From: Verrucomicrobiaceae bacterium
GTDB taxonomy: Bacteria > Verrucomicrobiota > Verrucomicrobiia > Verrucomicrobiales > Akkermansiaceae
Direction: 5' to 3'
Length of the DNA stretch: 64,000 bases
Assembly: GCA_027491155.1 (NCBI GenBank)
Contig: JAIXWR010000043.1
Location: 62,001 to 126,000 of the forward strand
The notes beneath the pieces are model-generated. The model ran no database searches. It was given only the letters and a program-made list of their open reading frames with translations, and had not been told where the DNA came from. Both the position numbers and the translations under genes were made by a program. This document shows positions 1-64,000 of this stretch, in pieces. How positions within the stretch are numbered: position 1 is the stretch's first letter; the number at the start of each line of letters is the position of its first letter.

Positions 1-1
1 C

Positions 2-2107
2 GGCCTGGCCGACTACCTCGCCCCGGCGAAGATGCTGGAAGCCGGCGGCCGGACTTTCCCGATCGAGACCTTCTACCGCGCCGATCGCCCGAAGATCAAC
101 GACCGCCGCGGCGGCCCTCCGGTGGAGACGCCGGTCTGGGAAAAGATCGCCGCCGTGTGCAAGGAAGCGCTAGCCCTGCCCGAGCCCGGCGACGTGCTGT
201 GCTTCCTGCCCGGCATGCACGAGATCCGCAAGACGGTGGAGACGCTCGAGAATGCCTCCTTCACCCGCGGCCACGACATTTTCCCGCTCCACGGCGGCCT
301 GCCTCCCGCCGCCCAGGAGGCCGCCGTCTCGCCCGGCAAGCGGCCGAAGATCATCGTCTCCACCAACGTCGCCGAAACCTCGCTGACCATCGAAGGCGTG
401 CGCACCGTGATCGACGCCGGCCTGGCCCGGGAGGCCTGCTTCGACCCGCGCCGCGGCATCGACACCCTGCTGATCCGCAAAATTTCCCGCGCCTCCGCCG
501 AGCAGCGCGCCGGACGTGCCGGCCGCACCGGACCCGGCCGCGCGTTCCGGCTGTGGAGCGAAAGCGAGCACGCGCGCCGCGAGGCCTTCGACGCCCCGGA
601 GGTCCGCCGCGTCGATCTCGCGGAGGTGGTGCTGCTGCTGAAATCCGCCGGCATTTCCGAAGTCCGCGACTTCCGCTGGCTCGATGCGCCGACCGAGGAA
701 AGCCTGCTCCGCGCGGAGTCGCTGCTGCACGATCTCGGCGCGCTCGATGCCGCCGGCGCCCTCACCGACGAAGGCCGCGCGATGGCTTCGCTGCCGCTCG
801 AACCTCGCTACGCCCGGCTGATGCTCGCGGGCGTCGAGCAAGGCTGCGTCGCCGAGATGGCCTTCATTGCCGCCGCCGTGCAGGGAGAAGGGATCTTCGC
901 GTCCAAGCGCGGCGGGATCAGCCGCAAGGACTTCGTGTTCCAAGGCGACGCCAGCGACTTCGAGGCCGAGTGGCGGGCCTTCGACTCGGCCGCCGGGATG
1001 GACTTCGATGCCCGCCGCTGCGCCCCGCTCGGCATCCACGGCCGCGGCGCGCGGGAGATCGCGCAGGGCTTCGAGCGCTTGCAAAAGCTCGCCCTCCAGC
1101 GCGGCTGGCCTTGGGAAGGCGTCGATTTCGCCCAGCGCCGCGAAGCCGTCGGCCGCGCCATGCTCGCGTCCTTCAGCGACCGGCTCGGCGTGCGCTTCGG
1201 CGAGGCCACGCTTTCCTGCCGGGTGGTCGGAAAGCGCAAGGGCAAGCTCGATGACGAGAGCTGCGCGAAGCAAGCAGCCGCCTTCGTCGCCGCGGAGATG
1301 ACCGAGGTCGAAGGCCGCGAGGTCATCGTCCAGCTCCGCCGCGCCACCGCGATCGATCCCGCCTGGCTGAAGGAGCTGTTCCCGGACGACTTCACCCTCA
1401 GCGACGGTGCGGCCTACGATGAACCTCGTAGAAGGGTCGTCTCGCGCAAGGAGACCCGTTTCCGCGACCTGGTGCTGGAGTCGAAGGAGAGCGACCACAA
1501 CGTCAACCTCGACGCCGCCGCGGAGATCCTGGCCGCCCGCGTATTGTCCGGCGAGCTGGTGCTGAAATGCTGGGACGCCTCGGTCGACCAATGGTGCGCG
1601 CGTCTTTCCGCGCTCGGCCAGTGGATGCCGGACCTCGGCCTGCCCGGCTGGTCGGAGGACGACCGCGTCGCCGCCGTCGCGCAGATCTGCCACGGCGCGG
1701 TGGCCTACAAGGACATCAAGGAGCGGCAGGTCTGGAACGTCCTGCGCGAGTGGCTGAGCCACAACCAGCGCGCGGACCTCGACCGCCACGCGCCGGAGCG
1801 CATCACGCTGGCCAACGGCCAGAGCGCCAAGATCACCTACGAGGTCGGCAAGGACCCGTGGATCGGCCTGCGGGTGCGCGATCTTTTCGGCGTGTGGCAA
1901 ACGCCGACGATCGCCGGCGGCCGGGTCCCGCTGCTGGTCCACATCCTGGCCCCGAACATGCGGCCCTGGCAGATGACCAAGGACCTCGCCAGCTTCTGGG
2001 CGAGCGGTTACGCGGCGATGAAGAAGGACCTGGCCGGCCGCTATCCGAAGCAACCCTGGCCCGACGACCCGAAGGCATGGCTTGCCGCGGGCGGCGGGAA
2101 ACGCTGA
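2..2107 (+). CDS. hrpB: ATP-dependent helicase HrpB, 3' part (5' end outside window)
   Basis: DExH-box RNA helicase-like ATPase of the HrpB family. The reading frame is open from the first bases of the window, so the N-terminal Walker A and DEAH motifs lie upstream and cannot be seen. What remains shows the second RecA-like domain, with motif V around STNVAETSLTIEG and motif VI at QRAGRAGRTGPGR, then the HA2-like helical domain. The HrpB-specific C-terminal domain follows, with the conserved stretch GRVPLLVHILAPNMRPWQ and the end motif GRYPKQPWPDDP. Together these separate it from HrpA. The cellular role of HrpB is poorly defined in most bacteria. The next gene starts 9 bases after the stop, so the two are probably cotranscribed. 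Confidence 0.93.
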   Translation, partial: GLADYLAPAKMLEAGGRTFPIETFYRADRPKINDRRGGPPVETPVWEKIAAVCKEALALPEPGDVLCFLPGMHEIRKTVETLENASFTRGHDIFPLHGGLPPAAQEAAVSPGKRPKIIVSTNVAETSLTIEGVRTVIDAGLAREACFDPRRGIDTLLIRKISRASAEQRAGRAGRTGPGRAFRLWSESEHARREAFDAPEVRRVDLAEVVLLLKSAGISEVRDFRWLDAPTEESLLRAESLLHDLGALDAAGALTDEGRAMASLPLEPRYARLMLAGVEQGCVAEMAFIAAAVQGEGIFASKRGGISRKDFVFQGDASDFEAEWRAFDSAAGMDFDARRCAPLGIHGRGAREIAQGFERLQKLALQRGWPWEGVDFAQRREAVGRAMLASFSDRLGVRFGEATLSCRVVGKRKGKLDDESCAKQAAAFVAAEMTEVEGREVIVQLRRATAIDPAWLKELFPDDFTLSDGAAYDEPRRRVVSRKETRFRDLVLESKESDHNVNLDAAAEILAARVLSGELVLKCWDASVDQWCARLSALGQWMPDLGLPGWSEDDRVAAVAQICHGAVAYKDIKERQVWNVLREWLSHNQRADLDRHAPERITLANGQSAKITYEVGKDPWIGLRVRDLFGVWQTPTIAGGRVPLLVHILAPNMRPWQMTKDLASFWASGYAAMKKDLAGRYPKQPWPDDPKAWLAAGGGKR

Positions 2108-2116
2108 CCTGAGGCC

Positions 2117-2668
2117 GTGATCTGGAAGGTCGTCATCATTCTCGCCCTGCTGCCCGTGGTCGGGGCATGGCTCGCGCGGCACTGGTTCTGGACCCGGGCC
2201 AGCTTGCAAGGACTTCGCCGCGACTGCGGGATCACGGTGCGCGAGTTCCGGCAGCGCCTCGGCCTGCCGCCCGGCCGGCGGGGCAACGAGTCCCACGCCG
2301 CGGCGCTTGGCAACGCGCTGCGCGAATGCGGCCTCGCCCTGATGGAGCGCGAAGGCAGCAAGCTCGCCAAGGCCCGCGTGACCGGCGGCCACGTCACCCG
2401 CGTCCTGCCGGCACTGGCCGGCGTCGGCGTGGTGCTGGGCGTTCTTTCGCACCGCATCCCCAACGTCTGGGCCGCCCTCGCCATCGCGCTGGCACTCGTG
2501 GCGGCGTGGACCCTCAAGCGGCTCACCGGCATGGCCGTCGAGTGGCGCGCCGTGGCCCGCGGCAGCGAGGTTTTGAAAGCCACCCGCGCGCTGAAGCGGG
2601 CCGACGACGAGGAGGAGGTCATCCGCTGCGCCAAAGCCAGCGTTTGGAGCACGGTGTGGCCGTTTTAG
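2117..2668 (+). CDS. hypothetical membrane protein, 183 aa
   Basis: I do not recognise a family. The protein opens with a hydrophobic segment (about residues 3-20) and has two closely spaced hydrophobic helices at about 95-138, with a charged loop between the first and the pair. The C-terminal 45 residues are charged and probably cytoplasmic. The start is GTG, 9 bases after the hrpB stop, which suggests translation from the same transcript. Codon use matches the neighbours. Function unknown. Confidence 0.7.
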   Translation: MIWKVVIILALLPVVGAWLARHWFWTRASLQGLRRDCGITVREFRQRLGLPPGRRGNESHAAALGNALRECGLALMEREGSKLAKARVTGGHVTRVLPALAGVGVVLGVLSHRIPNVWAALAIALALVAAWTLKRLTGMAVEWRAVARGSEVLKATRALKRADDEEEVIRCAKASVWSTVWPF

Positions 2669-2793
2669 AAGTAGCACGACGTTGCACGTTGTGATCCGGG
2701 GGGGTCGCCACGCCGGGGTGATACGCAGCTGCCATCAGCGATCCGCCGCACCCCGCCGCAACTTGCAAAGTTGCTCTACTTCGCTCCGCGGAC

Positions 2794-5700
2794 TCAATCG
2801 GCTGTCACCCGGAGGAAGAGCTTCGGAGCTGTTAGAGGCGCGGCTGCACTCAAGGTCACCGTAACGCTCTGCTTCCCACCGCCGAGGTCACTGACTGTTT
2901 CGGTCACCGCAAGGTCTTCCGACCAACCATTCAGATCCGGCGAGGTCCAGACCTTGTAATCGAGACCGGTCAACGCGGGGTCGCGGCGGGTGTAGGTGAA
3001 GGTCGCCGTCGCGCGCTGCAAACCCGCGGTGATCGGACTCACCGACGCCCCGTCATCCGGGTCCAGCCCGAAGGCATACTCGCTCCAGTTGTCCATGCCG
3101 TCCTTGTCGGGATCGGCGGTCGGCAAACGGTTGGCCGCACCCGTGAGCGAGGGATGAAGCGCAAGCCACTCGTCAAAGGGATCCGCCTCCCCGAAGCCCG
3201 GCGTTCCACCCATCACGCCCGCCGTCCAATTCGCGGGACTTTCCGGCGAAGCAGCGAGGTCGATGACCCGCAGCGACGGCCCCGTGCCATCGGCCGCGAC
3301 CGGCCACGGCGCGAGATCGCTGTAGGTGAAATCGAACACGGTGCTGCCGGAGTCATCGTTCAACTTGACCCGCTCGCCGGCATTGCTCAGCGCCGTGGCA
3401 TTGGCGAAGACCCCGGCCACCCGTCCGGCGGCGGCACTGCCGTAAACAGCGGTGAACGCGGCAAGGTTCCGCACCACCAGCACCCGCTGCCCCGGCCCGA
3501 GCGTCGTGATCGCGGAACCGGTGAAGGTGAAGTCCACACCTTCGCTGAAACTCACCCCCGTCAGGTCGAGCGTCACTGTGGAGGACTGGTTGTAGAGCTC
3601 GATGAACTCCGCCAAGCCGTCGCCCGTCGGATGATAGTGAAGCTCGGACACCCGCAGATGGAGCTGGGCATCGGAAGGATCGCCCACATAACTCGTGCTG
3701 TCGCGCAGCGCACCGACCGCGTCCCGCAGCTCCACCGTTTCGCCGAAATTCGACAAGCCGCCGGAGTAAGGCCCCGTGACGAGCAGGCCCTGCCCCCCGG
3801 TCGGGGCGGTGGTCCGGTTCCGGAAGGCTCCGGTCGCCGGGCTGACATGCAGGCTCTCCCCCGCCGGCACCACCGTGCCGCCCGGGAAGACAAAGGTGAC
3901 ACCGCCGCTCAACTGCCAGCCGGAGACATCCAGCGCCACGGCGTGCGGGTTGGTGAGCTTGATGTATTCCTGATCCTGGTTGTTGCTCGCCGGGTTGTAG
4001 TCCAGGCCGGTGAACTGAAGCGACAGCACCGCCGACTGGGCGGGCGGGATCAAAGGTTCCGGCGACGAGGGCCCGAAGAGGTTCACATAAAGATCCTGCC
4101 GCCGCTCGTTGAACTCCGCGACCAGGGCCGTGCGGTCCACGTTCAACACGGGGTCGATGCGGTTCTCCAGCCGCTGCGCCTCGGGCTCGAACCAGACACC
4201 GGGACTCGAGGGCGAGGTCTTGTAGTATTGATCCATCAGGCTCCGCGTCCGGCGCAGGATCATCGCGCGGATCCGCGGGTTGTTGTGCACCGCGTCGAAC
4301 AGCACGTTCCACTGCAGGGAATTCGGGTTCTTGTGCTGGGCATCGCCCCAGAACGGGTGCTTGGCCTCGTTGCCGGCGGCCTCGCCGATGCCGAAGGTGA
4401 AGTCCTTGTCCCAGGGAAAGATCGACCACTCCCCGCTGCCCAGCGTGTCGCGGTAGAGGTAGAAGTTCTTCCGCGTGTCGTCGGTGTCCTGAACGATGAC
4501 CTGGGCCGCCAGGTAGTTGACGACCTGCGGCACGTTGAGGCGGTCGAAGAGGAAGAGATTGCGCGCCGCGGTCTCCGGCGCGGTGTGAACCAGGCTGCCC
4601 GTGTTCTCGATGTTCGTTCCCGACAGCGATTGCTTCAGCCCGGCGATCAAGGCGGTGAGGTCGGAGAAGTCCTCGTTCTCCCGGGTCTTCTTCTCGATCC
4701 CCGTTTCGGTGTCGTTGAGCGCCGGCCGGAGGTTGGCGCGCTGCACGAACTTGTAGAGCGCCCCGCCCGCGGGGAGACCCTGCCGCTTCAGGAAGTCGTC
4801 GTTCACCTGTTCGATGTGGATGCCCACCCGGTCGTAAGCGCCGTTCAAGCGAAGCTGGACGGGAAACGCCTGGCTCGCCGGACTGCCGGAAAGCCGCAGC
4901 AGGTCGAAGGCGATGGGCTGGCGCAGATACGAGGGGTCGCTGCCCTGCGCGTTGAGGTTGACCTCGCCGACCTTGGGCACCGCGGGGTCGTATTCGAAGG
5001 CCTCGTTCTGGTTGAAGTCGAACTTCTGCGAGCCGGTGTTGGTGAAGCCGCCGCGCTGGCGGACGAAGATGTTGTCGTGGAATGCACCCTCGTAAAAGAA
5101 ACTCGCCCGCGCCCCGGTGCGGTTGCGGGAATTCGTCACGTCCTGCGTGAACCAGTGATAGACCGGCAGGTTTCCCGGAATGCCCGTCTGCCCGACCACC
5201 GTGCCGCGGTATTCGGCGGATTGGTTGGTGCCCTCGCGGTCGAGAAAGGTCGGCTCCCGCCAGGTGTTGGAAGAGACGTCGGTCGCCACCACCCGCCAGC
5301 GCACCATCTGGCCCGGCGTCGATGCGGATGCGGGGATGGTCGCGGTGTAGATGCCGTTGCCCGTGGTGCTCATCGCCACGGCCACTTCCGCCCCGTACAT
5401 CACGCGGTAGTAAAGGGTCACGCTTGAGACCGCGGCGAAGCGGGGCGCAACCGCGGCCTCCACCTTGATCGCCTGCCCGCCGCCGGGAATCAGCGGGGTA
5501 TGGGTCAGCGAGTTGATCGCCGGCCCCGGCGTGAAATTCCCGGCGTTCGCCGTGCCCGGCGTGTTGGAAAGCAGGTAGCCGGTGCCGCTCGACACCGCCG
5601 TTGCGGTCAGGCGCGGCTTGCAGACCAGGTCGCTGCTGCCGCTGCTGCGGTTCATCAGATGAATGGCCAGCACGTTGCCTCCGGTCTGCAGCGCACCGAG

Positions 5701-6585
5701 AAGGGTGGAAAGATCCGTGACCTCCCCGCTGTCCAGCGCCGAGGTGTGGTTGATTGAAGAGATGCTGTTCCAAACCGGAACCGCCGGAGCCCCCGCGCTG
5801 CGCGCCACCTCCACCCCGTTGATCCACGCCACGAAGGCATCGTCATATTGCATCTCCAGCGTCAGCCCCGACAGCGACGCGGCGTTCGCCACCTGGAACG
5901 GGATCCGCACATACACCCCGACGGTTCCGACCGGCACGAAGGTCCCGATCAGCGGCTGGTATTCCGACTTGGTGTCGTAGCCGATCCCCGGCAGCAGCGG
6001 CTGGCCATTATTCTGAGAAACGAAAAGGGAACCGGGATTGGTGAACGAGAGGCCCCGCCACGCGTTCCCGATGTCGGCGGCCGGAACGTGATAGGACAGC
6101 GGGCTGGTGCCACCGACCAGACCCTCGATGCTGCCTGCCGAGCCGTAGGAGACATCGGGCAACTGCGGCGGAAAGACGGGGCTGAAGCTGCTGACCGCGG
6201 CACCGGAGGGATTGATGAGCGCGAGAAACTCGCCCGCCGCGTTCAGCGAGAAGTTCGTGTGCAGGTTCGCTCCCGGAACCCGTCGGTTTTTTCCGGAAGC
6301 GAACACAAGCAGCCTCGCCCCCGGCGCGAGGCTGACCGAGGGAAAGCGCCACGGCTCTTCCAGACTGGCGAGATCGCCCAAACCCCAGCCGGTGAGATCG
6401 ACCGGGCTTGCATCCGGATTGTGAATCTCGATCCAATCGCTCTCGTCACCGTCCTCGTCCTTCAAGCCGGTGACATTGCTCGCGAGGAACTCCGAGATGT
6501 AAGGAGCCGCCTTCAGCGCTCCGCCCGCAAGCGAGAGAAAGAGACCGAAAACACATGGCAAAAGGGCGGTGCGGGTTGGCTTCAT
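2794..6585 (-). CDS. secreted lamin-tail / CotH-domain protein
   Basis: Large secreted protein of 1263 aa. I chose the ATG at 6585 because an AGGAG ribosome site lies 9 bases upstream and a clean signal peptide follows (MKPTRTALLPCVFGLFLSL, ending near ALKAAP); a longer frame upstream has neither. After the signal comes a lamin-tail domain (YISEFLASNVTG, DWIEIHNP, about 25-130). A CotH-like module follows in the middle, seen as the FVRQRGGFTNTGSQKFDF region and WSIFPWDKDFTFG; CotH proteins are atypical protein kinases. Two more lamin-tail-like beta-sandwiches lie near 870 and 985. The C terminus has a calcium-type DPDKDGMDNWSEYAFG motif and ends LFLRVTAD, resembling the tails of two repeat proteins later in the window. 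A 110-base gap separates it from lnt. Substrate unknown. Confidence 0.85.
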   Translation of the reverse strand: MKPTRTALLPCVFGLFLSLAGGALKAAPYISEFLASNVTGLKDEDGDESDWIEIHNPDASPVDLTGWGLGDLASLEEPWRFPSVSLAPGARLLVFASGKNRRVPGANLHTNFSLNAAGEFLALINPSGAAVSSFSPVFPPQLPDVSYGSAGSIEGLVGGTSPLSYHVPAADIGNAWRGLSFTNPGSLFVSQNNGQPLLPGIGYDTKSEYQPLIGTFVPVGTVGVYVRIPFQVANAASLSGLTLEMQYDDAFVAWINGVEVARSAGAPAVPVWNSISSINHTSALDSGEVTDLSTLLGALQTGGNVLAIHLMNRSSGSSDLVCKPRLTATAVSSGTGYLLSNTPGTANAGNFTPGPAINSLTHTPLIPGGGQAIKVEAAVAPRFAAVSSVTLYYRVMYGAEVAVAMSTTGNGIYTATIPASASTPGQMVRWRVVATDVSSNTWREPTFLDREGTNQSAEYRGTVVGQTGIPGNLPVYHWFTQDVTNSRNRTGARASFFYEGAFHDNIFVRQRGGFTNTGSQKFDFNQNEAFEYDPAVPKVGEVNLNAQGSDPSYLRQPIAFDLLRLSGSPASQAFPVQLRLNGAYDRVGIHIEQVNDDFLKRQGLPAGGALYKFVQRANLRPALNDTETGIEKKTRENEDFSDLTALIAGLKQSLSGTNIENTGSLVHTAPETAARNLFLFDRLNVPQVVNYLAAQVIVQDTDDTRKNFYLYRDTLGSGEWSIFPWDKDFTFGIGEAAGNEAKHPFWGDAQHKNPNSLQWNVLFDAVHNNPRIRAMILRRTRSLMDQYYKTSPSSPGVWFEPEAQRLENRIDPVLNVDRTALVAEFNERRQDLYVNLFGPSSPEPLIPPAQSAVLSLQFTGLDYNPASNNQDQEYIKLTNPHAVALDVSGWQLSGGVTFVFPGGTVVPAGESLHVSPATGAFRNRTTAPTGGQGLLVTGPYSGGLSNFGETVELRDAVGALRDSTSYVGDPSDAQLHLRVSELHYHPTGDGLAEFIELYNQSSTVTLDLTGVSFSEGVDFTFTGSAITTLGPGQRVLVVRNLAAFTAVYGSAAAGRVAGVFANATALSNAGERVKLNDDSGSTVFDFTYSDLAPWPVAADGTGPSLRVIDLAASPESPANWTAGVMGGTPGFGEADPFDEWLALHPSLTGAANRLPTADPDKDGMDNWSEYAFGLDPDDGASVSPITAGLQRATATFTYTRRDPALTGLDYKVWTSPDLNGWSEDLAVTETVSDLGGGKQSVTVTLSAAAPLTAPKLFLRVTAD

Positions 6586-6695
6586 CGCGATGGGCTCCTG
6601 GGGGTCATCCGGAACCTTGCCGTCCGAAAGCCCGCCACGCGCAACAAAGCGCAGTTTCAGACCCATTTCGAAACAAAAAATCCAACCGACTGCGA

Positions 6696-8465
6696 TCAAC
6701 GAGCCAATCGGAACCGCAGTGACATTGCGAAACCCGCGAGCGCCAGCCCGATCACGCCCCAGTCGCCAATGATTGCATAGAGCGTCAGAGGCGGATTCCT
6801 CGGGATGTCGATCTCCGCCAGCAGATGCCCGCGGGTGAAATGGCTGCCCTTCTCATCGCGCAGCTCCTGCGTCGCGCCGCCGTCCGGATGCACCGTCAGA
6901 CCGGTCGCGGTGAGCGCCGCGCTGACCCCGGTGTTCGCGCAGCGCAGCATCGGCCGGCGCAGCTCGATCGCCCGGAACCGCGCATTCGCGAAATGCTGCG
7001 CGGCCCCCGGGCTCTCCTTGAACCAGCCGTCGTTGGTGACGTTGACGATGAGCTGCGGCCCGCCGCGGACGAACTTCCGCAGCAGGCGCGGCACGCTGTC
7101 CTCGAAGCACACCGACGGGATCAGGCCGACCTTCTCGCCGCGGATGTCCGTCATCACCGGGTCCAGGCTCTCGCCCTTGCTGAAAGCCCCGCCGTATTCG
7201 ACGCCGGCCTGCTGCTCGTAGATCTTCGCGAGGAAGGGCAGCGATTCGACCAGCGGGATGTACTCGCCGAAGATCACCAGATGCCGCTTGCGGAAGGTTT
7301 GCAGGGAGCCATCGGGTGGCATCACGACGAGCGAGTTCCAGACCCGGGCGTCCTCCTTCATCATGTAGCCGCCCTCGACCTCCACGCCTTCCATCTCGTT
7401 GAGCCCCATCACCAGCGTGAACGCGCCGGCCTCGCGGACGCGGTCCACGGTGATGAGATTCTCTTTCGCCATCGCCCAACCGCCGTCGTCGGTCCGCAGC
7501 ACCCTGCCCGACAGCGCGGTCTCCGGCCAGACGATCCAATCCGGCGTCTTCAGCTCGATCCCGCCCTCGTTCCCCTCTCCCATCGCCCGCTCCAGGCGCT
7601 GCTGGTCCTCCTCCGCGATCTTCGCCAGCGCGCCGAGGGTATCATCCTCGTAGGCGACGTGGATCTCGGTCGCGCTCCACAATTGCCGGCTCGCTTCCTG
7701 CGGGATGTTGAGCTGGACCATCAGCGCCTTGAGCCGGATCGACTCCCCCTTCCCGACGGTGGAAATCCGATAAATCCCGTAGCTTGCAACGACCGCCATC
7801 AGCAACGCGGCGAGCCCGAAGTCGAAGTGCGGCCGCAGCCTGCCCTCGCGCGCGCCGCGGGCCAGCCGTCGCCCCGCCTGGACGATCACCGCTTGCAGGA
7901 AAACCGGCAGGATCGACAAGCCGAGCGCACCGAACAGATCCGCCGCCTGGGCGATCACCGGCGTTTCGTGGAAGGCGACACCGAGCGTGTTCCAGCCGAA
8001 GCCGGTGAACAGCCAGCCGCGCAGCCATTCGAGGCCGGTCCACACCGCGGCACAGGCGAAGGCGTGGCGCAGGCTGCGGAACGACACTGCCCAGCGGTTC
8101 TCCGGCAATCCCGGCAGCGGGATGATGGTCGATTCCCGCCACGGATTGCCCAGGGTCGCCGCGAACAGCGCCCACATCGCCGGAAACAAGGCGAGATAGG
8201 CCGAAAGCGCCATCCAACCCGCGCCGCTGACCGTCCTCAGCCACGCGAGGTTCGGCAGGAAGAACGCCAGACCTGTTAGAAAGCCGAGCAGCGCCGCCGT
8301 CCGCTTCCTTCGCTTCTCGCGCAGCGTCCAGAGCGCAACCAGCAGCGGGATGAAGACCACCCAGACCAGGTCCCCAACGTCGAAAGGCGGGAACAGCAAG
8401 GCCATGCCGCCGCCCGTGGCGAGGGCGGCCAGCAGGCGGAGCGGAAGTCGGTTGGAGCGATTCAT
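6696..8465 (-). CDS. lnt: apolipoprotein N-acyltransferase
   Basis: Transfers the third acyl chain onto the N-terminal Cys of outer-membrane lipoproteins in the inner membrane. The 589-aa protein has several hydrophobic helices in the first 230 residues, then a periplasmic nitrilase-like domain. The catalytic triad is visible as Glu315 (WPETALSG), Lys393 (FRKRHLVIFGEYIPL) and Cys453 (GLIPSVCFEDSVP), followed by the family motif NVTNDGWF. A final hydrophobic helix closes the protein. The length is slightly above the usual 500-550 because of a charged insertion near 280-305. The start at 8465 directly abuts a REP palindrome; frames extending further upstream would translate the REP, so the MNRSN start is preferred. 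Presence of Lnt fits a Gram-negative envelope. Confidence 0.95.
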   Translation of the reverse strand: MNRSNRLPLRLLAALATGGGMALLFPPFDVGDLVWVVFIPLLVALWTLREKRRKRTAALLGFLTGLAFFLPNLAWLRTVSGAGWMALSAYLALFPAMWALFAATLGNPWRESTIIPLPGLPENRWAVSFRSLRHAFACAAVWTGLEWLRGWLFTGFGWNTLGVAFHETPVIAQAADLFGALGLSILPVFLQAVIVQAGRRLARGAREGRLRPHFDFGLAALLMAVVASYGIYRISTVGKGESIRLKALMVQLNIPQEASRQLWSATEIHVAYEDDTLGALAKIAEEDQQRLERAMGEGNEGGIELKTPDWIVWPETALSGRVLRTDDGGWAMAKENLITVDRVREAGAFTLVMGLNEMEGVEVEGGYMMKEDARVWNSLVVMPPDGSLQTFRKRHLVIFGEYIPLVESLPFLAKIYEQQAGVEYGGAFSKGESLDPVMTDIRGEKVGLIPSVCFEDSVPRLLRKFVRGGPQLIVNVTNDGWFKESPGAAQHFANARFRAIELRRPMLRCANTGVSAALTATGLTVHPDGGATQELRDEKGSHFTRGHLLAEIDIPRNPPLTLYAIIGDWGVIGLALAGFAMSLRFRLAR

Positions 8466-8493
8466 GGAGTGCGGCGGCATGACGCCGCTGTGG
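8466..8493 (+). repeat. REP-like palindrome, GGAG family, left unit
   Basis: Begins GGAGT and folds as GCGGCG / CGCCGC around the six-base loop GCATGA. It is inverted relative to the unit at 8582-8609; 23 of 28 positions match. It touches the lnt start codon. The GGAG tetranucleotide followed by an imperfect hairpin is the classic REP layout. Confidence 0.7.
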
Positions 8494-8581
8494 CTGGGGG
8501 TGCGGCGAAAGTGAGAGGTTCGGCGGGAATCGCGGCTCGATGGGTCAGCGGGCGCAGAAGAGCTGCGAAACGCAACCGAAG

Positions 8582-8609
8582 CCAAAGCGCTGTCATGCCA
8601 GCGCACTCC
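8582..8609 (-). repeat. REP-like palindrome, GGAG family, right unit
   Basis: Read on the minus strand it begins GGAGT and folds as GCGCTG / CAGCGC around the same loop GCATGA. Its stem differs from the left unit by paired changes, so the fold is kept. It ends 4 bases from the stop codon of the phosphohexomutase gene. The two units and the roughly 88 bases between them fill nearly the whole 148-base gap between the two genes. Confidence 0.7.
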
Positions 8610-8613
8610 AAAG

Positions 8614-10545
8614 TTACGCCATGCGCTGCTTCGCGTCGGCTTCGATCGCCGTCCAGAGGGTGTCGAGAGACGCAGCGACCTTCGCCCGCGATCCCGCGAG
8701 GTCGGTCGACGGTGCCGCCTTGCCGAAGAGGTAGAACTTGATCTTCGGCTCGGTGCCGGACGGACGCACCGCGAAGGAACGGCCGTCGGCGAGATCGACG
8801 AAGAGCATCTTCTCCTTCGGCAGCGCGTCGCCCTCGGCGTCGAAAAGATCCTGCGTCGCGAAGTCGCGGATCTTCGCCACCGGCGAGCCGTCGACCTCGG
8901 TCGGCGGATTCGCCGAGTAGGAAGCCGCCAGCGCCTGGATCTTCGAGGCCCCGTCGGCGCCCTCCATCACTAGCGACTTGCCGCGCTCCTCGTGGTAGCC
9001 GAACTCGACGTAGATCTCGTCCAACAGGTCCGCCACCGTCTTGCCGGCCGACTTCGCGTAGGCCGCCACTTCGGCGAACATCACCGCCGCGCCGTTGCCG
9101 TCCTTGTCGCGGACGAAGTCGCAGCCGAGGTAGCCGTAGCTCTCCTCGCCGCCGAACAGGAAGAAGCGCGAGTATTCCAGGCGCAGCGCGCGGGTCGTCG
9201 CCTCGTCGAGCGAACGGTAGTCGCCGCCCTTCTTGTCGGCCGGGATCGCGTCCTCGTACTTCCGCAGCTTCTCGGCGATGTATTTGAAACCGGTCAGCGT
9301 ATCGACCACGCCGATGCCGTAGCGGTCGGCGATCGCGCTCTGGAGCTCGGTGGTGACGTAGGTCTTCACGAACAGGGCGCGGGCCCGGGTCGTATCGTTC
9401 AGCCAGCCGACCTCGAAGGCGGTCTTGGCGCGATACCACGCCATCAGCGATCCGATCTGGTTGCCGGTCAGCAGGCGCATCTCGCCCTTCGCGTCGCGCA
9501 CCGCCACGCCCATCCGGTCGTTGTCGGGGTCGGTGCCGATCACGATCTCCGCGCCTTCCTTGACCGCCAGATCGATCGCCATCTTCAAGGCCGGCGCGTT
9601 TTCCGGATTCGGCGAGTCGACGGTCGGGAAGCGGCCGTCCTGAATGTCCTGCTCCGGCACCGTGATCACCTCGAAGCCGAGTTCGCGCAGCATCGGCACG
9701 ATGATCACGCCGCCGACGCCGTGGAGGTTGGTGTAAACGACGCGGGTCTTGGCGCCTTCCAGCAACTGCGGCCGCATCAGCAGCGACTTCAGGCGGTCCA
9801 TGTAGCGGCGGTCCATTTCCGCGCCGAGGGTCGTGATGGTTCCCTGCTCGGCGGCGGGCAGCGCGTCGTAGATCTCGCTCTCCAGCGCGTTGACCTCGGC
9901 GATGATCGCGGAGGCATGCGGCTCGACGATTTGCGCGCCGTCGTTGAAGTAAGCCTTGAAGCCGTTGTCGTGGGCCGGGTTGTGGCTGGCGGTCAGCACC
10001 ACGCCGGCATCGGCCCGCAGCTCGCGGATGGTGAAGGAAAGCTGCGGCGTCGCGCGGCCGGATTCGTAGAGGAAGGCGTCGCAGCCGAGCTCCGCCGCGG
10101 TCTTCGCGCAGAATTCGGCGAAATCGCGCGAGAAGTGGCGGGTGTCGTGGGCGAACACCAGCTTCGGCCGGCGCGCCGGGCCGACGTGGCGCCTGGCGTA
10201 GGCGATCAGCCCGCGGACGGCGCGGGAGACGTTGAAGAAATTCATCGTCGCCGTGCCCGCGCAGGGATGCTCCGGCCGGCCGTTCGGCCCGCCCTTCCCC
10301 TGCTCCGCCGCGGTCACCACCCGGCCGATCGTCCGGCCACGCAGGCCGCCGGTGCCGAAGGCGAGGGTCTTGAAGAAGCGGTCGTTGAGCTCTTCCCATT
10401 CCCCGGCGGCGGCGAGTTCGGCGACCGCCGCCTGCGCGACCGGCGAGGCGGATCCGCGGAGCAGCAGGTCGATGTTGGTGCGCGAGCTTGCGAGGAGCCG
10501 GCCGGAAGCGAGGGCTTGGTCGAGGAGGGTGGAGAGGTCGCTCAT
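8614..10545 (-). CDS. phosphoglucomutase / phosphomannomutase family
   Basis: Alpha-D-phosphohexomutase, interconverting hexose-1- and hexose-6-phosphates in the cytoplasm. All four family signatures are present in the 643-aa product: the phosphoserine loop TASHNP with Ser187, the metal-binding loop GTDPDNDRMG, the sugar-binding loop GGEESYGY and the phosphate-binding loop RPSGTEPKIKFYLF near the C terminus. The length and the N-terminal LAFGTGGLRGR stretch fit the longer PgcA-like bacterial branch; sugar specificity (glucose, mannose or both) cannot be decided from sequence. I chose the ATG at 10545 (MSDLSTLLDQ); upstream in-frame ATGs run into the divergently transcribed methyltransferase gene. 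A REP pair follows the stop. Confidence 0.92.
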   Translation of the reverse strand: MSDLSTLLDQALASGRLLASSRTNIDLLLRGSASPVAQAAVAELAAAGEWEELNDRFFKTLAFGTGGLRGRTIGRVVTAAEQGKGGPNGRPEHPCAGTATMNFFNVSRAVRGLIAYARRHVGPARRPKLVFAHDTRHFSRDFAEFCAKTAAELGCDAFLYESGRATPQLSFTIRELRADAGVVLTASHNPAHDNGFKAYFNDGAQIVEPHASAIIAEVNALESEIYDALPAAEQGTITTLGAEMDRRYMDRLKSLLMRPQLLEGAKTRVVYTNLHGVGGVIIVPMLRELGFEVITVPEQDIQDGRFPTVDSPNPENAPALKMAIDLAVKEGAEIVIGTDPDNDRMGVAVRDAKGEMRLLTGNQIGSLMAWYRAKTAFEVGWLNDTTRARALFVKTYVTTELQSAIADRYGIGVVDTLTGFKYIAEKLRKYEDAIPADKKGGDYRSLDEATTRALRLEYSRFFLFGGEESYGYLGCDFVRDKDGNGAAVMFAEVAAYAKSAGKTVADLLDEIYVEFGYHEERGKSLVMEGADGASKIQALAASYSANPPTEVDGSPVAKIRDFATQDLFDAEGDALPKEKMLFVDLADGRSFAVRPSGTEPKIKFYLFGKAAPSTDLAGSRAKVAASLDTLWTAIEADAKQRMA

Positions 10546-10576
10546 TTCGCGCTGGATGCTAGCGGCCCGATCCCTC

Positions 10577-11485
10577 ATGGCAATGCCTCCCATGCGACAT
10601 TTGCTCGAAGCCGCCCTCGCCCGCCGCGCCCCGCTGCGCCGGCCGGGGACCGACGCGCTGCGGCTGATCGATGGCGAGGGCGACGGGCTCCCGGGGCTGG
10701 AGTTGGAGGACTTCGCCGGCCGCTGGCTGCTCTCCACCCGCGACCGCCAGCCGCCGCCGGAAATGCTGGCCTGGCTCCGCGACCAGCGGCGCTGCGTCTA
10801 TTGGAAGCGGCTCGACCAGCAGCAGAAGGAATCACCGGCCCATCTTTGCGGTCCGGAGCAGAGCGAGCCCTTCACCATCCACGAAAGCGGCCTGGCCTTC
10901 GAGATCTCCTTCCAGTCCGGCTACTCGCAGGGGATTTTCCTCGACCAACGCGACAACCGCGCCGCCCTCCGCGAACGGCTGTCGGCCGGCCAAACCCTGC
11001 TCAACACCTTCGCCTACACCGGCGCCTTCTCGGTCTTCGCCGCCGCGGCGGGAGCCACCGCGACCACGCTCGATCTCGCCCAGCCCTATCTCGATTGGGC
11101 CAAGCGGAACTTCGAGCTCAACAGCTTCGATCCCGCCGCGCACCACTTCTGCAAGGGCGACACCTTCCACTGGCTCGCCCGCTTCGCCAAGCAGGGCCGC
11201 CGCTTCGATGGCATCGTGCTCGATCCACCGACCTTCTCCCGCGACAAAGACGGCAAGGTCTTCCGCGTCGAAAAAGACTACGGCCGCCTCGCGGAACTCG
11301 CGCTGTCCTGCCTCGCGCCCGGCGGCTTCCTGCTCGCCTCGACCAACTGCCGGACGCTTTCGCCGCGCGAGTTCGAGCGCCAACTGCGCGACGCCTCGCG
11401 GCGGCCCCTGCGGCTCCGTGCGGCCCCCATGCCCGCGGACTTCACCGCCGATCCCTACCTGAAAGCCGTCTGGGTCGAGACCTGA
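10577..11485 (+). CDS. class I SAM-dependent rRNA methyltransferase, RlmI-like
   Basis: Rossmann-fold methyltransferase of the RlmI/RlmK-like group that methylates cytosine or guanine in 23S rRNA. SAM-binding motif I is LLNTFAYTGAFSVFAAAAGA (about 143-162), followed by an acidic residue in TTLDLAQPYLDWA. The substrate-side motif is FDGIVLDPPTFSRDKDG. At 302 aa it is shorter than E. coli RlmI and the N-terminal PUA domain is reduced or absent. The start could be any of the ATGs at 10577, 10583 or 10592; I give the first. It is transcribed away from the mutase gene, with only 31 bases between the start codons, so the two share a compact promoter region. The exact target nucleotide is not predictable here. 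Confidence 0.85.
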   Translation: MAMPPMRHLLEAALARRAPLRRPGTDALRLIDGEGDGLPGLELEDFAGRWLLSTRDRQPPPEMLAWLRDQRRCVYWKRLDQQQKESPAHLCGPEQSEPFTIHESGLAFEISFQSGYSQGIFLDQRDNRAALRERLSAGQTLLNTFAYTGAFSVFAAAAGATATTLDLAQPYLDWAKRNFELNSFDPAAHHFCKGDTFHWLARFAKQGRRFDGIVLDPPTFSRDKDGKVFRVEKDYGRLAELALSCLAPGGFLLASTNCRTLSPREFERQLRDASRRPLRLRAAPMPADFTADPYLKAVWVET

Positions 11486-11494
11486 TGCCCCTTC

Positions 11495-11534
11495 AAAGAA
11501 AACGCCCGCCGCGATCCATGGACCGCGACGGGCG
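11495..11534 (-). terminator. Rho-independent terminator for the PDZ-protein end of the minus-strand run
   Basis: An 11-bp stem with one mismatch (CGCCCGTCGCG against CGCGGCGGGCG, arms 11503-11513 and 11524-11534) is followed on the minus strand by TTTTCTTT. It lies about 20 bases after the stop of the PDZ gene, between two convergent genes. The plus-strand side has no T run. Confidence 0.7.
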
Positions 11535-11554
11535 AAAGAGTCACCCTGGCACCG

Positions 11555-12571
11555 TTACTCGCCCGCGGGCGGCTGGCCGGGTCGGAAGTGGAAACGCAGG
11601 CCGTTGCCTTTGAAGTCCATGTCGATGTTCAGCCGGTCGATCCGCTTGCGGATATCCGGCGGCGCGGCGTCCTTATCCTGCGGCGTGTCGTAAGGACCTT
11701 CCCACTGGAGCTGGCCGTCCTTGCCGAAGACGCGGACCTCCTTGCCCCCGTCCTGCGACTTGAGTTCGACGCTGCCCTGGTCGTCCATCATCCGCACCGT
11801 GCTCGAACTCTTCAGGTTGATGCCGCCGTCCTGGATATCCGGCAGGTTGAGCTCCCCGGGCAATGCCATGCCTTCGAGCATCTGCTGCAAGCGCTTCTGA
11901 AGCTCGCCGCCGAGAAGTTCCTCCGGCTGGATCGCCCCCTCGCCACCGAGCCCTTCGAACGCCTTCAAATTCTGCTCGATCGCCTCGCGGACGCGCTTCG
12001 CCTGGTCCTGCGGCATCCCGTCGAGCATCAACTGGTCGACCGGGCCGCCCGCAACGGCACCGCCTGCCGGATCGGCCGGCGCGCTGCCCAGGGCGATCCG
12101 GGCGGTCTTCGCCTCACCGCGGTGGATGTAGTCCACCTCGACTTCCTCGCCGGGCTTCCGGCCGGCAACGGCCTCGCGGAGCTGGTCCTGGCTGCCGACC
12201 GCCTTGCCGCCGACACGGGTGATCACGTCGTTGGTCTCCAAGCCGGCCTTCGCGGCCGGGCCGTCGGGCTGCAGGGTCCTGACCACCACGCCCTGGCCCG
12301 GCTCGAGCTTCAGATGCTGCCCCAGCAGGCCGGGAACCTGGGAACCCGCCACCCCGAGGTAGGCGCGCTGCGCGGCCGCCGCACCCGGCATGTCGACCGG
12401 CGGGGCCGGCTGGTCCGGAACCGCCGCATCGCCCGCGACTTCATCCGCCGCCACTTCCTCGGCCGGGAGCTGGGGCGGAATCGGCGGGGCCGACTCCGGG
12501 GCTTCGATGGCGAGCACTCCGGGAGCAAGACCGAGCACCGCGAACTGGGCACATGCAATGAACTGTTTCAT
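11555..12571 (-). CDS. secreted PDZ-domain protein
   Basis: 338-aa exported protein with a signal peptide (MKQFIACAQFAVLGLAPGV). The next 60 residues are rich in Pro, Ala and Glu, a likely flexible linker. A PDZ domain follows at about 70-160, with the recognisable GVVVRTLQPDGPAAKAGL and NDVITRVGGKAV strands. The remaining 170 residues are acidic and unrecognised. No protease domain is present, so it is not a DegP-type enzyme; a periplasmic or envelope adaptor is more likely. The start at 12571 is fixed by AAAGGAA located 7 bases upstream. It lies 55 bases downstream of the anti-sigma-like gene and may be part of, or controlled by, that sigma system. Confidence 0.8.
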   Translation of the reverse strand: MKQFIACAQFAVLGLAPGVLAIEAPESAPPIPPQLPAEEVAADEVAGDAAVPDQPAPPVDMPGAAAAQRAYLGVAGSQVPGLLGQHLKLEPGQGVVVRTLQPDGPAAKAGLETNDVITRVGGKAVGSQDQLREAVAGRKPGEEVEVDYIHRGEAKTARIALGSAPADPAGGAVAGGPVDQLMLDGMPQDQAKRVREAIEQNLKAFEGLGGEGAIQPEELLGGELQKRLQQMLEGMALPGELNLPDIQDGGINLKSSSTVRMMDDQGSVELKSQDGGKEVRVFGKDGQLQWEGPYDTPQDKDAAPPDIRKRIDRLNIDMDFKGNGLRFHFRPGQPPAGE

Positions 12572-12626
12572 GATTGTTTCCTTTGACATACTAGAAGCGT
12601 AGTAGATGAGCCGCTTCGCTTGGAAA

Positions 12627-13262
12627 TCAGTCGATTTTTTCGGGCACCATCAGGTATTCAACCCGCGGGCGCTCGACCTCGATCACTTCCCCGCGCTCGT
12701 TCAGATACTTCACCTTGTCGGAGTAGATCACCCGGACCATGCGCATCGGCTTGCCGTCCGGCGTCCACATCACGCCTTCGTCGCTCGCCTGCTCCACCCC
12801 GGTCCCGACCGAGGCGGGAACGAAGCCCTTGGGAGCAACCCGCGGGGCCGTGCTGCCGTCCGCGGCCGCGGCGGATTCCGCGCCGGAGGACGAATGCGAC
12901 ACGGGATCGACCATCAGGGCGCTGAACGCTCCCGCGACCGCCACCGCGGCAGCGGCGGCAAACCAGGACCGGCGGGGCCGCGCGACCGGACCCGTCTTTG
13001 CGCCACCGGGGAAAAGGACCACCTTTTCGTCCACGGGGAACGGGATGCGCGACACGGTCGCCAGCATGGAGTCCGCGAGCGGAGCCGAGAGGCTTGCGGG
13101 CGCGATGCCTGCCAGACGGTCTTCCACCGCTTTCAAGGCGGGATCCGTCCGCTGGATGCGGCCTTCCACCGCGGCCAGCAAGCGGTCCATGCAGGCGGGT
13201 GCCGGCGCGGCCGGGCGGATCGCCTTCAAGACGTCTTCAATGTTCTGGAGTTCGGAGTCCAT
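12627..13262 (-). CDS. single-pass membrane protein, probable anti-sigma partner
   Basis: 211 aa with a cytoplasmic-like N-terminal half (1-95), a single hydrophobic helix at about 99-118 (WFAAAAAVAVAGAFSALMV) and an extracytoplasmic C-terminal part. No strong family motif is visible. The position, 22 bases after an ECF sigma factor and in the same direction, together with the one-helix topology, is what suggests an anti-sigma factor. The predicted external domain (about 120-211) ends in a Val/Glu/Arg-rich segment. It lacks an obvious zinc-binding HxxxCxxC motif, so a ZAS-type domain is not supported. Confidence 0.65.
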   Translation of the reverse strand: MDSELQNIEDVLKAIRPAAPAPACMDRLLAAVEGRIQRTDPALKAVEDRLAGIAPASLSAPLADSMLATVSRIPFPVDEKVVLFPGGAKTGPVARPRRSWFAAAAAVAVAGAFSALMVDPVSHSSSGAESAAAADGSTAPRVAPKGFVPASVGTGVEQASDEGVMWTPDGKPMRMVRVIYSDKVKYLNERGEVIEVERPRVEYLMVPEKID

Positions 13263-13284
13263 CGGTCGGTCGGAGATTTCCGGT

Positions 13285-13878
13285 TCAAATCGAGAGGTCG
13301 CCCTTGCGGCGGGCGGACGAAAGTTTCTTCTTCAACGCCTCGAGGCCATAGCGATACCGCGAGGCCGCGGTGTTCGGGGAAATTTCGAGAGCCTCGCCGA
13401 TTTCCGCGAAGGTCTGATCGCCCCAGATCTTCATCACCACCACTTCCGCGAACTTCGGCGGCAGTTCTTTCAGCCCGGCCTCCAGCAGGGCCCGGGTCTC
13501 GTCGTCGGAAGAGTCGCTTTCGAACCACGGATGAAAGGCCTCGCGCTGGTCCACCTCCGCCTCGCCGCCCACGACGTCCTCGCGCCGCCGCCGGCGGTCG
13601 TCGCGGCGACCCAGATCGATCGAAAGCCGGCGGATGGTCGTGTAAAGGTAAGGCATCCAGGCTTCCTGGCCGCCAACGAATTCCCCGCTGTCGAGCTTCT
13701 CGACCAGCTTGACCAAGGCGTCCTGGACAATGTCCTCGGCATCCTCCGGCGAGCGCGACTGCTGCCTCGCGAAGAGGATGAGGCGGGGGGCGTGCTCCTC
13801 CAGCCATTCGCGCCAGGCGATGGTGGAAGGCGACAGGCTTTCGAGTGGGGCGCTGCTCACGTCGTCGGTGGGATCCAT
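13285..13878 (-). CDS. ECF-type RNA polymerase sigma factor
   Basis: 197-aa sigma-70 family factor. Region 2 is seen in SPEDAEDIVQDALVKLVEKL and YLYTTIRRLSIDLGRR, which carry core binding and -10 recognition. Region 4 is ELPPKFAEVVVMKIWGDQTF followed by EIGEALEISPNTAASRYRYG, the helix-turn-helix for the -35 element. Regions 1 and 3 are absent, as expected for ECF factors. The start codon is 13 bases after the uvrA stop, so it is probably read from the uvrA transcript unless an internal promoter exists. The next gene encodes its likely membrane-bound inhibitor. Confidence 0.9.
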   Translation of the reverse strand: MDPTDDVSSAPLESLSPSTIAWREWLEEHAPRLILFARQQSRSPEDAEDIVQDALVKLVEKLDSGEFVGGQEAWMPYLYTTIRRLSIDLGRRDDRRRRREDVVGGEAEVDQREAFHPWFESDSSDDETRALLEAGLKELPPKFAEVVVMKIWGDQTFAEIGEALEISPNTAASRYRYGLEALKKKLSSARRKGDLSI

Positions 13879-13891
13879 GGCAGTAGCGTCG

Positions 13892-16795
13892 TCAGGCTAA
13901 CTTCTTGTCTGGCAAATGCCGGGCGAATCGCCGCGCCAGCGCCCGGCCGGTCGGGGAGCCCGCCACCTTCGCCACCTCGCCCGGCGGCCCCTCCGCCACC
14001 AAGCGCCCCCCTTCCCGCCCTCCGCCGGGGCCGAGGTCGATCACCCAGTCGGCCGCCGCGATGACGTCCAGATGGTGCTCCACCACCAGCACGCTGTGCC
14101 CGGCCTCCCGCAAGCCGCGGAAGGCCACCAGCAGCCGCTCGACATCGCCGAAATGCAGCCCGGTCGTCGGCTCGTCGAAGAAATACAGCGTGTGCGGTGC
14201 CGCCGGCTTCGACAGCTCCACCGCGAGCTTCAGCCGCTGCGCCTCGCCTCCCGACAGCGTGTTCGCCGCCTGGCCCAGCCGCAGGTAGCCAAGCCCCAGC
14301 TCCCCCAGCACCGCAAGCGTCTTGCGCAGCTTCGGCACCGCCGCGAAGGCCTCCAGCGCCTCGCCCGCCGTCAGCTCCAGCGCGTCGGCGATGCTCATGC
14401 CCTTGAAGCGCACCTCCAGCGTCTCTCGATTGAAGCGCTTGCCGCCGCACGACCGGCAGATCACCCAGGCATCGGGCAGGAAATTCATTTCGATCTTCAG
14501 CCGCCCCGCCCCCTCGCAGCGCTCGCAGCGCCCGCCGTGGGTGTTGAAGGAAAACCGCCCCGCCCCGTAGCCGCGCTGCCGCGACAAGGGCAGCTTCGAG
14601 TAAAGGTCGCGGATCGCGTCGAACATCCCGGTGAAGGTCGCCGGGTTCGAGCGCGGGCTCCTGCCGATCGCCGACTGGTCCACCGCCACCACCTTGCCGA
14701 GGAAGTCCATGCCCTCGATCGCCCGGTGCCGCCCCGGAGGGTCGCCGCCGCCGTTGAAATGCCGCTTCAGCGCCCGCAGCAGCACGTCGTCCGCCAGTGT
14801 CGATTTCCCGCTGCCGCTCGGCCCGCTCAGGCACACGATCCCGCCGAGCGGAATCCTCACGTCGAGGTCCTGCAAGTTGTGCTCCCCCGCCCCGCGCACC
14901 ACCAGGGCGTCGCCTAACAGCGGAAAGCCCGGCCGCTTCGCCAACTCCGCCACCGGCGTCTCCAGCCAGCGCCGCGTCGGCGAGTCCTTCGGGAACTCCT
15001 CCGGCCGTGCGCTCCCTAACAGCGCCCCTCCTTCTTTCCCCGCGCCCGGCCCCAGTTCGATCATCCAGTCGGCGGCGCGGATCATGTCCTCGTCGTGCTC
15101 CACCACGACGACCGTGTTGCCGCGATCCCTCAGCCGCTTCAGCGCCGCGATCAGCTTGCCGGTGTCCTCGGCGTGCAGGCCGATGCTCGGCTCGTCCAAA
15201 ACGTAGAGCACCCCGGTCAGCCCGCTGCCCAGCTGGGTCGCCAAGCGGATGCGCTGCGCCTCGCCGCCGGACAGCGTCGCGCTCGACCGATCCAGCCCGA
15301 GGTAGCCCAGTCCGACCTCTTTCAAAAAGCCCAGCCGTTCCCGCACCGCGCCGCTCAGTTGACCGCAGACTTCCGCCCGGTCCTCCGGCAGCTTGATTCC
15401 CGCCAGCCAGTCGTCCGCCTCCTCCACCGGCATCGCGCAGAAATCCTGGATCCCCTGCCAAAGCCCGCCGCCGCCCTCGATCCGCACCGCCAGGATCTCC
15501 GGTCGCAGCCGCCGGCCCTCGCAAACCCGGCATGGCCGCTCCGCCATCACCCGCGAAATCCGCCGCCGCACCGCCTCGCTGCGCGCCTCCTTCAGCTTGC
15601 GCTCGGCCTCGACGCAGAGGCCCTCGTATTTCTTCACCTGCTTCCTTTTCTCCGCGCCCAACTTCCAGCCGGTGTCGAGTTCGCCACCCTCGAACAAGAG
15701 CTTGCGCCCCGCCTCCGGCAGCGCCGGAAACGCCGCGTCCTCCGCCAGCCCGAACATCCGCAAAACCGCCACCGCCTCCCGCGCGAACGACTTCCCCCGC
15801 TGCGCCCCGACCTTCCACCAACCCTTCATCCCGCCCTTCGCCAGCGGCGCATCCGGATCGCCGAGCAGCAGCGCCGGATCGCAGAAGATCTCCGTCCCCA
15901 GCCCCTCGCAGGCCGGGCAGGCCCCGAGGTGCGAGTTGAAGGAAAAGTGCCGCGGACTCAGCTCGCCGATCATGAAGCCGGTCGCCGGATTCCGGTAGCT
16001 GGTCTGGAACGAGATCTCGCTCCATTCGTCCTCGGTAGGCGCTTGCAGCAAAGCCCGCGCTTCACTTCCACAAATCCGCAACGCCGTTTCCACCGAGTCC
16101 GCCAAGCGCGCCTCGCCGCCCGGCCGGACCACCAAGCGGTCCACCACTACTTCCACCTGCTTCGCCCGCTCCGGCCACGCCTTCGCCGCCTCCTCCAGTT
16201 CCAGAATCTCGCCCTCCACCCGCACCCGGACGAAGCCCTGCCGCCGAAGATCCCCGATCAATCGTTCCGGATCCCGCGCCTCCTCCTCCGGCACCGGTGC
16301 CAGCAGCACCAACTTGGTCCCCTCCGCCATCGCCGACACCGCCGCGACGATGTCCGCCGCGCCCATCCGCTCCAGCTTCTCGCCGGTCGCCGGATCATGC
16401 GGCACCCCGGCCGCCGCCCACAGCACCCGCAGGTGCTCGTGGATCTCGGTCACCGTCGCCACCGTCGAGCGCGGGTTCAGCCCGCCGCCGCGCTGCTCGA
16501 TCGCGATCGCGGGACTCAAGCCCTCGATCGAGTCGACATCCGGCTTCTCCAACTGATCCAAAAACTGCCGCGCATACGCCGACAGCGATTCCACGAACCG
16601 CCGCTGCCCCTCCGCAAACAGCGTGTGGAAGGCCAGCGACGACTTCCCCGACCCGCTCGGCCCGGTCACCACCACGAGCTTTCCCCGCGGGATCTCGACA
16701 TCGATCCCCCGCAGGTTGTGCTGCCTTGCTCCCCGGATCCGGATGCTGTCCACACCGGGAGTGGAAAGTTCCAAGGGAGAAGTTCCAAGTGCCAA
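13892..16795 (-). CDS. uvrA: excinuclease ABC subunit A
   Basis: DNA-damage recognition ATPase of nucleotide excision repair, acting as a dimer with UvrB. Two ABC ATPase halves are present: Walker A TGPSGSGKSSL near residue 45 and SGPSGSGKSTL near 660, and two LSGGEAQR signatures. The C-terminal zinc module is complete (CERCEGAGR ... CRSCGGKR), as is CRVCEGRRLRPE near 415. The first zinc module keeps only its second pair (CPACEGLG); the usual upstream CxxC is replaced by NPATGFMIGELSPR. The first 14 codons derive from a short tandem repeat and do not look like UvrA, so a GTG at 16753 (VDSIRIRGARQHN) is an alternative start. It is followed 13 bases later by an ECF sigma gene. Confidence 0.93.
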   Translation of the reverse strand: MALGTSPLELSTPGVDSIRIRGARQHNLRGIDVEIPRGKLVVVTGPSGSGKSSLAFHTLFAEGQRRFVESLSAYARQFLDQLEKPDVDSIEGLSPAIAIEQRGGGLNPRSTVATVTEIHEHLRVLWAAAGVPHDPATGEKLERMGAADIVAAVSAMAEGTKLVLLAPVPEEEARDPERLIGDLRRQGFVRVRVEGEILELEEAAKAWPERAKQVEVVVDRLVVRPGGEARLADSVETALRICGSEARALLQAPTEDEWSEISFQTSYRNPATGFMIGELSPRHFSFNSHLGACPACEGLGTEIFCDPALLLGDPDAPLAKGGMKGWWKVGAQRGKSFAREAVAVLRMFGLAEDAAFPALPEAGRKLLFEGGELDTGWKLGAEKRKQVKKYEGLCVEAERKLKEARSEAVRRRISRVMAERPCRVCEGRRLRPEILAVRIEGGGGLWQGIQDFCAMPVEEADDWLAGIKLPEDRAEVCGQLSGAVRERLGFLKEVGLGYLGLDRSSATLSGGEAQRIRLATQLGSGLTGVLYVLDEPSIGLHAEDTGKLIAALKRLRDRGNTVVVVEHDEDMIRAADWMIELGPGAGKEGGALLGSARPEEFPKDSPTRRWLETPVAELAKRPGFPLLGDALVVRGAGEHNLQDLDVRIPLGGIVCLSGPSGSGKSTLADDVLLRALKRHFNGGGDPPGRHRAIEGMDFLGKVVAVDQSAIGRSPRSNPATFTGMFDAIRDLYSKLPLSRQRGYGAGRFSFNTHGGRCERCEGAGRLKIEMNFLPDAWVICRSCGGKRFNRETLEVRFKGMSIADALELTAGEALEAFAAVPKLRKTLAVLGELGLGYLRLGQAANTLSGGEAQRLKLAVELSKPAAPHTLYFFDEPTTGLHFGDVERLLVAFRGLREAGHSVLVVEHHLDVIAAADWVIDLGPGGGREGGRLVAEGPPGEVAKVAGSPTGRALARRFARHLPDKKLA

Positions 16796-16813
16796 AGTGG
16801 GCCTGGCCCGGAC

Positions 16814-17110
16814 CTAGAACTCGACCCAGCAAGTGCGACCTTCGTTGTGCAGCAAATTGTCGTGGATCATCCGGGCCACCAAATCACGGGAGGAGAGATC
16901 GCCCGTCGACCACGAGACTTCGGACGATCCGGGCGACTTGAGCGTGTACGAAAAAGCGGCCTTCCGTAGGATGCCCGTCCTGATCCTGCGGATCACCGCG
17001 CTGTGCGAGATCGCACCCCAACTCTCGAAAGGCGCAAAAAGAACCAGAAACTCATCCGGCGCGATTCTGACCACGCCGTCGAATCCATCGGGGCCAACTT
17101 CGAAAATCAT
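16814..17110 (-). CDS. hypothetical protein, 98 aa
   Basis: No family recognised. The sequence is compositionally ordinary, without low complexity, a membrane segment or a signal. It sits 40 bases downstream of the secreted 248-aa gene and 18 bases upstream of uvrA in the same direction, so it probably belongs to the same transcript. No good ribosome site is seen, so the coding call rests on spacing and composition. Confidence 0.5.
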   Translation of the reverse strand: MIFEVGPDGFDGVVRIAPDEFLVLFAPFESWGAISHSAVIRRIRTGILRKAAFSYTLKSPGSSEVSWSTGDLSSRDLVARMIHDNLLHNEGRTCWVEF

Positions 17111-17150
17111 CGGCTCATCGGCAATCGCGCGGGCACGGGTCCGGATCTCC

Positions 17151-17897
17151 TCATTTTTTCACCGGCGCCATCTTGAACGGCACCGCCACTTCCTTCAAAT
17201 CCGTCCAGTAGCGCACCGTCACCGCCAGCTTCTTCCCGGCCGCCTTGTCGAAATGATAGGACTTCGAGTCGCCCGACCACGAACTGCCGTTGCCGTCGAG
17301 CTTCTTGTCGCCGTCCATCACCGCGACCTCGATCACCCCCTGGTGCTCGCCCTTGACGGTGACCGTGGTGCCGTCGCCACCACCGCCGAACAAGCCGCCC
17401 CCGCCGCCCAAGGACACCGTGAAGGGCCCGACCTTGTGCTCGGTCTTGTCGCCTGTCGTCAGCTCGGCCTTGCCTTCCGCCGAGTTGGACGCGGTGATCG
17501 CCGTGATGCTTCCCTCCAGCGTCGCCCCTTCGACCGCACCGAAAAGGTCGCCGGGGAATTTCACGGTGAAGGACCCGATCGTCCCCTCCTCGTTGACTTT
17601 CGAAAAGCTTTCCTGCTCCCAGTTCGGCTTGCCGCTGCGGGTGCGTGCCCATTGGCGTCCGTCACCGAGGGTGAAGGCCTTGATGTCCACCGAGTCGTCC
17701 TTGAAGGCGACCAGGTTCTGCCCGGTGACCAGAAACGAAAGTTTCACCCCGGCATCGTGGCCCATCGGCTTCACCTCGAAGGGCACCTCGTCCCCCAGCG
17801 GCCTGCCGATCTGGCATTGGATCAAGCGGACATCGAAGCCGTCCTCGGCGGGACAGGTCGCACCGAGCAGGAGGGAGGCAAGGAGGAGGCGTTTCAT
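17151..17897 (-). CDS. secreted hypothetical protein, 248 aa
   Basis: The start at 17897 gives a short signal peptide (MKRLLLASLLLGATCPAEDG), with a Cys near the cleavage site that could also make it a lipoprotein. The mature part alternates short hydrophobic strands and Gly/Asp loops and looks all-beta. A glycine tract (GGGGGLFGGGGDG, about 155-167) divides two similar halves. I do not recognise the family. It appears to head the minus-strand run leading into the 98-aa gene and uvrA; the tRNA gene lies 150 bases upstream on the opposite strand. Confidence 0.7.
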   Translation of the reverse strand: MKRLLLASLLLGATCPAEDGFDVRLIQCQIGRPLGDEVPFEVKPMGHDAGVKLSFLVTGQNLVAFKDDSVDIKAFTLGDGRQWARTRSGKPNWEQESFSKVNEEGTIGSFTVKFPGDLFGAVEGATLEGSITAITASNSAEGKAELTTGDKTEHKVGPFTVSLGGGGGLFGGGGDGTTVTVKGEHQGVIEVAVMDGDKKLDGNGSSWSGDSKSYHFDKAAGKKLAVTVRYWTDLKEVAVPFKMAPVKK

Positions 17898-18047
17898 CGC
17901 CGCCATCGTGAGCAACCGGGAGATCCCTGCCAAGTTGAACTATCGCCGCGCCTGCCGGGCCAGGGGACCTCAAATCGGCCGAATTTCCTCTTGCGCCCCC
18001 GGACCCGAAATGCATCCTTCCGGCCCCGCCGCAAGGCGGACCCCAAA

Positions 18048-18120
18048 GCCTCGGTAGCTCAGTTGGTAGAGCAGAAGACTCTTAATCTTTTGGTCCTTGG
18101 TTCGAGTCCAAGCCGGGGTA
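18048..18120 (+). tRNA. tRNA-Lys (anticodon CTT)
   Basis: 73 bases fold as a standard cloverleaf. The acceptor stem is GCCTCGG paired with CCGGGGT, with two G-T pairs. The D arm is GCTC / GAGC around AGTTGGTA. The anticodon stem is GAAGA / TCTTT with loop CTCTTAA and anticodon CTT at 18081-18083. The T arm is CTTGG / CCAAG around TTCGAGT. The discriminator base is A, and CCA is not encoded. Confidence 0.95.
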
Positions 18121-18129
18121 TCTCCTTTC

Positions 18130-18166
18130 AAAGCGCCCGCCGGATCCCGGCGGGCGCTTTCTTTTC
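18130..18166 (+). terminator. Rho-independent terminator after tRNA-Lys
   Basis: A perfect 14-bp stem (arms 18130-18143 and 18147-18160, inner part GCGCCCGCCGG) closes on a three-base loop ATC and is followed by CTTTTC. It starts 10 bases after the tRNA 3' end. Confidence 0.88.
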
Positions 18167-18238
18167 GGGGCGGGAACGCCTCCGCCGACGGGTTCAATTT
18201 CTCCGCGAGAAAACGATTCCTGCCGCCGTATTGCGGGG

Positions 18239-21037
18239 ATGCCCTTCGCTTCCCTGAAGCATTCCGCCGTCTTTTCCCTCGCTTTCACCGCCGCCGCCGC
18301 CGGCTCGGAGTCCTTCGAGCGCGCCCGGCTGGTGCTGGAAACGAAATGCCTCTCCTGCCACTGCCCGGAGAAAACCAAAGGCGATCTCCTGATGACCACC
18401 CGCGAGGAATTCCTCAAGGGCGGCGAATCCGGCGCCTCCATCGATCTCACCCATCACGACAAGTCCCCCCTGCTGGTCCGGGTGAAGCTCGACGAGGACG
18501 ACGACGAGATCATGCCGCCCAAGGGCAAACCGCTCGATCCCGACCAGATCGCCGCGCTCGAGACCTGGATCAAGGAAGGCGCACCCTGGCCGGAAGGCAT
18601 CGTGATGGCCCCGCGCCCCAAGACCGCCCTGCCCGACTGGAACGCCCCCGCCGACCCCGCGATCGGCGCGATCGAGGCCTTCCCCAAGGCCGTTACCCTC
18701 GAAACCGCCGCCGATTTCCACAAGGTGCTGGTCGTCGCCCGCTTCAACGACGCCGCCACCCAGGACATCAGCCGCCAGGTCAAGGCCACCCTCGCCGACC
18801 CCACCCTCGCCAAGCTCGAAGGCACCCTGCTCAAGCCGCTCAAGGACGGCGCGACCACCCTCACCCTCGAATACCGCGGCTTGAAAACCGAGGTCGCCGT
18901 GGTGGTCCGGGACGCCGCCAAGCCGCGCCCGATTTCCTTCCAGCTCGACGTGATGCCGGTGCTCACCTCCGCCGGCTGCAACACCGGCTCCTGCCACGGC
19001 TCGGCCCGCGGCAAGGACGGCTTCCATCTCACGCTCTTCGGCTTCGATCCCCAGGGCGATCACTTCCGACTGACCCGCGAGAACCCCGGCCGCCGCATCA
19101 ACCTGGCACTCCCCGAAGAGTCGCTGCTCGTCACCAAGGCGATCGGCACCGTGCCCCACACCGGCGGCACGCTCTTCAAAAAGGGCAGCGCCCCCTACCA
19201 GACGCTCGTCGATTGGATCAAGGCCGGCGCGGAATACGACCCGGGCCCGATCGCCCAGCCGACCGGCATCACGATCGAACCCGCCCAGGTCGTGTTGAAA
19301 GGCGAGGACCTCGAAACCCCCTTCACCGTCAGGGCCACCTACTCCGACGGCACCGACCGCGACGTCACCACGCTCTCGTCCTTCTCCACCTCGAACGACA
19401 ACTCGGTGGCCATCGACGAACGCAGCGGTCTCTCCAAGTCGAAGAACCGCGGCGAGGCCTTCCTGCTCGGCCGCTTCATGACCTTCACCGAGGTCGCCCA
19501 GGCCATCGTCATCCCGAAGAACCTCGATTACACCCGTCCCGAACTCCCCGAGTTCAACTACATCGACAAGCACGTCCACGAGAAGCTCCACAAGCTGCGC
19601 ATCATCCCCGCCCCGCTGTGCGACGACGAGACCTTCATCCGCCGCGTCTTCATCGACGTCGTCGGCAAGCTGCCCGAACCGGCGGAGCGCGAGAAATTCC
19701 TCGCCGACCCCAACCCGAAGAAGCGCGAGGCGCTGGTCGATGAACTCATCGCCCGCAAGGAGTTCTCCGAGATGTGGGTCATGAAGTGGGCCGAGTTGCT
19801 CCAGATCCGCACCTTCAACAACGGCCCGCAGCAGGTTTCCTACAAGGCCGCCCTCGGCTACTACAACTGGCTGCGCGATCGCATCGCCGGCAACGTGCCC
19901 TTCAACCAGATCGTCCGCGAACTGCTCGCCTCCGAAGGCGGCACCTTCTCCAGCCCGCCGACCAATTTCTTCCAGATCGAGCAGGACGTCCTCAAGCTCA
20001 CCGAGAACGTCGCCCAGGTCTTCATGGGCACCCGCATCCAGTGCGCGCAGTGCCACAACCATCCCTTCGACCGCTGGACGATGGACGACTACTACGGCTT
20101 CGCCTCCTTCTTCGCCCAGGTGAAGCGCAAGCCGGCCGAAGACCCGCGCGAACGGGTCGTTTTCGACGGCGGCGGCGAAGTCCCCCACCTCGTCACCAAA
20201 CAGCCGGTCAAGCCGCGCTTCCTCGGTACCGCGACGCCGGACACCTTCGGCAACAAGTCGCGCCGTGAGGCAATGGCCGACTGGCTGACCTCGACCGACA
20301 ACCCCTGGTTCCCGCGCAACGTCTCGAACATCATGTGGTCTCACTTCTTCGGCGTCGGCATCACCGATCCGGTCGATGACGTCCGCATCTCCAATCCGCC
20401 CGCCAACCCGGAGCTGCTCGACGCGCTTTCCGCCAAGTTCGTCGAATACAACTACGACATGCGCAAGCTGGTCCGCGACATCTGCACCTCGCGCACCTAC
20501 CAGCTCTCGAGCGCGACCAACCCGACCAACGAAACCGACACCAGGAACTTCTCCCGCGCCATGGTCCGGCGGGTGCGGGCCGAGGTGCTGCTCGACTGCA
20601 TCTCGCAGGCGACCGCCACCCCGAACAAGTTCAAGGGCCTGCCGCTCGGCTCCCGCGCCGTCCAGATCGCCGACGGGAACACCACGAACTACTTCCTGAC
20701 CACCTTCGGCCGCGCCACCCGCGCCACGGTTTGCTCCTGCGAGGTGAAGATGGAACCGAACCTCTCCCAGGCCCTCCACCTCCTCAACGGCGACGCCACC
20801 CACAACCGCATCCAGCAGGGCAAGCTGGTCCCGACGATGTGGGAGCAGAAAAAGACCCCGGAGGAAATCATCCGCCACCTCTACCTCCGCACCGTGAACC
20901 GCGAACCCGTGCCGGACGAAATGACCAAGCTCCTCGCCGCGGTGGCCGAAGGAAAGGACGACAACCAGAAGCAGCAGATCCTCAACGACGTCTTCTGGGC
21001 GCTCCTCAACTCCAAGGAGTTCATGTTCAACCACTAG
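18239..21037 (+). CDS. secreted cytochrome c-like / DUF1549-DUF1553 protein
   Basis: 932-aa exported protein of the type abundant in Planctomycetes and Verrucomicrobia. A short signal precedes a Planctomycete-type cytochrome c domain (PSCyt1) with the haem motif CLSCH at 37-41. A second Cys-rich module carries GCNTGSCHG near 242. It is followed by a BIG2-like beta domain (TVRATYSDGTDRDVTTLSSF) and then the DUF1549 (RRVFIDVVGKLPEPAERE) and DUF1553 regions, with CAQCHNHPFDRW between them. The biological role is unproven; such proteins are usually paired with DUF1501 or WD40/cytochrome proteins, and a WD40/cytochrome gene lies 680 bases downstream here, but no DUF1501 gene. The start ATG at 18239 follows the GCGGGG sequence; no strong ribosome site. 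Confidence 0.88.
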   Translation: MPFASLKHSAVFSLAFTAAAAGSESFERARLVLETKCLSCHCPEKTKGDLLMTTREEFLKGGESGASIDLTHHDKSPLLVRVKLDEDDDEIMPPKGKPLDPDQIAALETWIKEGAPWPEGIVMAPRPKTALPDWNAPADPAIGAIEAFPKAVTLETAADFHKVLVVARFNDAATQDISRQVKATLADPTLAKLEGTLLKPLKDGATTLTLEYRGLKTEVAVVVRDAAKPRPISFQLDVMPVLTSAGCNTGSCHGSARGKDGFHLTLFGFDPQGDHFRLTRENPGRRINLALPEESLLVTKAIGTVPHTGGTLFKKGSAPYQTLVDWIKAGAEYDPGPIAQPTGITIEPAQVVLKGEDLETPFTVRATYSDGTDRDVTTLSSFSTSNDNSVAIDERSGLSKSKNRGEAFLLGRFMTFTEVAQAIVIPKNLDYTRPELPEFNYIDKHVHEKLHKLRIIPAPLCDDETFIRRVFIDVVGKLPEPAEREKFLADPNPKKREALVDELIARKEFSEMWVMKWAELLQIRTFNNGPQQVSYKAALGYYNWLRDRIAGNVPFNQIVRELLASEGGTFSSPPTNFFQIEQDVLKLTENVAQVFMGTRIQCAQCHNHPFDRWTMDDYYGFASFFAQVKRKPAEDPRERVVFDGGGEVPHLVTKQPVKPRFLGTATPDTFGNKSRREAMADWLTSTDNPWFPRNVSNIMWSHFFGVGITDPVDDVRISNPPANPELLDALSAKFVEYNYDMRKLVRDICTSRTYQLSSATNPTNETDTRNFSRAMVRRVRAEVLLDCISQATATPNKFKGLPLGSRAVQIADGNTTNYFLTTFGRATRATVCSCEVKMEPNLSQALHLLNGDATHNRIQQGKLVPTMWEQKKTPEEIIRHLYLRTVNREPVPDEMTKLLAAVAEGKDDNQKQQILNDVFWALLNSKEFMFNH

Positions 21038-21097
21038 CCCTCCGGCTGGAGCAGCCCCGGGCATGCAGCCACGTCTCTCACCCCTGAGTTCGCGGAC

Positions 21098-21140
21098 ACT
21101 GATTTTAAAAAATTGTTCAATATTTATTTAAAAAGATTGT
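21098..21140 (+). promoter_or_regulatory. AT-rich leader, possible promoter of the 132-aa gene
   Basis: Within a GC-rich background this 43-base stretch is almost all A/T (ACTGATTTTAAAAAATTGTT and onward). It contains TTGTTC at 21113 but no convincing -10 hexamer at the right spacing. It lies 30 bases upstream of the small membrane-protein gene. Confidence 0.35.
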
Positions 21141-21171
21141 CTACCTACGCGATCGCGGGTATTCAGTCGCC

Positions 21172-21570
21172 ATGCTGTCCCACCCGTCCGATTCCGAATT
21201 GGAGCCCGCTCCCGCCGCCACGGGAACCGCGCGCTTGAACAAAACCGCGGTGAACCGCCGCCGCCCTCACTTCACCGTCGAGGAATTCCTGGCCCATTTC
21301 GACAAGGCCTATTTCCGCGACTGGTTCGTCCTCGGCCCCCGGCTGCTGCTCAAAGGCGGCTTTTCCAAAAGGGCTGCCGGATTCATGATCGCCTCCGCGG
21401 CCCCTGGCATCCTGGCCGCCCTGTTCGTGCTCGTCCCCGGCGTGCTCTTCCACACCCCGGAGCACAACGCGTATTTCCACTTTGCGAAGATCGTCGAAGG
21501 CAACGCCACCATGCCGGTCCTTCTCGGCATGGTTTCGGCGATCTTCAGCTTCCGGTTCCCGCTCGGCTGA
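21172..21570 (+). CDS. small membrane protein, 132 aa
   Basis: No family recognised. The N-terminal 70 residues are charged and hydrophilic (HFTVEEFLAHFDKAYFRDWF). Two hydrophobic helices follow, at about 67-90 (FMIASAAPGILAALFVLVPG) and 112-130. A terminator follows its stop and an AT-rich leader precedes it, so it looks like a separate transcription unit between two large cytochrome-type genes. The protein could be a small inner-membrane subunit, but nothing in the sequence shows a function. Confidence 0.65.
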   Translation: MLSHPSDSELEPAPAATGTARLNKTAVNRRRPHFTVEEFLAHFDKAYFRDWFVLGPRLLLKGGFSKRAAGFMIASAAPGILAALFVLVPGVLFHTPEHNAYFHFAKIVEGNATMPVLLGMVSAIFSFRFPLG

Positions 21571-21601
21571 CCCCGGGCGAGACTGTTTGTGTTTCTTGGC
21601 T

Positions 21602-21635
21602 CAAGCCCGGCACGCCAGTGCCGGGCTTGTTGTGT
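21602..21635 (+). terminator. Rho-independent terminator after the 132-aa gene
   Basis: Perfect 11-bp stem (CAAGCCCGGCA / TGCCGGGCTTG) with loop CGCCAG, followed by TTGTGT. It lies 31 bases after the stop codon. Confidence 0.8.
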
Positions 21636-21714
21636 CCTCGGACCCGTTCCGCTTCACTTTCGGGCACATTTTCGCGCAAGAAATGCAAACCGGTTTGCCG
21701 TAACAGGAATCGAT

Positions 21715-24324
21715 TTGGAAACCCGAACGTTCATCCTCTTCGCCCTTCCCCTCTCCCTTGCCGGCAGTGCCGCCCGGGCCGCCGACAAGGTGACCTATGA
21801 CGACCACATCCTGCCGCTCTTCCAGCAGAGCTGCCTGAACTGCCACAATCCCGACAAGGCCAAGGGCGGGCTCGATCTCTCGACCTATTCGGGCACGATG
21901 AAGGGCGGCTCCGGCGGCAAGATCGCGGAGCCCGGCGACGCCGGATCGAAGCTCGTCGCGGTGGTTCTCCAGACCTCGGAACCGAAGATGCCGCCGGAAG
22001 GCGAGAAGCTCGGCAACGACCAGGTCGCCCTCCTGAAAGCCTGGATCGAAGGCGGCCTGCTCGAGAACAAGGGGTCCACCGCCCGCAAGCCGAGCAAGCC
22101 CAAGTTCGACACCTCCCTCACCTCGGCACCGGACGCGAAGCCCGAAGGCCCGCCGCCGATGCCGGAGCACCTGCTGCTTGATCCCCCCGTCGTCGCTCCC
22201 CGGGCCTCCTCGGTCCACGCGATCGCCGCCTCGCCCTGGGCGCCGTTGCTCGCCGTGACCGGCCAGCGGCAGGTCCTGCTCTTCGACACGAACAGCCTCG
22301 AACTCGCCGGCATCCTCCCGTTTCCCGAAGGCGATCCCGTCTCGCTCGCTTTCACCCCGAACGCCCGCTACCTGATCGTCGGCGGCGGGATTCCCGGAAA
22401 ATCCGGCGTCACCGTGACCTTCGATGTCGTCACCGGCGAACGCATGCTGGTTGCCGGCAAGGAGTTCGACAGCGTCCTTTCCGCCGACCTCAAGCCCGAC
22501 CTCTCGGTCATCGCCACCGGATCGCCCTCGCGGCTCATCAAGATCTGGAAGTCCGAGGACGGGTCGCAGCTCCACTCGATCAAAAAGCACACCGAGTGGG
22601 TCACCGCCCTCGACTTCTCGCCCGACGGGATCCTGCTGGCCACCGGCGACCGCAACGGCGGGGTCTGGGTCTGGGAAGCCGATTCCGGGAACGAATTCCA
22701 CACCCTGCGCGCCCACCAGGCGGGCATCACCGCGACCGCCTTCCGCGCCGATTCCAACCTGCTGGCCAGCGCGTCCGAGGACGGATCGGTGCGGTTCTGG
22801 GAGATGAACGGGGGAACCGAGGTGAAGAAAGTCGATGCCCACGCGGGCGGCGTGCTCGCGTTCGCCTGGAACCGCGACGGGTCCTTCATCACCTCCGGCC
22901 GCGACCGGGCCGTCCGGCTTTGGAAGCCCGATTTCAATCTGCTCCGCGAGTTCAAGGATCAGCCCGATCTCCCGGTGGCGGTGGCTTTCGACTCCGAAGG
23001 CAAGCGCGCCTTTGCCGCCGACTACCGCGGCCTGATCACCGTCTGGGATGTCGCCAGCGGCAATCCGGCCGGCAGCTTCGACGCCAATCCCCCGCCCCTC
23101 GCGCAACGCCTTGCTTCCCTGCGCGAGGAAATCCGCAAGCACCCCGAGCAGCTCGCCGCCGCCGAGGGTGCCGCCCAGGCCGCGAAGCAGAAGCTCGAGG
23201 AAACCCGCAAGGGACTCGCCGATGCCGAGGCGGCCCTCAACCAGGCCCGTGAAATCCACGCCGCCGCCGCAAAAGGACGCCAGGAGACCGAGCAGCGGCT
23301 CGCCCAGGTGAACCAGCAGCTTCCCCCGAAGAAGGAACAGGCCGCCCAGGCCCGCGCCAAGCTCGATGCCAACACCGCCGAAGCGCAGGCCAAGCGCGCG
23401 GCCATCGCCGCGGTCGACCAGAAGATCGCCGCCGCCGATGGGGAATCGAAGGCCGCCGCCGCCGAGTTGAAGCGCTTGGAGGACGAACTCGCCAAGGCCC
23501 GCGCCGAAGGTCGCAACGACGCGCTCGCCGGGCTGGAAGCAGCCATCGGGGCACAGCGCCCGAAAGCCGAGGCCTCGGCCGCCGCGCTCGAGCAGGCCCG
23601 CTCGGAACGCGAGCGCGAGGCCGGTGCCCTGGCCGCGATCGAGGCGGCCGGAAAGGCGGCTACCGAGGAAACCGCCCGCCTCGACGCGGAGGTCGCCGCC
23701 CTGGCCAAGGACGCCGAAAGCTTGCCCGCCGTCCTTGCCGGCGCCACCCAGACCGTCACCGCCGCCGAGGCGAAGATCAAGGAACGCGAGGCCGCCCTGG
23801 CACCGGTCCGCGACGCGGTCCCGCCCGCCGAAAAGAACGCCCAGGACACCGCCGCCGCCGTGGAGCATCTCAAGCAGAAGCTGCCCTGGCTTCAAGACCG
23901 GGAGCGCCACTGGGCGGCCGCGGAGGTCAACACCGAGGCGATCAAGGTTCGTGCCGAAGCAGAAACACGGAACTTCGAAGCGGAGTCGCTGGTCGCCGAG
24001 TTCGAAGCGCTCGCCAAGTCGGTCGACGAGCAACTCGCCTCCCTCGCCCCGGCCCGGCAGGCGGTCGCCGACCACGAGGCCAAGCACGCCGCGCTGGTGA
24101 AAGCGGAGCCGCCCGCCGATCCCAAGGCCCTCGCCGATTCCGAAGCCGCCCTTGCCGCCGCCCGCAAATCCCTCGCCGACCTTGAAGCAAGGTTCGCCGC
24201 CAGCTCCGCCGAACTCGCCGCGGCCAAGGCCAAGGTCGACAGCACCCTGCCCGCCGCCCAGGCCCTCCAGGCCCAGGCCGCCGATCTGAAAGCCCGCTAC
24301 CTCGCCCTCCGCGGCGCGAAATAG
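21715..24324 (+). CDS. secreted cytochrome c / WD40 / coiled-coil protein
   Basis: 869-aa exported protein. I chose a TTG start at 21715 because AGGAA lies 5 bases upstream and it gives a proper signal peptide (ETRTFILFALPLSLAGSAAR); the longer frame upstream has no signal. A PSCyt1 cytochrome c domain follows with haem motif CLNCH at 40-44. About seven WD40-type blades run from about 155 to 465 (for example VTALDFSPDGILLATGDRNG and SVRFWEMNGG). The last 390 residues are a continuous Ala/Glu/Lys-rich coiled coil without a recognised end domain. This order suggests a haem-bearing propeller on a long rod, probably periplasmic. ilvA starts 30 bases later. Confidence 0.85.
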   Translation: METRTFILFALPLSLAGSAARAADKVTYDDHILPLFQQSCLNCHNPDKAKGGLDLSTYSGTMKGGSGGKIAEPGDAGSKLVAVVLQTSEPKMPPEGEKLGNDQVALLKAWIEGGLLENKGSTARKPSKPKFDTSLTSAPDAKPEGPPPMPEHLLLDPPVVAPRASSVHAIAASPWAPLLAVTGQRQVLLFDTNSLELAGILPFPEGDPVSLAFTPNARYLIVGGGIPGKSGVTVTFDVVTGERMLVAGKEFDSVLSADLKPDLSVIATGSPSRLIKIWKSEDGSQLHSIKKHTEWVTALDFSPDGILLATGDRNGGVWVWEADSGNEFHTLRAHQAGITATAFRADSNLLASASEDGSVRFWEMNGGTEVKKVDAHAGGVLAFAWNRDGSFITSGRDRAVRLWKPDFNLLREFKDQPDLPVAVAFDSEGKRAFAADYRGLITVWDVASGNPAGSFDANPPPLAQRLASLREEIRKHPEQLAAAEGAAQAAKQKLEETRKGLADAEAALNQAREIHAAAAKGRQETEQRLAQVNQQLPPKKEQAAQARAKLDANTAEAQAKRAAIAAVDQKIAAADGESKAAAAELKRLEDELAKARAEGRNDALAGLEAAIGAQRPKAEASAAALEQARSEREREAGALAAIEAAGKAATEETARLDAEVAALAKDAESLPAVLAGATQTVTAAEAKIKEREAALAPVRDAVPPAEKNAQDTAAAVEHLKQKLPWLQDRERHWAAAEVNTEAIKVRAEAETRNFEAESLVAEFEALAKSVDEQLASLAPARQAVADHEAKHAALVKAEPPADPKALADSEAALAAARKSLADLEARFAASSAELAAAKAKVDSTLPAAQALQAQAADLKARYLALRGAK

Positions 24325-24354
24325 CCGAGCCCCGGCCTTGCACCGCCGCCCGCG

Positions 24355-25911
24355 ATGAGGGACACCGGGCGCGTGGAACGCGAGGGATTGCCGCTCGACC
24401 GTCGCCTGCGCCAGGAGATCCTGTTCGCCCGCGAACGGGTCTATCGCTTCGGCCAGCCGACGCCTCTCGAACACCTGCCGCTCGACGGCATCGACGTCTG
24501 GATCAAACGCGAGGACCTGTCGCCGATCAAGGCCTACAAATGGCGCGGCGCTTGCAACCGGATGGCCGTCCTGACACCTGCCGAAAAGGCCGCCGGCGTG
24601 GTCACCGCCTCGGCCGGCAACCACGCCCAGGGCGTCGCCCTTGCCGCCCGCTCGCTCGGCGTCACGGCCCGCATCTACATGCCCCGCTCCACCCCGAAAG
24701 TGAAGCAGGCCGCGGTTCGACACCACGGCGGCGACCGGGTGGAGATCCTGCTTTCCGGCGACAGCTACGACGACGCCGTCACCGCCGCCCGCGCCGATGC
24801 CGCGGAAAGCGGCGCGATCTACATCCACGCCTACGACGATCTCCAGGTGATGGCCGGCCAGGGCACCCTCGCCGACGAGGTGGTGCTCTCCGGCCACGGA
24901 CCCTTCGATGCCGCCTACCTGCAAATCGGCGGCGGCGGGATGGCGGCCGGCGTTTCCACCTGGCTCAAGACTTACTGGCCGGAGATCGAAATCATCGGCG
25001 TCGAAGGCGAAGGCCAGGCCTCGATGAAAGCCGCGCTCGAAGCCGGTCATCCGGTCACCCTCGACCAGGTCGACATCTTCTGCGACGGCACCGCGGTGCG
25101 GAAAGCCGGCGAACTGCCCTTCGAAATCTGCCGCGAATCCCTGGACCGCATCGTCACCGTCAGCAATGCCGAGGTCAGCCGGGCCATCCGCACGCTGTGG
25201 GAAGGCCTGCGCTGCGTCTCCGAGCCGGCCGGCGCGATGGGCCTCGCCGCGTTGATGAAGGAACGCGCGGCGATGGCCGGCAAGAAGGTGCTCGTCGTCC
25301 TCTGCGGCGCGAACGTCGACTTCCTCCAGCTCGGTCTCATCGCCCAGTCCGAAGGCGCCGAACAAAACGCCTCCCGCACCCTGCGCGTCCGCATTCCCGA
25401 GCGACCCGGCACCATGCTGGAGCTGCTCGACACCTGCTTCGAGGGGCTCAACATCGCCGACTTCCAGTACGGCAAGACCCACCAAAGCGAGGCCTGGCCC
25501 GCCTTCACCATCACCGCCGAGGACCCGCGGGTGTTGGAGGCCTTGCCGGCGAAGCTCGATGCCGGCGGCTTCCTTTGGGAAGACCTCACCGGAGCGATCG
25601 ACATCGCCTTCCGCGCTATCCCGCTGCGCGGCGACCTGCTGACCTGCCCCGCCTTCCTCCGCCTCGATTTCTACGAGCGCGCCGGTGCCCTCCACGACTT
25701 CCTCGACAAGCTCGTCCGCGGCCGCGCCAGCCTCTGCTACTTCAACTACCGCCAGTCCGGCGAACGCATCGGCCGCGCCCTCATCGGCCTCGACTTCGCC
25801 GATGAAACGAAGCGCCGCGAGTTCCTCGAGTCCGTCCCCGAACAGGGCGAAGGCTACCGTGCTTGCAAGCCGGTGGACGAGGCCACGAGCCGCAGGCTCA
25901 CCGCGCTGTAG
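24355..25911 (+). CDS. ilvA: threonine ammonia-lyase, biosynthetic
   Basis: PLP-dependent deaminase converting threonine to 2-oxobutanoate, the first step of isoleucine synthesis. Lys62 in AYKWRGACN is the Schiff-base lysine (the family norm is SFKxRGA). ASAGNHAQGVA is the substrate/PLP loop and GGGGMAAGVST the phosphate-binding Gly loop. The C-terminal 170 residues hold two ACT-like regulatory repeats (RVRIPERPGTMLELLDTCFE near 345 and LRLDFYERAGALHDFLDK near 438), the arrangement of the allosteric, isoleucine-inhibited enzyme. At 518 aa the length matches that class. Its TAG stop codon lies inside a REP unit, which may contribute to transcript 3'-end protection. Confidence 0.93.
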   Translation: MRDTGRVEREGLPLDRRLRQEILFARERVYRFGQPTPLEHLPLDGIDVWIKREDLSPIKAYKWRGACNRMAVLTPAEKAAGVVTASAGNHAQGVALAARSLGVTARIYMPRSTPKVKQAAVRHHGGDRVEILLSGDSYDDAVTAARADAAESGAIYIHAYDDLQVMAGQGTLADEVVLSGHGPFDAAYLQIGGGGMAAGVSTWLKTYWPEIEIIGVEGEGQASMKAALEAGHPVTLDQVDIFCDGTAVRKAGELPFEICRESLDRIVTVSNAEVSRAIRTLWEGLRCVSEPAGAMGLAALMKERAAMAGKKVLVVLCGANVDFLQLGLIAQSEGAEQNASRTLRVRIPERPGTMLELLDTCFEGLNIADFQYGKTHQSEAWPAFTITAEDPRVLEALPAKLDAGGFLWEDLTGAIDIAFRAIPLRGDLLTCPAFLRLDFYERAGALHDFLDKLVRGRASLCYFNYRQSGERIGRALIGLDFADETKRREFLESVPEQGEGYRACKPVDEATSRRLTAL

Positions 25912-25932
25912 TGGCGCGTCTATGACCGCCGC
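25908..25932 (+). repeat. REP unit A (GTAG family), overlapping the ilvA stop
   Basis: GTAG, then TGGCG-C-GTC, loop TAT, GAC-CGCCG. It forms the same hairpin as units B-E, with one T-G wobble. The ilvA stop TAG (25909-25911) is the last three bases of the GTAG tetranucleotide. Confidence 0.75.
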
Positions 25933-25945
25933 AACATCCCCCCAT

Positions 25946-26725
25946 GTAGCGGCGCGTCTGCGACCGCCGCACTTCGTAACCGAACTCACCCAGGTAGCCC
26001 GCCTCGCCCACATCGAACGAACCGGCCGTCCCGTCGCGTCATTACAACCACCGGCGGTCATAGACACGCCGCTACATCGCTATTGCTGCGTCATCGGATG
26101 GATCTCCCCCGCGTACGGCCATTCGTCGGCTCGTGCGCAAAGTCCCGCCCGAACCGGATTTTCCCTCATGTATAGCCACTTCTCGGCATGGGAATCGTTC
26201 CCTCTCAGAAGGTGATCGAAAAACCCCTTCTGCCAATGAGGAGCGGCGATTCCCTCCCTCCTCCAGCTCTTCGACAAGAAATTCTTCAGCGACTTCATCC
26301 AGCCCGAAAGCGTCGCCGGTCCCGGAAGGATGCAAACGAAGAGATGCAGGTGATCCGGCATCAGAACGTAGCGTCCCACGATGACGCCATGCTCCGTGGC
26401 AACACGACAGAAGGTAACAAACGCGGCATGAGTCGCGTCAGTCGCCAGGATGCTCTTCCGATCGAACGTGCACGCCGTGATGAAATAGACAGTCGAATCC
26501 GAATTGACCCAATCGAGACGGCGAAGTCGCTCCATGATTCCGACCTATCAGACACGACTCATTGAGGCAACTAAGCGAAGTGACATTCCTCCCATGTAGC
26601 GGCGCGTCTGCGAACGCCGCACTTTGTTAACGAACCCACCCAGGTAACGCGCTTCACCCCCAACGAACAAACCCGCGCTCCCGTTGCTTCACGACAACCA
26701 CCGGCGGTCATAGACGCGCCGCTAC
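25946..26725. mobile_element. REP-associated transposase element (two 130-bp REP modules around a RAYT gene)
   Basis: Two direct copies of a 130-bp module, 25946-26075 and 26596-26725, flank one transposase gene. Each module starts with a GTAG-type REP unit in plus orientation (25946-25970; 26596-26620) and ends with one in minus orientation (26052-26075; 26702-26725), so each is itself an inverted pair. The roughly 80-base interiors are alignable, ending in ACAACCA in both. Units fold as CGGCG-C-GTC / GAC-CGCCG with a 3-base loop; unit D has one stem mismatch. This is the usual architecture around RAYT genes, which are domesticated relatives of the IS200/IS605 transposases thought to spread REPs. 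Confidence 0.88.
26080..26535 (-). CDS. REP-associated tyrosine transposase (RAYT)
   Basis: 151-aa HUH endonuclease of the Y1-transposase family that nicks and joins single-stranded REP hairpins. The HUH motif is MPDHLHLF with His62 and His64. The nucleophile is Tyr122 in WLYMRENPVRAGL, the conserved RAYT sequence. The length is close to the family's usual 150-190. No frameshift or stop interrupts it, so it may be active. It is encoded between two identical-length REP modules, its stop codon 4 bases from the inner one. The start at 26535 has GGTCGGA upstream as a weak ribosome site. Confidence 0.92.
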   Translation of the reverse strand: MERLRRLDWVNSDSTVYFITACTFDRKSILATDATHAAFVTFCRVATEHGVIVGRYVLMPDHLHLFVCILPGPATLSGWMKSLKNFLSKSWRREGIAAPHWQKGFFDHLLRGNDSHAEKWLYMRENPVRAGLCARADEWPYAGEIHPMTQQ

Positions 26726-26738
26726 ACTCTAAAAGGCC

Positions 26739-29297
26739 TCACGCGCCGCCCCTCAGGATCTCCAGCGGCGGATGCCCGCAAACCCCGCGGCTCAGCAGCA
26801 GGCCGCCGATCACCGAAACTCCGGTCGCAGTCGCGAAGGCGATCCCTAACAAGCCGAAATCCGGCCACATCGACGCCTTGAAGACGAACTTCGCCAGCGC
26901 CGCATTCGCCGCCACCGCCAGCAGCACGCCGGTCAGCGCCGACAGCAACCCGAGCGCCGCGTATTCGATCGTCAGGATGATCCGCACCTGCCGCGCCGAG
27001 GCCCCGAGCGTCCGCAGCAGCACGCTCTCCTTCAAGCGCACGTCGCGGCCGTTCAACAAGGTCCCCACCACGATCGGCAGACCCGCCAGGACCGTGAACC
27101 CGGCCAGCACCGAGACCACCGTGGAAATCTTGCCGAGGATGTCGCGCACCGTTTCCAGGATCAGCGTGAGGTCGATCGCCGTGACGTTCGCAAACTCCTT
27201 CACCAGCGCCCGCTGCAACTCGCCCGATGTCTTCGCGTCCGGCGTCTTGGTCGTCACCACGTGGAAGCCCGGGGCGTCCTCCAGCACGCCCGGCGGGAAG
27301 ACCATGAAGAAGTTCAAATTGAAGCGGCTCCAGTCGACCTTCCGCAAACTGGTCACCTTCGCCTTCACCGACACCCCCTGGACATCGAGCGAGATCTCGT
27401 CGCCGATCCCCACCTTGAGATCCTTCGCGATCTCCTCCTCCAGCGACAGCGGCACCGGTCCTGCGGGATCGGGCACGCTCTTGTGCCACTCGCCGGCCAC
27501 CAGCGTCTCGGTCGGATTCATGAAATCGCGATAGGTCGAGCGGAACTCGCGCCGCACCACCCAGCGCGGCACGCCCGGGGCATCGCGCACCGGAATGCCG
27601 CGCACCGATTCGATCCGCATCGTGACCATCGGCGCGCTCTCCAGCACCGGCAGCCCCTGCCCTTCGACCGTCTTCCGCACCCCGGCCTCCTGGTCCGGCT
27701 GCACGTCGATGAGATAGAGGTTCGGACTCTCGACCGAAGTGTTGAGACTTAACTTCCCGTTCAACAGGTTCCCCGCAAGCAGGATGGTCACCAGCAGGAA
27801 GCTGCCGAGCCCGAGCGACAGCAAAAACAGCAGCGTCTGGTTGCCCGGCCGGTGGAGATTCGAGACGCCTTGCCGCAGCAGGTAGGGCCAGCGCGGGCTC
27901 ACGACCCGCCGCGTCAGGAACATCAGCCCGCGCGCCACCGCCGCCAACACCGCGAAGGCCAGCGCCAGACCGCCGACCATCGACAAGGCGCGCTTCCAGT
28001 TCGAGTCGTTCGTCAACGCCAGCATGACCAACAGGCCAACCAACAGGAGATACACCGGCAGCGCCCGCCATGCCCCGCCGCCCAAGGTCGCGCCACCGCG
28101 CAGCGTCGCCGCCGGCGAGATCCGGCGGATCTTCAGCAGCGGCACCAGAGCAAACCCGCAGCACACGGCGAAGCCCGCCGCGGTGGTCTGCGCGACGACC
28201 TTCCACTCCGGCGAAGGCGCGACGGTGATCGGCAGGCTGTCCTTGAAATACGCCAGCGTCCCGGTCTGCAAGGCGATCCCCAGGCCCGCGCCTAACAGCG
28301 CACCCGCCAACCCCAGTACGGCGGCCTGCACCACGTAGATCGCCGCGGCGAGATGCGCCGGACAGCCGAGGCAGCGCAGGATCGCGATGGTTGGAACCCG
28401 CCGCTTCACATGCGAGTGCACCGCCCCCGCCACCCCGATCGCCCCGAGCACCAGCGAGGCAAGCGCCAGCAAGCCGAGGAAGCGCTGGAAGTTCTCCAGG
28501 GCGTCACCCAAATTCTCCCGTCGGTCGTCGGGCGTCTCGAGCCGCCAGCCGCCGTCATCCTTGAACTCCGCGCGGATCTTGTCCTTCAACTCCTTCGATG
28601 CCGGACCGCCCGGCATTTCCAGATGGAGCTGGTGGTTGCTCATGCTGTTGGAGCCGAGCAAGCCGCTGGCCTCCACATCCGCCAACCGCACGTAAGCCTC
28701 CGGCGCGAAGCCGCTGAAACGGCTGCCCCGCGGCGCCGGCTTGTCGACCGCACCCAGGATCTTCAGCCGCAGCCCGCCGAGTTCGACCTCGTCGCCGACC
28801 TTCGCCTGAAACTGGTCGAGCAAGGCCGGCTCGAACAGGATGCCCGGCTCCGATTTCAACCGCTGCCAGGCATCGGCCGGAGTGGTCTCGACCGTCCCGT
28901 AGAACGGATAACCGCCCTCGATGCCCCTCACCTGCACCAGCCGCGCCCCGCCGCCCGGCAGGAATTTCACCATCGAGGGAAAGGTCGTCTCGCGGCTGAT
29001 GTTCCGGGCCATCGCCGACAGCCGTGCGAAGTCCTCCGCCTTGACCGGCCGCCGCGAGGAGATCTGCAAGTCGGACCCCAGCAGCGCCTTCGCCTGGGTC
29101 TCGATCCCCGTCTGCACGCTTGCCTTCAGCGAATGGATCGCCACCAGCGCCGCGATGCCGGACACGATCGCCAGCGCGAAAATCACCAGCCGCACCCGCT
29201 GCGACCGGCTGTCCCGCCACGCCATCCGCCAGGTCCAGGGATGGAACAAGGCCGTCGCGAGGGAACGGGGCAAGGATCGGGAATCGGCGGGAGTCAT
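26739..29297 (-). CDS. ABC transporter permease, YbbP/FtsX type
   Basis: 852-aa inner-membrane permease of the MacB/FtsX superfamily. The start at 29297 (MTPADSRSLPRS) removes an Arg-rich upstream stretch. A first membrane helix (about 33-52, LVIFALAIVSGIAALVAIHS) is followed by a large extracytoplasmic domain. Several helices follow from about 255 onward in two FtsX-type blocks, the last ending LLSRGVCGHPPLEILRGGA. Both size and layout match YbbP, which works with the ATPase YbbA. An ATPase of that type and a TesA-like esterase lie at 36.9-38.3 kb, beyond an inserted restriction-modification island. The substrate is unknown. The stop is 14 bases from the RAYT element. Confidence 0.88.
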   Translation of the reverse strand: MTPADSRSLPRSLATALFHPWTWRMAWRDSRSQRVRLVIFALAIVSGIAALVAIHSLKASVQTGIETQAKALLGSDLQISSRRPVKAEDFARLSAMARNISRETTFPSMVKFLPGGGARLVQVRGIEGGYPFYGTVETTPADAWQRLKSEPGILFEPALLDQFQAKVGDEVELGGLRLKILGAVDKPAPRGSRFSGFAPEAYVRLADVEASGLLGSNSMSNHQLHLEMPGGPASKELKDKIRAEFKDDGGWRLETPDDRRENLGDALENFQRFLGLLALASLVLGAIGVAGAVHSHVKRRVPTIAILRCLGCPAHLAAAIYVVQAAVLGLAGALLGAGLGIALQTGTLAYFKDSLPITVAPSPEWKVVAQTTAAGFAVCCGFALVPLLKIRRISPAATLRGGATLGGGAWRALPVYLLLVGLLVMLALTNDSNWKRALSMVGGLALAFAVLAAVARGLMFLTRRVVSPRWPYLLRQGVSNLHRPGNQTLLFLLSLGLGSFLLVTILLAGNLLNGKLSLNTSVESPNLYLIDVQPDQEAGVRKTVEGQGLPVLESAPMVTMRIESVRGIPVRDAPGVPRWVVRREFRSTYRDFMNPTETLVAGEWHKSVPDPAGPVPLSLEEEIAKDLKVGIGDEISLDVQGVSVKAKVTSLRKVDWSRFNLNFFMVFPPGVLEDAPGFHVVTTKTPDAKTSGELQRALVKEFANVTAIDLTLILETVRDILGKISTVVSVLAGFTVLAGLPIVVGTLLNGRDVRLKESVLLRTLGASARQVRIILTIEYAALGLLSALTGVLLAVAANAALAKFVFKASMWPDFGLLGIAFATATGVSVIGGLLLSRGVCGHPPLEILRGGA

Positions 29298-29768
29298 GGA
29301 AAAGGAAGCGCCGTCGTCGCGACAGCCCCGCCACCATGGCACTCCGCGGCGATTTGACAAACGGGAGCTTCGCCCGAAAGCCCGGGCACCCCGGGGACTC
29401 CGCCATCGCGGCGCGGTCCTGTCGGAGTGCGACGGCACGACGTCGCTTTCGCTTCGGGAGGACTCCGCCTCACCTCATCGCCCGCGGATCGGGCCGCAAG
29501 GCGCTTCGCGGCCAGCGGAACCTGGCGCTGGCGCCCCGACTCAACGCCTCCCCCGCTTCTCGGCCACCCCTATTATGCTTCGCAAACATAATGTCTGCGA
29601 ATCACCATCTCATGATGGCCACCCGATCCCTGCCCGCCCGGCCCCGGATCAGAACACCGACGGCCTCGCGCCTGCCTTGCCTGCTCCCGGCCTCATGGGG
29701 ATAGCGCGGGGCAGAAACCCGGACCGGGGGCCGGGGGCAAGCTTGTAGCCGCAAACCGCCGGCCGGGG
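29298..29768. other. 471-base gene-free stretch at the left edge of the defence island
   Basis: No convincing gene on either strand. It holds a GGAG-type REP unit (29424-29447) and a short inverted repeat ATTATG / CATAAT near 29572-29592. Otherwise it is GC-rich with several CCGG-rich runs near the 29769 end. No tRNA, integrase-type site or obvious direct repeat with the other edge (36853-36947) was found. Confidence 0.6.
29424..29447 (+). repeat. REP-like unit, GGAG family
   Basis: GGAGT followed by GCGACG, loop GCACGA, CGTCGC and T. The stem differs from the unit at 8466 by a paired G-C to A-T change, so the fold is conserved. Single copy here. Confidence 0.6.
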
Positions 29769-30059
29769 TCAAATCCAACCCATCTGCGTCAACAGCTTTC
29801 GCCGTAGCTCATACATCTCGGGCTCCGTCATCGTCGACGGATCAAACGGGACGATGGTTCCGGTCAATCTCCACCCCGTGCCGCTCCAGAAGCGCTGCTT
29901 GTCACAGAAGACATACCATTGGCGGACACCGTTCGACTCGGGCAACTGCAGGAACTCGCCGGGGACCGTATCGGACGGGAGCTCCGTCGGGTAGGCGATG
30001 GTATGCAGCCTGTTGCCGTCGGCATCAGCGATCGTCAGGTGGTATTCGGTGGTATTCAT
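29769..30059 (-). CDS. hypothetical protein, 96 aa, downstream of mod
   Basis: No family recognised. It reads as a soluble small protein with an N-terminal beta-rich half (YHLTIADADGNRLHTI) and aromatic residues typical of a folded domain (WYVFCDKQRFWSGTGW). It lies 28 bases after the mod stop on the same strand and is the last gene of the island. The position suggests an accessory of the restriction-modification operon, but that is inference. Confidence 0.6.
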   Translation of the reverse strand: MNTTEYHLTIADADGNRLHTIAYPTELPSDTVPGEFLQLPESNGVRQWYVFCDKQRFWSGTGWRLTGTIVPFDPSTMTEPEMYELRRKLLTQMGWI

Positions 30060-30087
30060 GGTTTTGCTTGGTGGAACGGGGTCGCAT

Positions 30088-32913
30088 TCAGATCACGGAA
30101 AACACCTTCATCACCTCGTCGCCGAGGTGGTTGATCACCTTCACCGCGATGCGGCCGGTGTTGGGCTTGGGGAAGGCGCGGGAGGTGTCGCTGTTGAGCG
30201 AAGACCATGCTTCCTCGTCGATCTCCGCCTTCAGGGTGGTGCGGAGCTGCTTGTAGGGATCGTTCTGGCCCAGGAAGTAGGCGTGGCGGACGAAGAAGCT
30301 CTCCTCGTTGTAGTCGGTGTCGATGAACCAGCAGGCGATGCCGTCCGGGCCGTCGCTGCGGACCTCGCCGGTCTGCGGGTGGAAGACGTCCACGCCGTTG
30401 ACCTTCACCTTCACCTCGCCATCGGGCTGCGGGAGGATGCTGATGTCCGGCTCGCCGAAGATGACGAAGAGGTTGCCCTTGCCGGTGGTCTTCAGCTCGC
30501 CGGCCATGTGGAGGTCGGCGTTCATGCGGGCCTTGAGCACCGGGATGCGGCCGAGCTTTTCGAACTCGGCGCTGTGGGCATCGTAGGAAAAGGCGCAGAC
30601 GATCAGGACGTCGAAGCCGGCGTCCCCGGCCTCGCGGGCGGCGGCGACCAGGTCGGCGCGGGAGACGGTGCCGAATTCCGGGCCGATAAAGATCCCGGCG
30701 CGGCGGACCGTCTCGCCTTCCGCGTAGTGGCCCTCCGCGCAGATCAGCTCGCCCGGCCAGGGCAGCAGGGAGCTGAAGGAAATGCGGTCTTCCTTGTGCG
30801 CCTGCTGCACGCCGGCGGCGCGGAGGTTGTCCAGGATCACGGTGGCGAAGTCCTGCTGCTTGGCCGCGGGCTCTTCCGCCAGCTTGGTCCAGGTGTCGAT
30901 CAACTCGTTCTCCGCGCCGACGGTCAGGACGCGGTGCGGGGAGATCGACTCCACGGTGAAGGGCCCCGCCACGCGGACGCACTTCTTGTTCTCGTAGGGC
31001 TTGTCGTAGAGGTATTCGGAGTCGGCCTTGGCGGCGATGGACGCGTCGATCTCCTGCTGGCGGGCGATCCGGAGCTTCCAGAACTCTTCCAGCAAGGGCT
31101 TCGCGGCCGCCGGCCAATCCTTCGGCAATTCGCGGGGAATCTCCCACTCTTCCAAAGTCTTCTTGGGGTTTCTGGTTTCTGAAATCTTCACTCTGAGCGG
31201 CGCGAGCTGCTCCTCCCACTTGTCCCAGATCACGTCGATCTCCGCGTTGTTGGCGATCGACTTTAGGGTGATGTGCGGCACCCGCTCATAGACGAAGCCG
31301 TGGCGGATGTTCCCGTGGACCGGCTGGCTGCTCGGCACGCCGCGGGTGATCTCGGCTTCCTTGAGCTGCCCCTCGCGGGAATCCGCCAGAAGGTAGAACG
31401 GATAGCGCGCCCCCATGATCCGGGCCCGGGCCAAGGCCAGCGCGACCCGCGAGGTGTCGATGGTGATCCAGCGCCGGCCCCACTGCTCGGCAACCGTCGC
31501 CGTGGTGCCGGAGCCGCAGGTCGGATCGAGCACGAGGTCGCCGGGGTCGGTGGCCATGAGGAGGCAGCGGGCGACAATTTTTGCGTTCGTCTGAACTACA
31601 TAAACTTTCTCGGTTGTGAACGATCCGGTTCCAACATCAGTCCAAACGTCGTTGATCGGAGCAGCATTGAAGTCTGCCCACTTCCGCAAGTATTGGAGTG
31701 ATTCATTCCGGGTTAGATACAGTCGACCAGCAGCTCTCAGCCTTGCCATTCCTACCGGATTTGTTTTCCAGCCCCCTTTGCCAGGGGTGATCTCGCGGCC
31801 ACGATATTGCACCTTAAATGTCGCGCTATCTGGCGAGCTTTGGCTCGTGAGATTGTCTGGCCGAAAAAGACTCGCACCTTCAGGGAGAGACGAAGCTCCA
31901 CTCAGCTCATCCGCGCTACCGTTCCGGTCCTCCCCTGACAGTAGGATCACACGGCGGTAAAGATCGGCGGTTTGCATGTCGCCTTTCTCAAAGTAGATCT
32001 GCCGATACTTGATCGACTCCTTCCGCTTAGCAAACCAGATCACGTAGTCATGCACACCTGCTAGCGTGACAGTACCACCGGTTGGGCTCCCTGCGCCGCT
32101 GGTCGTCTTCAACACGATCTCGCAGACACAGTTCTCCTCCCCGAAAACCTCATCCATCACCGCCCGGACCCGGTGGACATTCTCATCGCCGATCTGCACG
32201 AAGATCGAGCCGGAGTCCGTCAGCAGGTCGCGGGCGACGGTGAGGCGGTCGCGGAGGTAGGTGAGGTAGCTGTGGATGCCGTCGCGCCAGGTGTCGCGGA
32301 AGGCTTTGACCTGCTCCGGCTCGCGGGTGATGTGGGCGAGGTTGCCGTCCTTCACGTCGCGGCTGGTGGTGGACCACTGGAAGTTGCTGTTGAATTTGAT
32401 GCCGTAGGGCGGGTCGAAGTAGATGCACTGGACCTTGCCGCGCAGGCCCTCGCGCTCTGCGAGGCTGGCCATGACCTGGAGGGAATCGCCGAGGATCATG
32501 CGGTTGGACCAGTTCTGGTCGTGGCGGTAGAACTCGGTCTTGTCCGCGCCCTTGGGGATGCCGTTGAAGTCGGCGAAGAGGTCCGGGGTGAGGTTGCCGG
32601 CATCGTGCTGCTTCTCCTTGGTCCGCCGCAGCAGGTCGTCGATCAAGGCCTTCGGGTGGACCTTTTCCTGGATGTAGAGCGGCGGCGCCTGGACCACGAG
32701 GTCGCTGCCGTCCTGCTCGTCCTTGCCGCGCCAGACGAGCTGGGGATCGAGGTCGGTGTTCCGCGGGTATCTCACGGGCCGCGCCGCGGCATCGTCCTTC
32801 GAGACGACGGACTGGTGCTCGGCGGTGGGGATGTTCTTCCGCTTCGCCTCCTCGTGCTTGAGGGTCGCGACCTGCTTGGCCGTGGGGTATTTGACGCTTT
32901 TCTTGGCGGGCAT
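30088..32913 (-). CDS. mod: type III restriction-modification system methyltransferase (Mod)
   Basis: 941-aa N6-adenine or N4-cytosine methyltransferase that provides target recognition for the system. Motif order is beta class: catalytic DPPY at 167-170, then a long variable region, then the SAM-binding motif DPTCGSGTT at 463-471. The variable region, about residues 270-440 (31596-32106), is the expected target-recognition domain and has about 50-53% G+C on lines I counted, against about 70% beside it. The C-terminal 450 residues probably interact with Res. The start is 12 bases downstream of a 5-copy octanucleotide repeat, with no ribosome site visible. The order of the operon is res, ORF6N genes, mod. 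Confidence 0.92.
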   Translation of the reverse strand: MPAKKSVKYPTAKQVATLKHEEAKRKNIPTAEHQSVVSKDDAAARPVRYPRNTDLDPQLVWRGKDEQDGSDLVVQAPPLYIQEKVHPKALIDDLLRRTKEKQHDAGNLTPDLFADFNGIPKGADKTEFYRHDQNWSNRMILGDSLQVMASLAEREGLRGKVQCIYFDPPYGIKFNSNFQWSTTSRDVKDGNLAHITREPEQVKAFRDTWRDGIHSYLTYLRDRLTVARDLLTDSGSIFVQIGDENVHRVRAVMDEVFGEENCVCEIVLKTTSGAGSPTGGTVTLAGVHDYVIWFAKRKESIKYRQIYFEKGDMQTADLYRRVILLSGEDRNGSADELSGASSLPEGASLFRPDNLTSQSSPDSATFKVQYRGREITPGKGGWKTNPVGMARLRAAGRLYLTRNESLQYLRKWADFNAAPINDVWTDVGTGSFTTEKVYVVQTNAKIVARCLLMATDPGDLVLDPTCGSGTTATVAEQWGRRWITIDTSRVALALARARIMGARYPFYLLADSREGQLKEAEITRGVPSSQPVHGNIRHGFVYERVPHITLKSIANNAEIDVIWDKWEEQLAPLRVKISETRNPKKTLEEWEIPRELPKDWPAAAKPLLEEFWKLRIARQQEIDASIAAKADSEYLYDKPYENKKCVRVAGPFTVESISPHRVLTVGAENELIDTWTKLAEEPAAKQQDFATVILDNLRAAGVQQAHKEDRISFSSLLPWPGELICAEGHYAEGETVRRAGIFIGPEFGTVSRADLVAAAREAGDAGFDVLIVCAFSYDAHSAEFEKLGRIPVLKARMNADLHMAGELKTTGKGNLFVIFGEPDISILPQPDGEVKVKVNGVDVFHPQTGEVRSDGPDGIACWFIDTDYNEESFFVRHAYFLGQNDPYKQLRTTLKAEIDEEAWSSLNSDTSRAFPKPNTGRIAVKVINHLGDEVMKVFSVI

Positions 32914-32925
32914 GGGGAAGGAATG

Positions 32926-32965
32926 GAGATTGGGAGATTGGGAGATTGGGAGATTGGGGGATTGG
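32926..32965. repeat. octanucleotide tandem repeat just upstream of mod
   Basis: Four perfect copies and one near-perfect copy of GAGATTGG (plus strand; CCAATCTC in the mod sense) between the ORF6N stop and the mod ATG. The run ends 12 bases from the start codon and occupies the place where a ribosome site would be. The unit length is not a multiple of three. Confidence 0.9.
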
Positions 32966-32969
32966 GGCG

Positions 32970-33536
32970 TCAGGGCTTGCGGCGGGGGGCCTTTTTCGCG
33001 GGCTTCGGCTTCGGGAGGGTGTGGAAACCCATCTCGCGGGCCGGCTTGGCGGGAGGGACCATGAGCTGGCGGATGGCATCGAAAACGATGCGGAACTGGC
33101 CGTCGTATTTCTTTTCCAATTCCCTGATCTCGCGGGCGAGTTCGCGGTTGGAATCCATGAGGCGGCGGAGCTGGACGAAGGTCCGCATGATGGCGATGTT
33201 CACCTCCACGGCTCGCTGGGACCGGAGCACGCTGGAAAGCATGGCGACGCCCTGCTCGGTGAAGGCGTAGGGGAGGTAGCGGCGGCCCCGGTGTTTCCCG
33301 GAACTCATCACAATTTGTGATGAGTTCAAGGCGTCCATTTCTTCCGCGGTGATCTGGAACATGAAGTCGGCGGGGAAGCGGCTGATGTTGCGTTTGACCG
33401 CCTGGTTCAGGACGCGTGCCTCGACCCCGTAAAGACTGGCGAGATCGGAATCGAGCATGACCTTTTCATGACGGATCCAGTGGACCATCGGGGCGATGGC
33501 TTCCGGGGAAATGAGAACGGGATCGTGCTTCTTCAT
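32970..33536 (-). CDS. ORF6N-domain protein
   Basis: 188-aa predicted DNA-binding protein of the ORF6N (KilA-N-related) type common on phages and in defence islands. The domain runs from about 15 to 105: RHEKVMLDSDLASLYGVE, VLNQAVKRNISRFPADFMFQ and RRYLPYAFTEQGVAMLSSVL. A predicted helical region (110-160) and a basic Lys/Pro/Arg tail follow. The ATG at 33536 overlaps the stop of the preceding short gene as ATGA, so translation is probably coupled. It lies between res and mod. A perfect 11-bp hairpin is embedded in codons for SSQIVMSS. An auxiliary or regulatory role in the restriction system is likely but not shown. Confidence 0.85.
   Translation of the reverse strand: MKKHDPVLISPEAIAPMVHWIRHEKVMLDSDLASLYGVEARVLNQAVKRNISRFPADFMFQITAEEMDALNSSQIVMSSGKHRGRRYLPYAFTEQGVAMLSSVLRSQRAVEVNIAIMRTFVQLRRLMDSNRELAREIRELEKKYDGQFRIVFDAIRQLMVPPAKPAREMGFHTLPKPKPAKKAPRRKP
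33301..33327. repeat. in-frame palindrome 1 (ORF6N gene)
   Basis: Perfect 11-bp arms GAACTCATCAC and GTGATGAGTTC around AATTT, encoding the SSQIVMSS segment. It shares the core TCAC-N5-GTGA with the two palindromes of the adjacent short gene (the third with CAC/GTG preceded by GGT). Confidence 0.9.
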
Positions 33537-33742
33537 GGCATGGTGACGGTAAACTCGACCGTTCGGTCGCCGCGGAAAATGTTCGGAAGCATGGCAACCC
33601 CTTGTTCCGTAAAGTCCGTCGGGCGGTTGCCTCCGGGCTTGGCGGGGCCTGGTATCACGTTTTGTGATACCAGGATTTGGGAACCGGTCACAGTTCGTGA
33701 CCGGTTGAACTCTGATGCAAGGCTGAGGGCAGGACTTTTCAT
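33533..33742 (-). CDS. short ORF6N-like reading frame, probable decayed paralogue
   Basis: 69 codons. The last 25 residues (FTEQGVAMLPNIFRGDRTVE) align with FTEQGVAMLSSVLRSQRAVE of the intact neighbour; the N-terminal half of the ORF6N domain is missing. Its middle contains two tandem in-frame hairpins coding NRSRTVTGS and LVSQNVIPG. The start overlaps the res stop as ATGA and its stop overlaps the next start as ATGA. Both junctions carry CCATGCCATGA, which suggests that a whole ORF6N gene was duplicated and the first copy then shortened. It may still be translated as a coupling peptide, or it may be a pseudogene. Confidence 0.6.
   Translation of the reverse strand: MKSPALSLASEFNRSRTVTGSQILVSQNVIPGPAKPGGNRPTDFTEQGVAMLPNIFRGDRTVEFTVTMP
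33648..33674. repeat. in-frame palindrome 2 (short ORF6N-like frame)
   Basis: Perfect 11-bp arms CCTGGTATCAC and GTGATACCAGG around GTTTT. The outer arm sequence differs from palindrome 1 on both sides in a complementary way. Confidence 0.9.
33682..33706. repeat. in-frame palindrome 3 (short ORF6N-like frame)
   Basis: Perfect 10-bp arms AACCGGTCAC and GTGACCGGTT around AGTTC, 7 bases from palindrome 2 and in the same codon phase. No T run follows any of the three, so they are not simple terminators. Confidence 0.9.
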
Positions 33743-36700
33743 GGCATGGCGTTGGAGTCCTGAATGATCGGGCCGAGAATGCCGTGGATGTGCCTTTCAA
33801 CGGCGGCCTTGAAGTCCGCCTCGATCTGGAAGACCTCCTTGAACTCGACGAAGTCCCAGCGGCCGAAGGACTGGAGGCGGTTCACACCGGGGACCCAGAA
33901 ATTGCGCATGGTGGTGGCCTTGTCCTGCGCGTCCTCGCCGCGGTAGCCCTTGATCTCGATGACCAGGTGGAGCGGATCGTCCGGGCCGTGGCCGTCATCG
34001 ATCAGGGCGATGAAGTCGGGGAGGTATTTCCGGTTCTGGGAGGCCATCCGGTAGGGAACCTCCAGGCCGAGGCCCTGGTTCTTCACGTAGGCGAGGACCT
34101 TCGGGTGATCCTCCAGCACGCGACAGCACTCGGCTTCCCAATCGCTGTCGGTGACGACGTAATTGACGTGGCAGCGCTCGGGATCGGTGGTCCACAGGTC
34201 CTTGGAGGAATTGAAGGCCACGTGGCGGGAGGATCCGCGGGGATTGTACGGGTCCAGCATCACCTTGATCACGCCCTCGCCGCCCGCCTGCTCGCTGGTC
34301 CCCTTGACGATCGCGGAGTGGATGCGGTCGCAAGCCCAGCCGGCGATTTCCTGATAGAGGACCTGGGCGGGGAAGGTGTTGCCGGTGCAGCGGAGGCAGG
34401 TGTCCAGCCATTCGCCGGCGATCACCTTGAGCTGGCCGAAGAGATGCAGCGGCGGCTCCTCGCCGGCGTCGCGGTATTTCTCGTAGAGGAGATGCTTCAC
34501 CAACTCGAACAGGATGGTGGCGCGGCGGGTGGACGCGAGGTGCTCCACGGTGAGGTTCACGCTTTCGCCGATGATCCCGCTGTTCTTGGTGATCGAGGGA
34601 CCGACGATATCCGGGGTGAGGGTGAGGACGTGGTCTTGCTCGAACTTGGCAAGCAGCCGCCGGTCCGGAAGCTCGCTGCGATAGCCGGCCACGCGGGGAA
34701 AGGTGATCTCCAGATGATCCCGCTCCGGACGGACGGCATGGACCCGCTCGGTTTTCTTCGGCGGCTTCGGCGGCGCGACGACGGGCTTCGCGGTGAAGTC
34801 GAAGGGAATCCCGAGGATATCGGCATACTCGACGTCGAAGCGGTTCTCGGCGTTCAACTCGTAGGACTGGCGTCGGAGTCCCCGGCCGACGACCTGCTCG
34901 CAAAGGAGCTGGGTGCCGAAGGCGCGGACGCCGAGGATGTGGGTCACGGTATTCGCGTCCCAGCCCTCCGTGAGCATTGAGACGGAGACCACGCAGCGGA
35001 CCTCGCCGCCGAGCTTCCCTTTCTTGCCGACGGTGTTCATGACCTCCCGCAGCAGGTCCTGGTCGGTGAGGTTGTCGGCGGCGTGGGGATCCCGGGCCCG
35101 CTCGATCACTTCGCGGCGGAAGAGTTCCAGCTCGTCCGAGGCGACCTCGCGGAAGTTCTTGTCGAGCGCTTCCCCGGACTCGAGCTGGTGGCTGTCGATC
35201 AGCAAGGTGTTCGGCTTGGCGAGCCGGTTGCCGCTTTGGTCGTGGTTGGTGAAAAGCGGGAGGCGTGCCGCATGGAAGGCCTGGGTCGGCTTGCCGTCTT
35301 CCGTCCGGTGGAAGCCGGAGATGAAGTCATAGACGAGCTTCGAAGTGGAGGTGTTGTTGCAGACGACGATGAAGACCGGCGGGGTCGAGATGCCGCGCTC
35401 CCGCCAGGCATCGAAGGTCTTCACGTAGTGACCGTAGAGGGCGAAAAGGGCGGTCTGGAGAAGTGGTGGCAGGCTGAGCGGATCGGGTGGGATCGGGTTT
35501 TTCCCGGCACCCTTCTTCGGCAGGCTTTGCCCCGCCTCCTTGAGATTGTTCCAGAGGTCGCGGAGCTTGGGCATCTCGCCACCAGGAACATTGTCGGCGA
35601 TCGGGACGCGCGGGAGTTTCACGATACCGCACTCGATGGCATCCATCAGCGAGAAGTCGCTCATGACCCAAGGGAACAGCGCGCCTTCCCGATAGCCGGA
35701 ACCGGCGAGGAAAAAGGGCGTGGCGGAGAGGTCGTAAACGGTGCGGACCCCGAGTTTGCGCTTCACCGCCTCGATCCCCGAGATCCAGAGGCGGGCGGCT
35801 TCATTGTCCTTCTTGGCCTGCTCCTTGGCTTCCTTCAGCGCATCCCCGGTGAGCTTCTCGCCCTTGTCATCGACAAACGAATCGTCGCTGAGGGGCTTCT
35901 GGCGGTAGCAGTGATGCGCTTCGTCGTTGAGAACGAGGATGTTCTTGATGCCCATCAGCTCCGGCATCACGCGCTTGATCATCTGCCCTTCGGTCTCCCG
36001 GGTCTGGAGGTCGGGTCCCCTGCCCTTCAGAAACGCGCGGCCGGTCGCGGAGAGGCTGAGCCGTTCACGGAGCTTGAAGGCGTGATAATTGGTGATGACG
36101 ATCCGGGCCTTGTCGAGCGACGGCAGATATTCATCCGGGACCAGCTCGCGGTTCTTGTAGTAGCTCTCGGAATCGTTCGGAAGCAGGATACGGAGGCGGT
36201 CCTTGATGGTGATGCCGGGAGCAATGAGGAGAAAGCCCTTCGTGAACGTTTTGCTCGCGGGGTAGCGGACGGCATTGATCACCTGCCACGCGATGAGCAT
36301 GGCCATGACGGTGGTCTTGCCCGCGCCGGTGGCCAGCTTGAGGGCGATGCGGAACAGCTCCGGATTCGCTTCCTCGTTGGAGTTCTTCAGCCATTCCAGG
36401 AATTTCTTGGCCCGCTGCCCCTGCTGCGGAGCGACTTCGGCAAGCCAGATGGCGGTTTCGACCGCCTCGATCTGGCAGAAGAAGGGCCGGACGCCGGAAA
36501 AGGGGTGATGCCGCCAGTGGAGGAGAAGGCGGGCGGTCTCCGGCGTCACCTGCCACTGGCTCTGCGGAAGGCCGCGCCACTGGTCCACGAACTGCCGGAG
36601 TTCATTGACGATGGGAGTCGGATCATACTCGTCGCCCGCGGTGGAGATCCCCTCCTTGTCGACAAGCGCCATTTCGGCCTGCTCCTTGGCCGCCTTCTTT

Positions 36701-36852
36701 TTCTTCGGGGTCGGGACCGGGGTGTAGTAGGCGGACTTCCGCCGCTCGTTGATGAGCCGGTTCGTCGGTTGGCCGTCCTTTCCAAGTTCCCAATGACTCG
36801 CCGGGTAGTCGTAGGGGGAGTTAAGGATCGGTGTGTCGAAAAAGTCAGGCAT
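33739..36852 (-). CDS. res: type III restriction-modification system endonuclease (Res)
   Basis: 1037-aa helicase-nuclease subunit that cleaves DNA after ATP-driven translocation when unmodified sites are found by Mod. Walker A is ATGAGKT at 174-180 and the DEAH box NDEAHHCY lies at 309-316. The SF2 motif III region is YDLSATPFFLAG and motif VI EQVVGRGLRRQ. The nuclease domain near the C terminus has the PD-(D/E)xK residues Asp946, Glu966 and Lys968 (YLPDFIALID ... LVIEIKGYRG). The length fits the larger type III branch. It is the first gene of the minus-strand island and its stop overlaps the following start by ATGA. No interrupting stops, so it is probably functional with mod. Confidence 0.92.
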   Translation of the reverse strand: MPDFFDTPILNSPYDYPASHWELGKDGQPTNRLINERRKSAYYTPVPTPKKKKAAKEQAEMALVDKEGISTAGDEYDPTPIVNELRQFVDQWRGLPQSQWQVTPETARLLLHWRHHPFSGVRPFFCQIEAVETAIWLAEVAPQQGQRAKKFLEWLKNSNEEANPELFRIALKLATGAGKTTVMAMLIAWQVINAVRYPASKTFTKGFLLIAPGITIKDRLRILLPNDSESYYKNRELVPDEYLPSLDKARIVITNYHAFKLRERLSLSATGRAFLKGRGPDLQTRETEGQMIKRVMPELMGIKNILVLNDEAHHCYRQKPLSDDSFVDDKGEKLTGDALKEAKEQAKKDNEAARLWISGIEAVKRKLGVRTVYDLSATPFFLAGSGYREGALFPWVMSDFSLMDAIECGIVKLPRVPIADNVPGGEMPKLRDLWNNLKEAGQSLPKKGAGKNPIPPDPLSLPPLLQTALFALYGHYVKTFDAWRERGISTPPVFIVVCNNTSTSKLVYDFISGFHRTEDGKPTQAFHAARLPLFTNHDQSGNRLAKPNTLLIDSHQLESGEALDKNFREVASDELELFRREVIERARDPHAADNLTDQDLLREVMNTVGKKGKLGGEVRCVVSVSMLTEGWDANTVTHILGVRAFGTQLLCEQVVGRGLRRQSYELNAENRFDVEYADILGIPFDFTAKPVVAPPKPPKKTERVHAVRPERDHLEITFPRVAGYRSELPDRRLLAKFEQDHVLTLTPDIVGPSITKNSGIIGESVNLTVEHLASTRRATILFELVKHLLYEKYRDAGEEPPLHLFGQLKVIAGEWLDTCLRCTGNTFPAQVLYQEIAGWACDRIHSAIVKGTSEQAGGEGVIKVMLDPYNPRGSSRHVAFNSSKDLWTTDPERCHVNYVVTDSDWEAECCRVLEDHPKVLAYVKNQGLGLEVPYRMASQNRKYLPDFIALIDDGHGPDDPLHLVIEIKGYRGEDAQDKATTMRNFWVPGVNRLQSFGRWDFVEFKEVFQIEADFKAAVERHIHGILGPIIQDSNAMP

Positions 36853-36947
36853 GGGAGGGTTGGACGCAGGCTAGCCGGGCCCGCCGCCGCTGGAAGCAGA
36901 AAGAGCATCGCCCCTCTCAACGAGGGCGGATCTCCAGTACCATCTCC

Positions 36948-37688
36948 TCAGTCTATCACCCCGTTCACCTCTTCCCCGACGATCGTCCCCCCGCTCATCT
37001 TCACGACCCGCCTCGCCTTCGCCGCCAGGGCCGGGTCGTGGGTCACCAGCACCAGCGCCGTGCCGGCCTCGCGGTTGAGGCGGAACAGCATCTCGACGAT
37101 CGGGCCGCTGGTCTCCGCGTCGAGGTTGCCGGTCGGCTCGTCGGCAAAGAGGATCTTCGGCCGGTGGATGAAGGCCCGGGCCAGGGCGACGCGCTGCTGC
37201 TCGCCGCCGGAAAGCTGGAGCGGGTAGTGATCGAGCCGGTCACCGAGACCGACCGCCCGGAGCAGCGCTTCCGCTTCCTTCTCCCGACCCCGCTCGCCGC
37301 GCAGCTCCAGCGGGACGAGGACGTTCTCGATCGCGGTCAGCGTCGGGATGAGCTGGAAGCTCTGGAACACGAAGCCGACCAGGCGGTTCCTCAGCGCCGC
37401 GCGGGCGTCCTGGCTCAGCGATTCCATCGCCTGGCCGTCCAGCAGCACCGAGCCGCCGGTGGCATCGTCCAGCCCCGCGCAGAGCCCGAGCAGGGTCGTC
37501 TTGCCGCTGCCGGAGGGACCGATGATGGCCAGGGTGTCCCCCTCTTCCAGCGTCAGCGAGACGTCTCGGAGCACCGTCAATTCGTGGCTTGCGGTGCGGT
37601 GGACCTTTCTCAGGTCGCGCACCTCGAGGAGGGTCCGTTTGACAGCCCGGTGGGCGGATTCTAGGCTGGCGGGCGATGCGGATGTCAT
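36948..37688 (-). CDS. ABC transporter ATP-binding protein, YbbA type
   Basis: 246-aa ATPase of the LolD/MacB/YbbA group. Walker A is GPSGSGKTTLL, the signature LSGGEQQRVALARA, Walker B ILFADEPTGNLD and the switch histidine lies in VTHDPALA. It probably energises the FtsX-type permease at 26.7-29.3 kb, from which it is now separated by the restriction-modification island. The start at 37688 (MTSASPASLE) overlaps the divergent esterase start by 13 bases; a GTG at VRDLRK, after about 24 codons, would avoid this. YbbA-type ATPases next to TesA-like esterases are a known bacterial arrangement. Confidence 0.9.
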   Translation of the reverse strand: MTSASPASLESAHRAVKRTLLEVRDLRKVHRTASHELTVLRDVSLTLEEGDTLAIIGPSGSGKTTLLGLCAGLDDATGGSVLLDGQAMESLSQDARAALRNRLVGFVFQSFQLIPTLTAIENVLVPLELRGERGREKEAEALLRAVGLGDRLDHYPLQLSGGEQQRVALARAFIHRPKILFADEPTGNLDAETSGPIVEMLFRLNREAGTALVLVTHDPALAAKARRVVKMSGGTIVGEEVNGVID

Positions 37689-38344
37689 GTCGGAGATTCC
37701 TGGTGCTGGGGCTGTTGGCCGTGACGGGCGGCGGACTATGGGCGCAAGATGCGGCGAATGCAAACGGTGCGAAGAAACGGATCGTCGTGCTCGGCGACAG
37801 CATCACCGCCGGTTACGGGCTGGATCCGCAGGAAGCCTACCCGGCCTTGTTGCAGAAGAAGATCGATGCCGCAGGCCTGCCCTACACCGTGGCGAATGCG
37901 GGGGTGAGCGGCGACACCACCGCCGGCGGCCTGCGGCGGGTCGCCTGGGCACTGGGGAAGCAAGGCGCGGACGTGCTCATCGTCGCGCTCGGCGGGAACG
38001 ACGGCCTGCGCGGCATCCAGCCGGAGCAGACGAAGGAGAACCTGGCCGGGATCATCGACAAGGCCCGCGCTGCGAATCCGGGCATGAAGGTCGTCGTGGC
38101 CGGGATGCAGATGCCCGACAACATGGGCGAGGATTTCACCGCGAAGTTCCGGGCCGTCTTTCCGGACGTCGCGAAGGAGAAGAAGGCGGCGCTGGTTCCG
38201 TTTTTGTTAGAAGGCGTGGGTGGAAGCGAGGAGTTGAATCAAGACGACCGCATCCACCCGACCGCGGAAGGTCAGGCGAAGGTGGCGGAGACGGTGTGGG
38301 GAGTGCTCAAGGGCGAGCTTGAGGGTGGCGGGGTGAGGCCTTGA
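37676..38344 (+). CDS. SGNH-hydrolase, TesA/arylesterase-like
   Basis: 222-aa exported lipase/esterase. A signal peptide (RRFLVLGLLAVTGGGLWA) is followed by the four SGNH blocks: GDSITAGYG with the nucleophile Ser, GVSGDTTAG, GGNDGLRG and DRIHPT with catalytic Asp and His. It resembles E. coli TesA (thioesterase I / lysophospholipase L1). It is transcribed divergently from the YbbA-type ATPase, their starts overlapping, so the promoter of each must lie in the other's coding sequence. The substrate is probably an acyl ester in the periplasm. Confidence 0.92.
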   Translation: MRMSCRRFLVLGLLAVTGGGLWAQDAANANGAKKRIVVLGDSITAGYGLDPQEAYPALLQKKIDAAGLPYTVANAGVSGDTTAGGLRRVAWALGKQGADVLIVALGGNDGLRGIQPEQTKENLAGIIDKARAANPGMKVVVAGMQMPDNMGEDFTAKFRAVFPDVAKEKKAALVPFLLEGVGGSEELNQDDRIHPTAEGQAKVAETVWGVLKGELEGGGVRP

Positions 38345-38391
38345 TGGGGCTCGGCGGGAGGGCCCGGGCGGCAAGATGCCGCCCGTCCGCC

Positions 38392-38418
38392 GTCATGTCG
38401 CCTGCATGGCGACACTCC
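38392..38418 (-). repeat. REP-like unit, GGAG family, after the esterase gene
   Basis: Minus-strand reading: GGAGT, GTCGCC, loop ATGCA, GGCGAC. A second perfect hairpin (CGGGCGGCA / TGCCGCCCG, loop AGA) lies just before it at 38365-38385. Together they form a stable 3'-end structure between the esterase and M13 peptidase genes, without a T run. Confidence 0.6.
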
Positions 38419-38463
38419 AATCAAGGTGATGCACCGTTCAAGGTGACCCGCCGGTCGGGCGGT

Positions 38464-40515
38464 TCACCAGATCTTGCACCGCTCCTCCGGCTTGCGCCAC
38501 ATCGGGTCGCCTTCCTTGATCCCGAAGGCGTCGAAGAATTCCTGCTGGTTCACCAGCGGGCCGTAGGCGCGGAAGTTGCCGGGGGCATGCGGGCCGCGGG
38601 CGACCTGCATCCGCATCGCGTCCTCGCGGTAGAGCGTCCGCCACTGCTGCGCCCAGGAAATGAAGAAGCGCTGCTCCGGTGTCAGTCCGTCGATGAGCTC
38701 CGACTTCTTTCCCTCCAGCGAGCGCTGCAAGGCTTCGAAAGCGATCGAGGTGCCCCCCAGATCGGCGATGTTCTCGCCCAGCGACAACTGCCCGTTGATC
38801 GCCAGTCCCGGCAAGGCCTGGTAGCCGTTGAACTGGTCGACCAGCTTCTTCGCCCGCTCGCGGAACCTCGCGTCGTCCTCCTTCGACCACCAGTCGGTCA
38901 GGTTGCCGTCGGCGTCGGAGTTCCGGCCCTGGTCGTCGAAGCCGTGGGTGATCTCGTGGCCGATGATCGCGCCGATCGCCCCGTAGTTCACGGCGTCGTC
39001 CATGTGGAAATCGAAGAAGGGCGGCTGGAGGATGCCGGCGGGAAAGACGATCTGGTTGGCGGACGGCGAGTAGTAGGCGTTCACGGTCGGCGGGCTGATG
39101 CCCCATTCGCTGCGGTCGACCTTTTGTCCGCTGCGGTCGATCGCCCGGCGCGAGTCCGCCATCGCGGTCCGGACGATGTTCCCGAAGTAGTCGTCGCGTT
39201 TGATCTCGATGGCGGAGTAGTCACGCCATTTCGCCGGATAGCCGATCATCGGTTCGAATCGGTCGAACTTGGCGAGGGCCTTCGCGCGGGTGGCATCGGA
39301 CATCCATTCCAGCGTCTCGATCCGCGAGCGGAAGACGGCCTGGATGTTGCGGATCATCCCGTCCATCTTCGCCTTGGCCTCGGGCGGGTAATACCTTTCG
39401 ACATAAAGCCTGCCGAGGGCCTCGCCGATCGAGCCGTCCACCGCGCGGACCGCCCGCTGCCAGCGCGGTTCCTGGCTGGGCGTGCCGCTCAGCACGGTGC
39501 CGTAAAAGCGAAAGCTCTCCTGCCCGAAGGGCTCGGAAAGATAAGGCGCGGCGGAGCGCAGCAGTTGCCAGCGGAGGTAGCTCTTCAGGTCGGCGAGCGG
39601 GGTTTCCAGCAGCGCCTTTGAAAGCCCCTCGTAGAACTTCGGCTGCCCGACAATCACATCCTTCACCCCTTCCGGCAGGCCGATTGCCTTCGTGAAATGC
39701 AGAAGCTCGATCCCCGGATAAGCGGCCGACGCATCGGCGATGCTCATCTTGTGATAGTTCGCCATCCGGTCCCGCAGTTCCACCGGCAGCTTGGAGTTGG
39801 CGGCGAGGGTCTTCTCGAACCCGAACACCACCTTCGCCCGACCCTCCGCCACGGCGGCACCGTCGCCGGCGAGTTCGAACATCTTCGCCACGTGACGGAT
39901 GAACTCCGCCCGCTCCCGTTCGAAGGCCGCGGAGAAGTAGTATTCCTTCGAGGGCAGGCTCAGGCCGCCCTGATAGAGGGCGAAGGCATAGCGGTCGCTC
40001 TCCTTCGCATCCGGACCGAAGCCCGCGCCGAAGAAGGGGCTGCCCAGCTTGAGGTGGAGGTCCGCCGCGCGGTCGAGCAACCGTTCCCGGTCCGCCGCCG
40101 CGTCGATCGCCGCGAGGTCGGCCGCCACCGGCTCGAGGCCGCGCCGGTTGATGACGTCCACATCGATCGCCGACGCATAGAAATCCCCCACCTGCCGGGA
40201 CGGGCTCCCGGGCGGACCGGGCTTTGCCGCCGTTTCCTCGGCGATCCCCTTCAGGCGTCCCATGTTGATTTCCGCCAGCTCCATGATCGCCCCCCAGCGC
40301 GGCTTGTCGGCGGGGATTTCCGTGCGGGCATACCAGGTGCCGGCGGAATAGCGGGCGAAGTCCGCCCGCGGGTCGGCGCCGCGGTCCATCTTGTCCACGC
40401 CGAAGGCCTGCGTCAGGGCCTCGCCCTCGCGCGGGTTCTTCCCGGCGAGGAGAGCGACCCCGGAGCCCAGGGTGAGGAGGGTGGCGGCAAGCGGGAGATG
40501 GGATCGGGCGTTCAT
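38464..40515 (-). CDS. M13-family zinc metallopeptidase (neprilysin/PepO-like)
   Basis: 683-aa endopeptidase, probably exported: MNARSHLPLAATLLTLGSGV is a signal peptide, which fixes the start at 40515. The zinc site is GHEITHGFDD with His520, catalytic Glu521 and His524, and the third ligand Glu581 lies in GENIADLGG. VNAYYSPSANQIVFPAGIL is the substrate-binding strand of the family. The protein ends CKIW, the conserved C-terminal Trp of M13 enzymes. The length is typical. It stands alone, convergent with the SGNH esterase gene, with REP-like sequence between them. It probably degrades oligopeptides in the periplasm. Confidence 0.93.
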   Translation of the reverse strand: MNARSHLPLAATLLTLGSGVALLAGKNPREGEALTQAFGVDKMDRGADPRADFARYSAGTWYARTEIPADKPRWGAIMELAEINMGRLKGIAEETAAKPGPPGSPSRQVGDFYASAIDVDVINRRGLEPVAADLAAIDAAADRERLLDRAADLHLKLGSPFFGAGFGPDAKESDRYAFALYQGGLSLPSKEYYFSAAFERERAEFIRHVAKMFELAGDGAAVAEGRAKVVFGFEKTLAANSKLPVELRDRMANYHKMSIADASAAYPGIELLHFTKAIGLPEGVKDVIVGQPKFYEGLSKALLETPLADLKSYLRWQLLRSAAPYLSEPFGQESFRFYGTVLSGTPSQEPRWQRAVRAVDGSIGEALGRLYVERYYPPEAKAKMDGMIRNIQAVFRSRIETLEWMSDATRAKALAKFDRFEPMIGYPAKWRDYSAIEIKRDDYFGNIVRTAMADSRRAIDRSGQKVDRSEWGISPPTVNAYYSPSANQIVFPAGILQPPFFDFHMDDAVNYGAIGAIIGHEITHGFDDQGRNSDADGNLTDWWSKEDDARFRERAKKLVDQFNGYQALPGLAINGQLSLGENIADLGGTSIAFEALQRSLEGKKSELIDGLTPEQRFFISWAQQWRTLYREDAMRMQVARGPHAPGNFRAYGPLVNQQEFFDAFGIKEGDPMWRKPEERCKIW

Positions 40516-40717
40516 GATCGTCGGGTGGCCGGCACCATGGAGCATCCGCCCGGCGGTTCAAGCCTGCCGGAAAGGAGGAAGGGAACCGCTTTGGCCGCCG
40601 ATCTCCAGATCAACGGCCGGATGTTGGGAAATCCCCGAATCCAACAAGGAGCGGGTCGAGTTATGATTTTAGTAGACCTTGGATTGACTCAACCGCTCCG
40701 GAGGTGATGTCTTGTGC

Positions 40718-41446
40718 ATGGCTTTGCTGGAGGCGGAGGGATTGGGAAAGCGGTATGATTCGAAGTGGGTGCTCCGGGATGTCGACCTGTCCCTCGGTGC
40801 CGGCGAGATCGTCGCGGTGCTGGGCATCAACGGTGCCGGCAAAACCACGCTGCTCGGCTGCCTGGCCGGCATCCTCGGCTGGGATCGCGGCGAGGTGAAG
40901 ATCGGCGGCGAGAAGCTGGACCGCGACCGGCTGGACCATCGCCAGCGGATGATGCTGCTGCCCGGCGACGGCTTTCATTTCGGCGGGGCGGACACGATCC
41001 GCAATGCGGCGATCTTTTCGGAGCTCTGGCGCGGGATCGATGCCGCGCCGCCGCTCGATCTCGAGGAGTGGCTGGAGCGGCTCGGCTTGCTCGAGGTCGC
41101 GCTGCACCCGGTCGAGAGCCTGTCGCGCGGCCAGCGCTACAAGTCGGTCCTGCTGGCGCTCCACTGCGCGGACCCGGAGGTCTGGCTGATCGACGAGCCC
41201 TTCGCGGCGGGGATGGATGCACGCGGGATGGAGGCTTTCCGCCGGCTGGCCCGGGCCGCGGCGGAGCGCGGGAGGTGCATCGTCTACACGACCCAGTTCC
41301 CGGAGCTGGCGGCACGCTTTGCCGACCGCATCGTGGTGATCGGCCGCGGCGGGACCCGGATGAACGAACGGACGGAAGGACAGGATGCGGAGGTCTTGAC
41401 CCGGCGCCTGGGAGTGGAACTCGGAATCGAGGAAGCGCGCGCATGA
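40718..41446 (+). CDS. ABC transporter ATP-binding protein
   Basis: 242-aa ATPase. Walker A GINGAGKTTLL, signature LSRGQRYKSVLLAL, Walker B VWLIDEPFAAGMD. The usual switch histidine after Walker B is replaced by Gln in VYTTQFPELA. A strong ribosome site GGAGGTGA (40700-40707) lies 10 bases before the ATG at 40718; a TTG at 40712 is the alternative start, 4 bases from it. The stop overlaps the next start as ATGA, so the permease is translationally coupled. The specific cargo is unknown. Confidence 0.88.
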   Translation: MALLEAEGLGKRYDSKWVLRDVDLSLGAGEIVAVLGINGAGKTTLLGCLAGILGWDRGEVKIGGEKLDRDRLDHRQRMMLLPGDGFHFGGADTIRNAAIFSELWRGIDAAPPLDLEEWLERLGLLEVALHPVESLSRGQRYKSVLLALHCADPEVWLIDEPFAAGMDARGMEAFRRLARAAAERGRCIVYTTQFPELAARFADRIVVIGRGGTRMNERTEGQDAEVLTRRLGVELGIEEARA

Positions 41447-43125
41447 TCGGCCGTCCATCGTGGGAACGCCCCCTGAGGCGCCGGCTTGCGAAAGCGCTGG
41501 ATCGCCGCGGAATGCCGAACGGCTGGTTCAGGGAGAATGCCGGCCTGCTGACGGTCTGGGTGATCGTCCAGGGCGTGCTGATGATTGCGGGCGAGGAGCG
41601 CCTCGGGGCGGCGGGCGGAGCGACCGGCATCGCCGCCGCGTGCGGGCTGGCCGGCGCCTTTCTGGCATCCTGCCTCAGGGCGCGCTGGCTGCATCAAGCC
41701 TGGCTTGTCGAATGGACTCCGGCCTCCCACGAAGTCGCGCGCCGGATCCAGACCCGCGAGATCGTCGGCCAACTTTCACCGTTCGCGATCGCCGTGCTGG
41801 CGGCCTCCGCCGGGATCGCCGCCTTCTCCGAGGCCACCGGGGTGATGGCGGCGCTGGGCGCGGCGATGCTTGCCACAACGACCGGCTTCCTGCTGTCCGG
41901 CGGCCGGCTCTCCCATGCGGTGGTCTGCGCCAGCGGGGTCTGGACCGCCGGCTATGGCCTCCTCTCGCCCTGGCTCCTGGACGAGAAGGGCGACATGTGG
42001 GAACGGCTGGTCCACGGGGCCGCGGCCGGATGGCTGCCGGTGCTGCCGTGGTCCCTCGTCTTTCACGAAAGCCGCACCGGCATGCTCCAGGGCTTGCTGC
42101 TGGCCTGCGCGCTGGCGATCGCCCTGCGCGACTGGTGGCGGTCGTGGCAGGACCGCAGCCGCATGCCCGCGGCCGTGGCTTTCCGGGATCTCGTGACTCC
42201 GTTAGAGGAGGAGAAGGAAGAAGCCGCCGCGGAGACGGCGGACCCCGGACCATCCGGCGAGGAACAGCGCGCCGAGATCCGCAAGCAGGTGGCCTTCGCC
42301 TGGTTCGGAATGGCAGGCTACATGCCCGGCCAGCCGATGCCGTGGCTCGACCGCTGGATCTGGCGCTGGCTCACGCCCCGGCAGCGGCTGATCTCCACGC
42401 TGGGCAGCCACGATGCCTTTGTCTGGTCCGCCCAAACGCGCTGGACCGTCCTTTCCCTCGCGGGGCTCGCCGCCCTGGCCTGGCTGCCCCGGCTGGCGCT
42501 CCGGCAAGCGGATTTCGGCGCGTGGTTCGACGGCCATGCGTTCTGGCTGCTAGTCGCGATCGTGGCCCTCGCGGCGGTGGCGGTCATGAGCGGCTGGCCG
42601 GCGCGGCGCTCCCGCTTTCAGCCGTGGCTGGACCCGATGGAGGCGCAGGGGATCGGTCGCTTTCCGGGATTCGCCATGCTGCCGGTCTGTCCCGGCGAGT
42701 GGATGCGCGCGGTGACCAAGGAGTGGACGCTTCGCGCCGCCTGGGTCTCGTTGCTCTGGGTGCTGCCGGTGCTGGCATGGGTGCCCTTGTTTGCCCCCGA
42801 TGGCGGTGGCCCGTGGTGGATCCTTGTTCCTTTCCTGATCCACGCCTCGTTGTTTCCGCTCTCGGCCATGAACCGCCTGACCCGCTCGGTTTCGGGCTCG
42901 GTCTTCAGCAGCCATGGCTTCAGCAGGACCGTTCCGGCTGTCATCGCCGGCTTCGCCTGCGTGGCGGCCATGCTTGCCGCCATCGCCGCCGCGGCGACGG
43001 GTTTCGCGGCGGCAGGCCTGGGACTGCTGCTCGCCGCCGCGGCGCTCGGGGGAACCGGGCTCTGGCTGATCCTCCAGCGTTGCAAGGGCATGCGGCTGGA
43101 TCTGCGGCCGAAGCGCCCGACGTGA
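41443..43125 (+). CDS. ABC transporter permease-like membrane protein
   Basis: 560-aa polytopic membrane protein with hydrophobic helices in two blocks (about 30-240 and 330-545) joined by a charged Glu-rich loop near 250-275 (LEEEKEEAAAETAD). No recognisable family motif. The ATGA overlap with the upstream ATPase gene makes it the likely membrane partner, similar in layout to ABC-2-type exporters, but the sequence does not prove that. The sulfatase gene starts 100 bases later. Confidence 0.75.
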   Translation: MIGRPSWERPLRRRLAKALDRRGMPNGWFRENAGLLTVWVIVQGVLMIAGEERLGAAGGATGIAAACGLAGAFLASCLRARWLHQAWLVEWTPASHEVARRIQTREIVGQLSPFAIAVLAASAGIAAFSEATGVMAALGAAMLATTTGFLLSGGRLSHAVVCASGVWTAGYGLLSPWLLDEKGDMWERLVHGAAAGWLPVLPWSLVFHESRTGMLQGLLLACALAIALRDWWRSWQDRSRMPAAVAFRDLVTPLEEEKEEAAAETADPGPSGEEQRAEIRKQVAFAWFGMAGYMPGQPMPWLDRWIWRWLTPRQRLISTLGSHDAFVWSAQTRWTVLSLAGLAALAWLPRLALRQADFGAWFDGHAFWLLVAIVALAAVAVMSGWPARRSRFQPWLDPMEAQGIGRFPGFAMLPVCPGEWMRAVTKEWTLRAAWVSLLWVLPVLAWVPLFAPDGGGPWWILVPFLIHASLFPLSAMNRLTRSVSGSVFSSHGFSRTVPAVIAGFACVAAMLAAIAAAATGFAAAGLGLLLAAAALGGTGLWLILQRCKGMRLDLRPKRPT

Positions 43126-43224
43126 ATGCCAAGCCGCGGATTTTCCGGCAGCTCGCGGCGCCTCCGGACGTAGGAAGGGACACCTCCAAGCCCCTGTCGG
43201 AACCCTTTCCCGCTGCCCTACCCC

Positions 43225-44679
43225 GTGCGCCCCTTCCTTCCCCTGCTCGCCGCATTCTGCCTCCCCGGAGCCTCCGCCGCCGATCCACCGCCGAACCTCG
43301 TGGTCATCCTCGCCGACGACCTCGGTTACGGCGATCTCAGCAGCCAGGGGGCCAAGGGCATCCGGACCCCGAACCTCGACGCGCTGGCCGGCGAAGGCCT
43401 CCGCTTCACCGACGGCCACTCACCCGCCGCGATGTGCACGCCGACCCGCTACTCGATGCTCACCGGCGAGTATTCGTGGCGGAGGAAAGGGAGCGGTCTC
43501 GACAAGGGAGTCGCCAACGGGGATTCGCCGCTGCTGATCCCGACCGGCTCGTTCACCGTGGCCGGGCTGCTGAAGTCCGCGGGCTATCGCACGGGAATCA
43601 TCGGCAAATGGCATCTCGGCTTCGGCACGGACGCGCCGGACTACAACCGGGAGCTCAAGCCCGGCCCGCTCGAGATCGGCTTCGACGAATTCTTCGGGAT
43701 CCCCGCGACCAACGACCGGGTGCCCACGGTCTACATCCGCGACCACCGCGTCGTCGGGCTGGATCCCGCCGACCCGATCCGGATCACCTACCGAGATCCC
43801 GGCAAGGATTCACCGATGAAACGCTACGCGGCCGGCCGCGGGCGGATCGGCTGGATGAGCGGCGGCAAGGCGGCGTTTTGGAAAGACACCGAGATCGCCG
43901 ACACGCTGACCCGCGAGGCGGTCGGCTTCATCGACAAGCACCACGACCGGCCCTTCTTCCTCTGCTTCACGCCGCACGACGTGCACGCGCCAACCATCCC
44001 CCACCCGCGCTTCGCGGGAACCAGCGGCCTCGGCCCGCGGGCCGACATGGTGCACGAACTCGACTGGTCGGTCGGCGAGGTGCTCAAGGCCCTCGACCGC
44101 CACTCGCTGGCCGGCCGCACGCTGGTGATCGTTTCCAGCGACAACGGCGCCTACCGGACCGAGGAAGGCGAACACCGTCCGAACGGCCCCTGGCGCGGTG
44201 TCAAATCCCAACTCTGGGAAGGCGGGCACCGCGTGCCGTTCCTCGCGCGTTGGAAAGGCCGCATCGCCCCGGGTGAATCGCCCGCGCTGGTCAGCATGAT
44301 CGACCTGCCGGCCACCGCGGCGGCGATGGTGGGACGCCCCTTGCCCGCCGGGGCCGCACCCGACAGCTTCAACCTGATGCCCCTGCTGACCGGGACCTCG
44401 CGCGATGCCGGCCGCGATCATCTGGTGCTGATGAGCGGCAAGGGCGACCTCGCGATCCGCGAGGGCCCGTGGAAATACATCCCCGACCTCGCCACCGCCG
44501 ACGGCTGGTCTTCGGGTCCCAAACCCGGCCCGAAGCGTCCGGCGAAACCGGGGCTCTATCACCTCGGCGAAGATCCCGGCGAAACGAAGAACCTCCATGC
44601 CGAGAAGCCCCAGGTCGCGAAACGACTCGCCGCCCTGCTCGCAAAAGTGAAATCCTCACCGCCCGCCCGCAACCCATGA
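43225..44679 (+). CDS. secreted sulfatase
   Basis: 484-aa arylsulfatase-type enzyme that hydrolyses sulfate esters, probably on a polysaccharide. A signal peptide (MRPFLPLLAAFCLPGASA) is followed by the metal-site strand NLVVILADDLGYGD. The formylglycine signature CTPTR has Cys71, which must be modified by a formylglycine-generating enzyme elsewhere. GKWHLG (about 132) and SDNGAY are further family motifs. The start is GTG at 43225. The stop overlaps the esterase start as ATGA. It opens the plus-strand carbohydrate cluster, which fits sulfated polysaccharide use. Confidence 0.92.
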   Translation: MRPFLPLLAAFCLPGASAADPPPNLVVILADDLGYGDLSSQGAKGIRTPNLDALAGEGLRFTDGHSPAAMCTPTRYSMLTGEYSWRRKGSGLDKGVANGDSPLLIPTGSFTVAGLLKSAGYRTGIIGKWHLGFGTDAPDYNRELKPGPLEIGFDEFFGIPATNDRVPTVYIRDHRVVGLDPADPIRITYRDPGKDSPMKRYAAGRGRIGWMSGGKAAFWKDTEIADTLTREAVGFIDKHHDRPFFLCFTPHDVHAPTIPHPRFAGTSGLGPRADMVHELDWSVGEVLKALDRHSLAGRTLVIVSSDNGAYRTEEGEHRPNGPWRGVKSQLWEGGHRVPFLARWKGRIAPGESPALVSMIDLPATAAAMVGRPLPAGAAPDSFNLMPLLTGTSRDAGRDHLVLMSGKGDLAIREGPWKYIPDLATADGWSSGPKPGPKRPAKPGLYHLGEDPGETKNLHAEKPQVAKRLAALLAKVKSSPPARNP

Positions 44680-46205
44680 ACCTCCGTCACGCCCTTCTCG
44701 CACTGCCGATGCTGCTCCCGGCCCCGCTCTGCGCCGCCGTCCGCCTGCCCGCGCTGATTTCCGATCACATGGTGCTCCAGCGCGATGCCGCCGCGCCGGT
44801 CTGGGGCTGGGCGGATCCGGGAGAAAAGGTGACGGTGAGCATCGCCGGACAAACGCAGTCCGCCACCGCCGGCCCCGATGGCAAATGGTCGGTCAAGCTC
44901 GGCAAGATCACCGCCACCGGACCGCAGGTCATGACGGTGAAGGGCACCAACGAGATCACCATCCGCGACGTGCTGGTCGGCGAGGTCTGGCTGGCATCGG
45001 GCCAGTCGAACATGCAGATGCAGGTCAACGGGGTGAACAACGCGAAGGCGGAAATCGCCAGCGCGAAGCACCCGGAAATCCGGATGTTCTCGGTGGTGCG
45101 CAAGACCGCCGAAACGCCGCAGGTGGAATGCGCGGGCAAATGGGAAGTCTGCTCGCCCGAAACCGTCGCCCGGTTCTCCGCCACCGCCTACTTCTTCGGC
45201 CGCGATCTTCATCAAACCCTCAAGGTTCCCGTCGGCCTGATCAACTCGTCCTGGGGCGGCACGCCGATCCAAAGCTGGACCAGCCTCCCCGCGCAGGAAT
45301 CGCTGCCCGAACTTTCGCCGCTGCTCGATTCCTGGAAAAAGCGCGTCGCGGAGCCCTTCGACGACGCGCAGGCCAAGGCCCGCCACGCCAAGCAGGTGGA
45401 GGCGTGGAAGAAGCAGGCCGCCGCCGCGAAAGCCGCCGGCAAGCGCCCGCCCCCGCAGCCGCAGCCGGTCGTCGCCCCGCGCCTTCACCAGGGCCGCCCG
45501 GCGAATCTTTTCAACGGAATGATCGCCCCGCTGGCACCCTACGCGATCCGCGGCGCGATCTGGTACCAGGGCGAAGGCAACGCGGGACTCCCCGGCGCCA
45601 GCCTCTACACCGCGCAACTCCCGCTGATGATCCGCGACTGGCGCAAGCTCTGGGGCCAGGGCGACTTCCCCTTCGCCAGCGTCCAGCTCCCCGGCTTCAA
45701 GAAACCCGTCGACGACCCCGGCGCCCCCAGCGGCTGGGCCTTGATCCGCGAAGCCATGCTCAAGTCCCGCTCGCTGCCGAACACCGGCATGGCGATTGTG
45801 ATCGATGCCGGCGACGCCAACAACATCCACCCCAAGGACAAGCAAACCGTGGGCAAGCGCCTCGCCCTCTGGGCCCGCGCGGAGGTTTACGGCGAGAAGA
45901 TCCCCTCCTCCGGTCCCCTGCCCGCCGGCCACGAGATCAAGGACGGCTCGGTGGTGATCCGCTTCACCCACGCCGACGGCGGACTGAAGTCGAAAGAGGG
46001 CGAGCTCAAGGGCTTCGCCATCGCGGGCCAGGACCGCAAGTGGGTCTGGGCCACGGCGAGGATCGACGGGGACCGCGTGATCGTTTCCAGCCCGCAGGTG
46101 AAATCCCCGGTGGCGGTGCGCTACGCCTGGGCCGACAATCCCGCCGCGCCGCTGGTCAACGGCGCCGGACTGCCCGCGTCGCCCTTCCGGACCGACGACT
46201 GGTGA
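44676..46205 (+). CDS. sialate O-acetylesterase family protein
   Basis: 509-aa exported SGNH-type carbohydrate esterase. Signal peptide MNLRHALLALPMLLPAPLCA; an N-terminal beta-sandwich (VRLPALISDHMVLQRDAAAP); the nucleophile Ser111 in ASGQSNMQ; the oxyanion region GAIWYQGEGNA; and catalytic Asp/His in NNIHPKDK. Such enzymes remove acetyl groups from sialic acids or plant and algal polysaccharides. Which acetyl ester is used cannot be read here. ATGA-coupled to the sulfatase and followed 19 bases later by the ECF sigma gene. Confidence 0.88.
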   Translation: MNLRHALLALPMLLPAPLCAAVRLPALISDHMVLQRDAAAPVWGWADPGEKVTVSIAGQTQSATAGPDGKWSVKLGKITATGPQVMTVKGTNEITIRDVLVGEVWLASGQSNMQMQVNGVNNAKAEIASAKHPEIRMFSVVRKTAETPQVECAGKWEVCSPETVARFSATAYFFGRDLHQTLKVPVGLINSSWGGTPIQSWTSLPAQESLPELSPLLDSWKKRVAEPFDDAQAKARHAKQVEAWKKQAAAAKAAGKRPPPQPQPVVAPRLHQGRPANLFNGMIAPLAPYAIRGAIWYQGEGNAGLPGASLYTAQLPLMIRDWRKLWGQGDFPFASVQLPGFKKPVDDPGAPSGWALIREAMLKSRSLPNTGMAIVIDAGDANNIHPKDKQTVGKRLALWARAEVYGEKIPSSGPLPAGHEIKDGSVVIRFTHADGGLKSKEGELKGFAIAGQDRKWVWATARIDGDRVIVSSPQVKSPVAVRYAWADNPAAPLVNGAGLPASPFRTDDW

Positions 46206-46224
46206 TCCCGACGCACGCAGGCCG

Positions 46225-46791
46225 ATGAACCCGTCTCAAGACAGCCCGCAGGGATCCCGCGCCGCCGATGCCGACGGTCGATTCCTGCGGATGTTCATCC
46301 AGCACGAGGCCACCTTGCGGGCCTACGCACGGGTCATGGTCCCGACCTGGGACGCCGTCGACGAGGTCATCCAGGAAGCCAGCGTGGTGATGTGGCGCAA
46401 GCTCGACCAACTGGACGCGCCGGAGAACTTCCTGCCCTGGGCCAAGGTCATCGTCCGCTTCGAAGCCCTGCGGGCACGCCGGGACTTCGCCCGAGACCGG
46501 CTCGTCTTCAGCGAGGAGCTGCTTTCCATGCTGGCCGACGAAGCCGCGGAGACCGGCGAAGACCGGCTCGCGCGGGAAAAGCAGGCCCTCGAGCGCTGCT
46601 TCCAGCGGATGCAGCCCGCGCACCGCGAACTGGTGCTCGCCCCCTACGCCGGCGGCGGCCGGGTCAAGGAACTCGCCGAACAATCCAGCCGCAGCGTGAA
46701 CAGCCTCTACAAGCTGCTCGGCCGGCTGCGGGCCAAGTTGCAAAGCTGCATCAACGAGGACCTCTCACGCCACCCCGCGAGCGGCGGCTGA
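46225..46791 (+). CDS. ECF-type sigma factor of the carbohydrate cluster
   Basis: 188-aa sigma-70 family factor of the Planctomycete/Verrucomicrobia ECF type. Region 2 is seen in WDAVDEVIQEASVVMWRKL and NFLPWAKVIVRFEALRARRD. Region 4 is RELVLAPYAGGGRVKELAEQ and SSRSVNSLYKLLGRLRAKL. The gene lies 28 bases before the FecR-type gene. Expression of the downstream surface and hydrolase genes may depend on it, but no matching promoter motif was identified. Confidence 0.88.
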   Translation: MNPSQDSPQGSRAADADGRFLRMFIQHEATLRAYARVMVPTWDAVDEVIQEASVVMWRKLDQLDAPENFLPWAKVIVRFEALRARRDFARDRLVFSEELLSMLADEAAETGEDRLAREKQALERCFQRMQPAHRELVLAPYAGGGRVKELAEQSSRSVNSLYKLLGRLRAKLQSCINEDLSRHPASGG

Positions 46792-46819
46792 CCGCGCCAC
46801 CCTGCACCAAAGCGCCGCC

Positions 46820-48394
46820 ATGAAGAACGAATCACGGGAAGACGGGACCGGGCCCGATGCCGACTGGGAAAGGATGCACCGGCACCTGCTCGGCGACCTC
46901 ACGCCGGATGAATTCCACCGGCTCGAGAACGACCTGCTCGCCTCCCGCCAAACCCGCGACCGCTATCTCCAGGTGGTGCGCACAGACGTCGCGCTCCGTG
47001 AGGAATCCCTCCGCGGAATCGATTCCCCCCTGCCGCAAGCCCCGCCCCGCCGCTGGCGGGCGGCCTCCGCCGCCGTCGCCGTGCTGGCACTCGCCTCGCT
47101 CGGGATCTGGCATGCCAGCCGCCCGGACCGGTCCGGGACCTTGGCCGCCGCGCCGCCCGGTGCCGCAAAGGACTTCGCCACCTTGCTCGACACGCGCGAC
47201 TGCCACTGGAAGGGAGCAGGCGCGATGAAGCCGGACCAGCGGCTCTCGTCCGGAATCCTCGAGCTGGAGTCCGGCGTCGCGATCATCGAATTCGACGGCG
47301 GCGCCCGCTTGGCACTCCAGGGGCCCGCCGCCTTTGAACCCCTCGGCCCGAAAGCCGCGCGGCTGCACCGGGGCAATGCCACCGTGCGCTGCGATGACGG
47401 GCTCTACAGCTTCAGCCTGCTGACCCCGACTTCCACCATCATGGACCTGGGCACCGAATTCGGCGTTTCGGTCGAAGCCGACGGCGCCTCGGAAGTCCAC
47501 GTGCTCGAGGGCGAGATCGAGATCGCCGAACCGGTCGGCATGGAGCACCCCGGCACCATCTTCCTTGCCGCGGGACAGACGGTGCTGCTCACGCCGGACG
47601 GCAACAGCCGCCAGCTCGAAGCATCGACCAAAACCTGGATGCGGGATTACAAGACCCCGGCCGACCGCGAGATCCTGGCCACGCCGCCGCGGGTGCTGGC
47701 ACGGGACGTCTTCCCCGCCGACCTCAACGGGGAAAAGCGCTTTTCACTAGGCACCGGCTGGAAGGGTGCCTGGTGGCAGTCGACCCGCGGTCCCAAGGGC
47801 GACCACCGCTTTGTCCCGCTGGAACCCTTGGTCAAACGCGACGGGAAAACCGGCATGGCCCTGCTGGTGGGCGGCGGCGTCGAACTGCGCCGCTCGCTGG
47901 CGGAAGCGATCGACCCGACGCAGCCGGGGACCTTCTACCTCGGCTTCTCCCTTCACCGCGTCAACCCCGCCCTGCGCGACAAAAGCGGCAAGCTCGGCGA
48001 GGCAACCGTGATGCTCCGGAACTCGAAGGACCCGACCTCGCGCCTCGGCATGGGGCTGAGCGGCCGGAACTACTGGGTGGTCACCGAGCCCGGCGGCTGG
48101 GAGCGCTCGGAACTGCCTGCCGAAGGGTCCGGGCCCTATTTCGTCGTGGCAAAGATCGAATTCGACCCGCGACGCGGCAACCGGGTTTCAATGGCCGGCT
48201 TCACCGATATCGCCGCGGTCCCGTCCGCGGAACCCGCCCAGTGGGACTTCACCACCCGCCGCCAGCTTGCAGGAGGCTCCGTTCCTTTCGACGTGATCGC
48301 CGTGCAAGCCCGCATTTCCGCCTTCAAGTTCGGGGAGATCGCCCTGGGCAACTCGTGGCAAGCGGTGGTGAACGCGTCGTCGGTCGCACCTTGA
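46820..48394 (+). CDS. FecR-domain membrane regulator with C-terminal LamG-like domain
   Basis: 524 aa. An N-terminal cytoplasmic segment (1-75, with HLLGDLTPDEFHRLENDL) resembles the anti-sigma helix bundle; a single membrane helix lies near 79-98. The FecR domain is at about 145-265, with GSAIIEFDGGARL-like strands and STIMDLGTEFGVSV. The C-terminal 230 residues look like a jelly-roll/LamG-type module. The gene order sigma-FecR is typical of envelope signalling in this phylum. It may sense a carbohydrate or surface component and release the sigma factor. Confidence 0.82.
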   Translation: MKNESREDGTGPDADWERMHRHLLGDLTPDEFHRLENDLLASRQTRDRYLQVVRTDVALREESLRGIDSPLPQAPPRRWRAASAAVAVLALASLGIWHASRPDRSGTLAAAPPGAAKDFATLLDTRDCHWKGAGAMKPDQRLSSGILELESGVAIIEFDGGARLALQGPAAFEPLGPKAARLHRGNATVRCDDGLYSFSLLTPTSTIMDLGTEFGVSVEADGASEVHVLEGEIEIAEPVGMEHPGTIFLAAGQTVLLTPDGNSRQLEASTKTWMRDYKTPADREILATPPRVLARDVFPADLNGEKRFSLGTGWKGAWWQSTRGPKGDHRFVPLEPLVKRDGKTGMALLVGGGVELRRSLAEAIDPTQPGTFYLGFSLHRVNPALRDKSGKLGEATVMLRNSKDPTSRLGMGLSGRNYWVVTEPGGWERSELPAEGSGPYFVVAKIEFDPRRGNRVSMAGFTDIAAVPSAEPAQWDFTTRRQLAGGSVPFDVIAVQARISAFKFGEIALGNSWQAVVNASSVAP

Positions 48395-48612
48395 CCGGAG
48401 GGGGCCGCGGGCAGGCTTGCACCCGTCGCGGGAGGCCGGAAATCCCTCTCCCGGACACCCCGGGATCGTGCGCAATTTTGAAGAACTCATGCGCAAACCA
48501 GTCTGGCTTTCGATCGAGGGATTCGCGTAGGTTCGACGCTCGTTCTTGCCTCACGGCGTGTCGCCCGCACGCACCGGCGGCAGACACCGACCCTCGAACC
48601 CGAGAATAACCC

Positions 48613-51600
48613 ATGAAAGTCAGAAACAATCCGTTCCTCGTCCTCATCGCCCTCGCCACCTCCACGCAGGCGGCCGACTACTTCTGGGACGCCAACGGCG
48701 CGACCGCCGGCATCGGCGGCACCGGAAACTGGAATGCCACGGCGTGGCGCGACGGATCCGCCACCGGCACCCTTGGCCTCTGGGTGGATGGCAATCGTCC
48801 CACTTTCGCCACGACCACCGGCATCGTGACGCTGAACCAGAACGTCGCCGTCTCCGGCCTGAGCTTCACCGTCGCCAACACGGAAATCCGCGGCAACGGG
48901 GTCAACACCATGACCTTTTCGGGCGGCACGGCGACCGCGACCAACATTTCGGGCATCGACCTCACCGCCCCGCTCGTCGGCAGCCTGATCTTCAACCCGA
49001 CGGCGGGAACCGTGGCAACCGCCACGACTTTCTTCGTCAAGTCCGACAACACCGGACTGACCGCGGTGGAGGTCTCCGCAACGAACAACGACAATAACAT
49101 GACCATCGACTCCCCCGGTGCCTTCGGGCCGGCTGGAGCCGACGTCAAACTCACCAAGGGCGTCGTCAACCTCGGGGCCCTTACCAGCGAAGCGATCGGG
49201 CAAGCGACAGCCAACGGCTCAGGGGGCAACCTCAGCTTCAATGCCTGGGACCTTGAGCTCGCCGGAGGATCGATCCGCGGACGCGCCGGAAACAACACCC
49301 TGAACGGCCCGGTCACCCTGACCGCGAATAGCAACATTCTCAACCGCGGCGTGGCAGGCGTGCGGGTGACCCTTTCGGGCACCGCGACCGTGAACCTCAA
49401 CTCCCACACGCTCCAGCTCTCGCCCACCAACGTTTCCGACGGCATCGTGCTCAACGGCGCGATCACGGGCACCGGCGGCATCACCCAGTCCAACTCCGCC
49501 CTCAGCGGTGCCGGGGTCGTGGGTGCCAGCAGCACCACCACCCTCGCCGGCGCCAACACCTACACCGGCCCCACCACCATCAGCCTCGGCCGCCTCAACC
49601 TGACCGGCAGCCTGACCTCGAACATCACCCTGGCGAGCGGCACCGGCCTGCTGGGCGAGGGCAGCACGACCGGATCCCTGACCTTCGGCACCGCGCCCGC
49701 CAGCACCCACGAGTTCTTCCTGGATCCCACCACCACCGCTCCCGGAGCCCACTTCAAGGCGGCGAGCATCGACGCGACGAACAGCGTCGTGTCGGTGAAA
49801 CTCACCGCCCCCTCGTCGGCCGTAACCGACATGGTGGTCATGGAATCCACCGGCGGCCCGATCAGCGGGACGATCTCCAATTTCTCTTTCACTGGCCGCG
49901 GTAGCCTCTCCTTCAACCCCGGCGGCACCCAGCTTCTCTTCACCTACACCCCGGCCTCGCTGGTTTGGAAAGGCGACGACGTGACGAACCCCACCTTCTG
50001 GAACCTCTCCACCCCGAACTGGCTCAACGGGGGAACACCGGATGCCTTCCAAAGCCAGGATGCGGTGCTGTTCAACGACACCGCGTCTTCCTTCACCGTC
50101 GCGGCTCAGGGCACTTCGGTCGATCCGGGTGCCATGACCTTCGACAACAGCGCCAACAACTACACCCTCGGCGGCAGCCCGGTCGCGGGGCTCGGCAGCC
50201 TGACCAAGAACGGCACCGGCAAACTGACCATCACCAATGAGAACACCTACGCCGGTGGCACCACGATCAACGCCGGCATCGTCGAACTGGGCGATGGCCT
50301 GACCGCCAACGGAAGCCTCGGCGCCCCCGCGGCCCCCGTCACCAACAATGCCGCCATCGAGGCGAACTACGGCGCCGCCAAGACGCTTTCCAACAACATC
50401 GGCGGCACCGGCAGCTTCACCCAGAAGGGAACCGGTATCCTCACCTTCACCGGCACCAACAGCTACGCCGGCGACACCACCATCGCGACCGGATCCACCC
50501 TGCAACTGGGCAACAACACCCTCACCGGGTCCGTCACCGGGAACATCGTGAACAACGGCACCCTGGTCCTCAACCGCGCCGACGGCACCACTCTTTCCAA
50601 CACCATCAGCGGAACCGGCGGCATCTCCAAGTCCGTCGGCGGTCCGGTGACGCTCGCGGGGAGCAATACCTTCGACGGCGTGGTCTCGATCGGCGGCACC
50701 CGCGTGGTGGCGGTCGCCTCCAACACCGCCCTCGGCTCCACCACCGGTGCCACCACGGTCGCCAGCGGCCGGGTCGAACTCGCCAACGGCATCACCGTCA
50801 CCGGCGAATCGATCACGATCTCCGGCAGCAGCCCGGACTTCAACGGCGCGCTCCAGGCCCAGGCCGGAGCCACCGCGACCTGGGCCGGCCCGGTCGCTTT
50901 CAACAGCGCCGACGCCCGCGTCGGAACGGGAATCGGCGGCAAGCTGATCCTCTCCGGAGTGCTCGCCAACGGCACCTTCTCCAACCTGAACATCGGCGCA
51001 GGCGCGGGCGGGACCGGCACCGTGGTGGTTTCCGGCACCTCCAACACCTACACCGGCCTCACCAACATCATCCGCGGCACTCTTGAACTCGGTGCCACCG
51101 ATGCCCTGCCGGTCGGCACCACGCTGGACATCGACACCACCACCGCGGCCGACAACTGCACGGTCGACCTCGCCGGCTTCAACCAGACGGTCGCCGGACT
51201 CCAGCGCACCAATGCAGGTGGCGGCACCGGCACGGCGTTCCTGACCAACTCCTCGCTCACCCCGTCCACCTTCACGGTGAACCAGACCGGCTCGACCACC
51301 TACGCCGGCCGCATCACCGGGAACCTGTCGCTCGTCCAGACCGGCACCGGCTCCCTCACCCTGGCCGGCGGCCTCCAGTTCGACCATACCGGGAACACGA
51401 CCGTGAACGGCAACCTCACCGTCGCCGCCGACAGCCAGCTGACCCTGACCCCCGGCGCGAATGGCGTGACGAACTCGATCCAGGGCACCGGCAACCTGAT
51501 CCTCGACGGCAAGATCTTCCTCAATCTCGCTGGCACCGACACCACTCCGGGTAATACCTGGACCCTGGTCAACACCGCCACTCTCGCCACCGAAGACTAC

Positions 51601-52230
51601 GACCCCGCCACCTTCGCGGTTGCCAGCACGGCCGGCACCTTCACCGAGTCCATCGTGACTCCCGGCACCTGGAAACTCATCGCCGCCGGCAACGAGTGGA
51701 CCTTCACCGAGTCCACCGGCCTGCTCGAAGTGGCTGTCGTCAGCGATCCCTTCGTGGCCTGGATCGACAGTTTCTTCCCGGGTGAAACCAATCCCGCGAT
51801 CATCGGAAAGACCGCCGACCCGGACAACGACGGCTCCGACAACCTCGCCGAGTTCGCCTTCAACGGAAACCCCAAGAGCGGCTCCGACAACGGCCTCACC
51901 GCCCTGCTGATCCAGGACGCCAGCGCGCCCGCCGGCAACGAGCTCACCCTCGTCGCAGCGGTCCGCGACGGGGCCGTCTTCGCCACCGGTCCGAACGGCG
52001 TCCAGACCGCCACCATCGACGGCGTGGTCTACACCGCACAAGGCTCGCTCGCCCTGACCTTCCCGGATTCCGCGGTCTCGGTCGGCGCGGCTTCGGATAC
52101 CGCACCCGCCGCCACCGGCCTCCCGAGCCTGGCCTCCACCGCCTGGGAATACCGCACCTTCAAGCTCGATGCCTCCGAAGGCCTGTCCGGCAAGGGCTTC
52201 CTCCGCATCAAGACCGACGTCGCGCCCTGA
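48613..52230 (+). CDS. autotransporter-associated beta-strand-repeat surface protein 1
   Basis: 1205-aa secreted protein with a signal peptide (MKVRNNPFLVLIALATSTQA). Much of the length is a right-handed helix of beta-strand repeats (NTYTGPTTISLGRLNLTGSL, ENTYAGGTTINAGIVELG, and further copies near 610 and 820). The repeats are rich in Thr, Asn and Gly. The C-terminal 160 residues form a separate module: DPDNDGSDNLAEFAFNGNP, then strands, then WEYRTF and FLRIKTDVAP. A related tail is present in the second repeat protein of this cluster. It lacks a classic autotransporter beta-barrel, so that tail may serve in anchoring. The start lies 218 bases after the FecR gene, so it likely has its own promoter. 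Confidence 0.85.
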   Translation: MKVRNNPFLVLIALATSTQAADYFWDANGATAGIGGTGNWNATAWRDGSATGTLGLWVDGNRPTFATTTGIVTLNQNVAVSGLSFTVANTEIRGNGVNTMTFSGGTATATNISGIDLTAPLVGSLIFNPTAGTVATATTFFVKSDNTGLTAVEVSATNNDNNMTIDSPGAFGPAGADVKLTKGVVNLGALTSEAIGQATANGSGGNLSFNAWDLELAGGSIRGRAGNNTLNGPVTLTANSNILNRGVAGVRVTLSGTATVNLNSHTLQLSPTNVSDGIVLNGAITGTGGITQSNSALSGAGVVGASSTTTLAGANTYTGPTTISLGRLNLTGSLTSNITLASGTGLLGEGSTTGSLTFGTAPASTHEFFLDPTTTAPGAHFKAASIDATNSVVSVKLTAPSSAVTDMVVMESTGGPISGTISNFSFTGRGSLSFNPGGTQLLFTYTPASLVWKGDDVTNPTFWNLSTPNWLNGGTPDAFQSQDAVLFNDTASSFTVAAQGTSVDPGAMTFDNSANNYTLGGSPVAGLGSLTKNGTGKLTITNENTYAGGTTINAGIVELGDGLTANGSLGAPAAPVTNNAAIEANYGAAKTLSNNIGGTGSFTQKGTGILTFTGTNSYAGDTTIATGSTLQLGNNTLTGSVTGNIVNNGTLVLNRADGTTLSNTISGTGGISKSVGGPVTLAGSNTFDGVVSIGGTRVVAVASNTALGSTTGATTVASGRVELANGITVTGESITISGSSPDFNGALQAQAGATATWAGPVAFNSADARVGTGIGGKLILSGVLANGTFSNLNIGAGAGGTGTVVVSGTSNTYTGLTNIIRGTLELGATDALPVGTTLDIDTTTAADNCTVDLAGFNQTVAGLQRTNAGGGTGTAFLTNSSLTPSTFTVNQTGSTTYAGRITGNLSLVQTGTGSLTLAGGLQFDHTGNTTVNGNLTVAADSQLTLTPGANGVTNSIQGTGNLILDGKIFLNLAGTDTTPGNTWTLVNTATLATEDYDPATFAVASTAGTFTESIVTPGTWKLIAAGNEWTFTESTGLLEVAVVSDPFVAWIDSFFPGETNPAIIGKTADPDNDGSDNLAEFAFNGNPKSGSDNGLTALLIQDASAPAGNELTLVAAVRDGAVFATGPNGVQTATIDGVVYTAQGSLALTFPDSAVSVGAASDTAPAATGLPSLASTAWEYRTFKLDASEGLSGKGFLRIKTDVAP

Positions 52231-52262
52231 CCGCGTCCGCAACGCTTTCCCGGGGTTGACCA

Positions 52263-52300
52263 CGGCCCCGCCCGAATCTCCACCGATCCGGGCGGGGCCG
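52263..52300 (+). terminator. hairpin after the first beta-repeat gene
   Basis: Perfect 12-bp stem (CGGCCCCGCCCG / CGGGCGGGGCCG) with a 14-base loop, 32 bases after the stop codon. The 3' side has only a weak T-containing stretch (AACCTTG). Confidence 0.6.
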
Positions 52301-52381
52301 AACCTTGTGCACCTCCGCCGTCCCGAAGCTCCGCGAAATCCATCGACCGCAGCCCGTAGAGAAAGCCCATCCCTTCTCCCC

Positions 52382-54727
52382 ATGATCCGCATTCCATTGG
52401 CACTCCCGCCCACACTTCTTGCCCTCTCGGCGGCGGCGGCCACCGCCGCCGAGCCGCTGAAGCCGAAGTCCGCCACCGCGAGCTCCACCCTCGGCGACCT
52501 CTCCGCCGCCAAGGCGATCGACGGCAAGGTCAGCGATGCCTCGCGCTGGGTCAGCAAGCCGTCCTCCGATCCGGCATGGCTTGCCGTCGATCTCGGTTCG
52601 GTCCAGCTGCTCGCCGGGATTCACCTCTTCAGCGGCTTCGGGGACTCCGACGCGATCTCGGATTTCAAGATCCAGTTCTGGAGCGGCGGCGAGTGGACCG
52701 ACATCCCTTCGGCCTCGATCCGCGGCAACAAGGCGACCGCCCTCGCCATCCCTTTCGACCAGACCGTCGCGGTCAAAACCGACAAGCTCCGCCTCTGGGT
52801 CCAAGCCAGCCACCAGGGCTACGCCCGCGTCAAGGAACTCGTCGTCTGGCCCGCCTCGGCCGGCGACCTCCCGCCCCTGCCCAAGGGCCAGCCCGGCGGC
52901 TCCAACCAGGCCGACATTCCGCTGATCTATCTCAACCAGAGCGGCTTCAATCTCGGCAAGCCGAAGCGATTCACCGCGCCGACGCTCGCCGACGGCACCC
53001 GCTTCATCGTCCGCCCCGCGAAGGGCGGCGACGCCCTCGCCGAAGGCACGATCACCGGCAAGATCGGGGATTTCTCGTCCTTCAACCCCTCCGGCGAAAC
53101 CGAATACGTCGTCGAAGCCGGCGGCCTGGTCTCCGTTCCCTTCCGCATCGGCCCGAACTGGCTCGAGCGCGTCAGCTACCAGGACGCGGTCGACTTCATG
53201 ATCGACAGCCGCCACTACGTCGGCGACCACCGCAACGAATGCCGCGGCTCCTTCGGCTGGCGCGACGACCACCACTTCGGCTGGGAACTCCACACGTTGG
53301 TTCCGCAGTGGCTCTCGAACCCTTCCGCCTACGAGCGCATGCCGCGCCAGGTGAAGTACGAGAAACCTGGTAACAAGAAGTTGTGGGGCGCCCTCGAGCC
53401 CTACCGCGACGACGCGCCCGACCTCGTCAAACTCATCCACTGGGGCGCCGACATCATCGTCACCCAGCAGGTCAGCCACGAGCACCTCAAGGCCCAGCTC
53501 GCCTACTTCCTCTACGCCTGGCCCACCCTCGAAGCCTGGCTGCCCGAGCAGAACTACCAAGCCGTCCGCGACTTCGCCTTCAGGACCTGGGCGGATCCGA
53601 AAAAGGACCACTCCTACCCCTACGACGAAAGCCCCGAGCACAACCTGCTCGCCCTCAAGACGAGGATCGGCAGCACCAAGGGCTCCCTCCCGCCCGGCGC
53701 ATCCATCGAGCCGAACCTCCTCATGCACGAGGTCGCCAAGCGCGAGAAACGTCCCGATGCCGCGATCTACCTCGATGCCGCCGTGAAACAGGCCGAATGG
53801 ATGGTCAAGCACCTCGACTGGAACGACCCGCTCGTCACCAAGGGCCAGCGCATGAGCGAGTTCATCACCGTCACCGGCCTCGCCCACCTTCTCCGCGAGT
53901 ATCCCGACCAAGCGCCGGAAGGCCTCCCGAACAAACTCAACGAATGGGCGAAGGTCCTCATCCGCCGCTCAGGCAACCTCTGGGACTTCCGCAAGCTCGG
54001 CGATGAACCGGACAAGTGGACACCCATGGGCGAAAAGCAGCAGATGTGGAACGAACCCGGCAACGTCGTCGGCCTGCCCGCACCCATCCTCGCCGCCCGC
54101 GGGTTCATCACCGGCAAGGACGATCAGCAGCGCCTCGACCAGCTCGTCTGGTCCCACTTCGACAACATGTTCGGCCGCAATCCGGTCGGCCGCCACTTCT
54201 CCTTCGACGCCCCGCGCGAGGTCGAAGGCGTCGAGCACGGCTGGTTCCGGTTCTACGTCGGCGGCATCGGCCAGCTCGCCGATGCCCGCTTCGTGATCGA
54301 CGGCTCGCCGAAGAACGGCCACTACCCCTACAACCCCGGTGCCGGCGACATCGGCTGGACCGAAGGCTGGGTCCAGTTCAACACCGCCTTCAACATCAGC
54401 CTCGCCTACCTCGCGTGGAGCGAGTCCAAGGTCGAACTCGCCAAGGAGGGCGACGAACTCGTCATCCGCCTGACCGCCCCGCTGAACTTCGACTACGGCA
54501 AGGCGGAAACCGGCACCGTCACGGTCGCCAGCGGCTTGGGCGACACCGAGCGCGTCACCGTCACCGAGGATTCCGCCAGCTCCGGCACCTTCACCGGCCG
54601 CCTCAAGCTCGCCTCCGGCAAAGCCGCTTCGAAGGGCGATGGCGCGCTCCAGTTCCAGCCCGGCACCACCGTCCGGGCCAGCCACGGCTTCGGCTACCTC
54701 GGCCGCCACGCCACCCTGAAGCCCTGA
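52382..54727 (+). CDS. secreted glycoside hydrolase-like protein with F5/8-type C domain
   Basis: 781-aa exported protein. Signal peptide MIRIPLALPPTLLALSAAAA; then an F5/8 type C (discoidin) domain at about 28-160 (WLAVDLGSVQLLAGIHLFSG); an Ig-like cellulase N-terminal domain at about 180-258 (IPLIYLNQSGFNLGKPKRF); and an (alpha/alpha)6-type catalytic region at about 265-680, with motifs NPVGRHFSF and HYPYNPGAGDIGWTEG as in GH9-like enzymes. A final beta-sandwich ends FGYLGRHATLKP. The exact family is not certain (GH9 or an unclassified relative). Probably cleaves a polysaccharide bound by the discoidin domain. Confidence 0.75.
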   Translation: MIRIPLALPPTLLALSAAAATAAEPLKPKSATASSTLGDLSAAKAIDGKVSDASRWVSKPSSDPAWLAVDLGSVQLLAGIHLFSGFGDSDAISDFKIQFWSGGEWTDIPSASIRGNKATALAIPFDQTVAVKTDKLRLWVQASHQGYARVKELVVWPASAGDLPPLPKGQPGGSNQADIPLIYLNQSGFNLGKPKRFTAPTLADGTRFIVRPAKGGDALAEGTITGKIGDFSSFNPSGETEYVVEAGGLVSVPFRIGPNWLERVSYQDAVDFMIDSRHYVGDHRNECRGSFGWRDDHHFGWELHTLVPQWLSNPSAYERMPRQVKYEKPGNKKLWGALEPYRDDAPDLVKLIHWGADIIVTQQVSHEHLKAQLAYFLYAWPTLEAWLPEQNYQAVRDFAFRTWADPKKDHSYPYDESPEHNLLALKTRIGSTKGSLPPGASIEPNLLMHEVAKREKRPDAAIYLDAAVKQAEWMVKHLDWNDPLVTKGQRMSEFITVTGLAHLLREYPDQAPEGLPNKLNEWAKVLIRRSGNLWDFRKLGDEPDKWTPMGEKQQMWNEPGNVVGLPAPILAARGFITGKDDQQRLDQLVWSHFDNMFGRNPVGRHFSFDAPREVEGVEHGWFRFYVGGIGQLADARFVIDGSPKNGHYPYNPGAGDIGWTEGWVQFNTAFNISLAYLAWSESKVELAKEGDELVIRLTAPLNFDYGKAETGTVTVASGLGDTERVTVTEDSASSGTFTGRLKLASGKAASKGDGALQFQPGTTVRASHGFGYLGRHATLKP

Positions 54728-54744
54728 GCCAATCACGCACCACG

Positions 54745-55833
54745 ATGTTCCTCCGCACCGCCCTGCTGGCCCTCTGCGTCCAAGTCCTGCCCGCGGACGA
54801 CCTCGACCTCGGTTCCAGGGTGCAGCCGCTTCCCGCCACGAACCGCTTCTCCCTGCACGATCACTTCGTCTGGTGCGGCGCCCCGGTGAAAGGGCCGGAC
54901 GGCAAGTATCACCTCTTCTATTCCCGCTGGCCCGTGAAAGCCGGCTTCGCCCCAGGCTGGGCCCTTCGCTCGGAGATCGCCTACGCCGTCGCCGACCGCC
55001 CGGCCGGCCCTTACCGGCACGTCAATGTCGCCCTGCCGCCGCGCGGGACCGATCCCGCCACCGGCCGGAAGTACTGGGACGCCGACGTGACCCACAACGC
55101 CAACGCCTTCTTCCACGACGGCAAATACTATCTCTTCTACATGGGCAACCACGGCGACGGGAAGAGCTACCCGATGCACCGGAACCACCAGCGCATCGGC
55201 GTCGCCTGGGCCGCCAAGCCCGAAGGCCCATGGACCCGCCTCGACCGGCCCATCGTCACCGTCTCCGAAGACAAGAAGGCCTTCGACTCGCTTTGCGTGA
55301 CCAACCCCGCCGCCTGCCTGCGTCCCGACGGCGGCGTGCTGCTGATCTACAAGGCCGTGGAGCACGTCGACGGCAAGGAAATGGGCGGCAAGGTCCGCTA
55401 CGGTGCCGCCATCGCCGCCCGGCCCGAAGGCCCCTATGTCAAAACTCCCGGCAAGATCTTCGAGGCCGACGGAGCCGGCGGCCATTGGATGCTCGCCGAG
55501 GATCCCTTCATCTTCCACAGCAGGAAACACGGCAACCGCTACTACGCCGTCACCCGCGATGTCGTCGGCACCTTCACCGGATCGAAGGGCGGGATCTGCC
55601 TGTTCCAATCCGACGACGGGCTCGACTGGAAGCCCGCCGCGCAACCGAAGATCCTCGGCTCCCGCTTCCTGCTGGCCGACGGCTCTAACAGCATTTCCCA
55701 ACTCGAGCGCCCCGCGTTGCTGATCGAGGACGGCGAACCGACCCATCTCTTCGGCGCCGCCGACGGCTACCTGAAGGAAGGCCGGATCAGCAGCAACGTC
55801 CAGATCCCCCTCGCTCCTTCCGGCAAACCATGA
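54745..55833 (+). CDS. secreted five-bladed propeller glycosidase-like protein (GH43/GH117-type)
   Basis: 362 aa with a signal peptide (MFLRTALLALCVQVLPAD). The repeat of W/YxLFYS blades (YHLFYSRWPVKAG, YYLFYMGNHGDG, GVLLIYKAVEH, RYYAVTRDV) gives a beta-propeller like those of GH43 and GH117. WDADVTHNANAFFHDG and LAEDPFIFHS hold the likely acidic residues. The family cannot be fixed from these motifs alone. It lies 17 bases after the F5/8-GH gene, and its stop overlaps the GH16 start by ATGA. Probably removes side chains or terminal sugars. Confidence 0.78.
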   Translation: MFLRTALLALCVQVLPADDLDLGSRVQPLPATNRFSLHDHFVWCGAPVKGPDGKYHLFYSRWPVKAGFAPGWALRSEIAYAVADRPAGPYRHVNVALPPRGTDPATGRKYWDADVTHNANAFFHDGKYYLFYMGNHGDGKSYPMHRNHQRIGVAWAAKPEGPWTRLDRPIVTVSEDKKAFDSLCVTNPAACLRPDGGVLLIYKAVEHVDGKEMGGKVRYGAAIAARPEGPYVKTPGKIFEADGAGGHWMLAEDPFIFHSRKHGNRYYAVTRDVVGTFTGSKGGICLFQSDDGLDWKPAAQPKILGSRFLLADGSNSISQLERPALLIEDGEPTHLFGAADGYLKEGRISSNVQIPLAPSGKP

Positions 55834-57089
55834 AGCTCATCCCCCTGTTCTTCCTCGCCGTTCTCCTTCCGACATTCTCCCAAACACCGCACCCCGCCCC
55901 GCGGGCCGACTCCATCCTTCCCGGCGGCGCGGGAAAATGGGAGCTGGCGTGGTCGGACGAGTTCGAAGGGTCGGAACAGGACCTCGACCGCCGCTGGATC
56001 TCCCAGAACGGGCCGAGCACCCACATCCTCAGCAGCCGCTGGCGGGAGAACGCGAAGGTGGCAAACGGCACCCTGAAACTCATCAACCGCAAGGAACAAC
56101 GCGGCGGCCAGCAATGGACCTCCGGCAACATCTGGACGCGCGAGCATTTCCAATACGGCTACTTCGAATGCCGCTACCGCTACGCCGCCGCCCCCGGCAC
56201 CAACAATTCCTTTTGGATCATGACCATGGGCAAACAGCCCGCGGGCAAGAAGTCCTTCGAGATCGATATCAACGAAGGACACTTCCCCAACGAGATCAAC
56301 ACCAACATCCACAACTGGTCCGACATCAAGGTGGTCAACGGCAGGAAGACCCATCCCACCTCCTCCAAGAGCTTCGCCTTCGGCGTGCGGCCGGATGTTT
56401 CCATCCAGCTGGAGACCCCGGTCAAAACCCGCCGCATCCGGCTCACCTCCACCCACGGCAGCCACTTCCACCTCGGGGAGTTCCGCGTTTTCAACGCCAA
56501 CCCCGCCGGCTATCCGGATCCTTTCTCGAAGACCGCCGACACCGACAAGCCGGGCCTCGTTAACTTTGCCAGGGAACCCGGCACCGCGATCCGCGCGAGC
56601 GGCTCCCACAAGCCCGGCACCGACACTTCGCGGCTGATTGCCGACGGGGACCCCGTCCGCCGCTGGGTCACTCAGGTCGAAGGCACGAAATCCGTGGAAA
56701 TCACCTTCGCCGGCGAGCGCGTGGTCGGCTGCATCCAGTTCCTCAACGGCTGGCCGGACAAGGGCAGCTGGAACGGCATGATGGACAACTACCGCATCGA
56801 ATACCACGACGGCGCGAAGTGGATCGAGATGGCGAAGTTCGACATCCTCGACGGCCAACACAACTTCGCCCGCGACTTCCACACCTACGGACTCCAGTGG
56901 ACCGAGAAGGAGCTGGTCTTCTACTTCAACGGCAAGGAGATCCGCCGCGAGAAGAACACCTTTTGCCACAGCCCCGCTCCGGTCTGGCTCAGCCTCGCCA
57001 TCATCGGCTGGGGCGGAAAGATCACCGATGCGATCGACGGCACCTTCATGGAGGTCGATCACGTCCGGATCTTCCGGCCCCGCCCCTGA
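55830..57089 (+). CDS. GH16 family glycoside hydrolase with inserted domain
   Basis: 419-aa exported enzyme of the laminarinase/agarase/carrageenase superfamily. Signal peptide about 1-20; the GH16 core starts near 37 (WELAWSDEFEG). The catalytic motif ExDxxE is FEIDINEGH with nucleophile Glu144, Asp146 and acid/base Glu149. The core is interrupted after INTNIHNWSD (about 155-165) by roughly 155 residues (184-340) that resemble an F5/8-type C domain (TRRIRLTSTHGSHFHLGEFR). It resumes with DFHTYGLQWTEKELVFYFNG and WLSLAIIGWGG. Such a position places a carbohydrate-binding-like module close to the active cleft. ATGA-coupled to the preceding gene. Confidence 0.88.
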   Translation: MKLIPLFFLAVLLPTFSQTPHPAPRADSILPGGAGKWELAWSDEFEGSEQDLDRRWISQNGPSTHILSSRWRENAKVANGTLKLINRKEQRGGQQWTSGNIWTREHFQYGYFECRYRYAAAPGTNNSFWIMTMGKQPAGKKSFEIDINEGHFPNEINTNIHNWSDIKVVNGRKTHPTSSKSFAFGVRPDVSIQLETPVKTRRIRLTSTHGSHFHLGEFRVFNANPAGYPDPFSKTADTDKPGLVNFAREPGTAIRASGSHKPGTDTSRLIADGDPVRRWVTQVEGTKSVEITFAGERVVGCIQFLNGWPDKGSWNGMMDNYRIEYHDGAKWIEMAKFDILDGQHNFARDFHTYGLQWTEKELVFYFNGKEIRREKNTFCHSPAPVWLSLAIIGWGGKITDAIDGTFMEVDHVRIFRPRP

Positions 57090-57248
57090 GCTCCACAGGA
57101 GCCATGCATCCGGCCGGCCCTCGGCCTGACGGCCATTCCACGATCGAATCCGAAACCGGATTTCGGGCAAGATTATCCATTTCAATTCCCGTGACAAACC
57201 ACGGAGGCATCACCCAGACTTCTCAAGGTCGATAAAACCCGAAAACCC

Positions 57249-59492
57249 ATGAGATCAAGAATTGCCATTCACAAGAAGGACGCGAACCGTGCCATCCCGG
57301 TCGCCACCGGGATGATTCTGCTCGCGGCCTTGCCGCAGGATTCCGAAGCGGCGGCCATCACCTGGGATCCGCCCCAGCCGATCGCCGCGGCCACCGATGT
57401 CTCGACCGAAGGCAGCTACTTCGGCTCCTGGGCCCCCTTCAATGGCAACGCCAACCAGTTCCCGGTCAATGGCGTGACCTTCCAGGGCTTTGACACCCTC
57501 GGCATCACCAACTCCGGCTTTTCCGGCGACGGCGGCCCCTACTTCGGCACCCACACCACCAGCGACGCCAATTACAACAACCTCGTCCGCTACGGCGTTT
57601 ACGCCAACGGCACCAACGCCAGCTTCACGCTCAACGGCAACGGCGCGCGCCCTCTCACGATCGGCCGCCAGTATCTCGTCCAAGCCTGGGTCAGCGACGC
57701 ACGGAATCTCGGGGTCTTCCGCTCCCAGACCATCAGCGGCTCGGCCGCGATGGCCTTCCCCTCCAACGGCTCCGGCATGGGCTCCTGGGTCATCGGACGC
57801 TTCACCGCGGACGCATCTTCCCAGCAGTTCGACATCGCCGCCAACCAGAGCGCCCAGCTCAATCTTCTCCAAGTCCGCGACATCACGCCGACCTCGAACA
57901 CCATCGCCTACTTCGACGGCACGACCGCGGGGACATGGGACTCCAGCAGTGCCACCGTCTGGTCGCTCGCCAGCGGCGGACCTTACACGCAGACTTGGAA
58001 CGGCACCATCGCCGGCCGCGCCGTCTTCGAAGGCACCGGCAACCCGGTCTTCGTCGCCGAAGCCCTGACCGTGCGCTCGATCAACTTCACCGCCCCGGGC
58101 TACAGCCTGGGCGGAAGCGGCACGATCAGCCTGATCGGCGACTCGACCCTCGACACCGGGACATTCGGCGCGACCATCAACTGCGCGATCGGGGGCTCCG
58201 GAGGGATCTCCAAGCTTGGAGACAGCACCCTCGTCCTCAGCGCCGCCAACCTCTGGAGCGGCCCGACCGCCATCCAGGCCGGCGCCCTCGAACTTCAGCG
58301 CGAGGTCGCCACCGACTTCGCCGGATCGACCACTTTTAGCGGCAGCGGGATCCTCCGGAAATCGGGTGCCGGCGAGATCCAGTGGGGTTCCTCGACGGCC
58401 GTCTTCGCCCTCGGCTCCGGTTCCAAGATCGAAGTCACCGGCGGCATCCTCAAGGGCGGCTCGAACGCCAACGATGTCTGGACGAGCAACCTCTCCGATC
58501 TCCACGTCACCGGCGGAGCCACCTTCCGCGGCACCGAAGCCAACATCCGGGTCGACACCCTGACCGGCAGCGGCACCATCGCCTCCGGCTACCCGGGCGC
58601 CGGTTACCAGGCCTTCATCTTCGGCGTCGACGACGGCTCGGGCACCTTCAACGGAGTCCTCGCCGACGACCTCGCCCCGGGCAACTTCTTCAAGACCGGC
58701 ACCGGCACCCAGGTCCTCACCGGACTCAACACCTACACCGGGAACACGACCGTCAACGGGGGTATCCTGTCCGTGGCCCAGGCCTCGTTCTCCAACACCT
58801 CGACGGTCTCCATCGCTTCCTCCGCCATCCTCGACCTCGACCACTCAGGCGCCGATGTCATCGGATCGCTGTTCCTCGACAACGTCCAGGCCAGGGCCGG
58901 CGTCTGGGGACGCCCCGGCTCCATCAACGACCTCGGTGCCGACTACGAGACCTCGCTGATCACCGGCGACGGCCTGCTCGACGTGACCACCGGACCCGAT
59001 CTCCTCGCCCTCTGGCTCGAGGAAAACATCAGCGACATCGACCCGCTCGCCGACGCCACGGCCACCGGAGATCCCGATGGCGACGGCTTGGACAACATCA
59101 CCGAGTTCGCCCTGGACGGCGATCCGCTCGGCGGGGCCGGCAGCGGCAAGGTCGTTGGAAAGGTGATCACCCTTGGCGGAGAGTCCGTGCTCACCCTGAC
59201 CCTGCCGGTCCGGGGCGGAGCCACCTTCAGCAGCCCCGGCTCGCCCGGCAACCTCGAGCTGGTCTCCGCAGCCATCGACGAAGTGATCTACCGCATCCAG
59301 GGATCCGATGCCACCCTCGCCGACTGGACCCTCGGCGTCACCGAGGCCACCGGTGCCGAAGTCGATGCCCTCCACCTCACCCTGCCCGCGCTCAGCAGCA
59401 CGGATTGGGATTACCGCACCTTCCGCACGCCCGGCAGCACCACCGGGGACGAAAAGGACTTCATCCGCGCCAAGGTCACCGCCGCCCCCTGA
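57249..59492 (+). CDS. beta-strand-repeat surface protein 2 with shared N-terminal domain
   Basis: 747 aa. The signal region is MIPVATGMILL-like within the first 35 residues (start at 57249 gives MRSRIAIHKKDANRAI before it). Residues about 37-215 form an all-beta domain (GSWAPFNGNANQFPVNGVTF) nearly the same as most of the next gene's product. Beta-strand repeats follow (NTYTGNTTVNGGILSVAQ). The C-terminal module has GDPDGDGLDNITEFALDGDP, then WDYRTF and FIRAKVTAAP, as in surface protein 1. The next gene is 28 bases downstream. Function unknown; probably a cell-surface or biofilm protein. Confidence 0.82.
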   Translation: MRSRIAIHKKDANRAIPVATGMILLAALPQDSEAAAITWDPPQPIAAATDVSTEGSYFGSWAPFNGNANQFPVNGVTFQGFDTLGITNSGFSGDGGPYFGTHTTSDANYNNLVRYGVYANGTNASFTLNGNGARPLTIGRQYLVQAWVSDARNLGVFRSQTISGSAAMAFPSNGSGMGSWVIGRFTADASSQQFDIAANQSAQLNLLQVRDITPTSNTIAYFDGTTAGTWDSSSATVWSLASGGPYTQTWNGTIAGRAVFEGTGNPVFVAEALTVRSINFTAPGYSLGGSGTISLIGDSTLDTGTFGATINCAIGGSGGISKLGDSTLVLSAANLWSGPTAIQAGALELQREVATDFAGSTTFSGSGILRKSGAGEIQWGSSTAVFALGSGSKIEVTGGILKGGSNANDVWTSNLSDLHVTGGATFRGTEANIRVDTLTGSGTIASGYPGAGYQAFIFGVDDGSGTFNGVLADDLAPGNFFKTGTGTQVLTGLNTYTGNTTVNGGILSVAQASFSNTSTVSIASSAILDLDHSGADVIGSLFLDNVQARAGVWGRPGSINDLGADYETSLITGDGLLDVTTGPDLLALWLEENISDIDPLADATATGDPDGDGLDNITEFALDGDPLGGAGSGKVVGKVITLGGESVLTLTLPVRGGATFSSPGSPGNLELVSAAIDEVIYRIQGSDATLADWTLGVTEATGAEVDALHLTLPALSSTDWDYRTFRTPGSTTGDEKDFIRAKVTAAP

Positions 59493-59520
59493 TCACCGCG
59501 AAACCCAACCTTCCTGAACC

Positions 59521-60198
59521 ATGAAAACCCCCACCTTCATCACCTCGGCCGCCTGCTTTGCCCTCGTCGCATCCGCGTCGATGGCCGCCACCGTGAACTG
59601 GGACGCGCCACAGGCCATCAGCGGGGCGTCCGACGTCTCCACCGAAGGCACCTACTTCGGCTCCTGGGCGCCTTTCAACGGCAACGCCAACCAGTTCCCG
59701 GTCAACGGCGTGACCTTCCAGGGCTTCGACGACCTCGGCATTACCAACTCCGGCTTCTCCGGCGACGGCGGCCCGTATTTCGGCTCCCACACCACGGGCA
59801 ACTCGAATTACAACACGCTGATGACCTACGGCGTCTACGCCAACGGCACCACCGCCAGCTTCACGCTGAACGGCAGCGGCACCGTCCCTCTGGTCATCGG
59901 CCGCGAATACCTCGTCCAGGCCTGGGTCAGCGATGCGAGGAATCTCGGCATATTCCGCTCCCAGACCATCAGCGGCTCCGGGGCGATGGCCTTCCCTTCG
60001 AACGGCACCGGCATGGGCTCCTGGGTCATCGGCCGCTTCACGGCGGACGCCGTTTCCCAGCAGTTCGTCATCAGCGCCAACCAGAGCGCCCAGTTGAACC
60101 TGCTGCAAGTGCGGGACATCACCCCGGTGCCCGAACCCTCCGCGGCTCTCCTCGGCAGTCTCGCGTCCCTGCTGCTCCTGCGGCGTCGCCGGGCTTAG
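59521..60198 (+). CDS. PEP-CTERM sorted protein, paralogue of the preceding N-terminal domain
   Basis: 225 aa. Signal peptide MKTPTFITSAACFALVASAS; then the same ~180-residue domain as residues 37-215 of the preceding protein, nearly residue for residue (GSWAPFNGNANQFPVNGVTF, SGFSGDGGPYFGS). The C terminus is a PEP-CTERM signal: VPEPSAALLGSLASLLLLRR followed by RRA. Such proteins are processed by an exosortase, which must be elsewhere in the genome. The gene is 28 bases after its paralogue and is followed by a terminator. Confidence 0.9.
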   Translation: MKTPTFITSAACFALVASASMAATVNWDAPQAISGASDVSTEGTYFGSWAPFNGNANQFPVNGVTFQGFDDLGITNSGFSGDGGPYFGSHTTGNSNYNTLMTYGVYANGTTASFTLNGSGTVPLVIGREYLVQAWVSDARNLGIFRSQTISGSGAMAFPSNGTGMGSWVIGRFTADAVSQQFVISANQSAQLNLLQVRDITPVPEPSAALLGSLASLLLLRRRRA

Positions 60199-60222
60199 CC
60201 GCACCAAATGACCCACCGACAG

Positions 60223-60259
60223 AGGCGGCATCCGGCACTCACTCCGGTTGCCGCCTTTT
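60223..60259 (+). terminator. Rho-independent terminator after the PEP-CTERM gene
   Basis: AGGCGGCA / TGCCGCCT stem (8 bp) with an inner CCGG / CCGG stem, followed by TTT. It lies 24 bases after the stop codon. Confidence 0.78.
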
Positions 60260-60302
60260 CGCGATAACACCCAAGGCTCCTGATCGATTCTCCCATCTTC
60301 CC

Positions 60303-63203
60303 ATGTCGCGTCCTCATCCCCTGCTGCTGCTCGTCCTCCTTCCCGCACTCCACGCCGCGGACTTCCATGTCGCCCTCACCGGGAAAGACTCCAACCCCGG
60401 CACAAAAGCAGCACCTTTTCTAACAATCGCCGCCGCCCGCAACGCCGCCCGGCCCTTCGCCGGCAAGGAAGCCGTCACGGTCACGGTCGGCGATGGCGTC
60501 CACTACCTGCCCGAAACCCTGGTCCTGAAGCCTGCCGACTCGGGCTCGGCGAAGTTTCCAATCGTCTATCAGGCGGAGCATGAAGGAAAGGCGGTCCTCA
60601 GCGGCGGCATCGATCTCGGCGGCGGGCTCTCCTGGAAGCAGGACGGGACCACCGGCATCTGGACCGCCGCCACCCCGGCCGGCCTCACCATCGACCAGCT
60701 CTTCATCAACGGCGCCCGCCAGCGGATGGCCCGCTATCCGAATTACGACGCCGCGCAAACCACCGCCGCGTATCAGGGCTTCTCCGCCGACGCCTTCTCG
60801 AAGGAACGCGCCTCGAAGTGGGCCGACCCCGCCGGCGGCTACATCCACGCCATGCACTCCGCCCGCTGGGGCGGTTACCATTACCGCATCACCGGCAAGA
60901 ACCCCGACGGCAGCGTCGCCTACGAGGGCGGCTGGCAGAACAACCGCCAGATGGGCATGCACAAGGACTTCCGGATGGTGGAAAACATCCGCGAGGAACT
61001 CGATGCCCCCGGCGAATGGTTCCACGACGCGAAAGCGAACGTCCTCCACTTCATCCCGGACGGCCCCTTCGATCCCGCCACGGCGAAAGTCGAAGCCGTC
61101 CGCCTCCGCCACCTCGTCGAGCTCCAGGGCAGCTCGAAGTCGCCGGTGAAGCACGTCACGTTCAAAGGCTTCGTCTTCCGCCACAGCGCCCGGACTTTCA
61201 TGGACACCAAGGAGCCGCTGCTGCGCTCCGACTGGACGATTTACCGCGGCGGCGCCGTCCTGCTCACCGGCACCGAGGACGTGGCCATCCTCGACAGCGA
61301 GTTCGACCAACCCGGCGGCAACGCGATCTTCGTCAACCACTACAACCGTCGTACCTTGATCAAGGGCTGCCACATCCACGACACCGGGGCCAGCGGCGTC
61401 TGCTTCGTCGGCGACCCCGCCGCGGTCCGCGATCCGCTCTTCGAATACGGCCAGTCCCAGGACCTGTCCACGATCGACCGCAACCCGGGCCCGAAGACCG
61501 ACAACTACCCCGCCGACTCGGTGGTCGAGGACTGCCTGATCCACGGCATCGGCCGCGTCGAGCGCCAGCCCGCCGGCGTGCAGATCTCGATGTCCGCGAA
61601 CATCACCGTCCGCGACACCTCCATCTACGACTGCGCCCGCGCCGGCATCAACATCAGCGAAGGCACCTGGGGCGGGCACCTGATCGAGGGCTGCGATGTC
61701 TTCGACACCGTGCTCGAAACCCACGACCACGGCTCCTTCAACTCCTGGGGCCGCGACCGCTTCTGGACCAGCAACCACCGCGGCGTCTCCCAGCCGGAGG
61801 TGAAGAAGGACCCCAAGCTGCCTTACCTCGATGCCGTCAAACCCACCGTCATCCGCCACTCCCGCTGGCGCTGCGACCACGGCTGGGACATCGACCTCGA
61901 CGACGGCTCCTCGAACTACGAGATCCATCATAATCTGATGCTCGCCGGCGGTCTCAAGTTCCGCGAGGGCTACGGCCGCAAGGCCTGGAACAATGTCCTG
62001 GTCAACAACGGCTTCCACCCCCACGTCTGGTTCGACGACAGCGGCAGCGAGTTCCGCTCGAACCTCGTCATGGCCGCCCACGCCCCGATCGGCCAACCGG
62101 AAGGCTGGGGCAAGCAGACCGACCGGAACTTCTTCACCGCCGAGTCCGACCGTCTCCGCCACGTGAACTCCGGCGCCGATGCCAACTCGCTCTCCGGCGA
62201 CCCGCAGTTCGTCGACCCCGCCGCCGGCGACTTCCGCGTGAAGGACGGCTCGCCCGTCTTGAAGACCGGCTTCGAGAACTTCCCGATGGACCGCTTCGGC
62301 GTGAAGAAGCCCGCGCTCAAGGCAATCGCCAAAACACCGGTCATCCCCGAACTCAAGTCCGCCACCCGCCAAGCCTCTAACAACTCCCCCGCCGCCCCGC
62401 TCCAATGGCTCGGTGCCGCCCTTCACGGCCTGCAAGGCGAGGAGTTCTCCGCCTTCGGCACCGCCAAGGAAGACGGCGGCGTCCAACTCGTCACCGTCCC
62501 CGAAGGCTCCGCCGCGGCGAAAGCAGGCTTCAGGAAGAACGACCTCGTCCAGGCGATCAACGGCCGCAAGGTCACCGGCACCGCCGACCTCTTCAAAGCC
62601 CTCGCCACCCTCGGCGACGCACCGCTCGTCGTGAAGATCGTCCGCAACCAGGCCCCACTCGAACTCAAGCCTGCCGCCGCACCCTTCACCCTCGTCGAAA
62701 GCGCGGACAACGCCGCCGGCTTCACCCGGCTCGCCCTCCCCGCCGCCCCCGCCGGCAGGATCCTGACCCGCTCCGCCACGAAGAACGACCCGCCCGCCAT
62801 CCTCACCGATGGCAAGCTCGCCGAAACCTACGGCCCGGTCTTCGACAACGGCATCCGCGACGGTGCCTACAAGCTCGACCTCGGCTCCAACCTGCCGCTC
62901 GCCGCGATCACTTCCTGGTCCTTCCACCAGAACTCCAACCGCGGTCCGCAGTCCGTCAGCCTCTTCGGCAGCAACGCCACCAGCGACCCCGGCTGGAACA
63001 CCGCCGACGCCACCCGCTTCACCCCGCTCGGCAGCCTCGACACCACCGCCCAGCCCGCCGGCAAGTTCAACGCCGCCTCTCTCCGCGCCCGCCCCGGCCA
63101 AACCCTCGGCACTTTCCGCTGGATCGTCTGGACCACCACTCCCGTCACTCCCGCCGGCGAAAACACCGCCTTCCAGGAACTCGCCGTGGAACCGGTACGC
63201 TGA
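60303..63203 (+). CDS. secreted right-handed beta-helix / PDZ protein
   Basis: 966-aa exported protein; the signal peptide is PLLLLVLLPALHA. The first 600 residues form a parallel beta-helix with pectate-lyase/GH141-like character (FHVALTGKDSNPGTKAAPFL; GCHIHDTGASGVCFVGDP; HSRWRCDHGWDIDLDDGSS). A PDZ-like domain follows at about 700-785 (VPEGSAAAKAGFRKNDLVQA). The last 165 residues look like a discoidin-type beta-sandwich with a conserved SWSFHQNSNRGPQSVSLFGS stretch. It is the last gene of the carbohydrate cluster. A polysaccharide lyase or glycosidase role is likely but the substrate is unknown. Confidence 0.82.
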   Translation: MSRPHPLLLLVLLPALHAADFHVALTGKDSNPGTKAAPFLTIAAARNAARPFAGKEAVTVTVGDGVHYLPETLVLKPADSGSAKFPIVYQAEHEGKAVLSGGIDLGGGLSWKQDGTTGIWTAATPAGLTIDQLFINGARQRMARYPNYDAAQTTAAYQGFSADAFSKERASKWADPAGGYIHAMHSARWGGYHYRITGKNPDGSVAYEGGWQNNRQMGMHKDFRMVENIREELDAPGEWFHDAKANVLHFIPDGPFDPATAKVEAVRLRHLVELQGSSKSPVKHVTFKGFVFRHSARTFMDTKEPLLRSDWTIYRGGAVLLTGTEDVAILDSEFDQPGGNAIFVNHYNRRTLIKGCHIHDTGASGVCFVGDPAAVRDPLFEYGQSQDLSTIDRNPGPKTDNYPADSVVEDCLIHGIGRVERQPAGVQISMSANITVRDTSIYDCARAGINISEGTWGGHLIEGCDVFDTVLETHDHGSFNSWGRDRFWTSNHRGVSQPEVKKDPKLPYLDAVKPTVIRHSRWRCDHGWDIDLDDGSSNYEIHHNLMLAGGLKFREGYGRKAWNNVLVNNGFHPHVWFDDSGSEFRSNLVMAAHAPIGQPEGWGKQTDRNFFTAESDRLRHVNSGADANSLSGDPQFVDPAAGDFRVKDGSPVLKTGFENFPMDRFGVKKPALKAIAKTPVIPELKSATRQASNNSPAAPLQWLGAALHGLQGEEFSAFGTAKEDGGVQLVTVPEGSAAAKAGFRKNDLVQAINGRKVTGTADLFKALATLGDAPLVVKIVRNQAPLELKPAAAPFTLVESADNAAGFTRLALPAAPAGRILTRSATKNDPPAILTDGKLAETYGPVFDNGIRDGAYKLDLGSNLPLAAITSWSFHQNSNRGPQSVSLFGSNATSDPGWNTADATRFTPLGSLDTTAQPAGKFNAASLRARPGQTLGTFRWIVWTTTPVTPAGENTAFQELAVEPVR

Positions 63204-63218
63204 TCATCCTCCACACTG

Positions 63219-63239
63219 GGAGCGCGGAATCCATTCCGC
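63219..63239. repeat. REP-like palindrome after the beta-helix gene
   Basis: GGAG (63219-63222) is followed by GCGGAAT-CC-ATTCCGC, a perfect 7-bp stem with a 2-base loop. A single copy here; it differs in sequence from the other GGAG units. Confidence 0.45.
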
Positions 63240-63351
63240 AGCAAGCCGCTAACCACCCTCCCAGACCCGCACCACCCGAACGCCGCCTCTTCGGACAATC
63301 ACGAAGCAGTGCTCATGGCATTCCCCGAAACCGGTTGACTTCCCGAGCCAA

Positions 63352-63366
63352 GTAATGAAGCATTAC
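63352..63366. promoter_or_regulatory. candidate operator of the antitoxin-toxin operon
   Basis: Perfect inverted repeat GTAATG-AAG-CATTAC. TTGACT, a good -35 hexamer, lies upstream at 63335-63340, placing the palindrome at the expected -10 region. AbrB-type antitoxins often bind such sites to repress their own operon. Confidence 0.5.
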
Positions 63367-63618
63367 ATCATGAAAGCCCTCGACACCTTGACCATCACCG
63401 AGAAAGGACAAGCTCAATTCCCGGCGAGCTGGCGCAAACAAGCAGGATTGATGCGAGGCGGCCCCTGCGACGTCCGCGTGCTGGACGACGGGCGGCTGAG
63501 CCTGCTGATTACCCCGCGTCCGCAGAAGCGCCGGGGCGCGGTGGGTCTGCTCGCGCATCTGGAAGATCAGACGGTCGCCTTTCCCAAGGTGAACCGCCAC
63601 ACCATGCCGTTCAAATGA
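63355..63618 (+). CDS. AbrB/MazE-type antitoxin
   Basis: 87-aa (or 82-aa) DNA-binding antitoxin with a swapped-hairpin AbrB domain at about 8-50 (TLTITEKGQAQFPASWRKQA, GPCDVRVLDDGRLSLLI). The tail (HTMPFK) probably binds the toxin. A second ATG at 63370 (MKALDTLTITEKG) is equally likely; it would leave the palindrome at 63352-63366 outside the coding sequence. The stop overlaps the toxin start by ATGA, the usual coupling of such pairs. Confidence 0.82.
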   Translation: MKHYIMKALDTLTITEKGQAQFPASWRKQAGLMRGGPCDVRVLDDGRLSLLITPRPQKRRGAVGLLAHLEDQTVAFPKVNRHTMPFK

Positions 63619-64000
63619 GCTTTCTGATCGATACCAACCTGATTTCGCTGTGCCACAAGAGGCACCTCCCTGCCAAGTTCAAGACATGGCTGCGGAAGAA
63701 CGAGGCGGACAGCTTCATCAGTTCGGTGACGATCGCTGAGATGCGCTATGGCGTGGAACTGGCGGATCCCTCGCACCAGCCGCTGCTGAGTCAACGGATC
63801 GCTCAAACCGAGGTGGATTTTGCCGAGGCGATCGAACCGGTGGACACCGATTGCCTGCTCGAATGGAAACGGGTTTTCACGTTCCTAAAGTCCATCCGCC
63901 GGACCTTGCCGTGCGAAGACACCTTGCTTGCAGCCCAATGCCTTTCCAAGGGCCATACGCTCGTAACGGACAACGCCAAGCACTTTGAACTGCTGCGCCC
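63615..64000 (+). CDS. PIN-domain toxin (VapC-like), 3' end outside window
   Basis: 128 codons are visible, starting MSFLIDTNLISLCHKRHLP; the gene runs off the window. The acidic residues of a PIN RNase are in place: Asp6 in FLIDTN, Glu42 in TIAEMRYGVEL, Asp102 in CEDTLLAAQC and Asp119 in LVTDNAKHF. Only a few C-terminal residues should be missing. It forms an overlapping pair with the preceding antitoxin, a type II toxin-antitoxin module. It likely cleaves tRNA or other RNA when the antitoxin is lost. Confidence 0.88.
   Translation, partial: MSFLIDTNLISLCHKRHLPAKFKTWLRKNEADSFISSVTIAEMRYGVELADPSHQPLLSQRIAQTEVDFAEAIEPVDTDCLLEWKRVFTFLKSIRRTLPCEDTLLAAQCLSKGHTLVTDNAKHFELLR

Follow-up and report, generated by a model that had tools for sequence, protein, structure and literature searches.

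The question raised by this locus is whether an octanucleotide array immediately upstream of a type III DNA methyltransferase gene (mod) acts as a methylation switch, as had been proposed from the sequence alone, or whether another reading accounts better for it. By running TRF on the window, that is the whole 64-kb stretch of DNA analysed here, we found a tandem array on the minus strand at 32925-32966, with period 8, unit GGAGATTG, 5.2 copies and 97% match, which reads CCCAATCC(CCCAATCT)4CC in the sense of mod. Its score of 77 was the highest among the 34 tandem-repeat rows of the window. In a 1.4-Mb order-3 Markov control of the genome's composition, the best score for any period was 72, and the two arrays with a period of at most 12 and at least 3 copies each scored 47. 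These data confirm the five-copy octanucleotide array described in the sequence-only reading. The array is separated by 3 bases from the ORF6N stop codon (32970-32972) and by 11 bases from the mod ATG (32911-32913); the 12 bases given earlier hold for the borders used in that reading, and 11 for those of TRF. The gap of 56 bases between this stop codon and the mod ATG is almost wholly occupied by the array, which belongs to the short-unit (7-8 nt) intergenic tandem arrays lying close upstream of a start codon.

The minus-strand order at the locus is res (36852-33739), an ORF6N-domain gene (33536-32970), the array and mod (32913-30088). First, mod encodes a 941-aa type III DNA methyltransferase with DPPY and DPTCGSGTT motifs (PF01555, 2.4e-31; PADLOC MTase_III, 1386 bits), and these profile matches together with the sequence bear out the earlier statement that the array adjoins a type III mod, which is intact. 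Second, mod is accompanied by a res partner, encoding a type III-like restriction subunit of 1037 aa from the BPTD_3080 family (NF046055, 1282.5 bits for a cut-off of 800; PF04851). Third, the gene in the res/mod interval encodes 188 aa (PF10543, 1.6e-31 on the longer ORF 32970-33800), and its protein matches the candidate defence family PDC-S05 (PADLOC, 1.4e-56). The minus-strand spacer between res and ORF6N (33537-33738) also carries a degenerate piece of ORF6N (FTEQGVAMLPNIFRGDRTVEFTVTM; 40% over 47 aa by tblastn, E 1e-8), a trace of past gain or loss of the ORF6N cargo gene.

The position of the array, after the ORF6N stop codon and before the only mod start, excludes phase variation by frame shift, whether of mod itself or of a fusion between ORF6N and mod. 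Upstream of its ATG, the mod frame is open for 184 more codons, in which ATG, GTG and TTG are absent; the sole, odd start alternative would be a CTG at 20 codons from the ATG. The octamer unit contains no stop codon in any frame, but translation would pass through it only if this CTG served as a start. With the array outside both frames, a change in copy number would alter only the ORF6N-mod spacing and not the reading frame, a point on which the sequence-only reading was right. In a phasevarion, the simple repeat sits within the reading frame of mod, which is not the case for this array.

A contingency locus could still work through spacing: slippage would shift the distance between the ORF6N stop codon and the mod ATG, varying Mod level or coupling, so that methylation differs between cells. 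The spacer of 56 nt, changing in steps of 8, would lend itself to such an effect. Since Res needs Mod in type III systems, loss of Mod should do no harm. There are also precedents, as 7-bp non-coding repeats tune transcription of hmw1A and hmw2A in Haemophilus (PMC2424069) and the leader of Moraxella uspA2 holds AGAT repeats (PMC4679880). However, the array at mod is short, with 5 units against 9-28 in the hmw arrays, and its distribution, described below, also speaks against this reading.

We therefore compared about 80 mod orthologues from many phyla (62-80% identical), in which the gap between res and mod is often 2-10 bp and otherwise reaches up to ~2 kb. The octamer array was not found in the leader of any of these orthologues, and quasi-repeats were seen in none of 72 mod leaders from other phyla. 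The closest comparison comes from a genome of the same genus (G006), whose mod is 84.5% identical over the first 213 aa and follows res after a plain spacer of ~56 bp; neither ORF6N nor the array is present there, and DNA similarity between G006 and the window picks up again 8 nt before the mod ATG. The mod of a contig named Akkermansiaceae (L039, 73%) is preceded by a different repeat, the heptamer CACTGAT x3.4. Being missing from mod orthologues, including that of the same genus, the array was rejected as a conserved component of the restriction-modification system, and the lack of such an array in other mod leaders also counts against a contingency locus. As a separate observation, many BPTD_3080-type systems (L037-L116) have ~0.6-2 kb of extra DNA separating res and mod, with ORF6N as the cargo in three of them (L051, L080 and L113).

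The same octamer recurs elsewhere in the genome. Besides the window, GGAGATTGGGAGATTG sites lie at C38:90174-90232 (7.4 copies) and at the contig starts of C10 and C16, and these two starts look like a single array split by the assembly. The array on C38 ends 6 bp before glmS (SIS and glutamine amidotransferase domains). Arrays with other units behave alike, with AATCTCCT x4 placed 5 bp before ffh (SRP54), ATCTTCC x5 placed 3 bp before a BPD_transp_2 permease gene and TCAACCA x3.1 placed 14 bp before a transglutaminase gene. Leader arrays thus front unrelated genes, essential ones included: studied bacteria cannot do without glmS or ffh, and on/off switching of either should be lethal. For this reason, leader arrays cannot serve generally as on/off switches. 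Together with the mod orthologues that lack the array, these arrays 3-6 bp before glmS, ffh and the permease gene undermine the idea of a special link between the array and either mod or switching, and a contingency locus at mod has to contend with the same kind of array before two essential genes. Two other accounts of the octamer were tried and rejected. It is not common as single copies, since arrays account for most of the sites at which it occurs between genes in the genome sample; and spread as a mobile element found no backing in the array flanks, which have no obvious shared sequence when compared by eye, unaligned. Tandem arrays of 6-10 nt also stand at 12 of 92 contig ends (C3, C10, C14, C15, C16, C19, C20, C21, C27, C31, C39 and C41), and ten of these ends can be paired by unit, which suggests that about five arrays were too long to be assembled.

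To see how widespread such leaders are, we used a genome sample of ~2.05 Mb out of 5.73 Mb, read as stretches, with genes and starts predicted by our own codon-score caller. Periods of 7, 8 and 9 nt were enriched in leaders (z of 4.2, 5.9 and 5.4, respectively), and no enrichment of these periods was seen after convergent stops in the sample. Strong 7-8 nt quasi-repeats occurred in 26 of 482 co-directional leaders (5.4%; 22 of 322 in gaps of at most 150 bp), in 5 of 286 divergent leaders and in 1 of 95 convergent gaps, the rates in shuffles being 0.85%, 0.52% and 0.11%, respectively (0.5-0.9% overall range for co-directional leaders). With periods of 6-9 nt, 17 of 771 leaders were positive versus 9 of 2313 shuffled ones (P 1.5e-5). 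The families include CCCAATCT, ATCAACC, CATCTGC, GTCTTGC, ACTTGGA/C and GATCACT, and leaders with motifs of such families numbered 106 for the sense and 35 for the antisense orientation, the families having been picked from these counted leaders themselves. Arrays of 7-8 nt are rare within coding DNA. A cruder ORF caller gave 14 of 250 leaders with quasi-repeats versus 1 of 102 in other phyla (P 0.077); with a simple caller, the difference from other phyla is thus weak and needs a larger sample. We also noticed that, among intergenic 8-mers, enrichment was strongest for AGTTCCAA/TTGGAACT, seen 58 times for 6.6 expected and part of the ACTTGGA/C leader family.

Sister species show the same habit with other units. 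Quasi-repeats were present in 11 of 31 glmS and ffh leaders from other members of the genus versus 0.4 expected, a count for which the two genes were chosen because our genome has arrays there and from which its own copies were excluded. The units at these orthologous leaders differ (ATCTACC, AATTAGT, ATTTCAA and others). Likewise, for pbp, which was picked from a random list and whose start was reassigned after its conservation had been seen, the leaders at the conserved start carry CATCTGC in our genome, AATCGAC in G010 and G006, and GTCTTGA in G008. The glmS proteins of our genome and G010 are 99% identical, and their leaders, both of the CCCAATCT family, have 7.4 perfect copies and ~4 degenerate copies, respectively; copy number therefore changes between species. 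Such differences at orthologous glmS leaders count in favour of a contingency locus. No repeats were found in the recN leaders (L320-L336). Most members of the genus keep a TTGACT/TTGATT...GCATCATGC-like promoter upstream of recN, a few tens of bases away from the start, so the recN leader should be very short. Tandem quasi-repeats of 7-8 nt before start codons are thus genus-wide, with units turning over between species. A literature search found no report of leader repeats of this kind in Verrucomicrobiota, although this leaves their absence unproven.

Could the array be a neutral microsatellite, slippage debris retained because an intergenic spacer tolerates 8-bp insertions and deletions, with expression unaffected? 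The variation of unit families between species at orthologous leaders would fit, as would the rarity of 7-8 nt arrays in coding DNA, where steps of 8 bp shift the frame, and the similar arrays that break the assembly at contig ends. However, neutral slippage would also need biased seeds, since the arrays are strand-biased and concentrated in co-directional leaders over convergent and divergent gaps. We consider this explanation rather unlikely for the array at mod.

The composition of leaders in this genome bears directly on what the array might do. In the genome sample, a Shine-Dalgarno (SD) core (GGAG, GAGG, AGGA or AAGG) was present in 10.9% of leaders compared to 13.3% in shuffles, and CCTCC is kept at the 16S 3' end (16S rRNA L277). 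Akkermansia was previously reported to be SD-scarce with a conserved CCUCC (PMC10783764). Among the ATG genes of the sample, 63% have C at position -1 and 52% have it at -2; from -10 to -1, the sense strand has 44% C and 23% G, compared to 32-33% each in convergent tails. The stretch between the array and the mod ATG (32914-32924, minus strand) is ATTCCTTCCCC, C/T-rich and without an SD core. The claim that the array replaces the ribosome-binding region is thus wrong: positions -11 to -1 lie outside the array, and no SD site was displaced at mod because this genome hardly uses SD sites. The mod leader ATTCCTTCCCC|ATG is ordinary for this genome.

We then predicted the accessibility of the mod start on the mRNA. 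The mean unpaired probability from -15 to +15 was 0.89-0.95 for 1-9 units, and a base-shuffled array gave 0.92, which indicates that accessibility stems from composition and not from the repeat itself. An RNA hairpin switch was rejected as unlikely on the same prediction of an unpaired start region at 1-9 units. Since predicted accessibility is nearly constant over this range of copies, switching by copy number finds no support either. This prediction is the last of the points against a contingency locus, which we judge improbable. Another use of the repeat would be on the DNA: the plus strand of the array, antisense to mod, is (GGGAGATT)n and G-rich, and matches the G-quadruplex pattern G3+N1-7 with five G-tracts, so that it could fold on the template and modulate ORF6N-mod transcription. 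Its placement resembles that of the GGGNATC repeats of Xanthomonas and Nostoc, antisense, at most 50 bp upstream of an ORF and between aligned ORFs (PMC4692102). However, most other leader families (ATCAACC, GTCTTGC, ACTTGGA and AATCGAC among them) miss the G-quadruplex pattern; G-quadruplex formation can therefore not be the common purpose of these leaders, and we hold it to be very improbable at mod as well.

Taking all our observations together, the array at mod is probably a slippage-born, copy-tolerant and unstructured leader, with at most a graded tuning of Mod and not an on/off switch. It would be the 5' leader of mod within the res-ORF6N-mod gene row, having expanded from an octamer by slipped-strand duplication, within the short non-coding spacer where ORF6N separates res and mod. 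With little G and much C and T on the sense strand, the mRNA around the ATG is predicted to be unpaired, which might provide a landing strip for ribosomes in an SD-poor genome; contact with a protein like ribosomal protein S1 is our guess. Gain or loss of an 8-bp unit would alter the spacer length only and would mostly be tolerated, with mild, graded effects on Mod at most; a graded tuning of the hmw1A kind may apply. As a counterpoint, switching of Mod would be tolerated, and the array at mod could have a use that those at glmS and ffh do not have. In a broader and more doubtful version, slippage would continually rewrite the leaders of many genes within gene rows into 7-8 nt quasi-repeats with ever-new units across this SD-poor genus, and these would be retained because a ribosome or an RNA-binding protein reads the periodic G-poor pattern instead of one sequence, the array at mod being one case.

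What had been presumed to be a methylation switch therefore points to a genome-wide habit of fast-evolving tandem-repeat leaders before start codons, and warns that a repeat beside a mod gene is not sufficient to call phase variation. For the study of how bacteria that keep an anti-Shine-Dalgarno sequence and scarcely use it choose their start codons, orthologous genes under different repeat units offer a natural set of variants.

The unit GGGAGATT is neither TAACTGA nor GGGNATC, the units of two of the closest known systems. The TAACTGA repeats of Beggiatoaceae and some Cyanobacteria (MacGregor 2015, PMC4679880) are heptamer arrays that, as here, end a few nucleotides before start codons and front essential genes; they replace SD sites, and binding by S1 or Csp was proposed for them. 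In contrast to their single fixed unit, there are many unit families in one genome here, orthologous leaders in sister species differ in unit, and SD sites are few overall. The GGGNATC / GGGGA(C/T)T repeats of Xanthomonas and Nostoc (Rehm 2015, PMC4692102) share with the array at mod a G-rich intergenic unit, antisense and less than 50 bp from an ORF. As here, they lie between aligned ORFs and before metabolic genes, and phase variation was judged unlikely for them; they are heptamers, whereas the array at mod is an octamer with few loci in the genome, among neighbouring leader repeats that are mostly not G-rich.

The 7-bp repeats of hmw1A and hmw2A in Haemophilus influenzae (PMC2424069) are likewise non-coding and upstream, with a possible role as a copy-number rheostat. 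However, they lie in promoters with 9-28 copies and a measured effect, while the array at mod has 5 copies within a gene row. Phase-variable type III mods (Haemophilus modA, Mycoplasma mycoides MmyCI and Streptococcus suis) have, as here, a simple repeat at a type III mod. In all of them, the repeats are inside the mod frame and shift it, those of MmyCI being AG repeats within the coding region (PMC3498834). Thus, phase-variable type III mods carry their repeat inside the frame, whereas the array described here lies outside it, in the leader.
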